A stretch of DNA of 41,141 nt from a virus. This document shows positions 1 through 41,141 of the stretch, piece by piece. The stretch lies in IMG/VR virus record IMGVR_UViG_3300027861_000065, positions 1-41,141 of that record. One strand, written 5' to 3'. The position numbers and the translations under genes are program-made. Within the stretch, counting starts at the first letter, position 1. Each line of letters opens with the position of its first letter. Below the pieces are notes generated by a model. It saw nothing but the letters and a program-made list of their open reading frames with translations, searched no databases and was not told the DNA's origin.

Positions 1-157
1 CTTCGGGGTTCAATTCGTTAGCTAGAATGTCGAAGTCAAATTCACCGAATGTTTGATTATCTTTAATGATCCTTGACTTCATAACGTTTTTAGGAACGTC
101 TTTATCTACTATACAAGCTATGGTTTTCCATTTAAGTTTCTTAGCAGCGCGTATGCG
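1..157. repeat. Terminal overlap, left copy (circular closure)
   Basis: These 157 bases recur at 40985-41141 with two differences, A12 versus C40996 and G136 versus A41120. The overlap puts one open frame in register across the ends, so the molecule is circular or circularly permuted with a unit of about 40,984 bp. Both differences change the encoded protein (Leu/Trp and Leu/Phe), so they are either real variation in the population or consensus errors at contig ends. Confidence 0.93.
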
Positions 158-340
158 TTGATTGCCTGCGTATACTTGAAGTTTATCGTCGATTTTATTT
201 ACTAAGACAGGACGCTTCAAAAGAAAGTCTGGGTCGTTTTTCAGTGACTCGACAAGTTTTTGCATTTGTTCTTTTGATATACGTCTAGGGTTATTTTCTA
301 AGAGCGATAGATTTTTGATAGGAATCTGTTCTATAGTCAT
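1..340 (-). CDS. ParB-like domain of ParB-DNA methyltransferase fusion (N-terminal part, cut by window edge)
   Basis: Translation on the minus strand from ATG 340 begins MTIEQIPIKNLSLLENNPRR and runs to the window edge without a stop. It has the ParB/Spo0J nuclease-fold pattern: LxxNPR-type motif near residue 15, a central strand with PVLVNK, and AGNQRIRAAK, the counterpart of GERRxRA. Joined to 41141-40101 it gives 407 residues. The start has only a weak GGA upstream. The frame stays open upstream to about 545, with an in-frame ATG at 439, but conserved ParB sequence begins at 340. In phages this domain fused to a methyltransferase is common; its exact role is unclear, and it may help DNA binding. 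Confidence 0.85.
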   Translation of the reverse strand, partial: MTIEQIPIKNLSLLENNPRRISKEQMQKLVESLKNDPDFLLKRPVLVNKIDDKLQVYAGNQRIRAAKKLKWKTIACIVDKDVPKNVMKSRIIKDNQTFGEFDFDILANELNPE

Positions 341-346
341 ATTTTT

Positions 347-519
347 CCAAAAAATAAGGCTTCGCGTTTTAGACGAGCCCCAGACTCCTTCCACACATGG
401 TGGATGAGCTAATAAATCTAGTCTACACAAGGGTTTCATCTCAAGCCATGAACCGCGCGACCTCAACCCTACCTTTAGCCATAATGAATGCGCTAGTCCT
501 CCCCACTCCTCGACTAGAA
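347..519 (-). ncRNA. Structured leader RNA ending in a terminator (6S/put-like candidate)
   Basis: This stretch has no convincing gene, is clearly richer in GC than its surroundings, and on the minus strand can fold into successive hairpins: CTAGTC/GACTAG (493-498 with 512-517), AGGGTT/AACCCT further on, TCCAC-catgt-GTGGA, and a last stem GGCTCG/CGaAGCC followed by TTATTTTTT. With the promoter at 525-553 it defines an RNA of about 170 nt that stops just before the ParB start at 340. It could be an independent small RNA, an attenuator leader, or an antitermination-type late leader. A 19-codon GTG frame (VWKESGARLKREALFFGKI) overlaps the ParB start as ATGA, so some of it may be translated. Confidence 0.45.
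349..379 (-). terminator. Terminator-like hairpin before ParB-methyltransferase
   Basis: On the minus strand CGAGCC-side (379-374) pairs with GGCT-CG (358-364, one bulged base) around a 9-base loop, followed by T-rich 357-349 (TTATTTTTT). The placement between the leader and the ParB start suits conditional readthrough. Confidence 0.5.
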
Positions 520-524
520 ATTTC

Positions 525-553
525 TTTATGCTTGAAACGATTTATTTTATCAA
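525..553 (-). promoter_or_regulatory. Promoter heading the late leftward block
   Basis: On the minus strand the -35 is TTGATA (553-548) and the -10 is CATAAA (530-525) with a 17-bp spacer. Transcription would start near 518-519, just at the first hairpin of the leader. Arms GCTTGA and TCAAGC flank the -35 and spacer (554-531 region) as a possible operator dyad. On the circular map this is the first clear promoter upstream of the methyltransferase-terminase-structural genes. Confidence 0.6.
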
Positions 554-662
554 GCTTTTCTTTTTTATTTCTTTTTGCTTGCGTTATTTTATGCACTGTG
601 TCATCATACTGTCATATGAGTAACGAAAACCGCCCAAGAGGGCATTACAAGGGAGTAGTAAG

Positions 663-866
663 ATGATTAAGATTTATTTAGATGACAAAGCTATGAAGTT
701 TAAGAAAGAGATAGTCGAACATGTAGAGTCAGAATTAACCCATAACTGTAATTTTAACGGTGCGTCGCATGAGATAGAAGGTTCCGAGTATACTTACATA
801 GACGGCATCGATGAGATTGAAGGCGCAATTTTAATGAATCAAATATTTGACATAATAAATAAATAG
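663..866 (+). CDS. Small hypothetical phage protein
   Basis: The protein has 67 residues and I do not recognise its family. It is acidic overall, with a Lys-rich N-terminal third and a C-terminal hydrophobic helix (AILMNQIFDII). An AAGGGAG ribosome site lies about 7 bases before ATG 663. It is the first gene of a plus-strand cluster reaching 2139. The divergent 341-662 interval upstream must hold its promoter; TTGCTT/TTGCGT boxes near 566-577 are possible -35 elements but no good -10 follows. Being first in a run of small ORFs beside an RNA-rich control region suggests an early host-takeover gene; this is inference. Confidence 0.7.
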   Translation: MIKIYLDDKAMKFKKEIVEHVESELTHNCNFNGASHEIEGSEYTYIDGIDEIEGAILMNQIFDIINK

Positions 867-877
867 GGGAAGATAAG

Positions 878-1138
878 ATGGACAAAGATTATTTTGAAAA
901 CATATCAACTAAGGGTAGTAAGAGGTCGATAGCGGAGACATTAATTAACGCTTTTAGCGACGGGGAATTTTTAAGAGATTTAATAGCTCGCAACGTTTGC
1001 GGAGGTTGGAGTGTAACGGGAAATAACGTTAAAAGCATTACCAGACATTTTGATTCAGGGTCGACACATATTATTTTTAGCGATGGTAGCAGTTTATTTT
1101 TAGAAACCACCTCAAACAAGGAGCAGAGAGATGTATAG
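878..1138 (+). CDS. Small hypothetical phage protein
   Basis: This 86-residue protein starts at an ATG with AGGGGAAG upstream, 11 bases after the previous stop. The middle holds CGGWSVTGNNVKS followed by a strand-turn-strand pattern ending HIIFSDGSSLFLE, so a small alpha/beta fold is likely. No signal peptide, membrane segment or known motif is visible. It overlaps the next gene by 8 bases, which suggests coupled translation. A frame on the opposite strand over the same bases lacks a ribosome site and is not reported. Confidence 0.75.
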   Translation: MDKDYFENISTKGSKRSIAETLINAFSDGEFLRDLIARNVCGGWSVTGNNVKSITRHFDSGSTHIIFSDGSSLFLETTSNKEQRDV

Positions 1139-1472
1139 ATTATATAAGGCTGATTTTAAAAGAATGGCAACACGCCCAACTGATTTTGGCGGGAAATATA
1201 TATTACTTGGCGATAAACACCTTTCCCATCTTGACGACTTCGGAGAGAGAAAAATTTTTAGAAACAGGGAGGAATTGTTAGAAATAGACTACAACAAAGA
1301 AAAAAAAGATTTTGAACTAGACATGAGATTCATCCCTTTCCCCAATAGAGAAGAAGTGGATTTTTACGAGGAAGTGACAAATGGAAACTATAATCTATGC
1401 AGGGTTTTTGACACGGTAGCTCAAGTTTTTACTTATCTCGATTTTGCAGAGAGAAGGGGAGAGGCAGAATGA
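1131..1472 (+). CDS. Hypothetical phage protein, 113 aa
   Basis: The start lies inside the end of the previous gene, with GGAGCAGAGAG just before the ATG. The protein is charged and rich in aromatic residues; the N-terminus MYRLYKADFKRMA precedes a region alternating acidic and basic residues, and there is no membrane segment. It ends in a basic-acidic tail and overlaps the next start as ATGA at 1469-1472. I do not recognise the family. Tight packing with its neighbours supports a single early transcript. Confidence 0.75.
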   Translation: MYRLYKADFKRMATRPTDFGGKYILLGDKHLSHLDDFGERKIFRNREELLEIDYNKEKKDFELDMRFIPFPNREEVDFYEEVTNGNYNLCRVFDTVAQVFTYLDFAERRGEAE

Positions 1473-1708
1473 GTGATGCATATTTAGTTATCCACCATAA
1501 TTCCGAAGGTCAAACTGTTATGAAATTAACACAAAGCGAGTTAGCGGATTTTTTAGAAAATTTTGAAACTGATTACGAAAATCCGGCAAACGTCACTAAC
1601 GTGCTTCATGATTCCAGAGAGGTGGTAAGTCCCCCCGAGCTTTTAATTTTGGAATGGCATGAAGTACGTCCTATTTGCAAACAATATATTACGAAGTGGA
1701 AATTTTAA
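1469..1708 (+). CDS. Small hypothetical phage protein
   Basis: The 79-residue product starts by ATGA overlap, so it is probably translated by coupling from the gene before it; GGGGAGAGGC lies just upstream. The sequence has an N-terminal strand pair (AYLVIHH, QTVMKLT), an acidic helix (LADFLENFETDYE) and a C-terminal segment LLILEWHEVRPICK resembling a final strand. No catalytic motif is evident and the function is unknown. Confidence 0.72.
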   Translation: MSDAYLVIHHNSEGQTVMKLTQSELADFLENFETDYENPANVTNVLHDSREVVSPPELLILEWHEVRPICKQYITKWKF

Positions 1709-1745
1709 AATAAAATTACATAACAAGGAGTAGAAGGAGAAAACC

Positions 1746-1946
1746 ATGAAAGTAACGAAGAGAGAGTTGGAAAACGCTTGTTATAAAGCAATAATCGAGG
1801 GGTGTGAAGACACCGAATCGGTCGCTTGGAACGGAGCAACTTTATTAGAGGATATGATTAAGGAAAAAATTTCCTTTAGCTCCCAGTCGTTGATTGATAC
1901 AGTTATGTTGAATTTGAAAAAAGACATAGAGTTAGATTTTGATTAA
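1746..1946 (+). CDS. Small helical hypothetical protein
   Basis: This 66-residue protein follows a strong AAGGAGAAAACC ribosome site and is separated from the gene before by 37 bases containing a second AAGGAG. It looks mainly helical, with VTKRELENACYKAII and LLEDMIKEKI segments, and is acidic at the C-terminus. No family is recognised. Its stop overlaps the very strong AAGGAGGTG site of the next short gene. Confidence 0.7.
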   Translation: MKVTKRELENACYKAIIEGCEDTESVAWNGATLLEDMIKEKISFSSQSLIDTVMLNLKKDIELDFD

Positions 1947-1957
1947 GGAGGTGGTCC

Positions 1958-2050
1958 ATGCTTACGGACGATGATTTTTTAGGTATAGAGATTCTTTTAT
2001 TATATTGCCATTTGGTTAGGCGCAGGGCGAGGAAAAGGAGGATGAGGTGA
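1958..2050 (+). CDS. 30-residue ORF, acidic head and Arg-rich tail
   Basis: A near-perfect AAGGAGGTG sequence (1945-1953) sits 4 bases before ATG 1958. The product begins MLTDDDFLGIEILLLYCHL and ends in eight basic residues among its last ten (RRRARKRRMR). A hydrophobic helix flanked by acid and base could associate with membrane. It overlaps the next frame as GTGA. The ribosome site is the best in the cluster, so the short length is not a reason to discard it. Function unknown. Confidence 0.55.
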   Translation: MLTDDDFLGIEILLLYCHLVRRRARKRRMR

Positions 2051-2139
2051 TCGTATTTTTAGGAACTATATTTTGTTTTTTAATGGGTTTTGTGTGCGGT
2101 ATTTTCCATGAGAAGACGCTTGAGATTAGGCGGAAATAG
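2047..2139 (+). CDS. 30-residue single-pass membrane peptide (GTG start)
   Basis: The start GTG overlaps the previous stop (GTGA, 2047-2050) and is preceded by AGGAGG. The product is a hydrophobic segment IVFLGTIFCFLMGFVCGIF followed by a charged tail HEKTLEIRRK, so one membrane helix is predicted. Such short membrane peptides are typical phage accessory genes. Its last codons form the left arm of the terminator at 2133. Confidence 0.5.
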   Translation: MIVFLGTIFCFLMGFVCGIFHEKTLEIRRK

Positions 2140-2160
2140 CGAACTATTTCTCTTTCATTT
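2133..2160 (+). terminator. Terminator of the 663-2139 cluster
   Basis: GAAATAG (2133-2139), tetraloop CGAA, CTATTTC (2144-2150) then TCTTTCATTT. The 7-bp stem is AT-rich, but the placement at the end of the plus-strand cluster, facing the converging minus block, fits. Confidence 0.5.
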
Positions 2161-2215
2161 TCCCTAGCTGCATATTAATGAGAGTGATCATCACCTCAAG
2201 CTTTTCCCCTCCCAT
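2144..2215 (-). CDS. Possible 23-residue terminal ORF
   Basis: ATG 2215 opens a short frame (MGGEKLEVMITLINMQLGKM plus three residues) directly after the Tad1-like gene. An amphipathic helix is plausible. There is no good ribosome site for the first ATG, though GAGGTG precedes an internal ATG, and the end overlaps the terminator hairpin of the opposing cluster. Weakly supported. Confidence 0.28.
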   Translation of the reverse strand: MGGEKLEVMITLINMQLGKMKEK

Positions 2216-2219
2216 AAAT

Positions 2220-2552
2220 TTATTCTTCGTTCTTTCCCTCTACTCCACGTTTTTCTCTGTCCTGCGTTCGTTTATCTTGCCACATGAGTGCCTCTTGAAG
2301 CTTTGTAATTGTAATCGAGTTTTCACGACATGGAAATGTTTCGTTAAAAGACGTAAAAAGGTATATCAGATATTCAAGCATATCCCTTGCTTGACATCCG
2401 TTTACTCCTACTTCTCCTATCGGTTCTTCTTGTATAACAAACTTGACAATGGAGGGAGGGTTTTTGCCAAGTGTTAAGTTTTGAACTTCCATATATGGAA
2501 ATAATTCATTATTTTTCTTCATTTTCTCTAAAGCTTTTTCAACGTGTCTCAT
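2220..2552 (-). CDS. Tad1/Acb2-like cyclic-nucleotide sponge candidate
   Basis: The 110-residue protein has a strand region, the block EVGVNGCQARDMLEYLI, a helix ending CRENSITITKLQEALMW and a C-terminal RTQDREKRGVEG. This GVNG...CREN...KLQEAL...R-x3-R...GVEG layout is what I know from phage proteins annotated with the Acb2/Tad1 hairpin domain, which sequester the signalling nucleotides of CBASS and Thoeris immunity. N78, R95 and R99 have the same spacing as the ligand-binding N92, R109 and R113 that I recall for a Clostridium Tad1; that comparison is from memory. AGGAG stands 6 bases before ATG 2552. It lies at the end of the early minus operon, where anti-defence genes often sit. Confidence 0.55.
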   Translation of the reverse strand: MRHVEKALEKMKKNNELFPYMEVQNLTLGKNPPSIVKFVIQEEPIGEVGVNGCQARDMLEYLIYLFTSFNETFPCRENSITITKLQEALMWQDKRTQDREKRGVEGKNEE

Positions 2553-2567
2553 TTCTTTCTCCTATTT

Positions 2568-2774
2568 TCATCTAGAGTTATACATTTTTTTAGCCATTTC
2601 TATTGATTTCTCGATGATTTTTTCTAAACTATCGGAGGGTAGAAGATCTGTTTCTTCGAGAACGATAGTGATAGTGCTTTTCATATCGGCGTCGGGTTTT
2701 GTTTCTTCTACGGTACACTTAACTTTATGGAGCCCTTCTTTTGCTAGGCTTATACTTTTGAATGTTACGATCAT
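2568..2774 (-). CDS. Small hypothetical protein
   Basis: The 68-residue product starts in an ATGA overlap with the DUF1064 gene. It shows alternating strands at the N-terminus (MIVTFKSISL, HKVKCTVEE, STITIVLEE) and a C-terminal amphipathic helix SLEKIIEKSIEMAKKMY, an alpha/beta layout. No motif is recognised. Coupling to a nuclease gene upstream and the sponge candidate downstream places it in the early accessory set. Confidence 0.7.
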   Translation of the reverse strand: MIVTFKSISLAKEGLHKVKCTVEETKPDADMKSTITIVLEETDLLPSDSLEKIIEKSIEMAKKMYNSR

Positions 2775-3112
2775 TTGGCTAAAACCTTGGTTAATTCTTT
2801 TTCATTTTTTACGACATGCACGGTTATTCCGTAGATATCTTCGACTTGTTTTCTCTTTAGCTTTCCGATGGGTAAGTCTCTTCCTTTTGCTTCAATAAAT
2901 TTATACTGTTCCTCATAGAACACAGCGAAGTCGATTTTATGTTTAACGCCTCCTGGAAGCGAAAACGGAATTTGCATAAGAAAAAATTTAAACTCCCCTG
3001 CTTGTTGTAAGAGTTTCAGTTGAGAGTAACATCGCATTTCTAAGAGACTTGGAAAATTAATCCCATCGATTTTACATTGTTTCGCTTTGTATTTATTCTT
3101 TTTCCAGGTCAT
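2771..3112 (-). CDS. DUF1064-family PD-(D/E)XK nuclease
   Basis: The 113-residue product opens with KNKYKAKQCKIDGINFPSLLEMRCYSQLKLL, the hallmark of DUF1064 (split here: NKYKAK, DGINFPS, LEMRCY, QLKLL). Core residues are the Glu in LLEMRCY, Asp in KHKIDFAVF and the Glu-Lys of FIEAKGRD, matching the PD-(D/E)XK pattern. The family is found in phages and is presumed to cut DNA structures in replication or recombination. It starts by ATGA overlap with the Hc1-like gene and ends overlapping the next gene. Confidence 0.82.
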   Translation of the reverse strand: MTWKKNKYKAKQCKIDGINFPSLLEMRCYSQLKLLQQAGEFKFFLMQIPFSLPGGVKHKIDFAVFYEEQYKFIEAKGRDLPIGKLKRKQVEDIYGITVHVVKNEKELTKVLAK

Positions 3113-3300
3113 TTTTTCTTATGCAGCATGGAGAGTTTTCGGAATTTCTTCCCTTCTTTTTCCAGCTTTATGAGAGCTACCCTTGCTCTACGTGCTGCGA
3201 TTTTCGTTCCGGCAAGCACCTGGTAGAGATTTTTTTTCACGTCATCAAGTATGGTGATGAGTTCTTTGGTATGTGTTTCAAGATTTACTTCTTTTTTCAT
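3109..3300 (-). CDS. Hc1-like (chlamydial histone H1-like) basic protein
   Basis: The 63-residue product reads as helix ELITILDDVKKNLYQVL, then GTKIAARRARVALIKLEKEG, then KKFRKLSMLHKKK. This follows the N-terminal domain of chlamydial Hc1 (pattern D-L...G-N-K-A-A-A-x-R-x-R...I-K-L-E-K...K-x-x-R-K-x-S), a DNA-binding nucleoid protein, but lacks the long Lys/Ala/Pro tail. Start 3300 is chosen because it overlaps the upstream stop as ATGA; an in-frame ATG at 3321 lacks a ribosome site. Likely role: DNA condensation or nucleoid interference. Hc1-type proteins also occur outside Chlamydiota, so host inference is limited. Confidence 0.68.
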   Translation of the reverse strand: MKKEVNLETHTKELITILDDVKKNLYQVLAGTKIAARRARVALIKLEKEGKKFRKLSMLHKKK

Positions 3301-3383
3301 AATCCGTTTGCCTTTTCCCATCTAGTATTAAAATCTTTTGGAGGATTGCCGGTAAGCACTACTCCCGGCATTTCTTCAACCAT
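3297..3383 (-). CDS. 28-residue ORF between acidic and Hc1-like genes
   Basis: GTGGGA lies 6 bases before ATG 3383. The product starts [19 protein letters not shown] and ends in a Trp-containing charged tail. It begins 16 bases after the acidic repeat gene stops and ends in an ATGA overlap with the Hc1-like start, so it fills an otherwise empty 100-base gap in a fully packed operon. No function is evident. Confidence 0.42.
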
Positions 3384-3399
3384 TTTTTTCCCACGTTTT

Positions 3400-3762
3400 T
3401 CACATTTTATCGCTAGGGTCATTATCCATGTCCGCTTCCGTCTCCGTATCCGCTTCCGTCTCCGTATCCGCTTCCGCTTCCGTCTCCGCTTCCGTATCCG
3501 TATCCGTATCCGCTTCCGTATCCGTGTCCGCGTCCGTGTCCGTATCCGCTTCCGCTTCCGTATCCGCTTCCGTCTCCGTATCCGCTTCCGTCTCCGTATC
3601 CGTATCCGCGTCCGTGTCCGTATCCGCTTCCGTATCCGTATCCGCTTCCGTCTCCGCTTCCGTATCCGTGTCCGCTTCCGTCTCCGCTTCCGCTTCCGTA
3701 TCCGCTTCCGTCTCCGCTTCCGTCTCCGTCTCCGTGTCCGTGTCCGTGTCCGCTTCCGTCAT
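3400..3762 (-). CDS. Alternating acidic repeat protein, (Ala/Thr)-(Asp/Glu)n
   Basis: ATG 3762 overlaps the stop of the DUF6948-like gene as ATGA, which selects this frame among several open ones. The 120-residue product is M, then 55 dipeptides each of Thr or Ala followed by Asp or Glu, then a tail MDNDPSDKM. Nearly half the residues are acidic and none in the repeat is basic or hydrophobic, so it is disordered or an extended strand with one acidic face. It is encoded by 55 hexamers varying only at two adjacent bases. Possible roles are DNA mimicry, chaperoning of the nearby Hc1-like basic protein, or metal binding; all are inference. No independent ribosome site is obvious. Confidence 0.65.
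3431..3760. repeat. 55 tandem hexamers TCCGNN
   Basis: 330 bp of uninterrupted 6-base units. On the plus strand only five forms occur: TCCGCT, TCCGTC, TCCGTA, TCCGTG and TCCGCG. On the coding strand the unit is GAN-RCG, so the third base of an Asp/Glu codon and the first base of an Ala/Thr codon vary and the rest is fixed. All six frames are nearly open as a result; only the minus frame starting at 3762 is linked to an operon start. Confidence 0.95.
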
Positions 3763-4082
3763 TCATTATGCGTCCATTCTTTAACGTTTTCAATACTTTT
3801 CTTTGCTTTTTCAGTACAATCAAGAATTTCAATTATCTCAGTAAGCTCAATTCTAGATACTTCACACGGGAATTTGCAGTTTTCAGGTTTTGAAACACCT
3901 TTTGTTGCAAGTTCGCTTAAAGACGCTGCGCCGTCCCAACACCACAAACGCCTTGCATCTAAGACCACCCCTTCTTTACCGTTTCGACTTTCTAAATACC
4001 CTGCAAAAACTCCTGCTGAATAAGTTCTGATGATAACATATTTCATCCCTTTTTCTTCTTCAGCTTTAATCCATTTGCTCAT
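3759..4082 (-). CDS. DUF6948-like phage protein
   Basis: The 107-residue product contains [20 protein letters not shown], then [19 protein letters not shown], then [18 protein letters not shown] with a closing CTEKAKKSI. This combination of '[12 protein letters not shown]', '[17 protein letters not shown]' and 'CKFPCEV' is the phage DUF6948 family as I know it. The function is not established. AAGGAG is 6 bases before the ATG, in the second copy of a 19-bp tandem repeat. It is the first gene after an internal promoter at 4129-4158 and overlaps the acidic repeat gene as ATGA. Confidence 0.8.
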
Positions 4083-4085
4083 TCT

Positions 4086-4123
4086 TTTCTCCTTGGTTCG
4101 TTTGTTTCTCCTTGGTTCGTTTG
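4086..4123. repeat. Perfect tandem 19-bp repeat carrying the ribosome site
   Basis: TTTCTCCTTGGTTCGTTTG occurs twice without a gap (4086-4104 and 4105-4123). On the minus strand each copy holds AACCAAGGAG, so the mRNA has two ribosome-site copies upstream of the DUF6948-like ATG; only the proximal one is correctly spaced. Confidence 0.95.
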
Positions 4124-4158
4124 TGACGACGATATCACAAGCGCAGATATTGTGTCAA
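4121..4158 (-). promoter_or_regulatory. Internal early promoter with overlapping operator dyad
   Basis: On the minus strand a perfect TTGACA (4158-4153) is followed after 18 bp by TATCGT (4134-4129). A perfect inverted repeat TTGTGA-8 bp-TCACAA (4121-4140) covers the -10 and the start site, the usual position of a repressor site. It would drive the DUF6948-like, acidic, Hc1-like, DUF1064 and sponge-candidate genes separately from the initiator. Confidence 0.6.
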
Positions 4159-4161
4159 GGG

Positions 4162-4362
4162 TCATTCTGCTATCTCTTTATCTTTTGATTCCGGCGAACC
4201 CGGCGGTGTTGGCTGTGGTTCAAAAATATTATACCTTTGCACTGCGCGCTGGATTTTTATGTACTGCAAGACTGATTGCTTTTGCAACTCGATTTCCTGC
4301 TGTTTTTTCAGCTTCTTTTCAGCAATGCAGGGGCATATCGCGTCTAGGCAGGAGGTGATCAT
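4162..4362 (-). CDS. Small Cys-containing hypothetical protein
   Basis: The 66-residue product begins MITSCLDAICPCIAEKKLKK, continues as a Gln-rich basic helix and ends in a Pro/acidic tail (QPTPPGSPESKDKE). Its ATG overlaps the initiator stop as ATGA and has GGAGA before it. The Cys-x4-Cys-x-Cys start could bind metal or be lipid- or membrane-linked; nothing firm can be said. It ends 4 bases before the -35 of the next promoter. Confidence 0.65.
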   Translation of the reverse strand: MITSCLDAICPCIAEKKLKKQQEIELQKQSVLQYIKIQRAVQRYNIFEPQPTPPGSPESKDKEIAE

Positions 4363-5243
4363 TCTCCAACCGCTAACGATTTTAATTTTGTTTTTATCAT
4401 AATCTTGAAATCTCTTTGCTCTACGTCATAATAATCAAGTTTTGGTCCTGCAATGAATTCAACATATTTGTTTCCAACTCCTATGATTACCGGACCTGAT
4501 TTCACGCCGTCCAAATGGTTAAGTGTTTTTAGAAATTCAAGATTATCTTCGATTATTTCCTCGCTTGACATGTTATCATTCCAGTCGTTTTCTCTTCTTA
4601 GGGTTGTCATAATTCCTATTTCGTCTGATGGTCTTGTTTTCCATCGAAGCGCCCTCTCTACTGCGACATTTATTTGATGGTCTGTGAATCCCTCAGCGAC
4701 TATTTTCTCGCGAAGTTTATCTGGAATTTCTAATTTTTGAAGAGAGAGGGGAACAACAACCGGCGCAGCCGCATTGTTATTTTCTTCTTCGAAGATTAGA
4801 GGTTCTTCTTTTATGGGGGCAGATTTCTGCCCTTCACTGCGGGGGGCAGATTTCTGCCCTTCACTGCGGGGGGCAGACTTCTGCCCTTCGTAAACATTTT
4901 TTGAAGGCTCCTCTATTACATATATTTTCCTCTTGCTTCTTATCCTTAAACCCTTCGCGCCCTGTTCTTTAACATGTTCTTTCCAAGAATCTATTTCAAG
5001 AAACCCGCGCTTTTTTAGTTCTCGATTCCAATTTTTTATTGTCGTGACGCTAACGCCTTTCATTTTTGCAAGCTGTTCATTTGATGCCCAACAATAGCCA
5101 TGTTTATTTGTTAAAACGTTTATCTCTCCAAGATATATTTTTGCACTATCTGTAAGGGTATGGTCCAATCTAGCTTCTAATGGGACGATGCAAAACTTTG
5201 GAAGATGAAGAAGTTTTTCTGTTTCTGCGGATTGATCAGTCAT
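4359..5243 (-). CDS. Replication initiator, lambda O-like, with winged HTH (HTH_36 type)
   Basis: The 294-residue protein starts at ATG 5243 with GAGGTG 7 bases upstream. Residues about 18-95 form a winged HTH: LTDSAKIYLGEINVL, then CWASNEQLAKMKGVSVTTIKNW, then ELKKRGFLEI, typical of phage and plasmid initiators. A linker at about 125-150 repeats EGQKSAP three times, encoded by DNA iterons. The C-terminal part (from about 170) contains a helical DnaD-like stretch ending FLKTLNHLDG, and a unique tail. Like lambda O it would bind iterons inside its own gene and open the origin. Its leader is covered by an antisense RNA. No loader or primase gene lies next to it, so host factors are needed. Confidence 0.75.
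   Translation of the reverse strand: MTDQSAETEKLLHLPKFCIVPLEARLDHTLTDSAKIYLGEINVLTNKHGYCWASNEQLAKMKGVSVTTIKNWNRELKKRGFLEIDSWKEHVKEQGAKGLRIRSKRKIYVIEEPSKNVYEGQKSAPRSEGQKSAPRSEGQKSAPIKEEPLIFEEENNNAAAPVVVPLSLQKLEIPDKLREKIVAEGFTDHQINVAVERALRWKTRPSDEIGIMTTLRRENDWNDNMSSEEIIEDNLEFLKTLNHLDGVKSGPVIIGVGNKYVEFIAGPKLDYYDVEQRDFKIMIKTKLKSLAVGE
4817..4886. repeat. Three 27-bp iterons: candidate replication origin
   Basis: The 16-bp palindrome GGGCAGATTTCTGCCC stands at 4817-4832 and 4844-4859, and with one change (ACTT) at 4871-4886, exactly 27 bp apart, joined by TTCACTGCG-type spacers. An AT- and purine-rich stretch lies at about 4770-4815. Palindromic iterons plus an AT-rich side inside an initiator gene is the lambda ori layout. 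Confidence 0.7.
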
Positions 5244-5250
5244 TTTTTTC

Positions 5251-5318
5251 ACCTCGCACTAAAAGTGCTGTTGACAGAAAAGAACAGACCGGCTTATAAT
5301 GCGAGGTATGTTCTTTTC
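5251..5318. promoter_or_regulatory. Nested inverted repeats in the initiator leader; RBS-sequestering stem
   Basis: Two perfect inverted repeats interlock. ACCTCGCA (5251-5258) pairs with TGCGAGGT (5300-5307); on the initiator mRNA this hides the GAGGT ribosome site. GAAAAGAACA (5277-5286) pairs with TGTTCTTTTC (5309-5318), and its centre (5297.5) is exactly the centre of the TATAAT of the opposing promoter. A small GCACT-TTT-AGTGC hairpin (5256-5268) competes with the first. The repeats may be an RNA switch, an operator, or both. Confidence 0.6.
5271..5300 (+). promoter_or_regulatory. Full-consensus sigma70 promoter, divergent from the initiator
   Basis: TTGACA (5271-5276) and TATAAT (5295-5300), both perfect, with an 18-bp spacer. 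The start site would be near 5307. No plus-strand gene follows; the next features are two strong hairpins, so it makes a short RNA antisense to the initiator leader. Confidence 0.85.
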
Positions 5319-5410
5319 AAAAGACCTGTAGGCCGGCTGGGCCGTAGCAGGTCTTTTTCTTTATGGAAGCTCGGAGATCTACAGAATTTTCTCCGAGGCT
5401 TCTTCTTTTG
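5307..5410 (+). ncRNA. Antisense RNA over the initiator mRNA leader, with tandem terminators
   Basis: From the promoter start the RNA folds into AAAAGACCTG/CAGGTCTTTT (5319-5328 with 5348-5357), with an inner GGCC/GGCC stem, then TTTTTCTTT: a textbook terminator giving an RNA of about 55 nt. A second stem, GAAGC-TCGGAGA with TCTCCGA-g-GCTTC (5366-5377 with 5390-5402) then TTCTTTT, would stop readthrough at about 5410. The opposite strand here is the leader of the initiator mRNA, so pairing could control initiator synthesis as CopA or RNAI-like RNAs do in plasmids. No ribosome site or ORF is evident in the RNA. Confidence 0.62.
5329..5360 (+). terminator. First terminator of the antisense RNA
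   Basis: This is the loop, right arm and U-run of the 10-bp perfect stem begun at 5319; T-run 5354-5358. The same stem has TTTTG after it on the minus strand, so it may also weaken leftward transcription. Confidence 0.75.
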
Positions 5411-5466
5411 TGCGCTTATTTTAAATTTTACACAAGTGGAATGTGGTTTAAATTTATTTCTATCAT

Positions 5467-5703
5467 TTACACGTCTAAATCAGGCAAAACATGTTTTAAA
5501 GCAAAAACATAAACGCGCCCACTAGTTTCACCTACCGCGATAATTAAGGGAATGGTAGGTCCGAATAAGACAATCTCGTCGCTTAAGTCTTTAAAAATTA
5601 GTGAGTCAAAGAAACCGTTAATCAACGAAATTTCTTCATCAATTCCAAGGTCTCGGCCTTCTAAAACATCGGTGATTCTTTTTTTATATTTCGAAAATTC
5701 CAT
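5467..5703 (-). CDS. Small hypothetical protein before the initiator
   Basis: The 78-residue product starts at ATG 5703, which has AAAGG six bases upstream; another ATG at 5709 overlaps that site. It begins MEFSKYKKRITDVLEGRD and has a hydrophobic middle (DEIVLFGPTIPLIIAVGE) followed by VYVFALKHVLPDLDV, consistent with a small alpha/beta domain. No family is recognised. The 220 bases after it hold the antisense RNA and initiator leader. Confidence 0.7.
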   Translation of the reverse strand: MEFSKYKKRITDVLEGRDLGIDEEISLINGFFDSLIFKDLSDEIVLFGPTIPLIIAVGETSGRVYVFALKHVLPDLDV

Positions 5704-5746
5704 ATCCATCCTTTAGAACGCCTTCGAAGCTCTATAATCAATTATC

Positions 5747-5961
5747 TTATTCTAGGGACTCCATACATGTTTCGTCTTCGTTGTCGTTATCTGGGTCTTC
5801 TTCGGCGTGCTGGGAGTCATCCCTGGACAAGGCTTTTTTACTTAATCGAAAGTGATATAGGGGACAGAACGGGCAGTTACATTTTTTCACCTCGTAAATA
5901 TTTCCACCCATACACTCTAAGCAAAACAATCTTATCGCAGCAGACCTGTGTCTGTTTTCAT
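5747..5961 (-). pseudogene. Cys-rich phage protein, apparently frameshifted at its start
   Basis: GGAGG is 7 bases before ATG 5961, but that frame stops after nine codons (MKTDTGLLR). The neighbouring frame reads RHRSAAIRLFCLECMGG, then IYEVKKCNCPFCPLYHFR, a known small phage zinc-type motif, and ends at 5747 in an acidic tail. One extra A in the AAAA run at 5955-5958 would fuse ATG 5961 to this frame as MKNRHRSAAIR. Either the run is miscounted, the gene is broken, or translation restarts at TTG 5929 just after the TAA. The motif is two Cys pairs (CLEC, CNCPFC), probably metal binding. Confidence 0.6.
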
Positions 5962-6003
5962 AAGTACGCCTCCATAAGCCGGGATATGTTTTTTAAGATC
6001 GTC

Positions 6004-6564
6004 TTATGTGGCGTCATATTTTATTTTTTCATCTATCTTTAACTGTTTCATTTTCTGATAAATTTTTTCTCTCCTTAAAACTTCTTTTTTCTCTAAACAC
6101 TCGCCTGGCTTTTGTGGAGTTTCCCAATTTTCACAAAGATCTAATAAAAGTTTTGCCATTTCAACCCTTACCTTCATGTAAGGGATTGTATTCCGTAAAA
6201 CCATAACAATTTTTAACCTGCTTGCAGTAGACCAACCCCAACATTTCCATTTTTTTCCCCCTAAACATGATGGAGCTTTTTTGTCTAATTTTATAGACCC
6301 GCCAAGATTGTTTTTTAACCATAAAACAACTCCATCTTTTGTGCTAAAGATACTGATTGAGGGCGTTATTACTGGATTTACAACACGCCTTTTTTTGGCG
6401 GCGATAATTTTTGTAATTCTAAAATTAGCAATCACATCAAATATTCCAGCTACATATATCCATTTTGTTTTATCATTTTCATAACAATTCATCTTATCTT
6501 TAAACTTTGTTTCATCGCAATCTTCGCACCATAAAATACCGCCGCATTTACAAAGCATCGCCAT
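6004..6564 (-). CDS. LAGLIDADG-type homing endonuclease-like protein
   Basis: The 186-residue product starts at ATG 6564 (GAGAGGA before it). Residues 1-25 hold four Cys (CKCGG, CEDC), a possible zinc knuckle. Residues about 35-50 read WIYVAGIFDVIANFRI, the LAGLIDADG helix with its Asp kept but the second acidic position replaced (DVI for DAD). Then come VVLWLKNNLGGSIKLDKK and WSTASRLKIVMVLRNTIPYMKVRVEMAKLLLDL, the usual strands and C-terminal helix, giving one LAGLIDADG unit, so it would act as a dimer. There is no intron around it. The start overlaps the gene before it by 17 bases, so it is free-standing in an operon and may be active, regulatory or decayed. Confidence 0.72.
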   Translation of the reverse strand: MAMLCKCGGILWCEDCDETKFKDKMNCYENDKTKWIYVAGIFDVIANFRITKIIAAKKRRVVNPVITPSISIFSTKDGVVLWLKNNLGGSIKLDKKAPSCLGGKKWKCWGWSTASRLKIVMVLRNTIPYMKVRVEMAKLLLDLCENWETPQKPGECLEKKEVLRREKIYQKMKQLKIDEKIKYDAT

Positions 6565-6745
6565 TTTCCTCTCCTTCGTTGTCTCGTTCTTCAATAATTT
6601 TGTTTATCCTTTGGATTGTTTTTAGAGTAGATTCGAAGGTTTTGACGCTTTTTATTTGTCCCGATTCGATACCCTCTAGCAAGATGAGAATAACCTGCTC
6701 CCACCCCTCTCGAAACCCCTTGTCGTACGGCTCTTCTTCATCCAT
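6548..6745 (-). CDS. Small acidic helical protein
   Basis: The 65-residue product begins MDEEEPYDKGFREGWEQVIL and is acidic at both ends with a helical middle; no motif is recognised. Its ATG lies 8 bases inside the preceding gene, and its own last codons contain the ribosome site of the endonuclease gene. Tightly coupled in the early minus operon. Confidence 0.7.
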   Translation of the reverse strand: MDEEEPYDKGFREGWEQVILILLEGIESGQIKSVKTFESTLKTIQRINKIIEERDNEGEENGDAL

Positions 6746-6932
6746 CTTTTACCCTTCTTGGTAGTTTCTCTCCACAAAACGGACAATAAGTTATTTTCTC
6801 TTCTTTATGATAGTAATCCCCTTTTCCATCCACATATAAATACCATTGCCCACTATTACAATCCTTCTCTATTTCAGAGTCAAAACACGGCTCTTCGTAC
6901 CTTTTTTTCATTTCTTCACATTCGTGTATCAT
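6738..6932 (-). CDS. Small zinc-ribbon-like phage protein
   Basis: The 64-residue product carries IHECEEMKKRYEEPC at the start and ITYCPFCGEKLP near the end: the CPFCGEKL knuckle with more Cys ahead, as in many small phage proteins of unknown function. ATG 6932 is chosen because AGGAG lies 7 bases before it; an ATG at 6950 would overlap the ribosome site. Likely a metal-binding fold. Confidence 0.75.
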   Translation of the reverse strand: MIHECEEMKKRYEEPCFDSEIEKDCNSGQWYLYVDGKGDYYHKEEKITYCPFCGEKLPRRVKDG

Positions 6933-6942
6933 CTTTCTTCTC

Positions 6943-7050
6943 CTAGTCATGATAAGTTAGATCGTCATCACCTCTTTTACACGCAACCATTAAAGAAGTT
7001 ACTAAAACGCCGAGCATAAACCCAGCTACCGCACAAAAAAAACAGGTCAT
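6943..7050 (-). CDS. 35-residue membrane or lipoprotein-like peptide
   Basis: ATG 7050 overlaps the previous stop as ATGA and has AAGGAG 8 bases before it. The product is MTCFFCAVAGFMLGVLVTSL, then MVACKRGDDDLTYHD: one hydrophobic helix and a charged tail. The LMVAC stretch resembles a lipobox but sits 25 residues in. It is probably an inner-membrane peptide; function unknown. Confidence 0.55.
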   Translation of the reverse strand: MTCFFCAVAGFMLGVLVTSLMVACKRGDDDLTYHD

Positions 7051-7190
7051 TTTTTCTTCTCCTTAAAATCAGAGTCTTCATGTTTGATAAATTTAATTAT
7101 CACATATCCAAAGAAAAACATTCCTAAAAAAACTCCGAAAACGATAGAGAGTTCAGGCCCAAGGAACCATACAATAAATTCTTGAATCAT
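7047..7190 (-). CDS. 47-residue single-pass membrane protein
   Basis: Starts by ATGA overlap with the gene before. The product has a hydrophobic stretch from IVFGVFLGMFFFGYVIIKFI flanked by a short N-terminus and a charged tail ending KEKKK, so one membrane helix with a positive inside tail is predicted. Its end overlaps the next small membrane gene. It may act against host functions or superinfecting phage; nothing specific is visible. Confidence 0.58.
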   Translation of the reverse strand: MIQEFIVWFLGPELSIVFGVFLGMFFFGYVIIKFIKHEDSDFKEKKK

Positions 7191-7468
7191 TTTTCAATCT
7201 CCTTGCATTTGTGTTCTCTGATTGCGTTCCAGATCGCTTTATCGGGAAATTCAATCTTTGTTTGCTCTATACACATTTCAGCATATGCTTTTTGAACCCC
7301 AGAGAGTTCGCTGTCACATAAACTAATCGTAAAATTATATTGATCTGGACAGTCAACAAAAGATAATATAACCTCTTTACAGTAAGGACACTCTAGCTCA
7401 AAACTAGAAACATGCTGGCTATCAAACGCTTTATTTTCCATTTTTTCCATTTTTCTAAATTTACTCAT
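7187..7468 (-). CDS. Small zinc-knuckle hypothetical protein
   Basis: The 93-residue product has ELECPYCKEVIL at about residue 25 and further Cys (VDCPD, LCDSEL, MCIEQ, HKCKE), suggesting metal binding. ATG 7468 is chosen among three adjacent starts because AAGGAG is then 5 bases away. It lies 9 bases after the HTH regulator gene, in the same transcript. Function unknown. Confidence 0.68.
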   Translation of the reverse strand: MSKFRKMEKMENKAFDSQHVSSFELECPYCKEVILSFVDCPDQYNFTISLCDSELSGVQKAYAEMCIEQTKIEFPDKAIWNAIREHKCKEIEK

Positions 7469-7477
7469 CATCACTCC

Positions 7478-7738
7478 TTAAAATTCAAATTCTTGTTGTC
7501 TTGGGACTTTCTTATTCTTAAAGACCTCCGGCGATAAGCATATGTCTTTCGCTTTTACCTTTCCTTTGGTGAATTTTTCAACAGCCTTTGCTATAATGGG
7601 GGTAACTTTATGTCCGTGACAAAGAGCGGATACGGTCCTTGAACAAATCCCCATTTTTCTGGCTGCCCACGCGTGTTTAAGCCCGTGTTTTTCAAGATAT
7701 TCGTAGACGGGGCCGAAACCTTTTTCATTTTTTTTCAT
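7478..7738 (-). CDS. HTH DNA-binding regulator (Cro/CI-type candidate)
   Basis: The 86-residue protein holds YEYLEKHGLKHAWAARKMG, then ICSRTVSALCHGHKVTPIIAKAVEKFTKG, a helix-turn-helix of the XRE/Cro kind covering about residues 12-58, with a basic C-terminal tail. GAGGG precedes the ATG. It is the first gene of the leftward early block and faces the rightward recombination block across 75 bases carrying a dyad at 7765-7782, the standard position of a phage switch repressor. Confidence 0.72.
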   Translation of the reverse strand: MKKNEKGFGPVYEYLEKHGLKHAWAARKMGICSRTVSALCHGHKVTPIIAKAVEKFTKGKVKAKDICLSPEVFKNKKVPRQQEFEF

Positions 7739-7813
7739 ATTCCCTCTTTTTTGTTTGCATTAAATTATGAGTCCAAGCATAAAGGGTGTTCATAAATAAA
7801 AGCAAGGAGATTA
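7739..7813. promoter_or_regulatory. Divergent early promoter/operator region
   Basis: A perfect dyad TTATG-8 bp-CATAA lies at 7765-7782. On the minus strand TGAACA, 17 bp, CATAAT (the -10 overlapping the left arm) is a plausible promoter for the HTH gene. On the plus strand TTGCAT, 17 bp, CATAAA is a weaker candidate for the exonuclease block, with AAGGAG near 7804. Both -10 boxes overlap the dyad, so one bound repressor could block both. Confidence 0.5.
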
Positions 7814-8368
7814 ATGATGGAAGAGATCAAGCCTGGGTTTACACGCGTCACAACACCACTTTCGATCTACAACAAGTTCGATGCTATTGATCCAACCGTG
7901 TTGCAGAACGCTGCTGAGAGAGGTTCTAGAGTACATAAATACTGCGAAATGTATGCTAAAGGCGAATACCTCCCGGAACCGGAAAAAGAAATTTCCCTCT
8001 ACTTAGAAAGTTTTAGAGAATGGCATGACAGCATGGTGGAAGAGGTTATTTCTACAGAACAGAGATTTTATGATGACACTCTAATGCTTACCGGACAAAT
8101 AGATCTTATCGCGACAGTTCGAGGGGACAAGCTTCCTGCAATCATCGATATCAAGACGGCTCAGACAAAATCGAAAACATGGCCTCTTCAGTTAGCAGCC
8201 TACAAGCATCTATCTGAAATTGGTATAGACCCAAGGGTAAAGACCCGTCGAATTGCATTACAACTGCGAAAAGATGGAATGCGGGCGAAAGTGGTAGAAT
8301 ATACCAATTATGCAGTTGAATTAAAAATATACCTTGGAATTTTAGAAGCATGGAGATTTTTCTCATGA
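7814..8368 (+). CDS. PD-(D/E)XK exonuclease (RecB/Cas4-like), RecT partner
   Basis: The 184-residue product has GSRVHKYCEMYAKG (the G-x3-H motif) near residue 37, LTGQIDLIATV (catalytic Asp) near 96, PAIIDIKTAQTKSKTWPLQLAAY near 110-135 (D-I-K motif and the QLAAY helix) and ends in a small C-terminal domain. This is the compact RecB-like nuclease that in phages works with RecT, resecting 5' ends to give single strands for annealing. AAGGAG precedes ATG 7814 by 4 bases and ATG 7817 by 7. Its stop overlaps the next start as ATGA. Confidence 0.87.
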   Translation: MMEEIKPGFTRVTTPLSIYNKFDAIDPTVLQNAAERGSRVHKYCEMYAKGEYLPEPEKEISLYLESFREWHDSMVEEVISTEQRFYDDTLMLTGQIDLIATVRGDKLPAIIDIKTAQTKSKTWPLQLAAYKHLSEIGIDPRVKTRRIALQLRKDGMRAKVVEYTNYAVELKIYLGILEAWRFFS

Positions 8369-8538
8369 AAGATATAGATAAAGAAGTCGACTGGTGGAAC
8401 CGGCAATGTTTTGAAATGGCGAGTGAGTTAAGGAATCAATGTCCGGTTTGCTCGGATTATTTTTACGATGACGGCCATGAAAAAGACGGGATCGTCGTCT
8501 GTTCAGAAGAATGTTTAAAAGAGCTTGAAGGAGAATGA
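8365..8538 (+). CDS. 57-residue zinc-finger protein
   Basis: The start at 8365 follows GGAG and overlaps the exonuclease stop as ATGA. The product holds QCPVCSDYFYDD and VVCSEECLKELEGE: CxxC and CxxxC pairs about 20 residues apart, a treble-clef-like finger. It probably binds DNA or protein in the recombination complex. A longer frame from 8350 lacks a ribosome site. Confidence 0.7.
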   Translation: MKDIDKEVDWWNRQCFEMASELRNQCPVCSDYFYDDGHEKDGIVVCSEECLKELEGE

Positions 8539-8540
8539 CA

Positions 8541-8708
8541 ATGGATAACAAGAATTCAGAAGAGAAAAATAGGTTGCTTGAACTTGTTCATGGAATTATT
8601 TGTGAGGAGCTTCAAGAGCTTAAAGAAGAGTTTTATGAAATCAACATAAAAATTTTAGACTATGGTTTCAATATTACAACGAAGGATAAGGAAAAATATG
8701 ACGATTGA
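8541..8708 (+). CDS. 55-residue helical protein
   Basis: AAGGAG lies 7 bases before ATG 8541, and the frame ends inside the next gene (11-base overlap). The product is a charged helix (NRLLELVHGIICEELQELKE and further EEFYEINIKIL), then a short tail KEKYDD. It could form a coiled coil with itself or with the following coiled-coil protein. No family is recognised. Confidence 0.62.
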   Translation: MDNKNSEEKNRLLELVHGIICEELQELKEEFYEINIKILDYGFNITTKDKEKYDD

Positions 8709-9339
8709 TTACGAAAAAGTGCTTAAAAACGCAGGGTCAAAAGACACCACTGCCGAGCTGGTAGTGAAAGACACCAGCAATGTAAAACCGCTTGACTTTG
8801 ATATCACCATTGTAAAGTCAGAATTAGGGATCGAAAAAGTTGCCGACATCGTTAAGCAGGCTGAGGGTTATGTTGTTGAGACGGACGCAGAGGCTTATAA
8901 AGGCGTCTCTATGGCGTTATCTGCTCGCAAGCAAGGGAAAGATATAACTAAGTTGAGAAAAGAGCTTACAGAGCCTGCGCTACGCTTTCAGAAGGAGGCA
9001 ATAAAAATTGAGAAGGAATTTACCGATCAACTATCACAAGTTGAATCGGATCTTTTTGAGAAGGTTGAAATCTATCAAGAGCAAAGAAAAGCAACCTTGA
9101 AAGCAAACGGTATTATCGACGAGAGTTTTGAGAATTTAAAACTTGAACTCGGATCGTCTACAACGAAAACATACTATGAGTATAAAACTATTGACGAGAA
9201 TGCTGTGCCGAGGCAGTATCTACGCCTAGATACAAAAAAAATACAAGAAGATATCAAAGATGGAATCCGTGAAATACCTGGGCTTGATATCTACGAAGTA
9301 AAAAAGAAAACCTACCGACTAAATGGGAGAAAAAAATGA
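8698..9339 (+). CDS. DUF1351/Gam-like coiled-coil recombination protein
   Basis: The 213-residue product starts at ATG 8698 (AAGGA 5 bases before). It has a long helix-turn-helix centre (SMALSARKQGKDITKLRKEL through VESDLFEKVEIYQEQRKA) and a C-terminal half with IDENAVPRQYLRLDTKKIQ, IPGLDIYEVKK, a pattern I associate with phage DUF1351-like proteins found between exonuclease and RecT. Gam-type proteins protect ends from host nucleases; whether this one does is inferred from position. It overlaps RecT as ATGA. Confidence 0.65.
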   Translation: MTIDYEKVLKNAGSKDTTAELVVKDTSNVKPLDFDITIVKSELGIEKVADIVKQAEGYVVETDAEAYKGVSMALSARKQGKDITKLRKELTEPALRFQKEAIKIEKEFTDQLSQVESDLFEKVEIYQEQRKATLKANGIIDESFENLKLELGSSTTKTYYEYKTIDENAVPRQYLRLDTKKIQEDIKDGIREIPGLDIYEVKKKTYRLNGRKK

Positions 9340-10112
9340 GCGAAAAAACAAAGGAAATAATTAAATTAGAAGATGATGGTTTTTCAAAAGGGCTAGCCAT
9401 CGGAAATGAATTCGAAAACATGATGAAGTGGTCAGAAATGTTTGCGGAAACAAAATATTACCAAACGATGACAGCACAAGGAGGCAAGTTTGCTATTCTA
9501 GCTATTTTTGCTGTAGCGAGAGATCTCGATATTCCATATACAAGTGCCTTAAATGGAGGTGTTTACATCGTACAAGGCCGCGTCCAACTATCATCTCAGA
9601 TGATGAACCTTATGATTAGACGAAAAGGTCATAGCATCAAGAAGAAAATAGGAAACGATGAAGTTTGTCATCTGATAGGAATTCGGTGTGATAATGGGGA
9701 TTCTATGGAAAGTATCTTCACGATGGAAATGGCAACAAAGGCGGGATTAACGAAAAACCCCGTTTGGAAAACTCATCCTGCGAGAATGCTGTTTAATCGT
9801 GCTTTATCAAACCTTGCAAAAGACTTGTTTGCTGATTGTATCGGAAATGCTTTGGTCGAAGGGGAGATGGAGAGTATCGACGTCACACCCGAAGAACCTG
9901 AACCTCTTTCATCTGAAGCTATGAGATTTATTACAGATATGAATTTAATGGACCTAAGCTCAAAGGCCTCTCTTTTTGTTGATGCGATCTGTAAAAATTC
10001 CGGAGAATCACGGCAGGAAATAATTTCAAGGTCTTCTAAAGAGCCTGAGAAGTTTAAGAAAAACCTTGAGAAGTTTATTGAAAAAACGCAACCTACAGAA
10101 GAAAAAGATTAG
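9336..10112 (+). CDS. recT: RecT-family single-strand annealing protein
   Basis: The 258-residue product carries GGKFAILAIFAVARDLDIPYTSALNGGVYIVQGRVQLSSQMM near residues 48-95 and MATKAGLTKNPVWKTHPARMLFNRALSNLAKDLFADCIGNALVEGE near 120-170, the conserved RecT/Beta-like core (segments: ALNGGVYIVQGR, MLFNRALSNLAKDLF). It anneals complementary strands during phage recombination or replication restart. The C-terminal 80 residues are acidic and helical, a usual spot for binding host SSB. It starts by ATGA overlap and ends before a short gene and a terminator. Confidence 0.88.
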   Translation: MSEKTKEIIKLEDDGFSKGLAIGNEFENMMKWSEMFAETKYYQTMTAQGGKFAILAIFAVARDLDIPYTSALNGGVYIVQGRVQLSSQMMNLMIRRKGHSIKKKIGNDEVCHLIGIRCDNGDSMESIFTMEMATKAGLTKNPVWKTHPARMLFNRALSNLAKDLFADCIGNALVEGEMESIDVTPEEPEPLSSEAMRFITDMNLMDLSSKASLFVDAICKNSGESRQEIISRSSKEPEKFKKNLEKFIEKTQPTEEKD

Positions 10113-10137
10113 ACATTCTTGATTAAGGAGTCATATG

Positions 10138-10305
10138 ATGAGAAATACAGATATTTGTATTGCTGAGATTGCTAAACATGAAATAAAAAATAGTGATCCA
10201 GAATTTTTAATTCGAGCAATGATTAGTGTTGTTGGAATAAAAAAAACCAAAGAGATATTTTCTTATTATTATGAGCTTTTAGCAAAAGATGAAGATGATG
10301 AATAA
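10138..10305 (+). CDS. 55-residue small protein after RecT
   Basis: AAGGAG is 7 bases before ATG 10138 (4 before ATG 10135). The product reads MRNTDICIAEIAKHEIKN, then LIRAMISVVGIKKTKEIF, then an acidic tail KDEDDE: a helical fold with an acidic end. No family is recognised. It is the last gene before the terminator at 10331. Confidence 0.65.
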   Translation: MRNTDICIAEIAKHEIKNSDPEFLIRAMISVVGIKKTKEIFSYYYELLAKDEDDE

Positions 10306-10330
10306 GAAGAAAAATAGATTTGCCTCTATT

Positions 10331-10357
10331 CCCCGATCACACGATCGGGGTTTTTAA
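10331..10357 (+). terminator. Strong intrinsic terminator after the recombination block
   Basis: CCCCGATC (10331-10338), ACAC loop, GATCGGGG (10343-10350) and TTTTT (10351-10355): an 8-bp perfect GC-rich stem with a U-run. Confidence 0.92.
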
Positions 10358-10385
10358 TTTACAAACTACATAATATAAGGTGTTT

Positions 10386-12053
10386 ATGGAGCTATATTCT
10401 TATCAAAAAAAAGTTTTAGAAACTATTGAATCAGACCCTTCCCGCTCACAACTCATTTCTATGCCAACAGGTACTGGAAAAACGATTACATTTTTAGCTG
10501 CAATCAAGGCTGAGGAAAAAAACTGTTTGATTTTGGTTCATAGAAATGAATTACTCCAACAAACGTATGAAAAAGCGTTTTTTCTTGGTTTCAAAAAGGA
10601 AGAGGTGTCTTTAATTACGTCTCAAGATAAAGAAGATATGAACCGGTTGACTATTGCGATGGTACCTACCTTAATACGGAATTTGGATATGTACAGTCCC
10701 GATTCCATTGATATGATGGTGATAGATGAAGCTCATCATGCGACGGCGAATTCTTACAAACAGATTATGAATCATTTTAGGATTCATGAAGACAAGAAGC
10801 TGTTACTTGGTTTTACAGCCACCCCTTTAAGGGGTGATAAAAAGATGCTTTCTTCGATATTTGAGTCTCACTCGTTTAAGATGACTTTATCGGAGGCGAC
10901 GCAGAATGGTTATATTTGTCCGGTACATGGATTAAAGATTGATATAGGCAAGTCTTTTGAAGAGATTGATTCTGTTAAAGGAGATTATGATGTCGTAGAG
11001 CTTGATTCCGTAATGAATTGTGAGGAAATAAACTCTTTGATTGCGGAAAAGTGCGGATTTAATCGTAAATGGCCTGGGATTATCTTTTGTACTTCAGTGG
11101 ATCATGCGCAAAAGATCGCAAAAAAATTACGGGAAAATAAAGTTAAAGCTGTTTCTTTATCTTATAAGACGCCAAAGAAAACCTTGGAAAAGATTTTTAA
11201 ATGGTTTGATGAAGGAAAGATCGATGTTATCACGAATGCAGTGAAACTATCAGAAGGTTTTGATCATCCATCTATTGAGACAGTGATTCTAGCGAGACCG
11301 ACGAGATCTCCGGTTCTTTATAAGCAAATGATTGGTCGCGGATTAAGAAAAAGTCCAAATAAATACGATTGTCTTGTTATGGAATTTTGCGGAAATGATA
11401 AGAGGATGATTTTATGGGAGGATATTGATCAGAACGCAACTTTTCAGTGTATTACTGCAAAGGAGAGATATACCCAGGAAGAAGCGATCAAGATGTATAA
11501 TAACAAGATAGGAAGTAAAAATATTATTATTACAGATGTACTGGAATCAGCTTTTTCATTTTATGAGTGTCGTGTTCGAAGACTCGTAAAATATCGAAAA
11601 TTATTTAGATTCATTCCATTTGAAGAAGGTTTTGTTCTTTTTAAATTTATAGAGGCAGGCATTCCTGGAAGATCAACAAAATATATGAAAGGACATAATG
11701 TTTTTTGTTGTCTTTGTAAATGGGTTGAACCATTAAAAAGTTACATAATGTGGGATGAACCGGATTTTCTGTGGAAAGTAGAATGTGGGAGAGCGATTAA
11801 AGAATGTGAAGATATTTGCCATTATTATGGGGAGAAGCAAGCTAGTGGTTTAGGGAGATGGTATCCTTCTGATGAGGAGCCTATAACAAATAGGCAAAAG
11901 ATCTTTATGAGAGAATTATTAGAAAAAAAAGTTATTCCTTCAATATCAGCTCGAAAAGCTGAAATGGTTATAGAAGATTTTGTTATTAAGAAAGCAATAA
12001 ATAAGTTTGAATTAAAAAAAGAAGAAAAAAAGATTTATGAAATTTTTAAATAA
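10386..12053 (+). CDS. SF2 DEAD/DEAH-box helicase
   Basis: The 555-residue protein has motif I PTGTGKT near residue 28, motif II DEAHH near 113, motif III TATP near 143, and motif VI QMIGRGLR near 318, giving a complete two-lobe SF2 ATPase like phage helicases used in replication and recombination. Residues from about 370 are a separate basic, Cys-containing region (VFCCLCKW, ECEDICHYYG) that may bind DNA. ATG 10386 (AAGG at 10377) is preferred to GTG 10380. No primase or polymerase follows, so it is the only replication-fork-type enzyme here. The terminator just upstream implies its own promoter; CATAAT at about 10369 is a weak -10. Confidence 0.88.
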   Translation: MELYSYQKKVLETIESDPSRSQLISMPTGTGKTITFLAAIKAEEKNCLILVHRNELLQQTYEKAFFLGFKKEEVSLITSQDKEDMNRLTIAMVPTLIRNLDMYSPDSIDMMVIDEAHHATANSYKQIMNHFRIHEDKKLLLGFTATPLRGDKKMLSSIFESHSFKMTLSEATQNGYICPVHGLKIDIGKSFEEIDSVKGDYDVVELDSVMNCEEINSLIAEKCGFNRKWPGIIFCTSVDHAQKIAKKLRENKVKAVSLSYKTPKKTLEKIFKWFDEGKIDVITNAVKLSEGFDHPSIETVILARPTRSPVLYKQMIGRGLRKSPNKYDCLVMEFCGNDKRMILWEDIDQNATFQCITAKERYTQEEAIKMYNNKIGSKNIIITDVLESAFSFYECRVRRLVKYRKLFRFIPFEEGFVLFKFIEAGIPGRSTKYMKGHNVFCCLCKWVEPLKSYIMWDEPDFLWKVECGRAIKECEDICHYYGEKQASGLGRWYPSDEEPITNRQKIFMRELLEKKVIPSISARKAEMVIEDFVIKKAINKFELKKEEKKIYEIFK

Positions 12054-12081
12054 ACGTAGATAAGTAAAAGGAGAAATTTAC

Positions 12082-12273
12082 ATGAAAATACCCGGTGAAG
12101 AATTTTGGTTTAAGATGGGCTTATGTCAGGGGGCTATCTATAGATTAAAGGAAATTCATGAAGCTGATAAATATAACGATGAAATGCTAATCGAAGAAAA
12201 AAAGATTATCGTTGGGTTATGGGAAACGATCCTTGAAATATCTGAAACCGTCTATAAAGAAGAAGACGATTAA
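12082..12273 (+). CDS. Small helical hypothetical protein
   Basis: The 63-residue product has AAAGGAG 8 bases before its ATG. It is a charged two-helix protein (EEFWFKMGLCQGAIYRLKEI and KKIIVGLWETILEISETVY). Its TAA and the TAA of the converging membrane gene share the bases TTAA (12270-12273), so there is no room between the opposing transcripts. No family recognised. Confidence 0.7.
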   Translation: MKIPGEEFWFKMGLCQGAIYRLKEIHEADKYNDEMLIEEKKIIVGLWETILEISETVYKEEDD

Positions 12274-12515
12274 TCTTCAGGGGATAGAGGGGTTAAATCA
12301 AAATTTATCCCTGTTTGGCTTTCGATAATCTCCTCTATCAGCTCTTCTCCAATCGAATCATCTTTGATGCCGAGACGTTGATTCAGATAAGTACATCCAA
12401 GAATCAAGGCGGAGACGAGAACGAAAGCGATCGTTGCTGCAAGGATGTAATTAATATTTGAGTCAACGTTCTTGCTCCTCTCGTTCACTTCTTTCCGCGT
12501 TGCATTTATCTTCAT
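12270..12515 (-). CDS. Single-pass membrane protein (lysis-type candidate)
   Basis: The 81-residue product starts at ATG 12515 with GAGGGA before it. An N-terminal charged part (to residue 22) leads to a membrane helix INYILAATIAFVLVSALILG, then an acidic helical tail (EELIEEIIESQ). It is the last gene of the late block, next to a small lipoprotein gene. Holin, antiholin or inner-membrane spanin are all possible; length alone does not decide. Confidence 0.62.
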   Translation of the reverse strand: MKINATRKEVNERSKNVDSNINYILAATIAFVLVSALILGCTYLNQRLGIKDDSIGEELIEEIIESQTGINFDLTPLSPED

Positions 12516-12606
12516 GAGATTCCCTCTCTTTATTTTCAACAGAATTTATTAAGATGCATAATCCGACAAAAACAGCAAATAGAACCCAACCACAATCCCT
12601 AAACAT
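12463..12606 (-). CDS. 47-residue membrane peptide overlapping the next gene
   Basis: AGAGG is 5 bases before ATG 12606. The product begins MFRDCGWVLFAVFVGLCILI, one membrane helix, then a strongly charged tail rich in Glu, Arg and Lys, ending 53 bases inside the next gene in another frame. Short membrane genes nested in lysis cassettes are usual (antiholins, spanin pairs). Confidence 0.58.
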   Translation of the reverse strand: MFRDCGWVLFAVFVGLCILINSVENKERESHEDKCNAERSEREEQER

Positions 12607-12614
12607 TTTTACCT

Positions 12615-12740
12615 CTAATATTCTATTTTCTTCACCTCGGTTCCGTGTTTTGACTTCATATCAGGGCCTGATAAAGACATATGAGCAGAGCAGCCGGACA
12701 CCAGTACACCTAACAAAACTACCAATAACAATTTTTTCAT
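12615..12740 (-). CDS. 41-residue lipoprotein, outer-membrane spanin candidate
   Basis: GAGGG is 6 bases before ATG 12740. The product starts MKKLLLVVLLGVLVSGCSAH: positive start, hydrophobic core and a lipobox V-S-G-C with Cys17, so it should be cleaved to a 25-residue lipoprotein ending KKIEY. Very short lipoproteins near the end of the late block act as outer spanins (Rz1-like) in phages of Gram-negative hosts; here a partner with a periplasmic coiled coil is not certain. Confidence 0.68.
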   Translation of the reverse strand: MKKLLLVVLLGVLVSGCSAHMSLSGPDMKSKHGTEVKKIEY

Positions 12741-12750
12741 TTCATACCCT

Positions 12751-12972
12751 CTAAAAAATAACACATTTTTTTTTCACTTCTTTAACCTTCACCAATCCTT
12801 TGAGATTGTCCGAGGCACCAACCCTTTTTATCTCCCGACCAACATGGATACTGATAACATTGAGTTCTTCCTCAGAATCGTTATTCTTAGGGATTTCCCC
12901 TTTAAAAGGATGAGTTTTATAAAAAAAATCCTTAGGATTTATCTTACTTGTGCTGTTAAACGGGCTGCTCAT
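12751..12972 (-). CDS. Hypothetical late protein, 73 aa
   Basis: Starts as ATGA overlap with the gene upstream. The product has a Ser/Pro/Lys N-terminus, an acidic middle NNDSEEELNVISIHVG and a basic tail KVKEVKKKCVIF. No membrane segment, signal or known motif is seen. It lies between the tail genes and the lipoprotein. Confidence 0.65.
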   Translation of the reverse strand: MSSPFNSTSKINPKDFFYKTHPFKGEIPKNNDSEEELNVISIHVGREIKRVGASDNLKGLVKVKEVKKKCVIF

Positions 12973-13220
12973 TTTTTTACTGACCCGACTACAACCACCT
13001 TTTCTTCGTATGTTTTAGCCGCATCCCACTGCTCTAGATAAGATTGAATAATTTTTTCATTCGATTCAATAATTTCTTTATATTCTTTTTTCTTTGTATC
13101 ATCATTCTTTATCAACACATTAATCGCATCTTCTTTTGAAAAAGAATTATCAAATGTAAAAATACTTTTTAGTCTTTTTTCGAACTCACCTCGATCTTTT
13201 ACTGGATCTAGATTTTCCAT
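12969..13220 (-). CDS. Charged helical late protein, 83 aa
   Basis: ATG 13220 follows AGAGG, which overlaps the stop of the preceding gene. The product is mostly charged helix (DRGEFEKRLKSIFTF, NVLIKNDDTKKKEYKEII, EQWDAAKTYEEKVVV). It resembles small structural or assembly proteins in layout only; the family is not recognised. Confidence 0.68.
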   Translation of the reverse strand: MENLDPVKDRGEFEKRLKSIFTFDNSFSKEDAINVLIKNDDTKKKEYKEIIESNEKIIQSYLEQWDAAKTYEEKVVVVGSVKK

Positions 13221-13229
13221 TTTCACCTC

Positions 13230-14360
13230 TTAAGTTAAACTAATAAATGTACTGCAAGTAATACCAAGAGTGTCCCCGTCATTTGAATTTACTATTGCGG
13301 TATTCAGCATCGCTGCCGTAGCATTATCGCCTTTATGAAAAGAAAGATAACCCCCAACAATTGTAGTTGCTGCTAAATTCATTTTAGCAGGAGGGGCAGC
13401 GTCTGTTACATGTGTCATTGTTGAATTTCCATAAATAGTGCTAACCGCGGTAAAAGGCGTATACATACGCAGTTCAACAGCCCCCACACCTGAAGTTGAA
13501 CAATCTGCGCTACGGGATCTCAATTGATAAAACCCTGTGCGTGATAATTTATATCTAGCTGATTCTGAATCAAATAAAGGAGCTGTTCCACCATTTGCGC
13601 TAAAAAAAGAACCTGAAGCATTTCCCATCGTACCGGCCGGGAAAACAAACTCATATCCTTCTTGATAATTTCCAATCCCATCTCTGGCAGCTAGTGTTTG
13701 AACTGTCCAATCATCGGCTGCGCCAGGTTGTGTAAACCTCATCCTAAAAGAACCTATGCATATACATGGATTTTCGTCATAATCTCCAACTGTAACATCT
13801 TCTAAACTTAAAAAAGAACCTTGTGTGTCAGCATCAGCACTTGACGGTTTCCCAATACTTCCTGAAGCAGGGGAAACAGTAGCTTGAGGAACACGTGAAA
13901 ACATAAAAGCTATAGCATCTTCATCGTCATTAGAGACAGCATAAAGAAAAAATGGAAGGTCATTGGCACCCCAGTTATCGCCTGTTGGTAATCCAAATAA
14001 ATTATCTACCATCTCTGAAGAACCGCCGGAATCAACAATACTTTGATTTGCTGTTACAGGTATGGTGACAAGTTGACCGGAAGTTCCCTTGCTCTGAAGT
14101 GTAACATATCCGATATTTGAACCTGAAAGAGCTGTTCCGCCTGCACTCAATACAGTAAGAGTGTTTGACGAATAAGATATTCCTAGATTTACTACACCAA
14201 TGCCTTCAAGAGCAGCTATCGTCGGATTCCCTGAAACACCGTTGCCATGCGCAACAACGATACCGTTTCCAGCAATAATTGTCCTTCCAAAATATTCACC
14301 ATTTCCATCGGCAGCTATAATCCCTGTGTCGATAAGGTTTATTGCATTCTGTATGCTCAT
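13230..14360 (-). CDS. Tail-fibre/receptor-binding tip protein
   Basis: The 376-residue product starts at ATG 14360 with GAGG before it; an in-frame extension to 14456 lies within the previous gene and is rejected. The N-terminus IIAGNGIVVAHGNGVSGNPTI is the glycine-rich connector common to fibres, followed by Ser/Gly/Thr-rich sequence and a C-terminal beta-rich part (YKLSRTGFYQLRSRSADC, VGAVELRMYTPF) like a C1q-type jelly roll. It probably sits at the tail tip and binds host or assists folding. Confidence 0.65.
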   Translation of the reverse strand: MSIQNAINLIDTGIIAADGNGEYFGRTIIAGNGIVVAHGNGVSGNPTIAALEGIGVVNLGISYSSNTLTVLSAGGTALSGSNIGYVTLQSKGTSGQLVTIPVTANQSIVDSGGSSEMVDNLFGLPTGDNWGANDLPFFLYAVSNDDEDAIAFMFSRVPQATVSPASGSIGKPSSADADTQGSFLSLEDVTVGDYDENPCICIGSFRMRFTQPGAADDWTVQTLAARDGIGNYQEGYEFVFPAGTMGNASGSFFSANGGTAPLFDSESARYKLSRTGFYQLRSRSADCSTSGVGAVELRMYTPFTAVSTIYGNSTMTHVTDAAPPAKMNLAATTIVGGYLSFHKGDNATAAMLNTAIVNSNDGDTLGITCSTFISLT

Positions 14361-14376
14361 AAAAAATTCCTCTATT

Positions 14377-15069
14377 TTAAATAAATATCGGTGGTCCGTC
14401 TGTAGACACACTTGCTCCTGTAACAGTTCCGGAATTGCCATTTCCTGATAAGTCAAGCTCGGGAGAGTCCACCCCCCATAAAGGCCAATAAGCAGACCGA
14501 GAATCTACAATCGCATTAGGCTTATACATCAACGTTTGAACTTCCGCAGCTGTTAATTCTTTAGTATAAAGCGATACATGCGCTATTTGCCCATCGAACC
14601 CTCGATCTGAACCAGTTCGATTTCCTATGAGTAAATCAATTGCAGCATCACTTGCAAACCCTCCAGTTCCTGAAGTTCGTGAATTCATCGTTTCTAATGC
14701 TCCATTTACGTAACATGTGGGAACAGCCGTTCCCGCTCCATCCGATTCATCAAAAATACATGCTATATGAAACCAAGTATTGGCACTTAAATCATAAACG
14801 CTTGAATCCCAAGAATCATAATCTGTATCTCTATATATTAGAAATTCAAATCTTCTTGAACCAGAATCTTCATAATTATAGATCATCCAACCTAAACCAC
14901 CTTTGGTTATATATCTTCCGTAGACGCCTCCACTTCCATAACTTTCTGCTCTTCCCCACAGAACTACAGAACCTCCTGTGGCAAATATATTATCTAATGA
15001 AGAATCAGATCCACAATTTATATTCTCTGCCTGAGCATCCCATTCTCTACTTGCTCCGCCTGTTGCCAT
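14377..15069 (-). CDS. LamG/concanavalin A-like lectin-fold tail protein
   Basis: The 230-residue protein shows the LamG pattern: FATGGSVVLWGRAESYG, ISKG-like YITKGGLGW, TWFHIACIFDES, CYVNGALE, DLLIGNRTGSDRGFDGQIAHVSLYTKELTAAEVQTLM (strand plus 'IAHVSLYTKELTAAEV' motif). This fold binds sugars and is common in phage adsorption proteins. It lies 7 bases after the large fibre gene and just before the tip protein. Confidence 0.85.
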   Translation of the reverse strand: MATGGASREWDAQAENINCGSDSSLDNIFATGGSVVLWGRAESYGSGGVYGRYITKGGLGWMIYNYEDSGSRRFEFLIYRDTDYDSWDSSVYDLSANTWFHIACIFDESDGAGTAVPTCYVNGALETMNSRTSGTGGFASDAAIDLLIGNRTGSDRGFDGQIAHVSLYTKELTAAEVQTLMYKPNAIVDSRSAYWPLWGVDSPELDLSGNGNSGTVTGASVSTDGPPIFI

Positions 15070-15076
15070 ATTATCC

Positions 15077-17545
15077 TCACACTAACGGGTATTCAATAGC
15101 CATCGACGATAAATACATGTCGCCTGCAAGATCGTTTGCAGTCGCTGCCGGACGACTAAGTCTAAACGTTAATTCATCATTTGCCGCCATACTCGATGAC
15201 GCCACATTGAATGTTATTTCTGTAAGATCATCTTGGGTAGCGTCAATGGCCTTGTCTCCGCTGTCAACATCAGTATAGGCGACATCAAAATCTTCAGAAT
15301 TATTGCGAGCAACATATCCGAAAGTAAGTTGTACATTCTTGCTTGCTGCTGCTGTTTTAGCCATTACATAAGCACGTATCACTACATTTCCTGATGTGTC
15401 GATATTTTCTGGAACATGACTAATACCATTTACATATTCTTCTTGCTCAGAAGTTGCATTTGCGAAGGCTCTAACCCCCTTCTTAACATTCGTTCCGGAA
15501 AGTTTTTCAAGAGAAGCAAAATCAGTCTCCCATTCTTGAAGTTCTCCAGCAGAAAAAACATGAGGAAATTTACTTATAGTTATAACACCCAACGTTGTTC
15601 TTTGAGCCGCTGCATTCGCATCATCAAGAATCGCTCGGCCCGCTGCTGTACAAGCTATCTCTTCAATCGTTCCAGCGCCCGCTGTCTCCCTACCTAGAAT
15701 CTTATCAGTAGCGGAAGTGTCTTGCATCATATCATACGTGACTGCATCAGCCGCTATTGTAGTCGCAAATGAACCCGTTCCTGAACCTGTCACATTTCCC
15801 GTTAAAGTAATCGTCTGATCACCGGTATTAGAACCCGTTATGGTGGCATCTCCACTCATAGTTAAGGTTCTAGCCGAATCCCCTGTAGTAATCGTCAAGA
15901 TTCGATCAGCAGATAAATCACTTCCAGGTTTAATAATTAAATCGTGTGAAGCATTCGAGTCTAATAAATGTAAACCTTCATTGTTAAGTGTAAGAGTAGC
16001 AAACTGAACATTATCACCCGTTCCAAGACCCAACGATGTTCTTGCTGTTGCTCCTGACTCCGCCACCCAGTTAGCTCCATCACCAACAATGAAATTACCG
16101 TCTGTGACAGCTAATGCTGCGATATCATCGAGTTGGGTGTCCCAGGCTTGAACATCACTTCCTATTGCAACTCCTAATGTATTCCTTTGATCTCCCGCTG
16201 TAGCATCATCTATAATGGCACGACCAGCAGCGGTTAACGTAAATTCAGCAGCAGTATCAACGCCGGTATAATATATTCCCTTGTCACCAGCAGTACCTGT
16301 ATTGTCTGCAATAGACTTCAAGGCTGCGTCGTAGGCCTGCACGTCTGTATCAATCACTAATCCTAATGTGGTGCGCTGAGCACCAGCATTGGCGTCATCG
16401 AGTATGGCTCGACCTGCAGCTGTTAACGAAGCCTCCGTCCAGGTATCCACACCAGTCGTGTAAGCCATTTTATCCGCACCAGTACCTAAGGCCGCAATAG
16501 AAGCTAAAGTTGCGTCATAAGCCTGTACATCCGTTCCAATTGCAAGCCCTAGTGTTGTGCGCTGAGCCGCCGCATTCGCATCATCTAGGATTGCACGTCC
16601 TGCAGCTGTGCAAGCAATCTCTTCAATCGTTCCAGCACCCGCTGTCTCTCTACCTAATATTTTATCCGTAGCAGAGGTGTCTTGCATCATATCATACGTG
16701 ACTGCATCCGCTGCTATTGTAGTCGCAAATGAACCCGTTCCTGAACCTGTCACATTTCCCGTTAAAGTAATCGTCTGATCACCGGTATTAGAACCTGTTA
16801 TTGTAGCATCTCCACTCATAGTTAAAGTTCTAGCCGAATCTCCTGTAGTAATCGTCAAGATTCGATCAGCAGATAAATCACTTCCAGGTTTAATAATTAA
16901 ATCGTGTGAAGCATTCGAGTCTAATAAATGTAAACCTTCATTAGGTAATGTTATGGTGTTCATTCCTGTAACATCATCAGTATCACTGATCGACACATTC
17001 GTGTCTTGAACCCCTTTAGCGCCGCCATCACCACGAACAATTGTATTATCGGCTAAATTAGCTGCTGCGGTAACATCTCCACCCGGGGAGTTGTCTACAT
17101 ATGTTTTAACAGCTTTTTCAGTAGGCAAAGCTGTGTCAGAATCGCCAGCAAGAGTGCCATCTGTTGAAAATTCATCAATGGTAGCCCCCGCATTTAAAGT
17201 GATAGAGGCTACAGCGCTCATAGCATCCCCATCACTAAGTAAAACGTTACTGTCTTGAATAAGTTTACCCGTACCAGTATCATATCTACAAAGAGCATTA
17301 TCTGTAGCGCCTGCAGGCCCTACAACATCCCCACTACCGGCGACACTCTGAAATGTTGGCAGTGTAACAGGACCGTTAGATGTTAAAACTTGACCGGCAT
17401 TACCGAGAAATGCAACAGACTGCTGAGGATTAGTTGGAGATGTACCACCGCAGATTACTGCATAAGAAACATGGCTGGTGCGCCCTGAACCGCCTTTAGA
17501 AACTTGTGCGGGATCGTTTGACGCCCAGGAATTAATCTTAGCCAT
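15077..17545 (-). CDS. Large tail fibre with internal duplication
   Basis: The 822-residue protein is rich in Ala, Thr, Gly and Asp and built of repeats: about 50-residue units of TAAGRAILDDAN...QRTTLG...IGTDVQAYDATL...IAAL, and a longer block (HLLDSNASHDLIIKPG to AIAADAVTYDMMQDTS) occurring twice with an exact 960-bp offset. Such repeats form elongated trimeric fibre shafts. The C-terminus (FPHVFSAGELQEWETDF to the end) is a separate beta-rich domain, likely the head that contacts the cell. Long low-complexity transcript with late-block codon use. Confidence 0.82.
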   Translation of the reverse strand: MAKINSWASNDPAQVSKGGSGRTSHVSYAVICGGTSPTNPQQSVAFLGNAGQVLTSNGPVTLPTFQSVAGSGDVVGPAGATDNALCRYDTGTGKLIQDSNVLLSDGDAMSAVASITLNAGATIDEFSTDGTLAGDSDTALPTEKAVKTYVDNSPGGDVTAAANLADNTIVRGDGGAKGVQDTNVSISDTDDVTGMNTITLPNEGLHLLDSNASHDLIIKPGSDLSADRILTITTGDSARTLTMSGDATITGSNTGDQTITLTGNVTGSGTGSFATTIAADAVTYDMMQDTSATDKILGRETAGAGTIEEIACTAAGRAILDDANAAAQRTTLGLAIGTDVQAYDATLASIAALGTGADKMAYTTGVDTWTEASLTAAGRAILDDANAGAQRTTLGLVIDTDVQAYDAALKSIADNTGTAGDKGIYYTGVDTAAEFTLTAAGRAIIDDATAGDQRNTLGVAIGSDVQAWDTQLDDIAALAVTDGNFIVGDGANWVAESGATARTSLGLGTGDNVQFATLTLNNEGLHLLDSNASHDLIIKPGSDLSADRILTITTGDSARTLTMSGDATITGSNTGDQTITLTGNVTGSGTGSFATTIAADAVTYDMMQDTSATDKILGRETAGAGTIEEIACTAAGRAILDDANAAAQRTTLGVITISKFPHVFSAGELQEWETDFASLEKLSGTNVKKGVRAFANATSEQEEYVNGISHVPENIDTSGNVVIRAYVMAKTAAASKNVQLTFGYVARNNSEDFDVAYTDVDSGDKAIDATQDDLTEITFNVASSSMAANDELTFRLSRPAATANDLAGDMYLSSMAIEYPLV
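15590..15981. repeat. Fibre repeat, copy B
   Basis: This copy matches 16550-16941 at an offset of 960 bp, with only scattered, mostly synonymous changes, for example identical bases at 15901-15960 and 16861-16920. Confidence 0.9.
16550..16941. repeat. Fibre repeat, copy A
   Basis: Partner of 15590-15981 inside the same gene; encodes the same about 130 residues. Unequal recombination between copies would delete exactly 320 codons and keep the frame. Confidence 0.9.
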
Positions 17546-17552
17546 ATTTTAC

Positions 17553-18098
17553 TCACAATATTGTCCAGTTTCCAATCGAACTTAAAACTGTCCATTCCGT
17601 ACTAGCTACAACACATACCAATTCGATTGAAGAAAATTGTTCTGAGGCAGTAAGACTACCTCCCAAACCTATCGATGTCGTTGAAGATGCAAAATGAATA
17701 CTTTGTAAAGCATTTTGAGCGATGATTGGAAGACCAACACCAAAGTTTGTAATTCTTATAATAGAGCCGAATGCTGACGTATTTGGAAGGGTATAAGTTA
17801 TATTTGTTCCATTATTCCCAACATATCCATTATTTACAGCAAGAGCTTGAGTTCCTGTTGTAACCAAGGTCCATGGAACACGCCTAATAGTTGAACTTAC
17901 AGCCATCCCTAAAGTACCATCACCAGGAGTAAACACAACTGAAGAATCAGGAGACGTTGGAAGTGCTGCTTTTGGCCTACCAGTAGTACTGCCAAAATAA
18001 ATAAATCCATCAGTAGCTAGCTGGTTAGATATACTACCGGGAGGGTTGGTAAGGTCGATTCCCTCGGCGTATAAGACTTCATTATCACATCCGCTCAT
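17553..18098 (-). CDS. Tail-fibre/spike accessory protein
   Basis: The 181-residue product has NGYVGNNGTNITYTLPNTSAFGSIIRITNFG followed by SIHFASSTTSIGLGGSL and IELVCVVASTEWTVLSSIGNW, the beta-rich module ('NNGY...TLP...G..I.I.N', 'W.V..S.G.W') frequent in phage spikes. It is short for a fibre, so it may form a small trimer at the baseplate. Stop and start are adjacent to the neighbouring genes. Confidence 0.68.
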   Translation of the reverse strand: MSGCDNEVLYAEGIDLTNPPGSISNQLATDGFIYFGSTTGRPKAALPTSPDSSVVFTPGDGTLGMAVSSTIRRVPWTLVTTGTQALAVNNGYVGNNGTNITYTLPNTSAFGSIIRITNFGVGLPIIAQNALQSIHFASSTTSIGLGGSLTASEQFSSIELVCVVASTEWTVLSSIGNWTIL

Positions 18099-18638
18099 CT
18101 ATACCACCACATACGTGCCAATGGCACTAAAGTTAATTGTTTGTTTTGTAACGCCTGTAACCCTAACAATAACATTATTTCCACTTACAACCAGCTCTGC
18201 TACTGCTGTTAACAATGAATTGTCTTCATCGGTTCCTATGTCTGGAGTTTTTATAATAGTCGCTGCTGCTCCATCTGTTCTAGCTGTTCCATCAATTATA
18301 TAACCTACTCCATCCCCTGTTCCTGTATCTCTGCCGGCAATCATAATCTCAAAACGATAAACAGCAGGATTAGCACTATCCAAAGCAAAAGTTATAATAT
18401 CACCGGTTACGGCCCCCACTGTAGTCGTCGTCCCTTGAAGCCTGTTTGTAAGCTCTACCGTGACAGTACTGGCAGAACCGGGAGCAGATGTTTGAATGCC
18501 ATTTACGTTATTTGCTGTGGTATCGGCTCCAAGAACGTTTAAAACGTTTGCCGCCGGTGTTGCTGTACCATTATTTGTAACAAAACTTGTCGCAATAGAC
18601 GGCGTAGCCCCTACACCTAACGTTCCGGCCTGGCTCAT
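18099..18638 (-). CDS. Beta-rich tail-fibre-like protein
   Basis: The 179-residue product begins like fibre connectors (FVTNNGTATPAANVLNVLGADTTANNVNG) and continues with STVTVELTNRL and strands around VYRFEIMIAGRDTGTGDGVGY and NNVIVRVTGVT, a jelly-roll-like head. It lies directly between two other small tail genes, forming a set of three adsorption proteins. Confidence 0.7.
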   Translation of the reverse strand: MSQAGTLGVGATPSIATSFVTNNGTATPAANVLNVLGADTTANNVNGIQTSAPGSASTVTVELTNRLQGTTTTVGAVTGDIITFALDSANPAVYRFEIMIAGRDTGTGDGVGYIIDGTARTDGAAATIIKTPDIGTDEDNSLLTAVAELVVSGNNVIVRVTGVTKQTINFSAIGTYVVV

Positions 18639-18967
18639 TATTCAACCTCTGCTATAACCGTTAAATAAACATTCCCTGTTCCTGCCACAGCTCCACGAAT
18701 CGTAAACTGAGTTCCAAGTACAAAAACAAAATCATTATTCCTGCCATGATTAGCTCGTAAATCATATAACGTAAAATTGCCAGCAGGAATAAAATCATGC
18801 TCTGTTACTCCTGCATCCAAAGAAACGTCAACATCAACTGTACTGTTATTGGTTATCTTTACTAAAACAGCTGGGGAGGTTAATGCCGTCCCCAGTGTCT
18901 GAAACGTATTATCAAACGTAGAAGAATCCCGTTCTCTACGTGATAAAAACTCAGCTCTTTTTGTCAT
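18638..18967 (-). CDS. Small structural tail/capsid decoration-like protein
   Basis: The 109-residue product is beta-rich (VLVKITNNSTVDVDVSLDAG, FTLYDLRANHG, FVFVLGTQFTIRGAVAG, VYLTVIAEVE), a single jelly-roll or Ig-like fold. Start and stop overlap the neighbours by one base, the usual late-block packing. Probably attaches to the tail. Confidence 0.65.
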   Translation of the reverse strand: MTKRAEFLSRRERDSSTFDNTFQTLGTALTSPAVLVKITNNSTVDVDVSLDAGVTEHDFIPAGNFTLYDLRANHGRNNDFVFVLGTQFTIRGAVAGTGNVYLTVIAEVE

Positions 18968-19230
18968 TATACAACCTCTGGTACAACCTCTGCAGGCTCA
19001 ACTTTTTCACAAGATTCAACCTTTTCTTCAATCTCTTTAGCTTTAGCCTTTTCCTCGGCCTTTTGCTTAGCCTCAGCTTCTTCAATAGCTTTCATCTGAT
19101 CAAAAACATTAGCTCGTATCATCCCTAAAATATGATAAGCTTCCTCTGGAGGAGTATCTAAAGGGCATTCGTAACGATGCATTCTCTTTGTTTCGCTCTC
19201 AATCTCTGCTAATGCTATGCTCTTAAACAT
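18967..19230 (-). CDS. Helical assembly-type protein with charged Ala/Glu/Lys tail
   Basis: The 87-residue product has an N-terminal part with RYECPLDTPPEEAYHILGMI and then a long charged coil of Ala, Glu, Lys (EEAEAKQKAEEKAKAKEIEE), ending PAEVVPEVV. It could be a tail-fibre chaperone or fibre-attachment coil. GGAG precedes the ATG; 71 bases with no clear feature separate it from the giant fibre gene. Confidence 0.65.
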   Translation of the reverse strand: MFKSIALAEIESETKRMHRYECPLDTPPEEAYHILGMIRANVFDQMKAIEEAEAKQKAEEKAKAKEIEEKVESCEKVEPAEVVPEVV

Positions 19231-19301
19231 TATTATCTCCTTCGTGTTCGATGGTTTATGTTCTCGTCTAAGATATCAGCTAAACCAATTTAGGTTAACA
19301 T

Positions 19302-22175
19302 TTAATTTATAATCCAGAATGTAATCGTTACGTTTCCGTTAAGAGCTGCGCCCCCATTGTTTTGGCAACGGCAAAGAAGCGTTCCGGCAGTCTCTGTAAT
19401 ACAACCTTCCAGGGTAATATCCGCATCATTAGAGCCTTCGTTACTAACTGTGCAGAGGATTCCACATCCAGATGTTACCTCACTATTTGTAATCGTAAAG
19501 TCAACATTAGCTGCTGCGGCCGTTGTTTGTCCTGTGAACGTGGCTACACCTACCCTAGCATTAAGCGTCAACGCCACTCCTGCGACGGAAGCGGTTGCCG
19601 GCTCCATTGACACGTCGCCTGCAGAAACAAAGGAAAGACCTCCGGTTCCTGCATTAACAACGGTTGTAGAAGCCCCTGTAATTGAACCGAAGGTCGAAGT
19701 ATGTGCCGTTGCTGATGCCCCGATCGTCACCCCGCCGGTTCCACAATCGATAACAGTAGAAGAAGCACCGGTAACATTTCCTAAGGTAATTGTTCTAGCC
19801 GCCGCACCGGTTCCCACATTGATATTTTGAGCGACCGCATCGTTACCTATGCTAATTGCAGCTCCTGCGGAGTTTATTTGAACCGTTGAAACGGAATCGA
19901 TTGTTACCGCCCCTGATAGAGCATTACCGATAGCAACAGCCCCCGTAGAACTTCCTGTGTTAATCGAAGTGTTAACATCCACAGAATCGTTAATCAGCGT
20001 GATACCGTCTAGATTGATAGTAGTAAGTCCATCGGCATTACCGGCACTTAGCGTTTTAGTTCCTGTACCAGTGAAAACATTTAGAGCCATGGTACCGGCT
20101 GCTCTATTACCAGAGGCAATCGACGTGGTATGTGTTCCTGAGGTACAAGCACCCGTAGCTATATTAGTCAGAACTTGTCCAACTTCTACCGCCCCGGTAT
20201 TAATATCTACAGTCTTAACAGAGTCTGCATTTGTTGTTGCTCCATCACCTCCGATAGCAATAGTGTCTGTTACAGCAGCAGTGACAACCGTTCCGCTACC
20301 AATTACTATATTACGGGTAGCCGTTGGAGCTATATTTCCAATCGTGATCCCTGTTGTGTCGGCTTCTTGTCCGATTAAGATACCTCCGGTACCTGCTCGA
20401 ATTTGCACACCGCCGTTTGCGGCACTGGCTTCAATTAAGATAGCGTCATTTTCAGTCTGAGTGGATGTTACGTTTACCGCACCACCAACGCCTTCAATGC
20501 TAAGATCGACCCCCGCACCTGTTACAGTCACATTTGAGGCTGTAGTACCATCGATTGAGAACCCTTCTCCAGCATCCAAAGTGATATCACTAGCTCCAGT
20601 AGTAGCCATCTGGATACCACCTGTTCCAGAATTAAATACTAGTTGAGACGCCCCTGTGACGTTACCCATGGTGATAACTCTCGCTGCGGCCCCCGTTCCT
20701 ATATTTATGTTTTGCGCGTCAGCATCATTACCAATTCCAATAACCCCCGCAGAACTGTTAATCTCAATAACACCGTCGGCATCGACAAGAACCGTATCAT
20801 CGGAATCAATGGTTATATCCCCTGTACCTGTAGAAGCAAGTTGGATACCCCCTGTTCCAGAGTTTAAAATAAGTTGAGTGGCAGAGGTTACATTACCGAT
20901 AGTGATAGCCCTTGAAGCTGCACCCGTGCCGATATTAATATTTTGAGCAACAGCGTCGTTGCCGATCCCAATAACTCCCGCCGATGAATTCAGTTCAAGA
21001 ACTCCGACAGCATCAAGAAGCAAAGCGTCTCCTGATGCAGCCGTGAGGTTACCTGTTCCTGCTGCTAAATCCAAAGAAGAAGTGGTATTGATTACACCGA
21101 CAGTAACCGCATGCGCAGCAGCACCCGTTCCGATGTTAACAACACCGGCACGAGTTCCGGTAACACAGTTAAAGGTTTGTGCTCCTCCTGCACCATTCCC
21201 TGAAAGCACGTTTACAGTGCTGTTAGCGGCAGAAGCACCTCCAGCTATGTTAACTGTCTGTGCGCTTGTATTTACACCGTTGCCGATAGAGATTGTGTTC
21301 CCGTCAACACCGGCTCCAATATTAATAGTTTTAGCACCGTCAGTATTGGCGATATCCATCGTCATGATGCCGTCGGACCCACCTATCGTGAATGTACCTG
21401 TCTGCGACGTTCCACCAATATCTACCGTACCCGTCGTTGTTGATGCACCGATATTATAGGTAGAAGCTCCAACGCCATCTAAAGCAAAGTTTCCTGTTCC
21501 AACAGTCATAACGATCTCACAAGCGCCTGTATTCGATCCTATGCCTATCGTATGAGCTGCCGCCGAGTTTGCAATATTTATATCTCTGGCCGTCGTTCCA
21601 ACACCTAAGTTTACAGCGTTGGCGGCGTTATCTGTACCAAGATTTAGTGCTCCACCAGTACAATTTACAGCTCCCGTTGTTGTAAGAGTTGTGAAGCTTC
21701 CGGCCGCTGGAGTACCGCTTCCGATTGCGGGAGGAGCAGCAAAAACAGACGTGACATTAGCAGCCGTCACTGCTCTTTCGGTATCAACACCAGCAACAGC
21801 TTCTGCGGTAGTACAGATTTCTATAATCCCTCGGTTAGCCGTTGTAGCATCTAAAGCACCCGCTAAAACTACCGCTGACAATCCAAAAGGTGTGACAGCA
21901 CGTTCGGTGTCCGTACCAGTCGTCGTTTCAGCTTGCGTTGCGAGTTCGACGATTCCGGACACTGTAGTGCTAGCAGCTTGGTTTCCACCGGTATCCCATA
22001 TACCGCCGCCCATATGATTGTATAACACAGAAGGAGTTACACTTTCGTCAACTACTGTAAAACCTATCGGATAATTTGTATCTCCAGTTGCAGGAGCACG
22101 ATTCCAAACAGATGGAGGCTCTTGAACCGTTATGAATGGTGCGCTTCTTCCCACGCATTGTCTTGGACCAGGCAT
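19302..22175 (-). CDS. Giant repeat-rich tail fibre/spike
   Basis: The 957-residue protein starts after AAAGGAGGG. Residues 1-100 are a folded head (SVWNRAPATGDTNYPIGFTVVDES, TVSGIVELATQAETTTGTDTERAVTPFGLS), the virion-attachment region. The rest is dozens of short units such as QNINIGTGAAARTITLGNVTGAS and LILNSGTGGIQLASTG, predicted as beta-helix or shaft. The end (GILCTVSNEGSNDADITLEGCI) has several Cys and may be a capping or cell-contact domain. It is very low in charged residues. It stands alone with an own promoter possible in the 88 bases upstream. Confidence 0.83.
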   Translation of the reverse strand: MPGPRQCVGRSAPFITVQEPPSVWNRAPATGDTNYPIGFTVVDESVTPSVLYNHMGGGIWDTGGNQAASTTVSGIVELATQAETTTGTDTERAVTPFGLSAVVLAGALDATTANRGIIEICTTAEAVAGVDTERAVTAANVTSVFAAPPAIGSGTPAAGSFTTLTTTGAVNCTGGALNLGTDNAANAVNLGVGTTARDINIANSAAAHTIGIGSNTGACEIVMTVGTGNFALDGVGASTYNIGASTTTGTVDIGGTSQTGTFTIGGSDGIMTMDIANTDGAKTINIGAGVDGNTISIGNGVNTSAQTVNIAGGASAANSTVNVLSGNGAGGAQTFNCVTGTRAGVVNIGTGAAAHAVTVGVINTTSSLDLAAGTGNLTAASGDALLLDAVGVLELNSSAGVIGIGNDAVAQNINIGTGAASRAITIGNVTSATQLILNSGTGGIQLASTGTGDITIDSDDTVLVDADGVIEINSSAGVIGIGNDADAQNINIGTGAAARVITMGNVTGASQLVFNSGTGGIQMATTGASDITLDAGEGFSIDGTTASNVTVTGAGVDLSIEGVGGAVNVTSTQTENDAILIEASAANGGVQIRAGTGGILIGQEADTTGITIGNIAPTATRNIVIGSGTVVTAAVTDTIAIGGDGATTNADSVKTVDINTGAVEVGQVLTNIATGACTSGTHTTSIASGNRAAGTMALNVFTGTGTKTLSAGNADGLTTINLDGITLINDSVDVNTSINTGSSTGAVAIGNALSGAVTIDSVSTVQINSAGAAISIGNDAVAQNINVGTGAAARTITLGNVTGASSTVIDCGTGGVTIGASATAHTSTFGSITGASTTVVNAGTGGLSFVSAGDVSMEPATASVAGVALTLNARVGVATFTGQTTAAAANVDFTITNSEVTSGCGILCTVSNEGSNDADITLEGCITETAGTLLCRCQNNGGAALNGNVTITFWIIN

Positions 22176-22263
22176 CTTATCCCTCCTTTTTCTCGGGCTT
22201 TTGATATCAAGTTAAGATTTTTAATGATAAATAACAAGAAGAATTAAAATATTTCTTAATAGA

Positions 22264-22292
22264 TTGCTTTATTCAGCATCTTGTGGTATAAT
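22264..22292 (+). promoter_or_regulatory. Strong promoter of the reversed HTH gene
   Basis: TTGCTT (22264-22269), 17 bp, TATAAT (22287-22292). The start site would be about 22299-22300, that is, at the ATG itself, so the mRNA would be leaderless or nearly so. Confidence 0.8.
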
Positions 22293-22299
22293 AAGAAGT

Positions 22300-22497
22300 A
22301 TGGACGAGTACCTAAAACCTAGTGAAGTAGCTCGAATACTTAAAGTAACAACTAGGACTGTTAATAATATGGTCCGGGATGGAACTTTGAGAGCTGTAAC
22401 AATTCGAGGTAAAGATCGAAAAAGCTACAGAATCTTATCAGGAGAACTAGACAGATTCGTATCCGAAGAATATGAAAAACAATCTACTTCTTCTTAG
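22300..22497 (+). CDS. Excisionase/MerR-like HTH regulator, reversed in the late block
   Basis: The 65-residue protein reads YLKPSEVARILKVTTRTVNNMVRDGTLRAVTIRGKDRKSYRI, a winged HTH of the excisionase (helix_turn_helix_17) kind, then LSGELDRFVSEEY. ATG 22300 is chosen since the promoter TATAAT ends 7 bases before; a longer frame from 22264 would begin in the -35. Only weak AAGAAG precedes it. It is the sole plus-strand gene within about 28 kb of minus genes, so it is probably an independently expressed 'moron', such as a lysogeny or superinfection regulator. No integrase is present. Confidence 0.78.
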   Translation: MDEYLKPSEVARILKVTTRTVNNMVRDGTLRAVTIRGKDRKSYRILSGELDRFVSEEYEKQSTSS

Positions 22498-22565
22498 GTT
22501 TCTTTTTGGTTTTTTTCTTATGGGTAGCAAAGAGATATTCTAACTCTGGAAGAGGTTTTTTTTTC

Positions 22566-23837
22566 TTACTTTTTTTTGGCTTTTTTGGCACGTTTTTTCT
22601 CCTCTTTTATCCTTTGCTGTTTTTCTTTAAGGAGTTTTTCAGGATACTCGAATCTGCTATATACTTGTTTGAATTTACCGCTGTATTCCTTACCTTTTCC
22701 ACCCCTTTCCTTTTGAAGCTTTTGAATGAGTTTGAACATTCCGGCTCCTCTTGACGGGTCTCCCTCACTCCAGTTTCCATAGAAATTGCCACCGGTGGTT
22801 TTAGCTAAGAAGTTAACCTCTTCCATGTCTTTTATGAAACTTTCAGGAATCTCATCGTACATGTAATTTGTACCATCATTGAATTTAAATTGAAGTCTAT
22901 TTGTACCTGATTCGTATCCCACCCAATTAAGTGGCCCGGATCTATGTTCTTCGGGAATAGCTTCCATTAATCTTTCATAGAGATCTAAAACCTCATCTTC
23001 GTTGTCAGGAATAGGAGTAAGATTTTCTGACTTTATGATCTTCTTTTTCCCATCGACATCAACTTTCGCTGTCTTTCCGGGAAGTTTTTCTATAGTTCCG
23101 AAATCACCTTCTTCAGTAATTACTCTTTTACCCACTTCGGGAGCATCTATCTTGGTACCCGGAATCTTCTCGCCTTCACGTGCATATTGTGCCGCCTCTT
23201 TTATGATCTGCTCACCGGGTTTCCCGAATTCCTTCTCTAAATCACCTAGAAGAGTAGGGTGAAGTTTTTTGACAGCATTAACAACTTGATCATCGGTTGC
23301 TTGAGCTGCTAAAGAATCGATGAGTTTACCTTGTCCTCCATACCCACCTCTTCGTTTGAATATTTCATGACTTGCTTTTTTATCTGCTAAAGTAGCACCT
23401 AAGGCTTCAACCCCTGCAACTTCAGCCCCCATAGCTTCAGCAACGGGAGCTGTGGCAGTCTCTGCAGCTTTTGGTGCGGCACCACCTAAGAATCTTTGAA
23501 GAGCGGGAAATCGAGATAGCATTTGAGGAGCCATTCTTGCAAGCAAACCAGCACCAAAAGCCATTCCGCCTAGTTTTAGACCACTACTAACAAGTTGCTT
23601 TGTTACTTCTCTTTTTCTTTCTTTCTGTCTTTCAGAAACGCTACTAGATGCGTCAAAATCCTCACCGGCTTCCCTCTCCATTTTCTGTGAAAGATGAGAT
23701 AAAATTCCCCCGGTAGAATATCCTTGTTTTTTAGCCTTCCTTACTCTCGGAGCAAGTTTAGGAATTTTTTTAATCAAATGATTTAATATCTCTTCTTCTC
23801 CATGTCCCTGGGCTAGTGCTTGAAAAATAGGATTCAT
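22566..23837 (-). CDS. Virion/ejection protein with KTSC-like domain; possible frameshifted C-terminal tail
   Basis: The 423-residue product has an N-terminal helical part (AQGHGEEEILNHLIKKIPKL), a hydrophobic Ala/Gly stretch at about 80-150 (GGMAFGAGLLARMAPQML), a beta region at 230-270, and near 300-370 a KTSC-like domain (VGYESGTNRLQFKFNDG, YMYDEIPESFIKDM, GGNFYGNW). It ends AKKAKKK in an A8 run. One base fewer there would extend it by about 25 residues (PLPELEYLFATHKKK and a Lys tail) to a stop at 22484, overlapping the HTH gene. Position after two other helical virion genes suggests an ejected internal protein like those of P22. Confidence 0.68.
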   Translation of the reverse strand: MNPIFQALAQGHGEEEILNHLIKKIPKLAPRVRKAKKQGYSTGGILSHLSQKMEREAGEDFDASSSVSERQKERKREVTKQLVSSGLKLGGMAFGAGLLARMAPQMLSRFPALQRFLGGAAPKAAETATAPVAEAMGAEVAGVEALGATLADKKASHEIFKRRGGYGGQGKLIDSLAAQATDDQVVNAVKKLHPTLLGDLEKEFGKPGEQIIKEAAQYAREGEKIPGTKIDAPEVGKRVITEEGDFGTIEKLPGKTAKVDVDGKKKIIKSENLTPIPDNEDEVLDLYERLMEAIPEEHRSGPLNWVGYESGTNRLQFKFNDGTNYMYDEIPESFIKDMEEVNFLAKTTGGNFYGNWSEGDPSRGAGMFKLIQKLQKERGGKGKEYSGKFKQVYSRFEYPEKLLKEKQQRIKEEKKRAKKAKKK

Positions 23838-23838
23838 T

Positions 23839-25269
23839 TTATTTTGCCCCCTTAAGATAATCCCAAATTCTTGATGGTTCTTGGAAAATCCAAGGAAGAG
23901 AGTCTCTAGGAGCTTGTGTAAGTTCAGCTATTTCAGATTGTTGATCGGAATCTAGTTCAAGCCCCTTATCCATTGCTTTAACTACTGCATCATAGTAATG
24001 CTGCCAACCTAATCCGTTTTCTCTTCTTAACTCTTCCCTTAACCCGAGTAAAGAAACATTAGGGTTTACATTTTTAACTAGAAAATCCGAATATTTATCT
24101 GTTATTTGATTTATTAACCCCGGTTTTGATTTCACCATATCATCATAAGTAGGGTAGTCTTCATCTAAAAACATTGAAGACATCGGATCTAAACGCTCTT
24201 CTTTATAAGGTAATTTAGGTAGAGATTGTGCTTCTTGCATTCCTGATTTATCCATTGGTTTTATCAACATCTCTGCTTCAAATGGTGTTGCACCTTCCGC
24301 TATAAGATCTTCTCTTATTCTGTCACTAAAACCAGCTTCTACGATAGGCCGTATCAAAGGTTCTAATCTTTTTAAAGCCTTTGCGCGGTGTTTACCGCCC
24401 CTGGCCATCCCGGAAATAAATCCGGGAAGATTTGCTCTCTCATACGCTTTATAAGCTCTGGTGAACTCGTTGTAGTCTTTTTGAGTTTTTCTATACCAAT
24501 CCTCTTGGCTTAATCCTTGGTTTTGATACTTTTGACCAATTCTAAGAAAATCATTGATATTGTTTGGAGTGGTGGTTTTAGAAGGTAGACGACTTTTTAC
24601 AAAATCATAAAGTTCCTGTGTTTCCCCTATCTCGGATTTTGTTTTAGCTTCGCTTGCTTGTTGAAGCATTGCGTTTATTTGCGCTTGTGGAAGACCGGAA
24701 ATTTGTTGAAGAGCTTTTTCGTACGGTTGTTTTGTCAACATTGATAACCGCAAAGCATACGGATTCATACCACCGCCTGTAGCTTGTGGCCCACCTGTTG
24801 GTTGAGTAACACCAGCCCCAGGTGGTTGAGTAACACCAGCCCCAGGTGGTTGAAGAATACCACCCATACCACCACCGTCACCCGTCATTTCTAAAGGTGC
24901 AACAGCATTAGGTTGCCCTCCATCACCTGGTTCTATAGGAGGTTGTTGACCACCTCCACCTCCACCATTCTGACTGAAATCCATATTTAAGACAGCGTAT
25001 TGTAAATGTGGAGGAAGTACAGTTTGTGCAAGCTTGTCCGCACCTGGAACCCCTGCCATAGCCTGCCCCCATTTCATGCTAATTGCTCTAGGATCATCTC
25101 CTGGTCCTAAAGATTCTTTGAATTTCTGCAATGCACTTTGCTGCATACGACCAGCCATACGCAATTGAGGATCAGGGAGATTCTTAGATAATCCCTCGCC
25201 AAAAGCCGCGCCCATCTCACGACCTAGACGGCCCTGAGTAGTCTCTGGTAATTGAAACATTTGGACCAT
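23839..25269 (-). CDS. Internal virion (DNA-ejection type) protein
   Basis: The 476-residue product, starting after AAGGAG, has an amphipathic N-terminus, a Gly/Pro/Gln-rich linker (residues about 100-165, including GAGVTQPP twice from a 24-bp DNA repeat), then a long helical region (LTKQPYEKALQQISGL, FTRAYKAYERANLPGF and onwards). Flexible plus helical layout, with neighbours alike, fits P22 gp20/gp16-type proteins that leave the capsid to form a channel. No lytic motif is seen. Confidence 0.6.
   Translation of the reverse strand: MVQMFQLPETTQGRLGREMGAAFGEGLSKNLPDPQLRMAGRMQQSALQKFKESLGPGDDPRAISMKWGQAMAGVPGADKLAQTVLPPHLQYAVLNMDFSQNGGGGGGQQPPIEPGDGGQPNAVAPLEMTGDGGGMGGILQPPGAGVTQPPGAGVTQPTGGPQATGGGMNPYALRLSMLTKQPYEKALQQISGLPQAQINAMLQQASEAKTKSEIGETQELYDFVKSRLPSKTTTPNNINDFLRIGQKYQNQGLSQEDWYRKTQKDYNEFTRAYKAYERANLPGFISGMARGGKHRAKALKRLEPLIRPIVEAGFSDRIREDLIAEGATPFEAEMLIKPMDKSGMQEAQSLPKLPYKEERLDPMSSMFLDEDYPTYDDMVKSKPGLINQITDKYSDFLVKNVNPNVSLLGLREELRRENGLGWQHYYDAVVKAMDKGLELDSDQQSEIAELTQAPRDSLPWIFQEPSRIWDYLKGAK
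24800..24847. repeat. Two direct 24-bp repeats in the ejection-type gene
   Basis: 24800-24823 and 24824-24847 are identical (GGTTGAGTAAC, then ACCAGCCCCAGGT) and encode a doubled TQPPGAGV-type octapeptide, in frame. Confidence 0.93.
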
Positions 25270-25280
25270 AATAATTCTCC

Positions 25281-25943
25281 TTACTTATTCCACCAATCGG
25301 AAAACATCTTTCCAGCTTGTTCTATTCCCGGCATTCCCTTTTCCATCCATTTACCAGCTGCTGCATATCCTGGGGCTGCTGATCCTGGTTGGTAAGAATA
25401 TGCGAAAGGTTGAGCTCCCATTGCCTGACCTGACATACCGCTGTATTGTCTCATGATATCTCTGATCGCGTTCTGTTGAAGTCCTGCTTTCATACCTGCA
25501 AGATCAGTCTGTAACCGGCCGCCGGCAGCACTTAACGATTGACCAAAACCGCTCGATGACAATGCACCTCCCATAGGATCTGCACCGGCAAACCTTTCCG
25601 CTATCCCCGGTACTGTTTGCTGTTCGAATTGCTGTAGGTGGGGAGCTTCGAATCGTTGATATGCCGCGCTAGAAGGGTCGAGCATTTGCTGCAATCCTGA
25701 CATCCCCTGTCCGAATGCTTGACCGACCTGGCCTTCAGGTCCAAGCATCTGCAACTGTCGACTTAAATGCTCAAGTTGTTCGGGGTTCATGGCTTCAAGC
25801 TTTCTTATCATATCCTTTTTACCACCAAAACCACCAAGCAGTCCAAGAACACCACCTATCGCCATGCCAGCCGGACCACCTGCTGCACCTGCTATAGCGC
25901 CCGTTCCTGCACCTGCTGCACCCGCACCAAAATCATAAGCCAT
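25281..25943 (-). CDS. Gly/Ala-rich membrane-active ejection protein
   Basis: The 220-residue protein begins with an Ala/Gly-rich hydrophobic run (residues 5-38, GxxxG-rich, GMAIGGVLGLLGG), which can insert in membrane, then a helical body with ERFAGADPMGGALSSSGFGQ and LQTDLAGMKAGLQQNA, as in phage proteins next to P22-like tail genes (gp7 type). It likely helps DNA cross the envelope. Confidence 0.66.
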   Translation of the reverse strand: MAYDFGAGAAGAGTGAIAGAAGGPAGMAIGGVLGLLGGFGGKKDMIRKLEAMNPEQLEHLSRQLQMLGPEGQVGQAFGQGMSGLQQMLDPSSAAYQRFEAPHLQQFEQQTVPGIAERFAGADPMGGALSSSGFGQSLSAAGGRLQTDLAGMKAGLQQNAIRDIMRQYSGMSGQAMGAQPFAYSYQPGSAAPGYAAAGKWMEKGMPGIEQAGKMFSDWWNK

Positions 25944-25952
25944 TGTAATCTC

Positions 25953-26417
25953 CTATTTTGTATACTCCATTACAACTGTCGTTTCTCGGTAATTCGATAA
26001 ATCCGACGTCGTGGTTACTATAATGTCTGTAACATCCGCTGCAAGCTCTGTCCCAGGAGCTAAGGGACGAAAACTAATCGAAGATGGATCGGTAGATGCC
26101 CCGTACAGATTTGTCAATCTGGCCGTGCTTGTAAGCTCTACATTGTGCTGTACTCTTTTTGTTGCATTATTCGGCAAAGCCCCAAAGTCAACCACTTTCC
26201 TGTATACATTCTTTGTTGATTGCGGGTCAACAGAATCAAAATATTTCTGGAATGTTGCCGATTCTTCGGGTACATATAATCCACCGCCTTTAGAATTAAC
26301 GGCATCAACAATATTTTGATATTCCCTTTCGAATAACTCAATGAATTCCTCGAAGTTATCCGGGAAGTCCGGAACACTAACTTGATTGGCTACTAAAGGC
26401 TGATCGCTGCTATTCAT
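25953..26417 (-). CDS. Tail-associated structural protein
   Basis: The 154-residue product starts by ATGA overlap with the nozzle gene; a longer frame from 26447 lies in that gene. It has an N-terminal helix (FPDNFEEFIELFEREYQNIVDAVNSK) and beta-rich C-terminal sequence (YRKVVDFGALPNNATKRVQH, VTDIIVTTTSDLSNY). The motif of a 'K-V-V-D-F-G-x-LPN' strand pair is common in phage fibre-linked proteins. Probably attaches to the nozzle. Confidence 0.65.
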   Translation of the reverse strand: MNSSDQPLVANQVSVPDFPDNFEEFIELFEREYQNIVDAVNSKGGGLYVPEESATFQKYFDSVDPQSTKNVYRKVVDFGALPNNATKRVQHNVELTSTARLTNLYGASTDPSSISFRPLAPGTELAADVTDIIVTTTSDLSNYRETTVVMEYTK

Positions 26418-29002
26418 GATGACAACGAGCCTCCAGGTTTCACCCACAAGATTAAAGCATTGAGTTCAAAGGGTTTATCTAAAATAGTCCTGTCATTCAT
26501 CTGTACTTCATCATACGTTATCTCTAAAGAAATAAATTTACCAAAGACAGTCGAATAAAACCTGTTCCAGACTATTGCGGAAATAGGATCGTTAAACAAA
26601 GGATTTTCTTGGGTTGGGAGATTGTTTTGACCCACTTGTAAATTCCCCGTTTCTCTAATGGCGGTATCTGCGTACACATTTACGTTAATCTGACCCGTTG
26701 TCGTCTTATCCGTAAGGAAATCAACGTATCCCATCTTTGTTTGCTTCCCTTCCATTGTGAATGGATTGAAATCCTTAGTCACAATTTTCATCCTAGGTAA
26801 TAGCGTCGCTGTTCCTTGTCCTATATATGTCCCTGTCCCGCTTGCAGGTGTGTAAGAAAAGCTGTCGTTATAACTGGAAGCATCCCATTTACTTATCTTT
26901 ATAGTATCCGGATCATACGCAGGAGAAACAATAGTCTGAACACGATATATTTCATCATTTAGGTCCGTGGTTACATCAGCAGAGGTTGTGGTATCGATAA
27001 AGTCTAAATTCTCAAGATAGATAAGATCATCATCTTGAAGATTGTGATTAACAATTGTAAGCTCAAGAGGATCTGCTGTTCGGTCAATACCTGTTATGGA
27101 TAAAGATTTTTCATCTTCTGAATGATATCCGTAAAAATGAATGAATCCTTGTTGATTTCCACAAACAACAAAAGGAAATTCTGATTGTCCTTCAGGATCT
27201 CTCCAGAATACCTCAAAATCTCCCCATAATATATCTGTACGACTCCATAAAATCTGGTTTAGACTATAATACCTACCGAAAACAGTGACGTTATTTCTGA
27301 AAATAGCCCATGTATCATTGCGATAATTATACACCAAGGTTTTATTTGGAAACACAGAATCACTATTTGTTTCTGTGGCATCATTATAGCACCAATACAC
27401 AAGTTCTTTTTTAAACTCTCTTACCCCATGAACCCTTGTTAAACCTTGGTTATCGTTTCTAAAACCGAAAACCACGTCAGGTATCTTTAAATCTATCCGT
27501 TGTGTTCCTTGAGAAGTAGCACTAATTATCGCCCTATCCCCTACCCCTAACACACCCTCGTCAAATAAGATACTTGCAAACTGACTCTCCGACCCTAAAT
27601 CCGAAGATATCCTTTCCCAAACAAAAGGAAGACCATAATCTCCGACATAACGAAGTTGCCAGGTTGTTCTTTCAAAGAACACTATCATAACATTTTTATA
27701 GAAAATAGCAGAGATGATCGCCTCACTTGTTGGAGCATCGATAAATCCTCCACGACCAAAGATTGAAGCGTCCCAAGCTCCTGATTGCGTAGGATCGCCA
27801 ACTTGAGAGAAACGTAAACGATTAAAATATTGTGTAGCAGTAGCTCTGGTCGCTCCTTCAAAAACATTGAAAGCTAAAAGTCTACCGTAGTAAGGAATAA
27901 GGATCTTCGCAGAAAACAACCAAGAGCTTTCGTATTTGTAGTTCACGGTTACTGTAGAGATAGCAGACCCCATAACAGGGTTTACCACCAAGTTTATAGC
28001 CCCGGAAGTGTAATCGATTGTTCCACTGCTTGTATTGGGCGATCCTTTTAACGTTCCGTCTCTGTTAGGATCTGTCCATATTGTATCAGGATCGGTACCA
28101 TTACTCATCGTAATCGTTACTGTTCCGGGAACAATAGGAGCACCGCCAAGAACAACAATTGTATCAACATAAGGACTTGCGCCTGCAGGATTATTAGTAA
28201 GTGCCTGATTATTTACCTGAGTACTAGCAATCGATGGTTCGAAATCTGTCCATGTTGTTACCCCATCCGTATACCTCATCGGATTGCCTGTAGCATCAAG
28301 ATTGAAGTTCGTTATGAATAATTCTCTTGTCGCTGCATCAGAACCCCTAAAATTAGCACCGGAGAAAAACTGGGAATTAGAACCATTCCACGTAATCCCT
28401 GCAGTTGAAAGAAATTCGTTATAGTTTATCCCATCAAAAGCATAGCAATATTTGGTATCCCAAATTAATGTTTGTTCAAAATTAACATTAGGTCTTTCCC
28501 TCATAATGATGCCCATTGCCGGCAACGAAGGAAAATAATTAAAATCAGCACTGATAGCCACCGCACCCACTGCAGCAGGATTAAACTCTAAATTAATCTC
28601 ACCGGTAGCATAGTTTACGTATGAACCCGTAGCATCTCCTTTACCTGTAACGGTAAAGGAACCATCCCCATCATCGGTGAAAGTGGCAGTGTCAGCACCG
28701 GCTATAGTGATCACCAATGAACCTGGTTCTATCTCCGGATTTTCTCCTGTAATAGCAAGAGTAACAAAAACATCAGCAATATTTGTTGTCGCTCCTGCTG
28801 ATGTGTTCCCTACCGCTTGACTAGTTAGAACTCGACGTAGGCGACCGATAAATTTCAATCCTTCTCGCTTTTTCACGCTATCACGCCATACATAAGCATT
28901 TTCCAACGTTGGAAATGCCTTATCTGGTAAGAGAAATGATTTCTTATCTATCTCTAAACCAACGTCAGATCCGGATATTACGAACGGTTGAAGCTTTGCC
29001 AT
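26414..29002 (-). CDS. Tail nozzle/hub protein (P22 gp10-like position)
   Basis: The 862-residue protein opens with VISGSDVGLEIDKKSFLLPDKAF, NAYVWRDSVKKREGLKFIGRL, the N-terminus usual for podovirus tail nozzle proteins. Two inserted Ig-like modules (about 60-145 and 265-350) share DDGDGSF/DPNRDGTL, VNYATGEINLEF / IDYTSGAINLVV. The later part is beta-propeller-like (FVWERISSDLG, WAIFRNNVTVFGRYYSLNQILW). It closes the tail below the adaptor. Ends overlap both neighbours. Confidence 0.72.
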   Translation of the reverse strand: MAKLQPFVISGSDVGLEIDKKSFLLPDKAFPTLENAYVWRDSVKKREGLKFIGRLRRVLTSQAVGNTSAGATTNIADVFVTLAITGENPEIEPGSLVITIAGADTATFTDDGDGSFTVTGKGDATGSYVNYATGEINLEFNPAAVGAVAISADFNYFPSLPAMGIIMRERPNVNFEQTLIWDTKYCYAFDGINYNEFLSTAGITWNGSNSQFFSGANFRGSDAATRELFITNFNLDATGNPMRYTDGVTTWTDFEPSIASTQVNNQALTNNPAGASPYVDTIVVLGGAPIVPGTVTITMSNGTDPDTIWTDPNRDGTLKGSPNTSSGTIDYTSGAINLVVNPVMGSAISTVTVNYKYESSWLFSAKILIPYYGRLLAFNVFEGATRATATQYFNRLRFSQVGDPTQSGAWDASIFGRGGFIDAPTSEAIISAIFYKNVMIVFFERTTWQLRYVGDYGLPFVWERISSDLGSESQFASILFDEGVLGVGDRAIISATSQGTQRIDLKIPDVVFGFRNDNQGLTRVHGVREFKKELVYWCYNDATETNSDSVFPNKTLVYNYRNDTWAIFRNNVTVFGRYYSLNQILWSRTDILWGDFEVFWRDPEGQSEFPFVVCGNQQGFIHFYGYHSEDEKSLSITGIDRTADPLELTIVNHNLQDDDLIYLENLDFIDTTTSADVTTDLNDEIYRVQTIVSPAYDPDTIKISKWDASSYNDSFSYTPASGTGTYIGQGTATLLPRMKIVTKDFNPFTMEGKQTKMGYVDFLTDKTTTGQINVNVYADTAIRETGNLQVGQNNLPTQENPLFNDPISAIVWNRFYSTVFGKFISLEITYDEVQMNDRTILDKPFELNALILWVKPGGSLSS

Positions 29003-29562
29003 TATTTACCTATCGCCATCCAATAATGAGATATTCCGGCATTTGTTGATGTAATAGTAAAACTTGTTTTACTTTTTGCGCTAATCCTCGGGTTAACAGT
29101 GACACCTGTCAAAGTGGTTGGTGCAAATGTCACCGAGTATGTATTCGTGCCAAAAGCTGTTAATCCTATCCCTGTATAAGTTACAGTAACTGTTGTACCA
29201 GCTCCGCTAACAAATCCCCATTTTAGACTAAATCCACCAAAAAGAGGGCATTCCCCATTTGCTCCATCTACAACAGAGCCGCTAATCTGCTGTTGAGTTC
29301 CATCGGACTGCTCTCTAAACAATAAATTATTTCCTAACACATATAATGCGCCTTCATCCGCAAGGGTTGTTGGAGCATCTGCCGGAAGTGTTCCTTGATT
29401 AGGCATCGTAAGGAAATTATGCTTCCCGGCGTCTGCGCCATCATTATAACCAACATGATTTACAGCAAAATGGTCGGTCATTTCAGTAAAGTTGGTCTGA
29501 ATGAGCCCTTGAGTCTCGCCTAATGACTGTGAAGCCGTCGGAATTCCTGTTGTTACCGTCAT
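29002..29562 (-). CDS. Tail protein with fibre-connector start
   Basis: The 186-residue product begins TASQSLGETQGLIQTNFTEM, then DHFAVNHVGYNDGADAGKHNFLTMP, a signature of phage tail/fibre proteins ('VNHVG-N..D-GKH..LT'), and ends in a beta-rich domain (SFTITSTNAGISHYWMAIGK). It may join the nozzle to fibres. Confidence 0.75.
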   Translation of the reverse strand: MTVTTGIPTASQSLGETQGLIQTNFTEMTDHFAVNHVGYNDGADAGKHNFLTMPNQGTLPADAPTTLADEGALYVLGNNLLFREQSDGTQQQISGSVVDGANGECPLFGGFSLKWGFVSGAGTTVTVTYTGIGLTAFGTNTYSVTFAPTTLTGVTVNPRISAKSKTSFTITSTNAGISHYWMAIGK

Positions 29563-29741
29563 TTTTTCTTCCTCTTACGTTTCTTTTTCTTAGATTCGGA
29601 AATTGCTATTGCCACAGCCTGGGCTTTTTTCTTGACAATAGGGCCTTTTTTGCTTCCAGATCTAAGTTTACCAGATTTGTATTCTTTCATAACTTTCTTA
29701 ATCTTAGCTTTTTTTCTAAGCTTTGGACACATTTTAACCAT
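29559..29741 (-). CDS. DUF6496-like basic protein
   Basis: The 60-residue product starts at ATG 29741 (GGAGGTG 6 bases before). It has MKEYKSGKLRSGSKKG, then VKKKAQAVAIAISESKKKKR, the DUF6496 layout ('KSGKL-SGSKKGP..K..QA.AIA.SE'). Almost half the residues are Lys or Arg, so it likely binds DNA. It is seen next to head-tail genes in many phages; the role is unknown. Confidence 0.82.
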   Translation of the reverse strand: MVKMCPKLRKKAKIKKVMKEYKSGKLRSGSKKGPIVKKKAQAVAIAISESKKKKRKRKKK

Positions 29742-30816
29742 TGTTATCACCTCCAAAACGAAGATATCCAGCTCTTCCGCCAGCATACCCTTCAGAAAAG
29801 ATCGTCTTCATCTGTTGCTTACCTATTTGAGCATACGTCCTTGTTTCATTTAACGCATAGCGTTCAAATAACATCTTATCCATCATTTGTATTCCGTCTT
29901 CATCCTGCCTATCTTCAAAGACTTTCTTTGATGCCCCTGCCGCCAATGTTTCCCACCATTCTAGAAGCTCTGGTACACCCGTCCCTACTGGTACACCTGG
30001 CACTACAGAACCTAAAAGCACTTGAGAGGGTCTGCGATTAGCTACAATCTCAACTACATAAGATTTGTCTGGAATAGGCCTAATGATTAGTTGGTTTTGC
30101 CAAAAGAGAACAGCTTGAGGAATAGCCGATACCGATGAGCTGTAATGAATTTCAATATCTGTTCCTGAAGGTACAGCAGAGTCGAAAGTAAGGGATGCTA
30201 TTGCCCCTGTAGCATAATCAATCGTTCCTGCGGAGCAATCTCCAATAAGGGAGCCGTCTCCATCGTCTGTTACATGTAAAGACGATGTCGCTGTGTTTGC
30301 TGTGATAAGGATATTTTGTATCCTCGCTGGATTGGGCTCAAGAGTAAACTCGGCTGGATATGATCCCGTTGAAAACGAAGCTGTTGGTTGAGTCATCGTT
30401 TCAACCATTGGATTGTTGTTTACACTTCTTATAATAGGGGTGCTCTCGGCTGTTCCTGAATACGCTCCTGTCGTCCCATCACCCGTCGTAAAAGCCTCAG
30501 TCCTTTGCGTCTTTAAAAAGAGCGCATTAAAGCTTGAGGGATCTGTAAAGAAGCCGATATTTCTCTTGTCTATGTATACAGGTGGCTCTAACGTTGAATA
30601 ATATATAAAATCAAAAGCATAGACATCTATATTCTGAATCGTATTGAATGTATACGTGTCTTTTAGATGGAGAGTTCTAAATTCAGCGGGGAAATCATAG
30701 AGATAAAAAGAATTTATATAGTCAACGATCATCGCATCGGTAAGCTGTAGAGAATTTCCCGTCCCTGTAAGTTTCCTTACCTTAGTGATAATATCCGCTA
30801 ACGTTGCCGTGCTCAT
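29734..30816 (-). CDS. Portal-tail adaptor (gp4-like) with inserted Ig-like module
   Basis: The 360-residue product has an adaptor N-terminus (IITKVRKLTGTGNSLQLTDAMIVDYIN, YLYDFPAEFRTLHLKDTYTF) and C-terminus (WWETLAAGASKKVFEDRQDEDG, FERYALNETRTYAQIGKQQ). Between, residues about 120-240 hold a beta-module (TTGAYSGTAESTPIIRSV, HVTDDGDGSLIGDCS, GTIDYATGAIASLTF) like those in the nozzle gene. The insert is unusual length for an adaptor. Confidence 0.74.
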   Translation of the reverse strand: MSTATLADIITKVRKLTGTGNSLQLTDAMIVDYINSFYLYDFPAEFRTLHLKDTYTFNTIQNIDVYAFDFIYYSTLEPPVYIDKRNIGFFTDPSSFNALFLKTQRTEAFTTGDGTTGAYSGTAESTPIIRSVNNNPMVETMTQPTASFSTGSYPAEFTLEPNPARIQNILITANTATSSLHVTDDGDGSLIGDCSAGTIDYATGAIASLTFDSAVPSGTDIEIHYSSSVSAIPQAVLFWQNQLIIRPIPDKSYVVEIVANRRPSQVLLGSVVPGVPVGTGVPELLEWWETLAAGASKKVFEDRQDEDGIQMMDKMLFERYALNETRTYAQIGKQQMKTIFSEGYAGGRAGYLRFGGDNNG

Positions 30817-31179
30817 CTAAATCCTCCTATTGTCAAAAGCATCAAGTATGGTTATCTCAGGTGGTTTAGACCCGGGAACAATTGTAGAGCAACAGGGAAC
30901 CGCCACAGGAGGTGTAGTTCTAGGATCGTTAAGAGCAGAATAATCAAAAGCATCCCAATCGGCCGTATCAATGTCAACAGTTACTGTGTCACTAGTTGTT
31001 GTCAATACCGTACCACGTTTTAAATTTAGCTGAAACATCCCGAAATCTGGGGTAACACGAAAAGAAATGATTTGTCCAATCGTAAAATCGTGACTAGCAA
31101 CAAAAGTGACAACAGCCTCTTGGGCGTTCGTTATCGCATTTATGTAAGACGATTGCGGATAGAATCTATTTGTAGCCAT
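30817..31179 (-). CDS. Small virion protein, paralog of C-terminal domain of 31626-32630
   Basis: The 120-residue product reads FYPQSSYINAITNAQEAVVTF, ASHDFTIGQIISFRVTPDFG, RGTVLTTTSDTVTVDIDTADWDAFDY. The neighbour at 31626-32630 has the same order of motifs in its second half (FYPRFRYIMPVG, AHDFSLGEKVSFRVRPQYG, VGTVLATSAYTITTDIDSTGFDAF). It probably arose by duplication and forms a related virion or tail contact. Confidence 0.7.
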   Translation of the reverse strand: MATNRFYPQSSYINAITNAQEAVVTFVASHDFTIGQIISFRVTPDFGMFQLNLKRGTVLTTTSDTVTVDIDTADWDAFDYSALNDPRTTPPVAVPCCSTIVPGSKPPEITILDAFDNRRI

Positions 31180-31197
31180 TGTTCATGTAGCCCCCTT

Positions 31198-31554
31198 TTA
31201 ATACGACCCCTCAGGAATAAACCTTATTCTTGATTCAGCCTCAAAAGTACTTGGAAGACCACGTACTAATGCACCGGTACTAAATGTCCTTACTTTTTTC
31301 ACCGTATTGTTTATGTGTTTTACGATACCCTGTGGAATTTCACAAACCTCGCCATGCACAAATTTATAAGAAACCAAAAGATCTTCAGGGAAAACACGAT
31401 AAGGAAATTCTATAAATCCCGCTCCCACATCAGGGAACTCAAATTTACCCTTAAGAAGTTTGTCGTGCTCTTTTCTCATTTGTTTGAGAAGTTCCTTAGC
31501 GTCGACTTCTTTAGCGGTTTTTTCTTTTTTTCTAACGACCTCTTTTATTTTCAT
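31198..31554 (-). CDS. Head-associated protein, 118 aa
   Basis: A basic Lys/Glu N-terminus is followed by PDVGAGFIEFPYRVFPEDLLVSYKF, HGEVCEIPQGIVKHINNTVKKV, a pattern of small capsid-linked proteins in N4-gp56 phages. It begins after a terminator, so its transcript either reads through or starts in the short gap. No enzyme motif. Confidence 0.65.
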   Translation of the reverse strand: MKIKEVVRKKEKTAKEVDAKELLKQMRKEHDKLLKGKFEFPDVGAGFIEFPYRVFPEDLLVSYKFVHGEVCEIPQGIVKHINNTVKKVRTFSTGALVRGLPSTFEAESRIRFIPEGSY

Positions 31555-31570
31555 GATCTATCCTCTTAAA

Positions 31571-31610
31571 TTAAAAATATTACCCTCTCCTTAACAGGAG
31601 GGGGTAATAT
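31571..31610 (-). terminator. Terminator after the head operon
   Basis: On the minus strand a 14-bp stem (31610-31597 with 31590-31577, one G-T pair) with a 6-base loop, then TTTTTAA. It would reduce expression of tail genes relative to coat. Confidence 0.85.
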
Positions 31611-31625
31611 CAAATGCTTGGTATT

Positions 31626-32630
31626 TTATAAGTCACTGGTATCGTGTCTTTCACTGTAATACGCTTCCCAGTCATATACAGCGCTAGTACTAGTCACCAC
31701 ATTAGTGCCGCAGCGCATAATGAACCTCGAAAGGTTGTCGTATGCTGCTGTAAGTGGAACGAATGGCTCGTTTTGTGTTGTCGAGTCAATCCCGGCACCT
31801 GCAGGCAGAACAATAGGATTGCTAACACCTGGGTTAAGATAATCCGCGGATAATGGCGGTAAGAATGCATCAAAACCGGTACTATCGATATCTGTAGTGA
31901 TAGTGTAAGCAGATGTTGCTAGCACTGTTCCAACAACTTCGTTTATCTGCTGCATTCCATACTGAGGACGGACCCTAAATGATACCTTTTCACCCAAGGA
32001 AAAATCATGAGCTACAGTCATGGAAACAACGGCGTTTGTTGCTTGAGTAATCCCGACAGCACCCCCTACAGGCATAATATACCTGAACCTGGGGTAAAAA
32101 TGAGGAGGGATAATCAAACGAACATTACCGGCTGTTGCAGCTGCTGCAAAGTTTTGAGCATCAAGATTTAATGTGACGTCAACGTTAGTTGTAACTGCCG
32201 TCACTTCAATATCATAACCTGATGTTTGAAGCTGAGCGGTTGTGTTATCTAAACGAACAACACTTCCCACTTGAATAGCTCCAGTAGCAGCCATTGTACA
32301 AACTGCCGGATTGGCATTTGTAATAGCCGTTGTTGCTAACGCCGCAAAAGTCGGTGGATTAGCTTGATCAATGAAACGGAAACCGTTGGTGGTTCCTGCC
32401 TCTGTTGACATTGCGCCAGTTGTTACAGTCTGGTCGATCGATTGAAAAGCCTCTTCTGCCATTCCCCTCCATCGAAAACTTTCTACTGAAGTTTCTGCAG
32501 CATCATCACCCCAAGCGGTCCTGTTGCGAAGAACAAATTTATCCGGTTCCCCCCCCGGCAACACAACATCTTGAAAAGCTGCTGAAGCTGCAGACGTGAA
32601 AGTCCCGGAATCTCTACGTGTAAAAGTCAT
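31626..32630 (-). CDS. Head/decoration-type structural protein, two-domain
   Basis: The 334-residue protein starts after AAGGAGG. The N-terminal half has DVVLPGGEPDKFVLRNRTAWG, AEEAFQSIDQTVTTGAM and a Thr/Ala-rich part with a beta fold (SVVRLDNTTAQLQTSGYDIEVT). The second half from about 175 is the paralog domain shared with 30817-31179. It lies next to the coat gene at a high-expression position, so it is likely a decoration or connector protein. Confidence 0.68.
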   Translation of the reverse strand: MTFTRRDSGTFTSAASAAFQDVVLPGGEPDKFVLRNRTAWGDDAAETSVESFRWRGMAEEAFQSIDQTVTTGAMSTEAGTTNGFRFIDQANPPTFAALATTAITNANPAVCTMAATGAIQVGSVVRLDNTTAQLQTSGYDIEVTAVTTNVDVTLNLDAQNFAAAATAGNVRLIIPPHFYPRFRYIMPVGGAVGITQATNAVVSMTVAHDFSLGEKVSFRVRPQYGMQQINEVVGTVLATSAYTITTDIDSTGFDAFLPPLSADYLNPGVSNPIVLPAGAGIDSTTQNEPFVPLTAAYDNLSRFIMRCGTNVVTSTSAVYDWEAYYSERHDTSDL

Positions 32631-32640
32631 TATATCCTCC

Positions 32641-33600
32641 TTATATTGCCCTTAGGCCGGTTGCTCTAAGTTTCTGAACCCACAGATCTTGGTCAATACA
32701 TTGACCTTGATAGAAATTCGTTGCTACAGTAGCGCGAAGTTTACAGGGGTCATTATTATAGCCCGGTGGTAAATAAATATACCTTCCGTCTCCTGAATCT
32801 CTAGTTGCCACTTTATACCCTTCTTTTGCGGTTATAAAGATGTTGGCAACATCATTCCCTAACAAAGACGCATTAGGAGTGACTGACCCTTGTGAAGAAA
32901 CAAAGAATCGAATATTGTTTATCCCTCCCCACTCACTTGTAAGAGTGTCTTTAACATTCGGATATCTAAATTTCCTTATAAAATCATCCATCTTATTAAG
33001 CGATGGTATCATCCTCGTTGTGCACATGGCTGCATAGGAATCACCAATTGACGATGTTCCTATCTTGTCGGTAGCTTCGATCATGTTAGTGATAAAATCA
33101 CCGTCATTATCTTGGAGAAGAGCGACAATATCATCTGTATCGTCTACAGAAATTTGAGTAGGAAGGTCTCCATTACCACCTGCAACACAGTTTACAAGGG
33201 CCGCGCTAGATTCCAGGTTATCTCTCTGAAGAATATCTTCAGTTTCCCTGGTCGCTTGTCCGAGCCTTGCAGCCGCAGAGTTTAAAATAGGATCTTCGTT
33301 GGTTAATAGAACGTCTTTTGTGATAACAATATACGTAGAATAATTTCTAACACGGCAATCAATATCAACCCTATTCAATAACTGAGAAGGTGGATTTGTT
33401 TGAGTGTTATCGACCGGTACAGGAAATCTGTCTAAAGCCTCGTAACGAGATTGTCGATCAATATTTCCTTGCATATCTTCAATTCTAACAGGCGTAGAAA
33501 AAAGATTATGAATGGTATTTCTTTCTGGTGTACTTAAAATTTTTGAATTGTATCGTTGCTGTACCTGAGGTGGCAACGTTCCAACATTTACGGATGGCAT
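32641..33600 (-). CDS. Major capsid protein, N4-gp56 type
   Basis: The 319-residue protein has the N4-gp56 pattern: STYIVITKDVLLTNEDPILNSAAARLGQATRETEDILQRDNLESSAALV (segments TKDVLLTNEDPIL, ETEDILQRDNLES), then AAMCTTRMIPSLNKMDDFIRKFRYPN and SEWGGINNIRFFVSSQGS. It has no N-terminal prohead propeptide visible. GGGTAAA-type weak ribosome site, but it follows the scaffold gene at 14 bases, as usual for phages of this kind. Confidence 0.84.
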   Translation of the reverse strand: MPSVNVGTLPPQVQQRYNSKILSTPERNTIHNLFSTPVRIEDMQGNIDRQSRYEALDRFPVPVDNTQTNPPSQLLNRVDIDCRVRNYSTYIVITKDVLLTNEDPILNSAAARLGQATRETEDILQRDNLESSAALVNCVAGGNGDLPTQISVDDTDDIVALLQDNDGDFITNMIEATDKIGTSSIGDSYAAMCTTRMIPSLNKMDDFIRKFRYPNVKDTLTSEWGGINNIRFFVSSQGSVTPNASLLGNDVANIFITAKEGYKVATRDSGDGRYIYLPPGYNNDPCKLRATVATNFYQGQCIDQDLWVQKLRATGLRAI

Positions 33601-33614
33601 TTTACCCTCGGCTT

Positions 33615-34394
33615 TTAATAACCGGGAGCCTTACTTGCATAACCTAAAGTTTCTCTAAAAAGATCTTCTTTTTCTTTTTTGCTCATATTCAAAATATCGA
33701 AAGCTTTTGCCATGGGTCTTTTATCATAAGCATGTGGAGACTGGATTGTCTCTTCATTCTTTTTGATATTCTTAGACACCTCTTCGGCGTGCTTTCTTTC
33801 TGATTTAGAGCCTGCTAAATTCATTGAACTTATAAATTTATATGTCTGCATCCCCATCTTATAAGGATCTTTTAAGTCTGCAATCGTAGCGGCTAATTCC
33901 GGTTCTTTTTTTTCCAAAATTGCGATTGTCTCGGAATTAACAACCTCGTCGAAGTCGGAATATTTTGCTTGAAGACGTTCTTTAAATCTTTCTTGTTCTC
34001 GCTGTTGACTCAACTGATTAAACTCGTCTCTCGCGTAAGCACGCGACCGCTTCTCTAACATTTTTTCGGTTTGACCGAGTGTTAGATATTCTTCTGATGA
34101 GAGTTGTTTAAACTCATCAACCTCTTCTTTTTGAACAGGTTGATTTTGTTGAGTCTGCTCCATCAAGTTTTTAATGAACTGATCTTGCAGTCTACTCTTT
34201 TCTTCGAGTTCTCGAGCTTTTTGCTCTGATTGCTCTGCTTTCCTTCGGAGTTCACCCCAGTTTCTGTCTTGAGAAGTTTCCTCTTGGCCTTGAGCACTTT
34301 CTAAGACTTCTTCTTGAGCGTTCTCATCAACAACCGTGGAATCCTGATCCTGAGGCGTGACCTGCACATTTTCACTGTTTTGATCTTCGTCCAT
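33615..34394 (-). CDS. Scaffolding protein
   Basis: The 259-residue product is acidic, Gln/Glu-rich and mainly coiled coil (LRRKAEQSEQKARELEEKSR and following), without membrane or enzyme motifs; the C-terminal part ends with DILNMSKKEKEDLFRETLGY, a likely coat-binding helix. ATG 34394 follows AAGGA. It precedes the coat gene directly, the normal order. A short ORF overlaps its start. Confidence 0.8.
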   Translation of the reverse strand: MDEDQNSENVQVTPQDQDSTVVDENAQEEVLESAQGQEETSQDRNWGELRRKAEQSEQKARELEEKSRLQDQFIKNLMEQTQQNQPVQKEEVDEFKQLSSEEYLTLGQTEKMLEKRSRAYARDEFNQLSQQREQERFKERLQAKYSDFDEVVNSETIAILEKKEPELAATIADLKDPYKMGMQTYKFISSMNLAGSKSERKHAEEVSKNIKKNEETIQSPHAYDKRPMAKAFDILNMSKKEKEDLFRETLGYASKAPGY

Positions 34395-34431
34395 ACTTTT
34401 CCTTCCGCCTGGCGAGAGCGTTTGCAGCCAT
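34372..34431 (-). CDS. 19-residue basic leader peptide
   Basis: ATG 34431 with AGGA two bases away opens MAANALARRKEKYGRRSKQ, ending 23 bases inside the scaffold gene. It is mainly basic and helical. It could couple scaffold translation or be a real micro-protein. Confidence 0.35.
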   Translation of the reverse strand: MAANALARRKEKYGRRSKQ

Positions 34432-34451
34432 AATCCTAGTGGATTAATTTT

Positions 34452-34480
34452 AATCTATACTATTTACTCTATATTATCAA
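34452..34480 (-). promoter_or_regulatory. Candidate promoter for scaffold/coat
   Basis: On the minus strand TTGATA (34480-34475), 17 bp, TAGATT (34457-34452). It overlaps the end of the preceding gene and would give an mRNA starting near 34445, so coat and scaffold could be raised above other late genes. Confidence 0.4.
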
Positions 34481-35110
34481 AGAAAATTTACTCTTCAGCT
34501 CTTTATCTTGGTGAAATCTGTTCGGTATCCAGAAAAATCCTAGCTGTTTTTCAATTGCTACAGACTTTTCACTCATACCTTTTGCTGCACAAAAGTCTAG
34601 ATATGCTTTTCTGTAAGAATCAATCTTTTTCTCGTCATAGCCTTCAATTTGAGCCCTATCGATCGATACTTTCATAAAACCAAAAGGCTCGAATCCCCCA
34701 CGTTTCCACGATTGTATGTTCGTTATATAATCATGGTCATATAGATGAGCGTGGATAAGAATATTCGGTAATTCCGAATGATGAGGGAGATCCCAGCAAT
34801 ATAAAATTTCATTGGTCTTGGGCGTCACATGGAAAACTAGCGTGTTTCCTTCCGGAAACGGTCTGTAAAGAGACTTGATCATGCGACGCTTGATAGCATT
34901 CTTCATTATAAGATCGCGTTGTTCTACGACATTTACGTAAAAAGGCCTGCCTTCGAACGGATCGCTTTCAAATGAATTGTTTAGATCTTCAACAAGACTA
35001 TTTACCATCCCTGTGTTAATATCACCTACCAAAAGGCCTTTTGCAGACTCTTTTTGCGCATTACGATAAGTCGTTCCTACTGTGTCGCCGTCTCTAAACT
35101 CCGATTTCAT
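34469..35110 (-). CDS. Hypothetical protein between portal and scaffold
   Basis: The 213-residue protein has a good ribosome site (AGGGAG). Middle segments read RMIKSLYRPFPEGNTLVFHV, NEILYCWDLPHHSELPNIL, FEPFGFMKVSIDRAQIEGY; C-terminal IEKQLGFFWIPNRFHQDKEL. It looks like a compact alpha/beta protein; the family is not recognised. Its place suggests a head-assembly or packaging accessory role. Confidence 0.72.
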   Translation of the reverse strand: MKSEFRDGDTVGTTYRNAQKESAKGLLVGDINTGMVNSLVEDLNNSFESDPFEGRPFYVNVVEQRDLIMKNAIKRRMIKSLYRPFPEGNTLVFHVTPKTNEILYCWDLPHHSELPNILIHAHLYDHDYITNIQSWKRGGFEPFGFMKVSIDRAQIEGYDEKKIDSYRKAYLDFCAAKGMSEKSVAIEKQLGFFWIPNRFHQDKELKSKFSLII

Positions 35111-35116
35111 TCTCCC

Positions 35117-35380
35117 TTACCCTAACAGATTTTCTAAAGTAGATATAAAGTCTTTAACCCCTGAAATTTGAATTTTATATTCATAGTAATTAAAATATAA
35201 AGGATCATCTCCTTTAGATCTTAAATATAAAATGTCTAAGGTTTTCTTATACTCTTTAATAATTCCTCTTATTTTATTTCTTAAAACAGACACCTCCATA
35301 TCAGTGTCGATATGAGCACCTACTATACAGGATTCTTTGACTGGAGTGCTATCAAGACTGTTTTCATTGCTTACATCCAT
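35117..35380 (-). CDS. Helical hypothetical protein, 87 aa
   Basis: Starts at ATG 35380 within the end of the gene before. The N-terminal third is polar and Ser-rich; the rest is helical and basic (EVSVLRNKIRGIIKEYKKTL, YYEYKIQISGVKDFI). No motif is recognised. Confidence 0.68.
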   Translation of the reverse strand: MDVSNENSLDSTPVKESCIVGAHIDTDMEVSVLRNKIRGIIKEYKKTLDILYLRSKGDDPLYFNYYEYKIQISGVKDFISTLENLLG

Positions 35381-35595
35381 TTCCAATTACCTTCTTTATC
35401 AGTAATCCCCTCTTCTTTTTTTTCAAGATATTCTTTGTCTACGATTTGGCACCAATCAAATTCTTCTTTTGATCCTTGCAGCATTCTTTTTACCTGTTTA
35501 ATATCTGAAGAGGTCATATATAGATTATCAATGCCTTTATAGAATTTATCATTCCATCCAGCAAAGACAATATATTCTGTGGGTTTTTTATTCAT
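35371..35595 (-). CDS. Small hypothetical protein, 74 aa
   Basis: The product has IVFAGWNDKFYKGIDNLYMT and acidic/basic C-terminal segments ending GNWKWM. TAGGTGG 4-8 bases before ATG is the ribosome site. It follows a 178-base untranslated stretch with strong hairpins, so it could be the first gene of a new transcript. Confidence 0.67.
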   Translation of the reverse strand: MNKKPTEYIVFAGWNDKFYKGIDNLYMTSSDIKQVKRMLQGSKEEFDWCQIVDKEYLEKKEEGITDKEGNWKWM

Positions 35596-35773
35596 TAGCC
35601 ACCTATAAAAAAAGACGTAGATATAAGCTAGAGCAATTTCTCTAGGTTGCCTATGACAACGGATATCCCTCTCACTACGCCTAAAATTTAGTAAGAAAGG
35701 CTCCGTCCAGGCATTGGCCTGCCTGGGCGGAGAAAGAAGTACGAGAAAAACTCGAACTTACATTATGAGTCAT
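35596..35773 (-). other. Untranslated stretch with hairpins
   Basis: No gene is convincing. On the minus strand after the 13-bp terminator stem (35732-35701) come GTTGTC-ATA-GGCAAC (about 35660-35646) and CTAGAG-6-CTCTAG (35647-35630 region). TTGTCA is near a -35 but no -10 is placed well. Likely a terminator/leader junction. Confidence 0.5.
35690..35732 (-). terminator. Long-stem terminator between portal-side and scaffold-side genes
   Basis: CTCCGcCCAGGCA (35732-35720) pairs with TGCCTGGaCGGAG (35713-35701), 13 bp with one G-U, loop of 6, then CCTTTCTTAC. The U-run is poor, so it may be partial. Confidence 0.6.
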
Positions 35774-35947
35774 TTAACTATAACGATCTTTATAAGCTGT
35801 TCGACGAATCTTAGAAGCCTCACTCTTCTCCCCTCTATTATGTCTTTCGATATAAGAGAAAGGCTTTTGATTGTGAGACTGTGTAAAACAGTCTTTAGGT
35901 CTAGCGATGCTTTTTTCATCTCCTGGACCTTTTCCATAATCTTTCAT
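35774..35947 (-). CDS. Small basic phage protein, 57 aa
   Basis: ATG 35947 follows GGAGGTG by 4. The product MKDYGKGPGDEKSIARPKDC continues FTQSHNQKPFSYIERHNRG and ends KIRRTAYKDRYS; it is basic and polar, probably a DNA- or virion-bound protein. An upstream extension to 35995 has no ribosome site. Confidence 0.66.
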   Translation of the reverse strand: MKDYGKGPGDEKSIARPKDCFTQSHNQKPFSYIERHNRGEKSEASKIRRTAYKDRYS

Positions 35948-36007
35948 AATACACCTCCGAAGTGTTACCTCTTTAACATAACTTATTCTTAGCAAATAGG
36001 TAAATAT

Positions 36008-38041
36008 TTAAATTTTAGACCCCGGTGATTGCTCAGCTTCAACTTTTTCTTCGAAGGTCATTTCGTTGATTCTGTGTAAAGTTTCTATTTTTGCTGCCAA
36101 GTTTGTCGTATCCATTTCTTGTAGCTCTTTGATAGTCTTAACCAGCGCAAGAAGTCCTTCAGCATCCTCTGTCTGTGCTCGCCTTAGCTTATCTTCTGCT
36201 ACAGCTTTATCGGTTTCGATCTTAGCTATACGCTCGGCAGCAAGTCCCTTCTGTGATTCAGCGTAAGAGAGCTTAGTCTCATTATCGACTTGAAGCTGTT
36301 GCATCTGTAGTTGCTGCATCTGCTGTTCTTGCTGTGATTGGGCCTCTTGATATTGTTGAATACCTTCCTTAAGTTCTTCTTTGTTCTGTATGTACATGGC
36401 ATCAAGAATACGTTGTATTACAGGTGGTGGAGTATTTTCTCCAAAGATGTCTTTCAAATGGAGGAGCTGTCCGAGCTCTAACTGCTGCTGAGATTCCGTA
36501 AGAACCCCTTGAATAACTTTGCAGCCATATTTAAAGAAAGCTTTGTTTTCAAATTCAGGCGTTGGTTGTTCTCCGATTACTTGCTGTATCTTATTGTATG
36601 TCCAGTTCTTTTGCATTAATTCAATCATGATGTCTCCACACTGTTGTTGTGTGTAGTCCATCTGATCGAAAAGACGTTGAAGAGTTACTATTCCAGCCCC
36701 CTGTCTAAGCATAGATAGAATCCCTGCTTTGTCATCAACGGCGGAGCCGAGAAGTTCTTCATTAACCCCCGTAATTCGTGGGATTATGTCTTTCAGCATC
36801 TCTTCCATCTGGAGCATTGTCGGAGCCGGAGGAATGATCTGCATCTGTTCAACATCTTCCATTTGAGCCGTTTCTTTAATCGTTAAAACACGGCCTGTAC
36901 CTGTATTTAAGCTATCATCCGGTGATACAAGAGAGCCCTTTTTTACTTTCAACCCTTGTTGCTGAGACTCTAAAATATCAAGGTCGGCAATCTTTCTTCT
37001 ATTAAAGAGATATTGTGCATCTCTAATATCCCTGACAAGCCCCCTAAACTTGAAGCTGTAATAGGGTGTATCGGGGGTGAAATAACCCAAAGTAGCAACA
37101 AATGGGTATCTATCTAAACCGTAAGGGTTCGGCTCGTCAACCATGACAATTCCGTTCATCATTAGAGTTCTTCTTACTGTTTGCTTAGGTTTGCGCACAA
37201 GTTTAAGAGCTCCACCTGACAACATATTAGCTATTCGAGCGTCTTCCTCGTCCCCAGACCATTCTTTATGCTCATTTGTCCTTGTATCGACCATGTAGAC
37301 CGCTTGACGCGAGCTTAAATACCAGTATTCATCAAAAGCAATAAGATTAGGGTCTTTAATTTCGTAGTGTTCCGGCATATAGTAGAATTTATCGTCGTTA
37401 GAAGAACGTTGTGGAAGATCCATGATCTTATTCTTGAATTTAGGATAAAGTTTTGCAGCTTCCTCTTTTTCAAAGAACATCCGTGTCCAGATGTATCTGC
37501 AATCCGATAAGTCAGGCTTCCTGAAATAGGGATCTATCAAGATACTTTTAAAATCAACATACCTCACATCAATCTCAGGGGACGATGGATCTTCACTAAA
37601 GTTAAGATAAATACTAAATAGTCCAAACCCTTGAGTTAGAGCACCTTGCTCAAAACCGTTGGAATACGTTTGATAGATCCCTCCTCGATTATGTATGTAG
37701 TAAAGGCATTTTGTTTGCTGATCCGCTGTTTTTTGTGATTCTTGGTGAATAGGGATACATATTGAAGACTTACGGTTAGTCCTTTGATATCCCGTCACCA
37801 TCTGAATAGCCGGGTTTATCAAGTTAAAGTTAAACATGTTACGACCGTTTAACCTTTCGCCAGGGAAAACAATGTTGTAGACGTCCTGGTCTCCTAAAGC
37901 AAAACGTTGATCTAGATCGGCTTGCAGCCATTGTGCTTGAAGTGTAGTAATGGAATCGTGATAGTGAGCTTCCATCTTAGCTCTTTGGTCTCTATCGGCT
38001 TGTAGGCCGGGGAAAAACTTTGGGTCTGAATTAGCTACCAT
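36008..38041 (-). CDS. Portal protein, P22-like
   Basis: The 677-residue protein starts at ATG 38041 (AAGGAGT 6 bases before); a longer frame from 38095 is rejected. It has the P22-type N-terminal wing (DAR-like DLDQRFALGDQ, FNLINPAIQMVTGYQRTNR, FKSILIDPYFRKPDLSDCRYIW), a central clip and crown (PYGLDRYPFVATLGYF, RRKIADLDILESQQQG), and a long C-terminal coiled coil (EAQSQQEQQMQQLQMQQLQV). Twelve copies form the DNA channel. Next to TerL in order. Confidence 0.88.
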   Translation of the reverse strand: MVANSDPKFFPGLQADRDQRAKMEAHYHDSITTLQAQWLQADLDQRFALGDQDVYNIVFPGERLNGRNMFNFNLINPAIQMVTGYQRTNRKSSICIPIHQESQKTADQQTKCLYYIHNRGGIYQTYSNGFEQGALTQGFGLFSIYLNFSEDPSSPEIDVRYVDFKSILIDPYFRKPDLSDCRYIWTRMFFEKEEAAKLYPKFKNKIMDLPQRSSNDDKFYYMPEHYEIKDPNLIAFDEYWYLSSRQAVYMVDTRTNEHKEWSGDEEDARIANMLSGGALKLVRKPKQTVRRTLMMNGIVMVDEPNPYGLDRYPFVATLGYFTPDTPYYSFKFRGLVRDIRDAQYLFNRRKIADLDILESQQQGLKVKKGSLVSPDDSLNTGTGRVLTIKETAQMEDVEQMQIIPPAPTMLQMEEMLKDIIPRITGVNEELLGSAVDDKAGILSMLRQGAGIVTLQRLFDQMDYTQQQCGDIMIELMQKNWTYNKIQQVIGEQPTPEFENKAFFKYGCKVIQGVLTESQQQLELGQLLHLKDIFGENTPPPVIQRILDAMYIQNKEELKEGIQQYQEAQSQQEQQMQQLQMQQLQVDNETKLSYAESQKGLAAERIAKIETDKAVAEDKLRRAQTEDAEGLLALVKTIKELQEMDTTNLAAKIETLHRINEMTFEEKVEAEQSPGSKI

Positions 38042-38091
38042 AAGAATACTCCTTGTCGGGTAAATGTACTTTACCAAATAAAGAATTAAAT

Positions 38092-38292
38092 TCAATCAAT
38101 CTTTATGTTAAATTTCTCAACCACTTCCGTGCATTCTCTAGATAAAAATGCAGGATCAAGTTTTATATTTTCAAAATTTTTTATCATCTCAATTGTAAAA
38201 TCATCTAATCCTAAACATTCTTCACATCTATGAATGATAAAGTTTTTTCCTAAAATTGAGGCTACAGGATCTTTTCCACATTTACATTTCAT
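38092..38292 (-). CDS. Small zinc-knuckle protein between TerL and portal
   Basis: ATG 38292 is directly after the TerL TAG, over a G8 run that may act as ribosome site. The 66 residues start MKCKCGKD and have RCEECLG; these Cys pairs likely bind zinc. The rest is acidic helix (FTIEMIKNFENI, VVEKFNI). Function unknown. Confidence 0.66.
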   Translation of the reverse strand: MKCKCGKDPVASILGKNFIIHRCEECLGLDDFTIEMIKNFENIKLDPAFLSRECTEVVEKFNIKID

Positions 38293-39813
38293 CTACCCCC
38301 CCCAATAAGCCCTTAAAGCCTTCGCGTCATCTTCCATAGTACCTGTTCCCAACACTTTTGAAAGACCGGAGCAGAGGTAACGCATCGCATCGGCCCCGTG
38401 ACTAGCATCATCGTGTCGAGGCTTAGACGTAAAGCCTCCTATTCTCGTATTCCACTCTTTCTTGTAGTTCGAGAGAGCTAACAACCCATCGTTACACTTA
38501 TTCTTATCGAACCACATACGTGGCATCGTTGTGCGCACTAAATTGATACCGTCAAGTATACTGTGTTGCTCTAATATTACGCCATGTAAATTAAACTCTT
38601 TAGCCTGCTGCTCGAATGTGATGCCAGCCCTGTCACGTGCCTTAGCATCGCTCGGCCATATGTGTGTACCGTAAGCGTATCCTTTTTGTGTAAGCATCTC
38701 AACTGTTCTATCGAGCGAAAAGTCACTCTTTTCGAAGTAGTCGATGATCTTTATCTCTCCGGCTCTATCTATCTGAAAGAACCATATGCTTTGCGCATCT
38801 GCCTGGCCTAGATCCCATGCTGTGTGTACTGGCAATGCTCTATCATAGCTTATCTGCGTGACGTGTCCCGACTCGTAGAGTTCTTTGATCTGTGTTGAGT
38901 ACCAATTCCCTTCCTGAGACGCCATGAAGGCCTCCTCGGGTGTACTAGGAAACTCTCTAAGCATATCTTCACGCTGTGTTTCTTCTTTCTTTACGTACCA
39001 CCATTTTTGAGGAAAGGTAAGTTTGATGCCTTGAAGTTCTAGCTTATCGAAATACTCCACCTTTTCTTGAGATAGCGATTGTTGCTCGTCAAGCATGTAT
39101 GCAGGATGATCATACCAAGGAAAAAAGAAAGGGTAGAAATCCATCTCACCGAAGTGCTCACCGTTCCTAATCTTCTCTAAAGCTAGATTAGTCATATCAT
39201 AGAAAGTGCCTTCACGACCTTCTGCGGTGCTTTCTATTGTGATAAACTGTCCTTTATGAACTGTATTTAACGCCCCTGTAACGATCTCCCTGGCCTTTTC
39301 TGGATATTTAGCGCATATCTTCCCCATCTCGCTTATATGAAGAAACTGCAAAGTACTAGAACGTAAAGAAGTACCAACCCGTATAAGAGAGCCATGACTA
39401 AATGATAATTCTTTAGCCGAATCTCCAACAGTCCGAAAAAGAGGTTTGATCGCCGGATGAAGATGATCAAATGCAAACTTGATTTTATCAACAAATATAT
39501 TTTGAGCATCGTCAAGAGTATGTGCAATGATACCTGCCTGTATGTTGTCAGTCCATAATACTTGGTCTAAGAAATAGATGCATAGAAGAGTTGTGCAGCC
39601 AAGCTGGCGAGCTTTCAAAATAATATTACAATTATGGAAATTATCTAGAAGAATTCTTTGTGTAGGATTTGGCTTGAAGACAACCTTTTTTCCGAGCTCA
39701 TTTTTTATGCTGTAGAGGTGGCTAATCCTCCACGACTGGGACGCTAACCTCTTCAGTTCCGGATGATCCTTCAAGAGTTTTAACAGCCCGGGCGAGTTTT
39801 CTAATAAGGTCAT
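38293..39813 (-). CDS. Terminase large subunit
   Basis: The 506-residue protein has Walker A KARQLGCTT near residue 76, Walker B region LQFLHISEMGK near 165, a coupling motif (ESTAEGREG), then the RNase H-like nuclease from about 330 with TAWDLGQADAQ, WPSDAKARD, and DDASHGADAMRYL. It translocates DNA and cuts it at headful packaging. The start overlaps TerS by 92 bases; conserved sequence from WRISHLYSIKN onwards rules out a much later start. Confidence 0.93.
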   Translation of the reverse strand: MTLLENSPGLLKLLKDHPELKRLASQSWRISHLYSIKNELGKKVVFKPNPTQRILLDNFHNCNIILKARQLGCTTLLCIYFLDQVLWTDNIQAGIIAHTLDDAQNIFVDKIKFAFDHLHPAIKPLFRTVGDSAKELSFSHGSLIRVGTSLRSSTLQFLHISEMGKICAKYPEKAREIVTGALNTVHKGQFITIESTAEGREGTFYDMTNLALEKIRNGEHFGEMDFYPFFFPWYDHPAYMLDEQQSLSQEKVEYFDKLELQGIKLTFPQKWWYVKKEETQREDMLREFPSTPEEAFMASQEGNWYSTQIKELYESGHVTQISYDRALPVHTAWDLGQADAQSIWFFQIDRAGEIKIIDYFEKSDFSLDRTVEMLTQKGYAYGTHIWPSDAKARDRAGITFEQQAKEFNLHGVILEQHSILDGINLVRTTMPRMWFDKNKCNDGLLALSNYKKEWNTRIGGFTSKPRHDDASHGADAMRYLCSGLSKVLGTGTMEDDAKALRAYWGG

Positions 39814-40117
39814 CTTCAGCTTCTTCCAATTTTGGCTTATCTCGCTGGTCTAAGCGCTGTTTACCTAGCCAGATAAGCATAGAATTATCTCCGCTCATTG
39901 CTTTTTTAAACTGAGCGGCTCTTAATAAAGATTCACCTTTAGCTTTCTTTTCTTGTCTATACGTTGAAAAATTACAGTTATGATCTGTTAAACATCTATT
40001 ATAAAGAGAATCTCTTGTTATACCAAAATGTGCAGCTATTTCAGTTATTAAACATCCTGATTCAAGAAGTCTATCAACTTTATTCCAATCTATGTTTGCT
40101 TTAGGTCTTCCTGCCAT
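39722..40117 (-). CDS. Terminase small subunit
   Basis: The 131-residue protein has an HTH near residues 10-45 (DWNKVDRLLESGCLITEIAAHFGITRDSLYNRC), an oligomer helix (GESLLRAAQFKKAMSGDNSMLIWLGKQ), and an acidic tail. It recognises the packaging start. It overlaps the methyltransferase end and the TerL start. Confidence 0.86.
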   Translation of the reverse strand: MAGRPKANIDWNKVDRLLESGCLITEIAAHFGITRDSLYNRCLTDHNCNFSTYRQEKKAKGESLLRAAQFKKAMSGDNSMLIWLGKQRLDQRDKPKLEEAEDDLIRKLARAVKTLEGSSGTEEVSVPVVED

Positions 40118-41141
40118 TTTTCTTCACTTCATATGAGAGGTTATTTTTCTTCATATAGTTTACCCATCGCTCGACGATGATATCGCAATAAGCGGGGCTC
40201 AATTCTATACCATAGCATATTCTATTTAATTTTTCACATGCTATTAATGTTGTGCCGGAGCCGATAAATGGATCGTAGACACCGTCACCTTCTGCTGTGT
40301 TGTTTCTGATAGGTTTAGCCATGCATTCTATTGGTTTCTGTGTGCTATGTGCTGTTCTATCGTCTTCGTCTTGAGACTTGCCGAAACAATTCAGGTTAGA
40401 TATTTCCCATACTGTAGATTCTTTACGTGATCCTTGCCAGTTGTGTGGTTGCTCTTTACGTACAGCATACCAACAAGGCTCGTGTTGCCAATGATAGTCA
40501 CCTCTTGATAGTGCAAAATGCTGTTTCACCCATATAACTTGGGAGATAATCTCAAAATCAGCATCTTCTAGGCTCTTTTGTACCTCGGAACAATACTTTC
40601 CTGCATGCCAGACATAGGTCACAGATCCAGGAAAAAGAGACCAAGTCACTCCCCAGCTAATCTTATCGTCGTTTTGAACTTTTCCTTTAGCCCTCTTTCC
40701 TTTTCCAGCTAAATCTCTCCACTCTGGATCATACTCAACACCATAGGGTGGATCAGTAACCATTATGATTGGCTCGTTACCATCAAGGAGTTTTTCTACC
40801 GTGTCGGGCATCGTGCTATCACCGCAGATTATACGATGCTCATTAAGTTCGTAGATATCCCCAGGCTTTGTTGTTGCTTCCTCGTCTTTTTTAGGCTCTA
40901 GAACACCCTCACCTTCTTCGTCTCCCTCCAATACTTTAACATCAAAAGACAGCTCATCTTCAGTAAAGCCCCATTCGACAAGGTCTTCGGGGTTCCATTC
41001 GTTAGCTAGAATGTCGAAGTCAAATTCACCGAATGTTTGATTATCTTTAATGATCCTTGACTTCATAACGTTTTTAGGAACGTCTTTATCTACTATACAA
41101 GCTATGGTTTTCCATTTAAATTTCTTAGCAGCGCGTATGCG
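40101..41141 (-). CDS. DNA methyltransferase part of ParB-methyltransferase fusion (cut by window edge)
   Basis: The frame enters from the window edge and, joined to 340-1, gives 407 residues. Motif IV DPPYGVEYD is near residue 192 and motif I (YDPFIGSGTTLIACEKLN, IELSPAYCDII) near 350, in the order of beta-class N6-adenine/N4-cytosine enzymes. Between lies a recognition part (VWHAGKYCSEVQ, RGDYHWQHEPCWYAV). Position just before TerS suggests DNA modification at packaging or against host restriction. Confidence 0.93.
   Translation of the reverse strand, partial: RIRAAKKFKWKTIACIVDKDVPKNVMKSRIIKDNQTFGEFDFDILANEWNPEDLVEWGFTEDELSFDVKVLEGDEEGEGVLEPKKDEEATTKPGDIYELNEHRIICGDSTMPDTVEKLLDGNEPIIMVTDPPYGVEYDPEWRDLAGKGKRAKGKVQNDDKISWGVTWSLFPGSVTYVWHAGKYCSEVQKSLEDADFEIISQVIWVKQHFALSRGDYHWQHEPCWYAVRKEQPHNWQGSRKESTVWEISNLNCFGKSQDEDDRTAHSTQKPIECMAKPIRNNTAEGDGVYDPFIGSGTTLIACEKLNRICYGIELSPAYCDIIVERWVNYMKKNNLSYEVKKNGRKT
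40985..41141. repeat. Terminal overlap, right copy
   Basis: Matches 1-157 with two mismatches; see the left copy. It codes for part of the ParB domain in the same frame. Confidence 0.93.

Follow-up and report, generated by a model that had tools for sequence, protein, structure and literature searches.

A predicted antisense RNA that may control a phage replication initiator by closing its ribosome-binding site

Replication at the highest possible speed is what one expects of a phage, and a virus genome in which a strong promoter within the leader of the replication initiator gene points away from that gene into nothing but terminators raises the question of what such a promoter might do. The window analyzed here, a linear virus record of 41,141 bp from IMG/VR, contains genes for portal, terminase, exonuclease, RecT-like and helicase proteins. 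A sequence-only reading had likened the segment 5251-5410 to the plasmid elements in which an antisense RNA controls copy number. The analysis described below suggests that this segment is indeed probably an antisense-RNA control unit for the replication initiator, through which feedback would limit replication.

The host of this phage is likely to be Gram-negative given that the relatives of its terminase in GTDB genomes are mostly proteobacterial or belong to Desulfobacterota. These relatives share related structural genes but lack the initiator of the window, and among 66 loci surveyed as neighbors of DUF6948, almost none has a related initiator. Neither an integrase nor a ParA-type partition gene was recognized among the ORFs scanned, which are part of the ORFs of a record that may be incomplete; a methylase with a weak ParB-like match is among them. 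A YdaS/Cro-like gene (7478-7738) is the first of its operon. Several peculiarities of this genome deserve mention in their own right. A perfect 19-bp tandem duplication at 4086-4124 (CAAACGAACCAAGGAGAAA on the minus strand) gives the DUF6948 gene (3759-4082) a second copy of its ribosome site, with a TTGACA-18-TATCGT promoter containing a TG element (4158-4129) located just above the duplication, and the minus-strand gene at 3400-3762 encodes an acidic protein of 120 aa that consists almost entirely of (T/A)(D/E) dipeptide repeats, with a 300-aa open frame of F/I/V-R repeats on the opposite strand.

The antisense promoter, TTGACA-18-TATAAT, is located on the plus strand at 5271-5300 (TTGACA at 5271-5276 and TATAAT at 5295-5300, separated by 18 bp), is directed away from the initiator gene, and matches the sigma-70 consensus, the use of which by the host is assumed, at 12 of 12 positions. 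It is the only 12/12 or 11/12 match in the 41 kb, and the expectation for a 12/12 match is 0.025 per shuffled window. The predicted transcript would start near 5307, that is, at -64 relative to the initiator start codon, and end near 5358 or 5407, so that its predicted length is 51-100 nt, close to the 55-100 nt originally noted; it would consist of a 12-nt 5' tail, a stem-loop (5319-5357), a 7-nt spacer and a second stem-loop (5365-5403), each stem-loop being followed by a T-rich tract. As had been claimed, the promoter leads only to these two terminator hairpins: no plus-strand ORF of at least 60 aa has its start in the interval from the promoter to the second terminator, and the predicted RNA, which is fully complementary to the initiator leader, stops at about 5407, before the upstream gene, whose end is at 5467. 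In silico folding, proposed earlier as a check, showed that both strands fold better than expected by chance, with z = -5.8 for the RNA 5307-5410 (-41.9 kcal/mol) and z = -6.5 for the minus-strand leader. At the gathering score, no covariance model of the Rfam antisense families (ctRNA, CopA, RNAI) matched, a hit to ctRNA_p42d (E = 5.5) being noise, and Rfam yielded nothing for the window leader or for the other initiator leaders discussed below.

The initiator gene itself (4359-5243, minus strand) encodes 294 aa from the ATG at 5243, a GTG at 5252 also being a possible start. In the AF2 model (mean pLDDT 69), the protein comprises an N-terminal winged HTH domain, a disordered linker (residues 115-171) and a C-terminal domain. 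It matches the Pfam family HTH_36 (2e-10) as well as phrog_19658, 270 and 678, which are annotated as replication initiation or O-like; the match to the O-like phrog_678 has a value of 2.5e-10, and the direct hhalign comparison with lambda O gives a probability of 22%. A Pfam match to RepA_N (PF06970) was not obtained, and the hhalign probability for pSK41 Rep is 0.1%; in the Foldseek search with the N-terminal domain, N-domains of RepA_N Rep proteins scored best and DnaD was within the top ten, a similarity at the level of the fold (E 0.007). Within the gene, 2.8 near-identical tandem copies of a 27-bp repeat occupy 4815-4889, each containing GGGCAGAAATCTGCCC, a palindrome, or a version of it that differs by one base, and encode residues 118-142, which fall inside the modeled disordered linker. 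These repeats begin 355 nt and end 429 nt into the gene, whereas the lambda iterons start 348 nt into O and the 23-bp repeats of pSK41 are 408 nt into rep; in-gene repeats were detected in 113 of 125 related HTH_36 initiator genes. The repeats of the window are probably origin iterons, which by analogy suggests a complete replicon built like that of lambda O or pSK41 Rep.

Several segments of the initiator leader, all read on the minus strand, are central to the proposed function. The Shine-Dalgarno (SD) segment UGCGAGGU (arm C, 5251-5258) and the anti-SD ACCUCGCA (5300-5307) are complementary at 8 of 8 positions (ACCTCGCA at 5251-5258, TGCGAGGT at 5300-5307), and the anti-SD sits at the loop edge of a hairpin formed by arm A (5305-5318) and arm B (5277-5290). 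These two arms form the dyad GAAAAGAACA-N22-TGTTCTTTTC (5277-5318), the 10-bp inverted repeat of the sequence-only reading, which matches at 10 of 10 positions, extends to 14 nt at 93% and is centered, as reported, at 5297.5, the center of TATAAT. The same dyad could also be a protein operator; a search for its pattern in the DNA of IMG/VR returned 5 matches, all attributable to chance. For the initiator mRNA, there is a candidate weak promoter, TTTAAA-16-TAAAAT (5425-5452, minus strand; 9/12, a match that by itself is not above chance), which would start transcription near 5418 and give a 175-nt leader. An alternative candidate, TTGAAA-16-TATAAG (5293-5320, minus strand; score 9.9), lacks the conserved T at position 6 of the -10 element. 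This possible sense promoter overlaps the antisense promoter back to back, and initiator transcripts that began there would be out of reach of the antisense RNA.

The minus-strand leader was folded either free or with 5307-5360 or 5307-5410 held in a duplex; in this energy test, the duplexed bases are simply unavailable, and kinetics and pseudoknots are left out. In the free leader, starting from 5430 or 5364, the hairpin 5277-5290:5305-5318 has a probability of 0.78-0.91 and the anti-SD:SD stem only 0.02-0.14, whereas in the bound leader the hairpin is gone and the anti-SD:SD stem rises to 0.87-1.0. Thus, the original claim that the leader folds to hide the ribosome site stands with respect to the pairing but not as a description of the free RNA, in which this fold is not the default. 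Upon binding, the predicted fraction of unpaired SD drops from about 0.39 to 0.00-0.12, and the cost of opening the region from -15 to +6 increases from 8.5 to 13.1 kcal/mol (+4.5), a rise equaled by 3 of 1000 dinucleotide shuffles; no pseudoknot is needed for the switch. At 8.5, the free leader is not wide open, and with a leader starting from 5480 the change is smaller (SD unpaired 0.19 to 0.12) because a distal segment also pairs with the SD. The prediction depends on where the bound RNA begins: the switch shows up solely for 5' ends from -64 to -70 and would be lost if the start were moved from -64 to -62. The placement of the antisense RNA is thus precise, yet this is a weak point if the real start is 2 nt nearer the gene.

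As a positive control, the same pipeline was applied to the rep leader of pSK41, where it recovered an 80-nt antisense RNA and an opening cost that increases from 4.3 to 14.3 kcal/mol; the published RNAI of this plasmid is about 83 nt long and sequesters the rep ribosome site (PMC5703833). The negative control, 115 other phage genes preceded by gaps of at least 150 nt, yielded a single strict match, L069 (5.2 to 11.0), and this gene is itself probably a replication initiator to judge from its protein matches (phrog_8102, 3e-4; HTH_36, 7e-5, below the cut-off).

For both the leader and the initiator of the window, searches of IMG/VR, GTDB genomes, phages and plasmids found no close relatives, and among 389 genomes of one class, only two weak domain matches, both in one genome, were detected. 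Two alignment-based scans produced 125 non-redundant HTH_36 initiators; 92 of these cannot carry the unit because the gap upstream, at less than 90 nt, leaves no room; in most, with those of Staphylococcus and Lactobacillus phages among them, there is no gap before the gene. The predicted switch was found in 7 other environmental phage initiator loci, the leaders of 6 of which are mutually unrelated. In the first set tested, nine loci with an antisense promoter and terminator, the window included, six show the switch (shuffle p of 0.005-0.015 each), and combining the p values of all nine by Fisher's method gives 1e-7. The opening cost upon binding goes from 5.4 to 13.8 in L155, 4.2 to 13.8 in L068, 5.3 to 10.6 in L212, 4.3 to 8.3 in L156 and 7.6 to 11.6 in L173; L158, L174 and L197 have the promoter and terminator but showed no effect in the energy test. 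An additional locus, L320, the one new member found blind by a DNA-pattern scan, goes from 4.9 to 9.2, and 2 of 400 shuffles do as well. Across these switch loci, the leader sequences differ, and so do the arrangements of the arms (in L212 and L156, arm A lies within the antisense terminator), and the induced stem closes the SD or the start codon. The sequence-only reading had asked whether relatives keep the initiator but lose the promoter and stems: distant relatives sharing the domain do so, but the two full-length homologs found, L155 and L068, both keep the unit. L155, whose initiator is 31% identical to that of the window over the full length, has TTGACT-17-TATGAT and, besides a terminator, an inverted repeat of 11 bp that would hide the SD and competes with an upstream arm.

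Two further loci, L239 and L236, appear three-armed by eye but fail the energy test and hence are not counted as support. Their arms (-116 to -20 and -90 to -14 from the initiator start, respectively) could switch by a pseudoknot-like loop contact that is invisible to nested folding, an arrangement as in IncB/IncI-alpha plasmids. A strict exact-match detector of three arms proved too crude (7 of 32 loci vs 19 of 640 shuffles, some of the matches being A/T runs) and was discarded.

The strongest sign of selection on the unit comes from L068 and L069, the leaders of which are 90% identical from -187 to -7 of the start codon over a block of 180 bp (L068:8798-8978 and the complement of L069:17064-17242). 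The shared span takes in the predicted antisense unit and the greater part of the SD region, and the similarity ends at the SD/start region; the two initiator proteins show no similarity to each other, so the leader-antisense block is kept in front of two different initiators.

Under the mechanism that we favor, the strong promoter would produce a short, terminated RNA with two stem-loops in proportion to the number of phage DNA copies. In the free initiator mRNA, pairing of arm A with arm B would compete with the anti-SD, leaving the ribosome site more open. The antisense RNA would form a duplex with the leader that extends as far as the antisense 5' end (about 5307) and occupies arm A; the anti-SD just past that end would then be freed to pair with the SD, and translation of the initiator would stop. 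More DNA copies would therefore mean less initiator per copy, and replication from the putative iterons inside the initiator gene would be limited.

Among the other readings, the one that survives best, although we regard it as unlikely, draws on lambda pO/OOP: the promoter would act by convergent transcription (through collision or supercoiling near the in-gene origin) or via the upstream gene, and the RNA itself would do little. Both units have the same position and direction with respect to an O-like initiator gene that contains iterons (putative in the window), and in lambda, read-through from pR decreases and replication is affected when pO is active, whereas OOP RNA has little effect on O (PMC3985674). 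However, OOP starts beside the O start codon, about 11 nt before O (base 38,675 vs O at 38,686), covers the end of cII with an overlap of 52 bases (PMC5869508) and acts on cII. This layout is not found in the window, where the predicted RNA starts 64 nt upstream and ends at about 5407, short of the upstream gene that stops at 5467; its position suits an SD switch of the kind also predicted for loci of different sequence. Quite improbable, in our view, is antisense-driven transcription attenuation as in pT181 or pIP501, whereby binding ends the initiator mRNA early. pT181 has the same three-arm logic with a pre-emptor (PMC5703833), and the hairpin 5319-5357, in the minus-strand reading, is followed by a short U run and so could terminate weakly; but the stem that antisense binding would induce (5300-5307 with 5251-5258) has GAAAAAAAUG rather than a U-tract after it and hence is not a terminator, and across the survey it is the SD or start codon that the induced stem closes. 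A protein operator, with the dyad as the binding site of a repressor or the initiator and the promoter and terminator only insulating operons or making a targetless RNA, seems very improbable as the sole explanation: the 14-nt, 93% dyad centered exactly on TATAAT and the YdaS/Cro-like gene at the start of its operon are in its favor, but the same arms serve the leader switch, which is also predicted at loci where the arms are arranged differently; the two readings are, in any case, compatible. A fortuitous, non-functional combination of consensus matches and hairpins is scarcely credible, even with a window leader that has no sequence relatives to show conservation, in view of the promoter expectation, the fold z values, the 3 in 1000 shuffles, the independent loci and the block common to L068 and L069.

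The recurrence of the predicted switch in unrelated sequences and the swapped L068/L069 block amount to a general, testable design. Quite possibly, although we put this forward only tentatively, there exists an undescribed, widespread class of phage replication-control modules that combine an antisense RNA with a three-arm ribosome-site switch and move as a cassette among non-homologous initiators. Such modules would give uncultured phages plasmid-style copy-number feedback, whether they are growing lytically or persist as extrachromosomal prophages; restraining the initiator in this way implies either a prophage that lives like a plasmid or replication that is controlled in time. The three-arm switch would also serve as a sequence-independent signature for finding more units. 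A literature search, with most subscription papers outside its reach, retrieved no description of such a leader switch in O-type phage replicons.

The notion that this kind of control is unusual in a phage was, nevertheless, too strong given the earlier examples of lambda OOP and the P1 lytic replicon. The latter is a RepL system controlled by C1. It is reportedly subject to antisense-RNA control (Heinrich 1995; title cited in PMC9948254), so that in P1, as predicted here, a phage replication gene would be regulated in this way. With lambda, the window shares an initiator gene with (putative) iterons in the middle, as in O/ori, and a short terminated antisense RNA, predicted in our case, directed away from an O-type initiator; however, lambda pO is a 9/12, LexA-linked promoter compared to 12/12 in the window, and no upstream three-arm leader is reported for OOP. 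The noncoding RNA of mycobacteriophage cluster A prophages has a different role, being used for replication itself (PMC7157519). Among plasmids, pT181 RNAI and pIP501 RNAIII similarly combine an antisense RNA, a pre-emptor and an alternative stem in the rep leader, but the outcome there is transcription termination, whereas the induced stem of the window has no U-tract. In the IncI-alpha/IncB systems, which combine RNAI with pseudoknot activation, the target loop pairs near the SD, to which L239 is similar by eye; unlike these, the window leader needs no pseudoknot.

The anatomy, folding controls and recurrence uphold the proposal of plasmid-style control, but the closest known mechanism, by analogy, appears to be that of pSK41 RNAI rather than CopA or ColE1 RNAI. 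In this system, which staphylococcal RepA_N plasmids have in common with pPR9-type hybrids whose Rep belongs to HTH_36 (pfam13730), binding of the antisense RNA makes the rep leader fold into a stem-loop in which the ribosome site is concealed (PMC5703833). The window differs in being a virion-forming phage, probably of Gram-negative hosts, with an initiator that is not RepA_N by sequence, an unrelated leader sequence, a predicted RNA start 64 nt upstream of the start codon vs about 100-156 in pSK41, and an anti-SD at the loop edge of the competing hairpin. Common to both are an antisense-strand promoter located in the initiator leader together with an intrinsic terminator; a short RNA (about 80-100 nt; predicted for the window) with an unstructured 5' tail, two stem-loops and a 7-8 nt spacer; complementarity to the leader upstream of the SD, with binding leading to an SD-closed fold (computed for the window); and origin repeats (putative here) inside an initiator gene whose product has a winged-HTH N-domain of the same fold class. 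The design would thus link phage O-type replicons with pSK41-type plasmid replicons.
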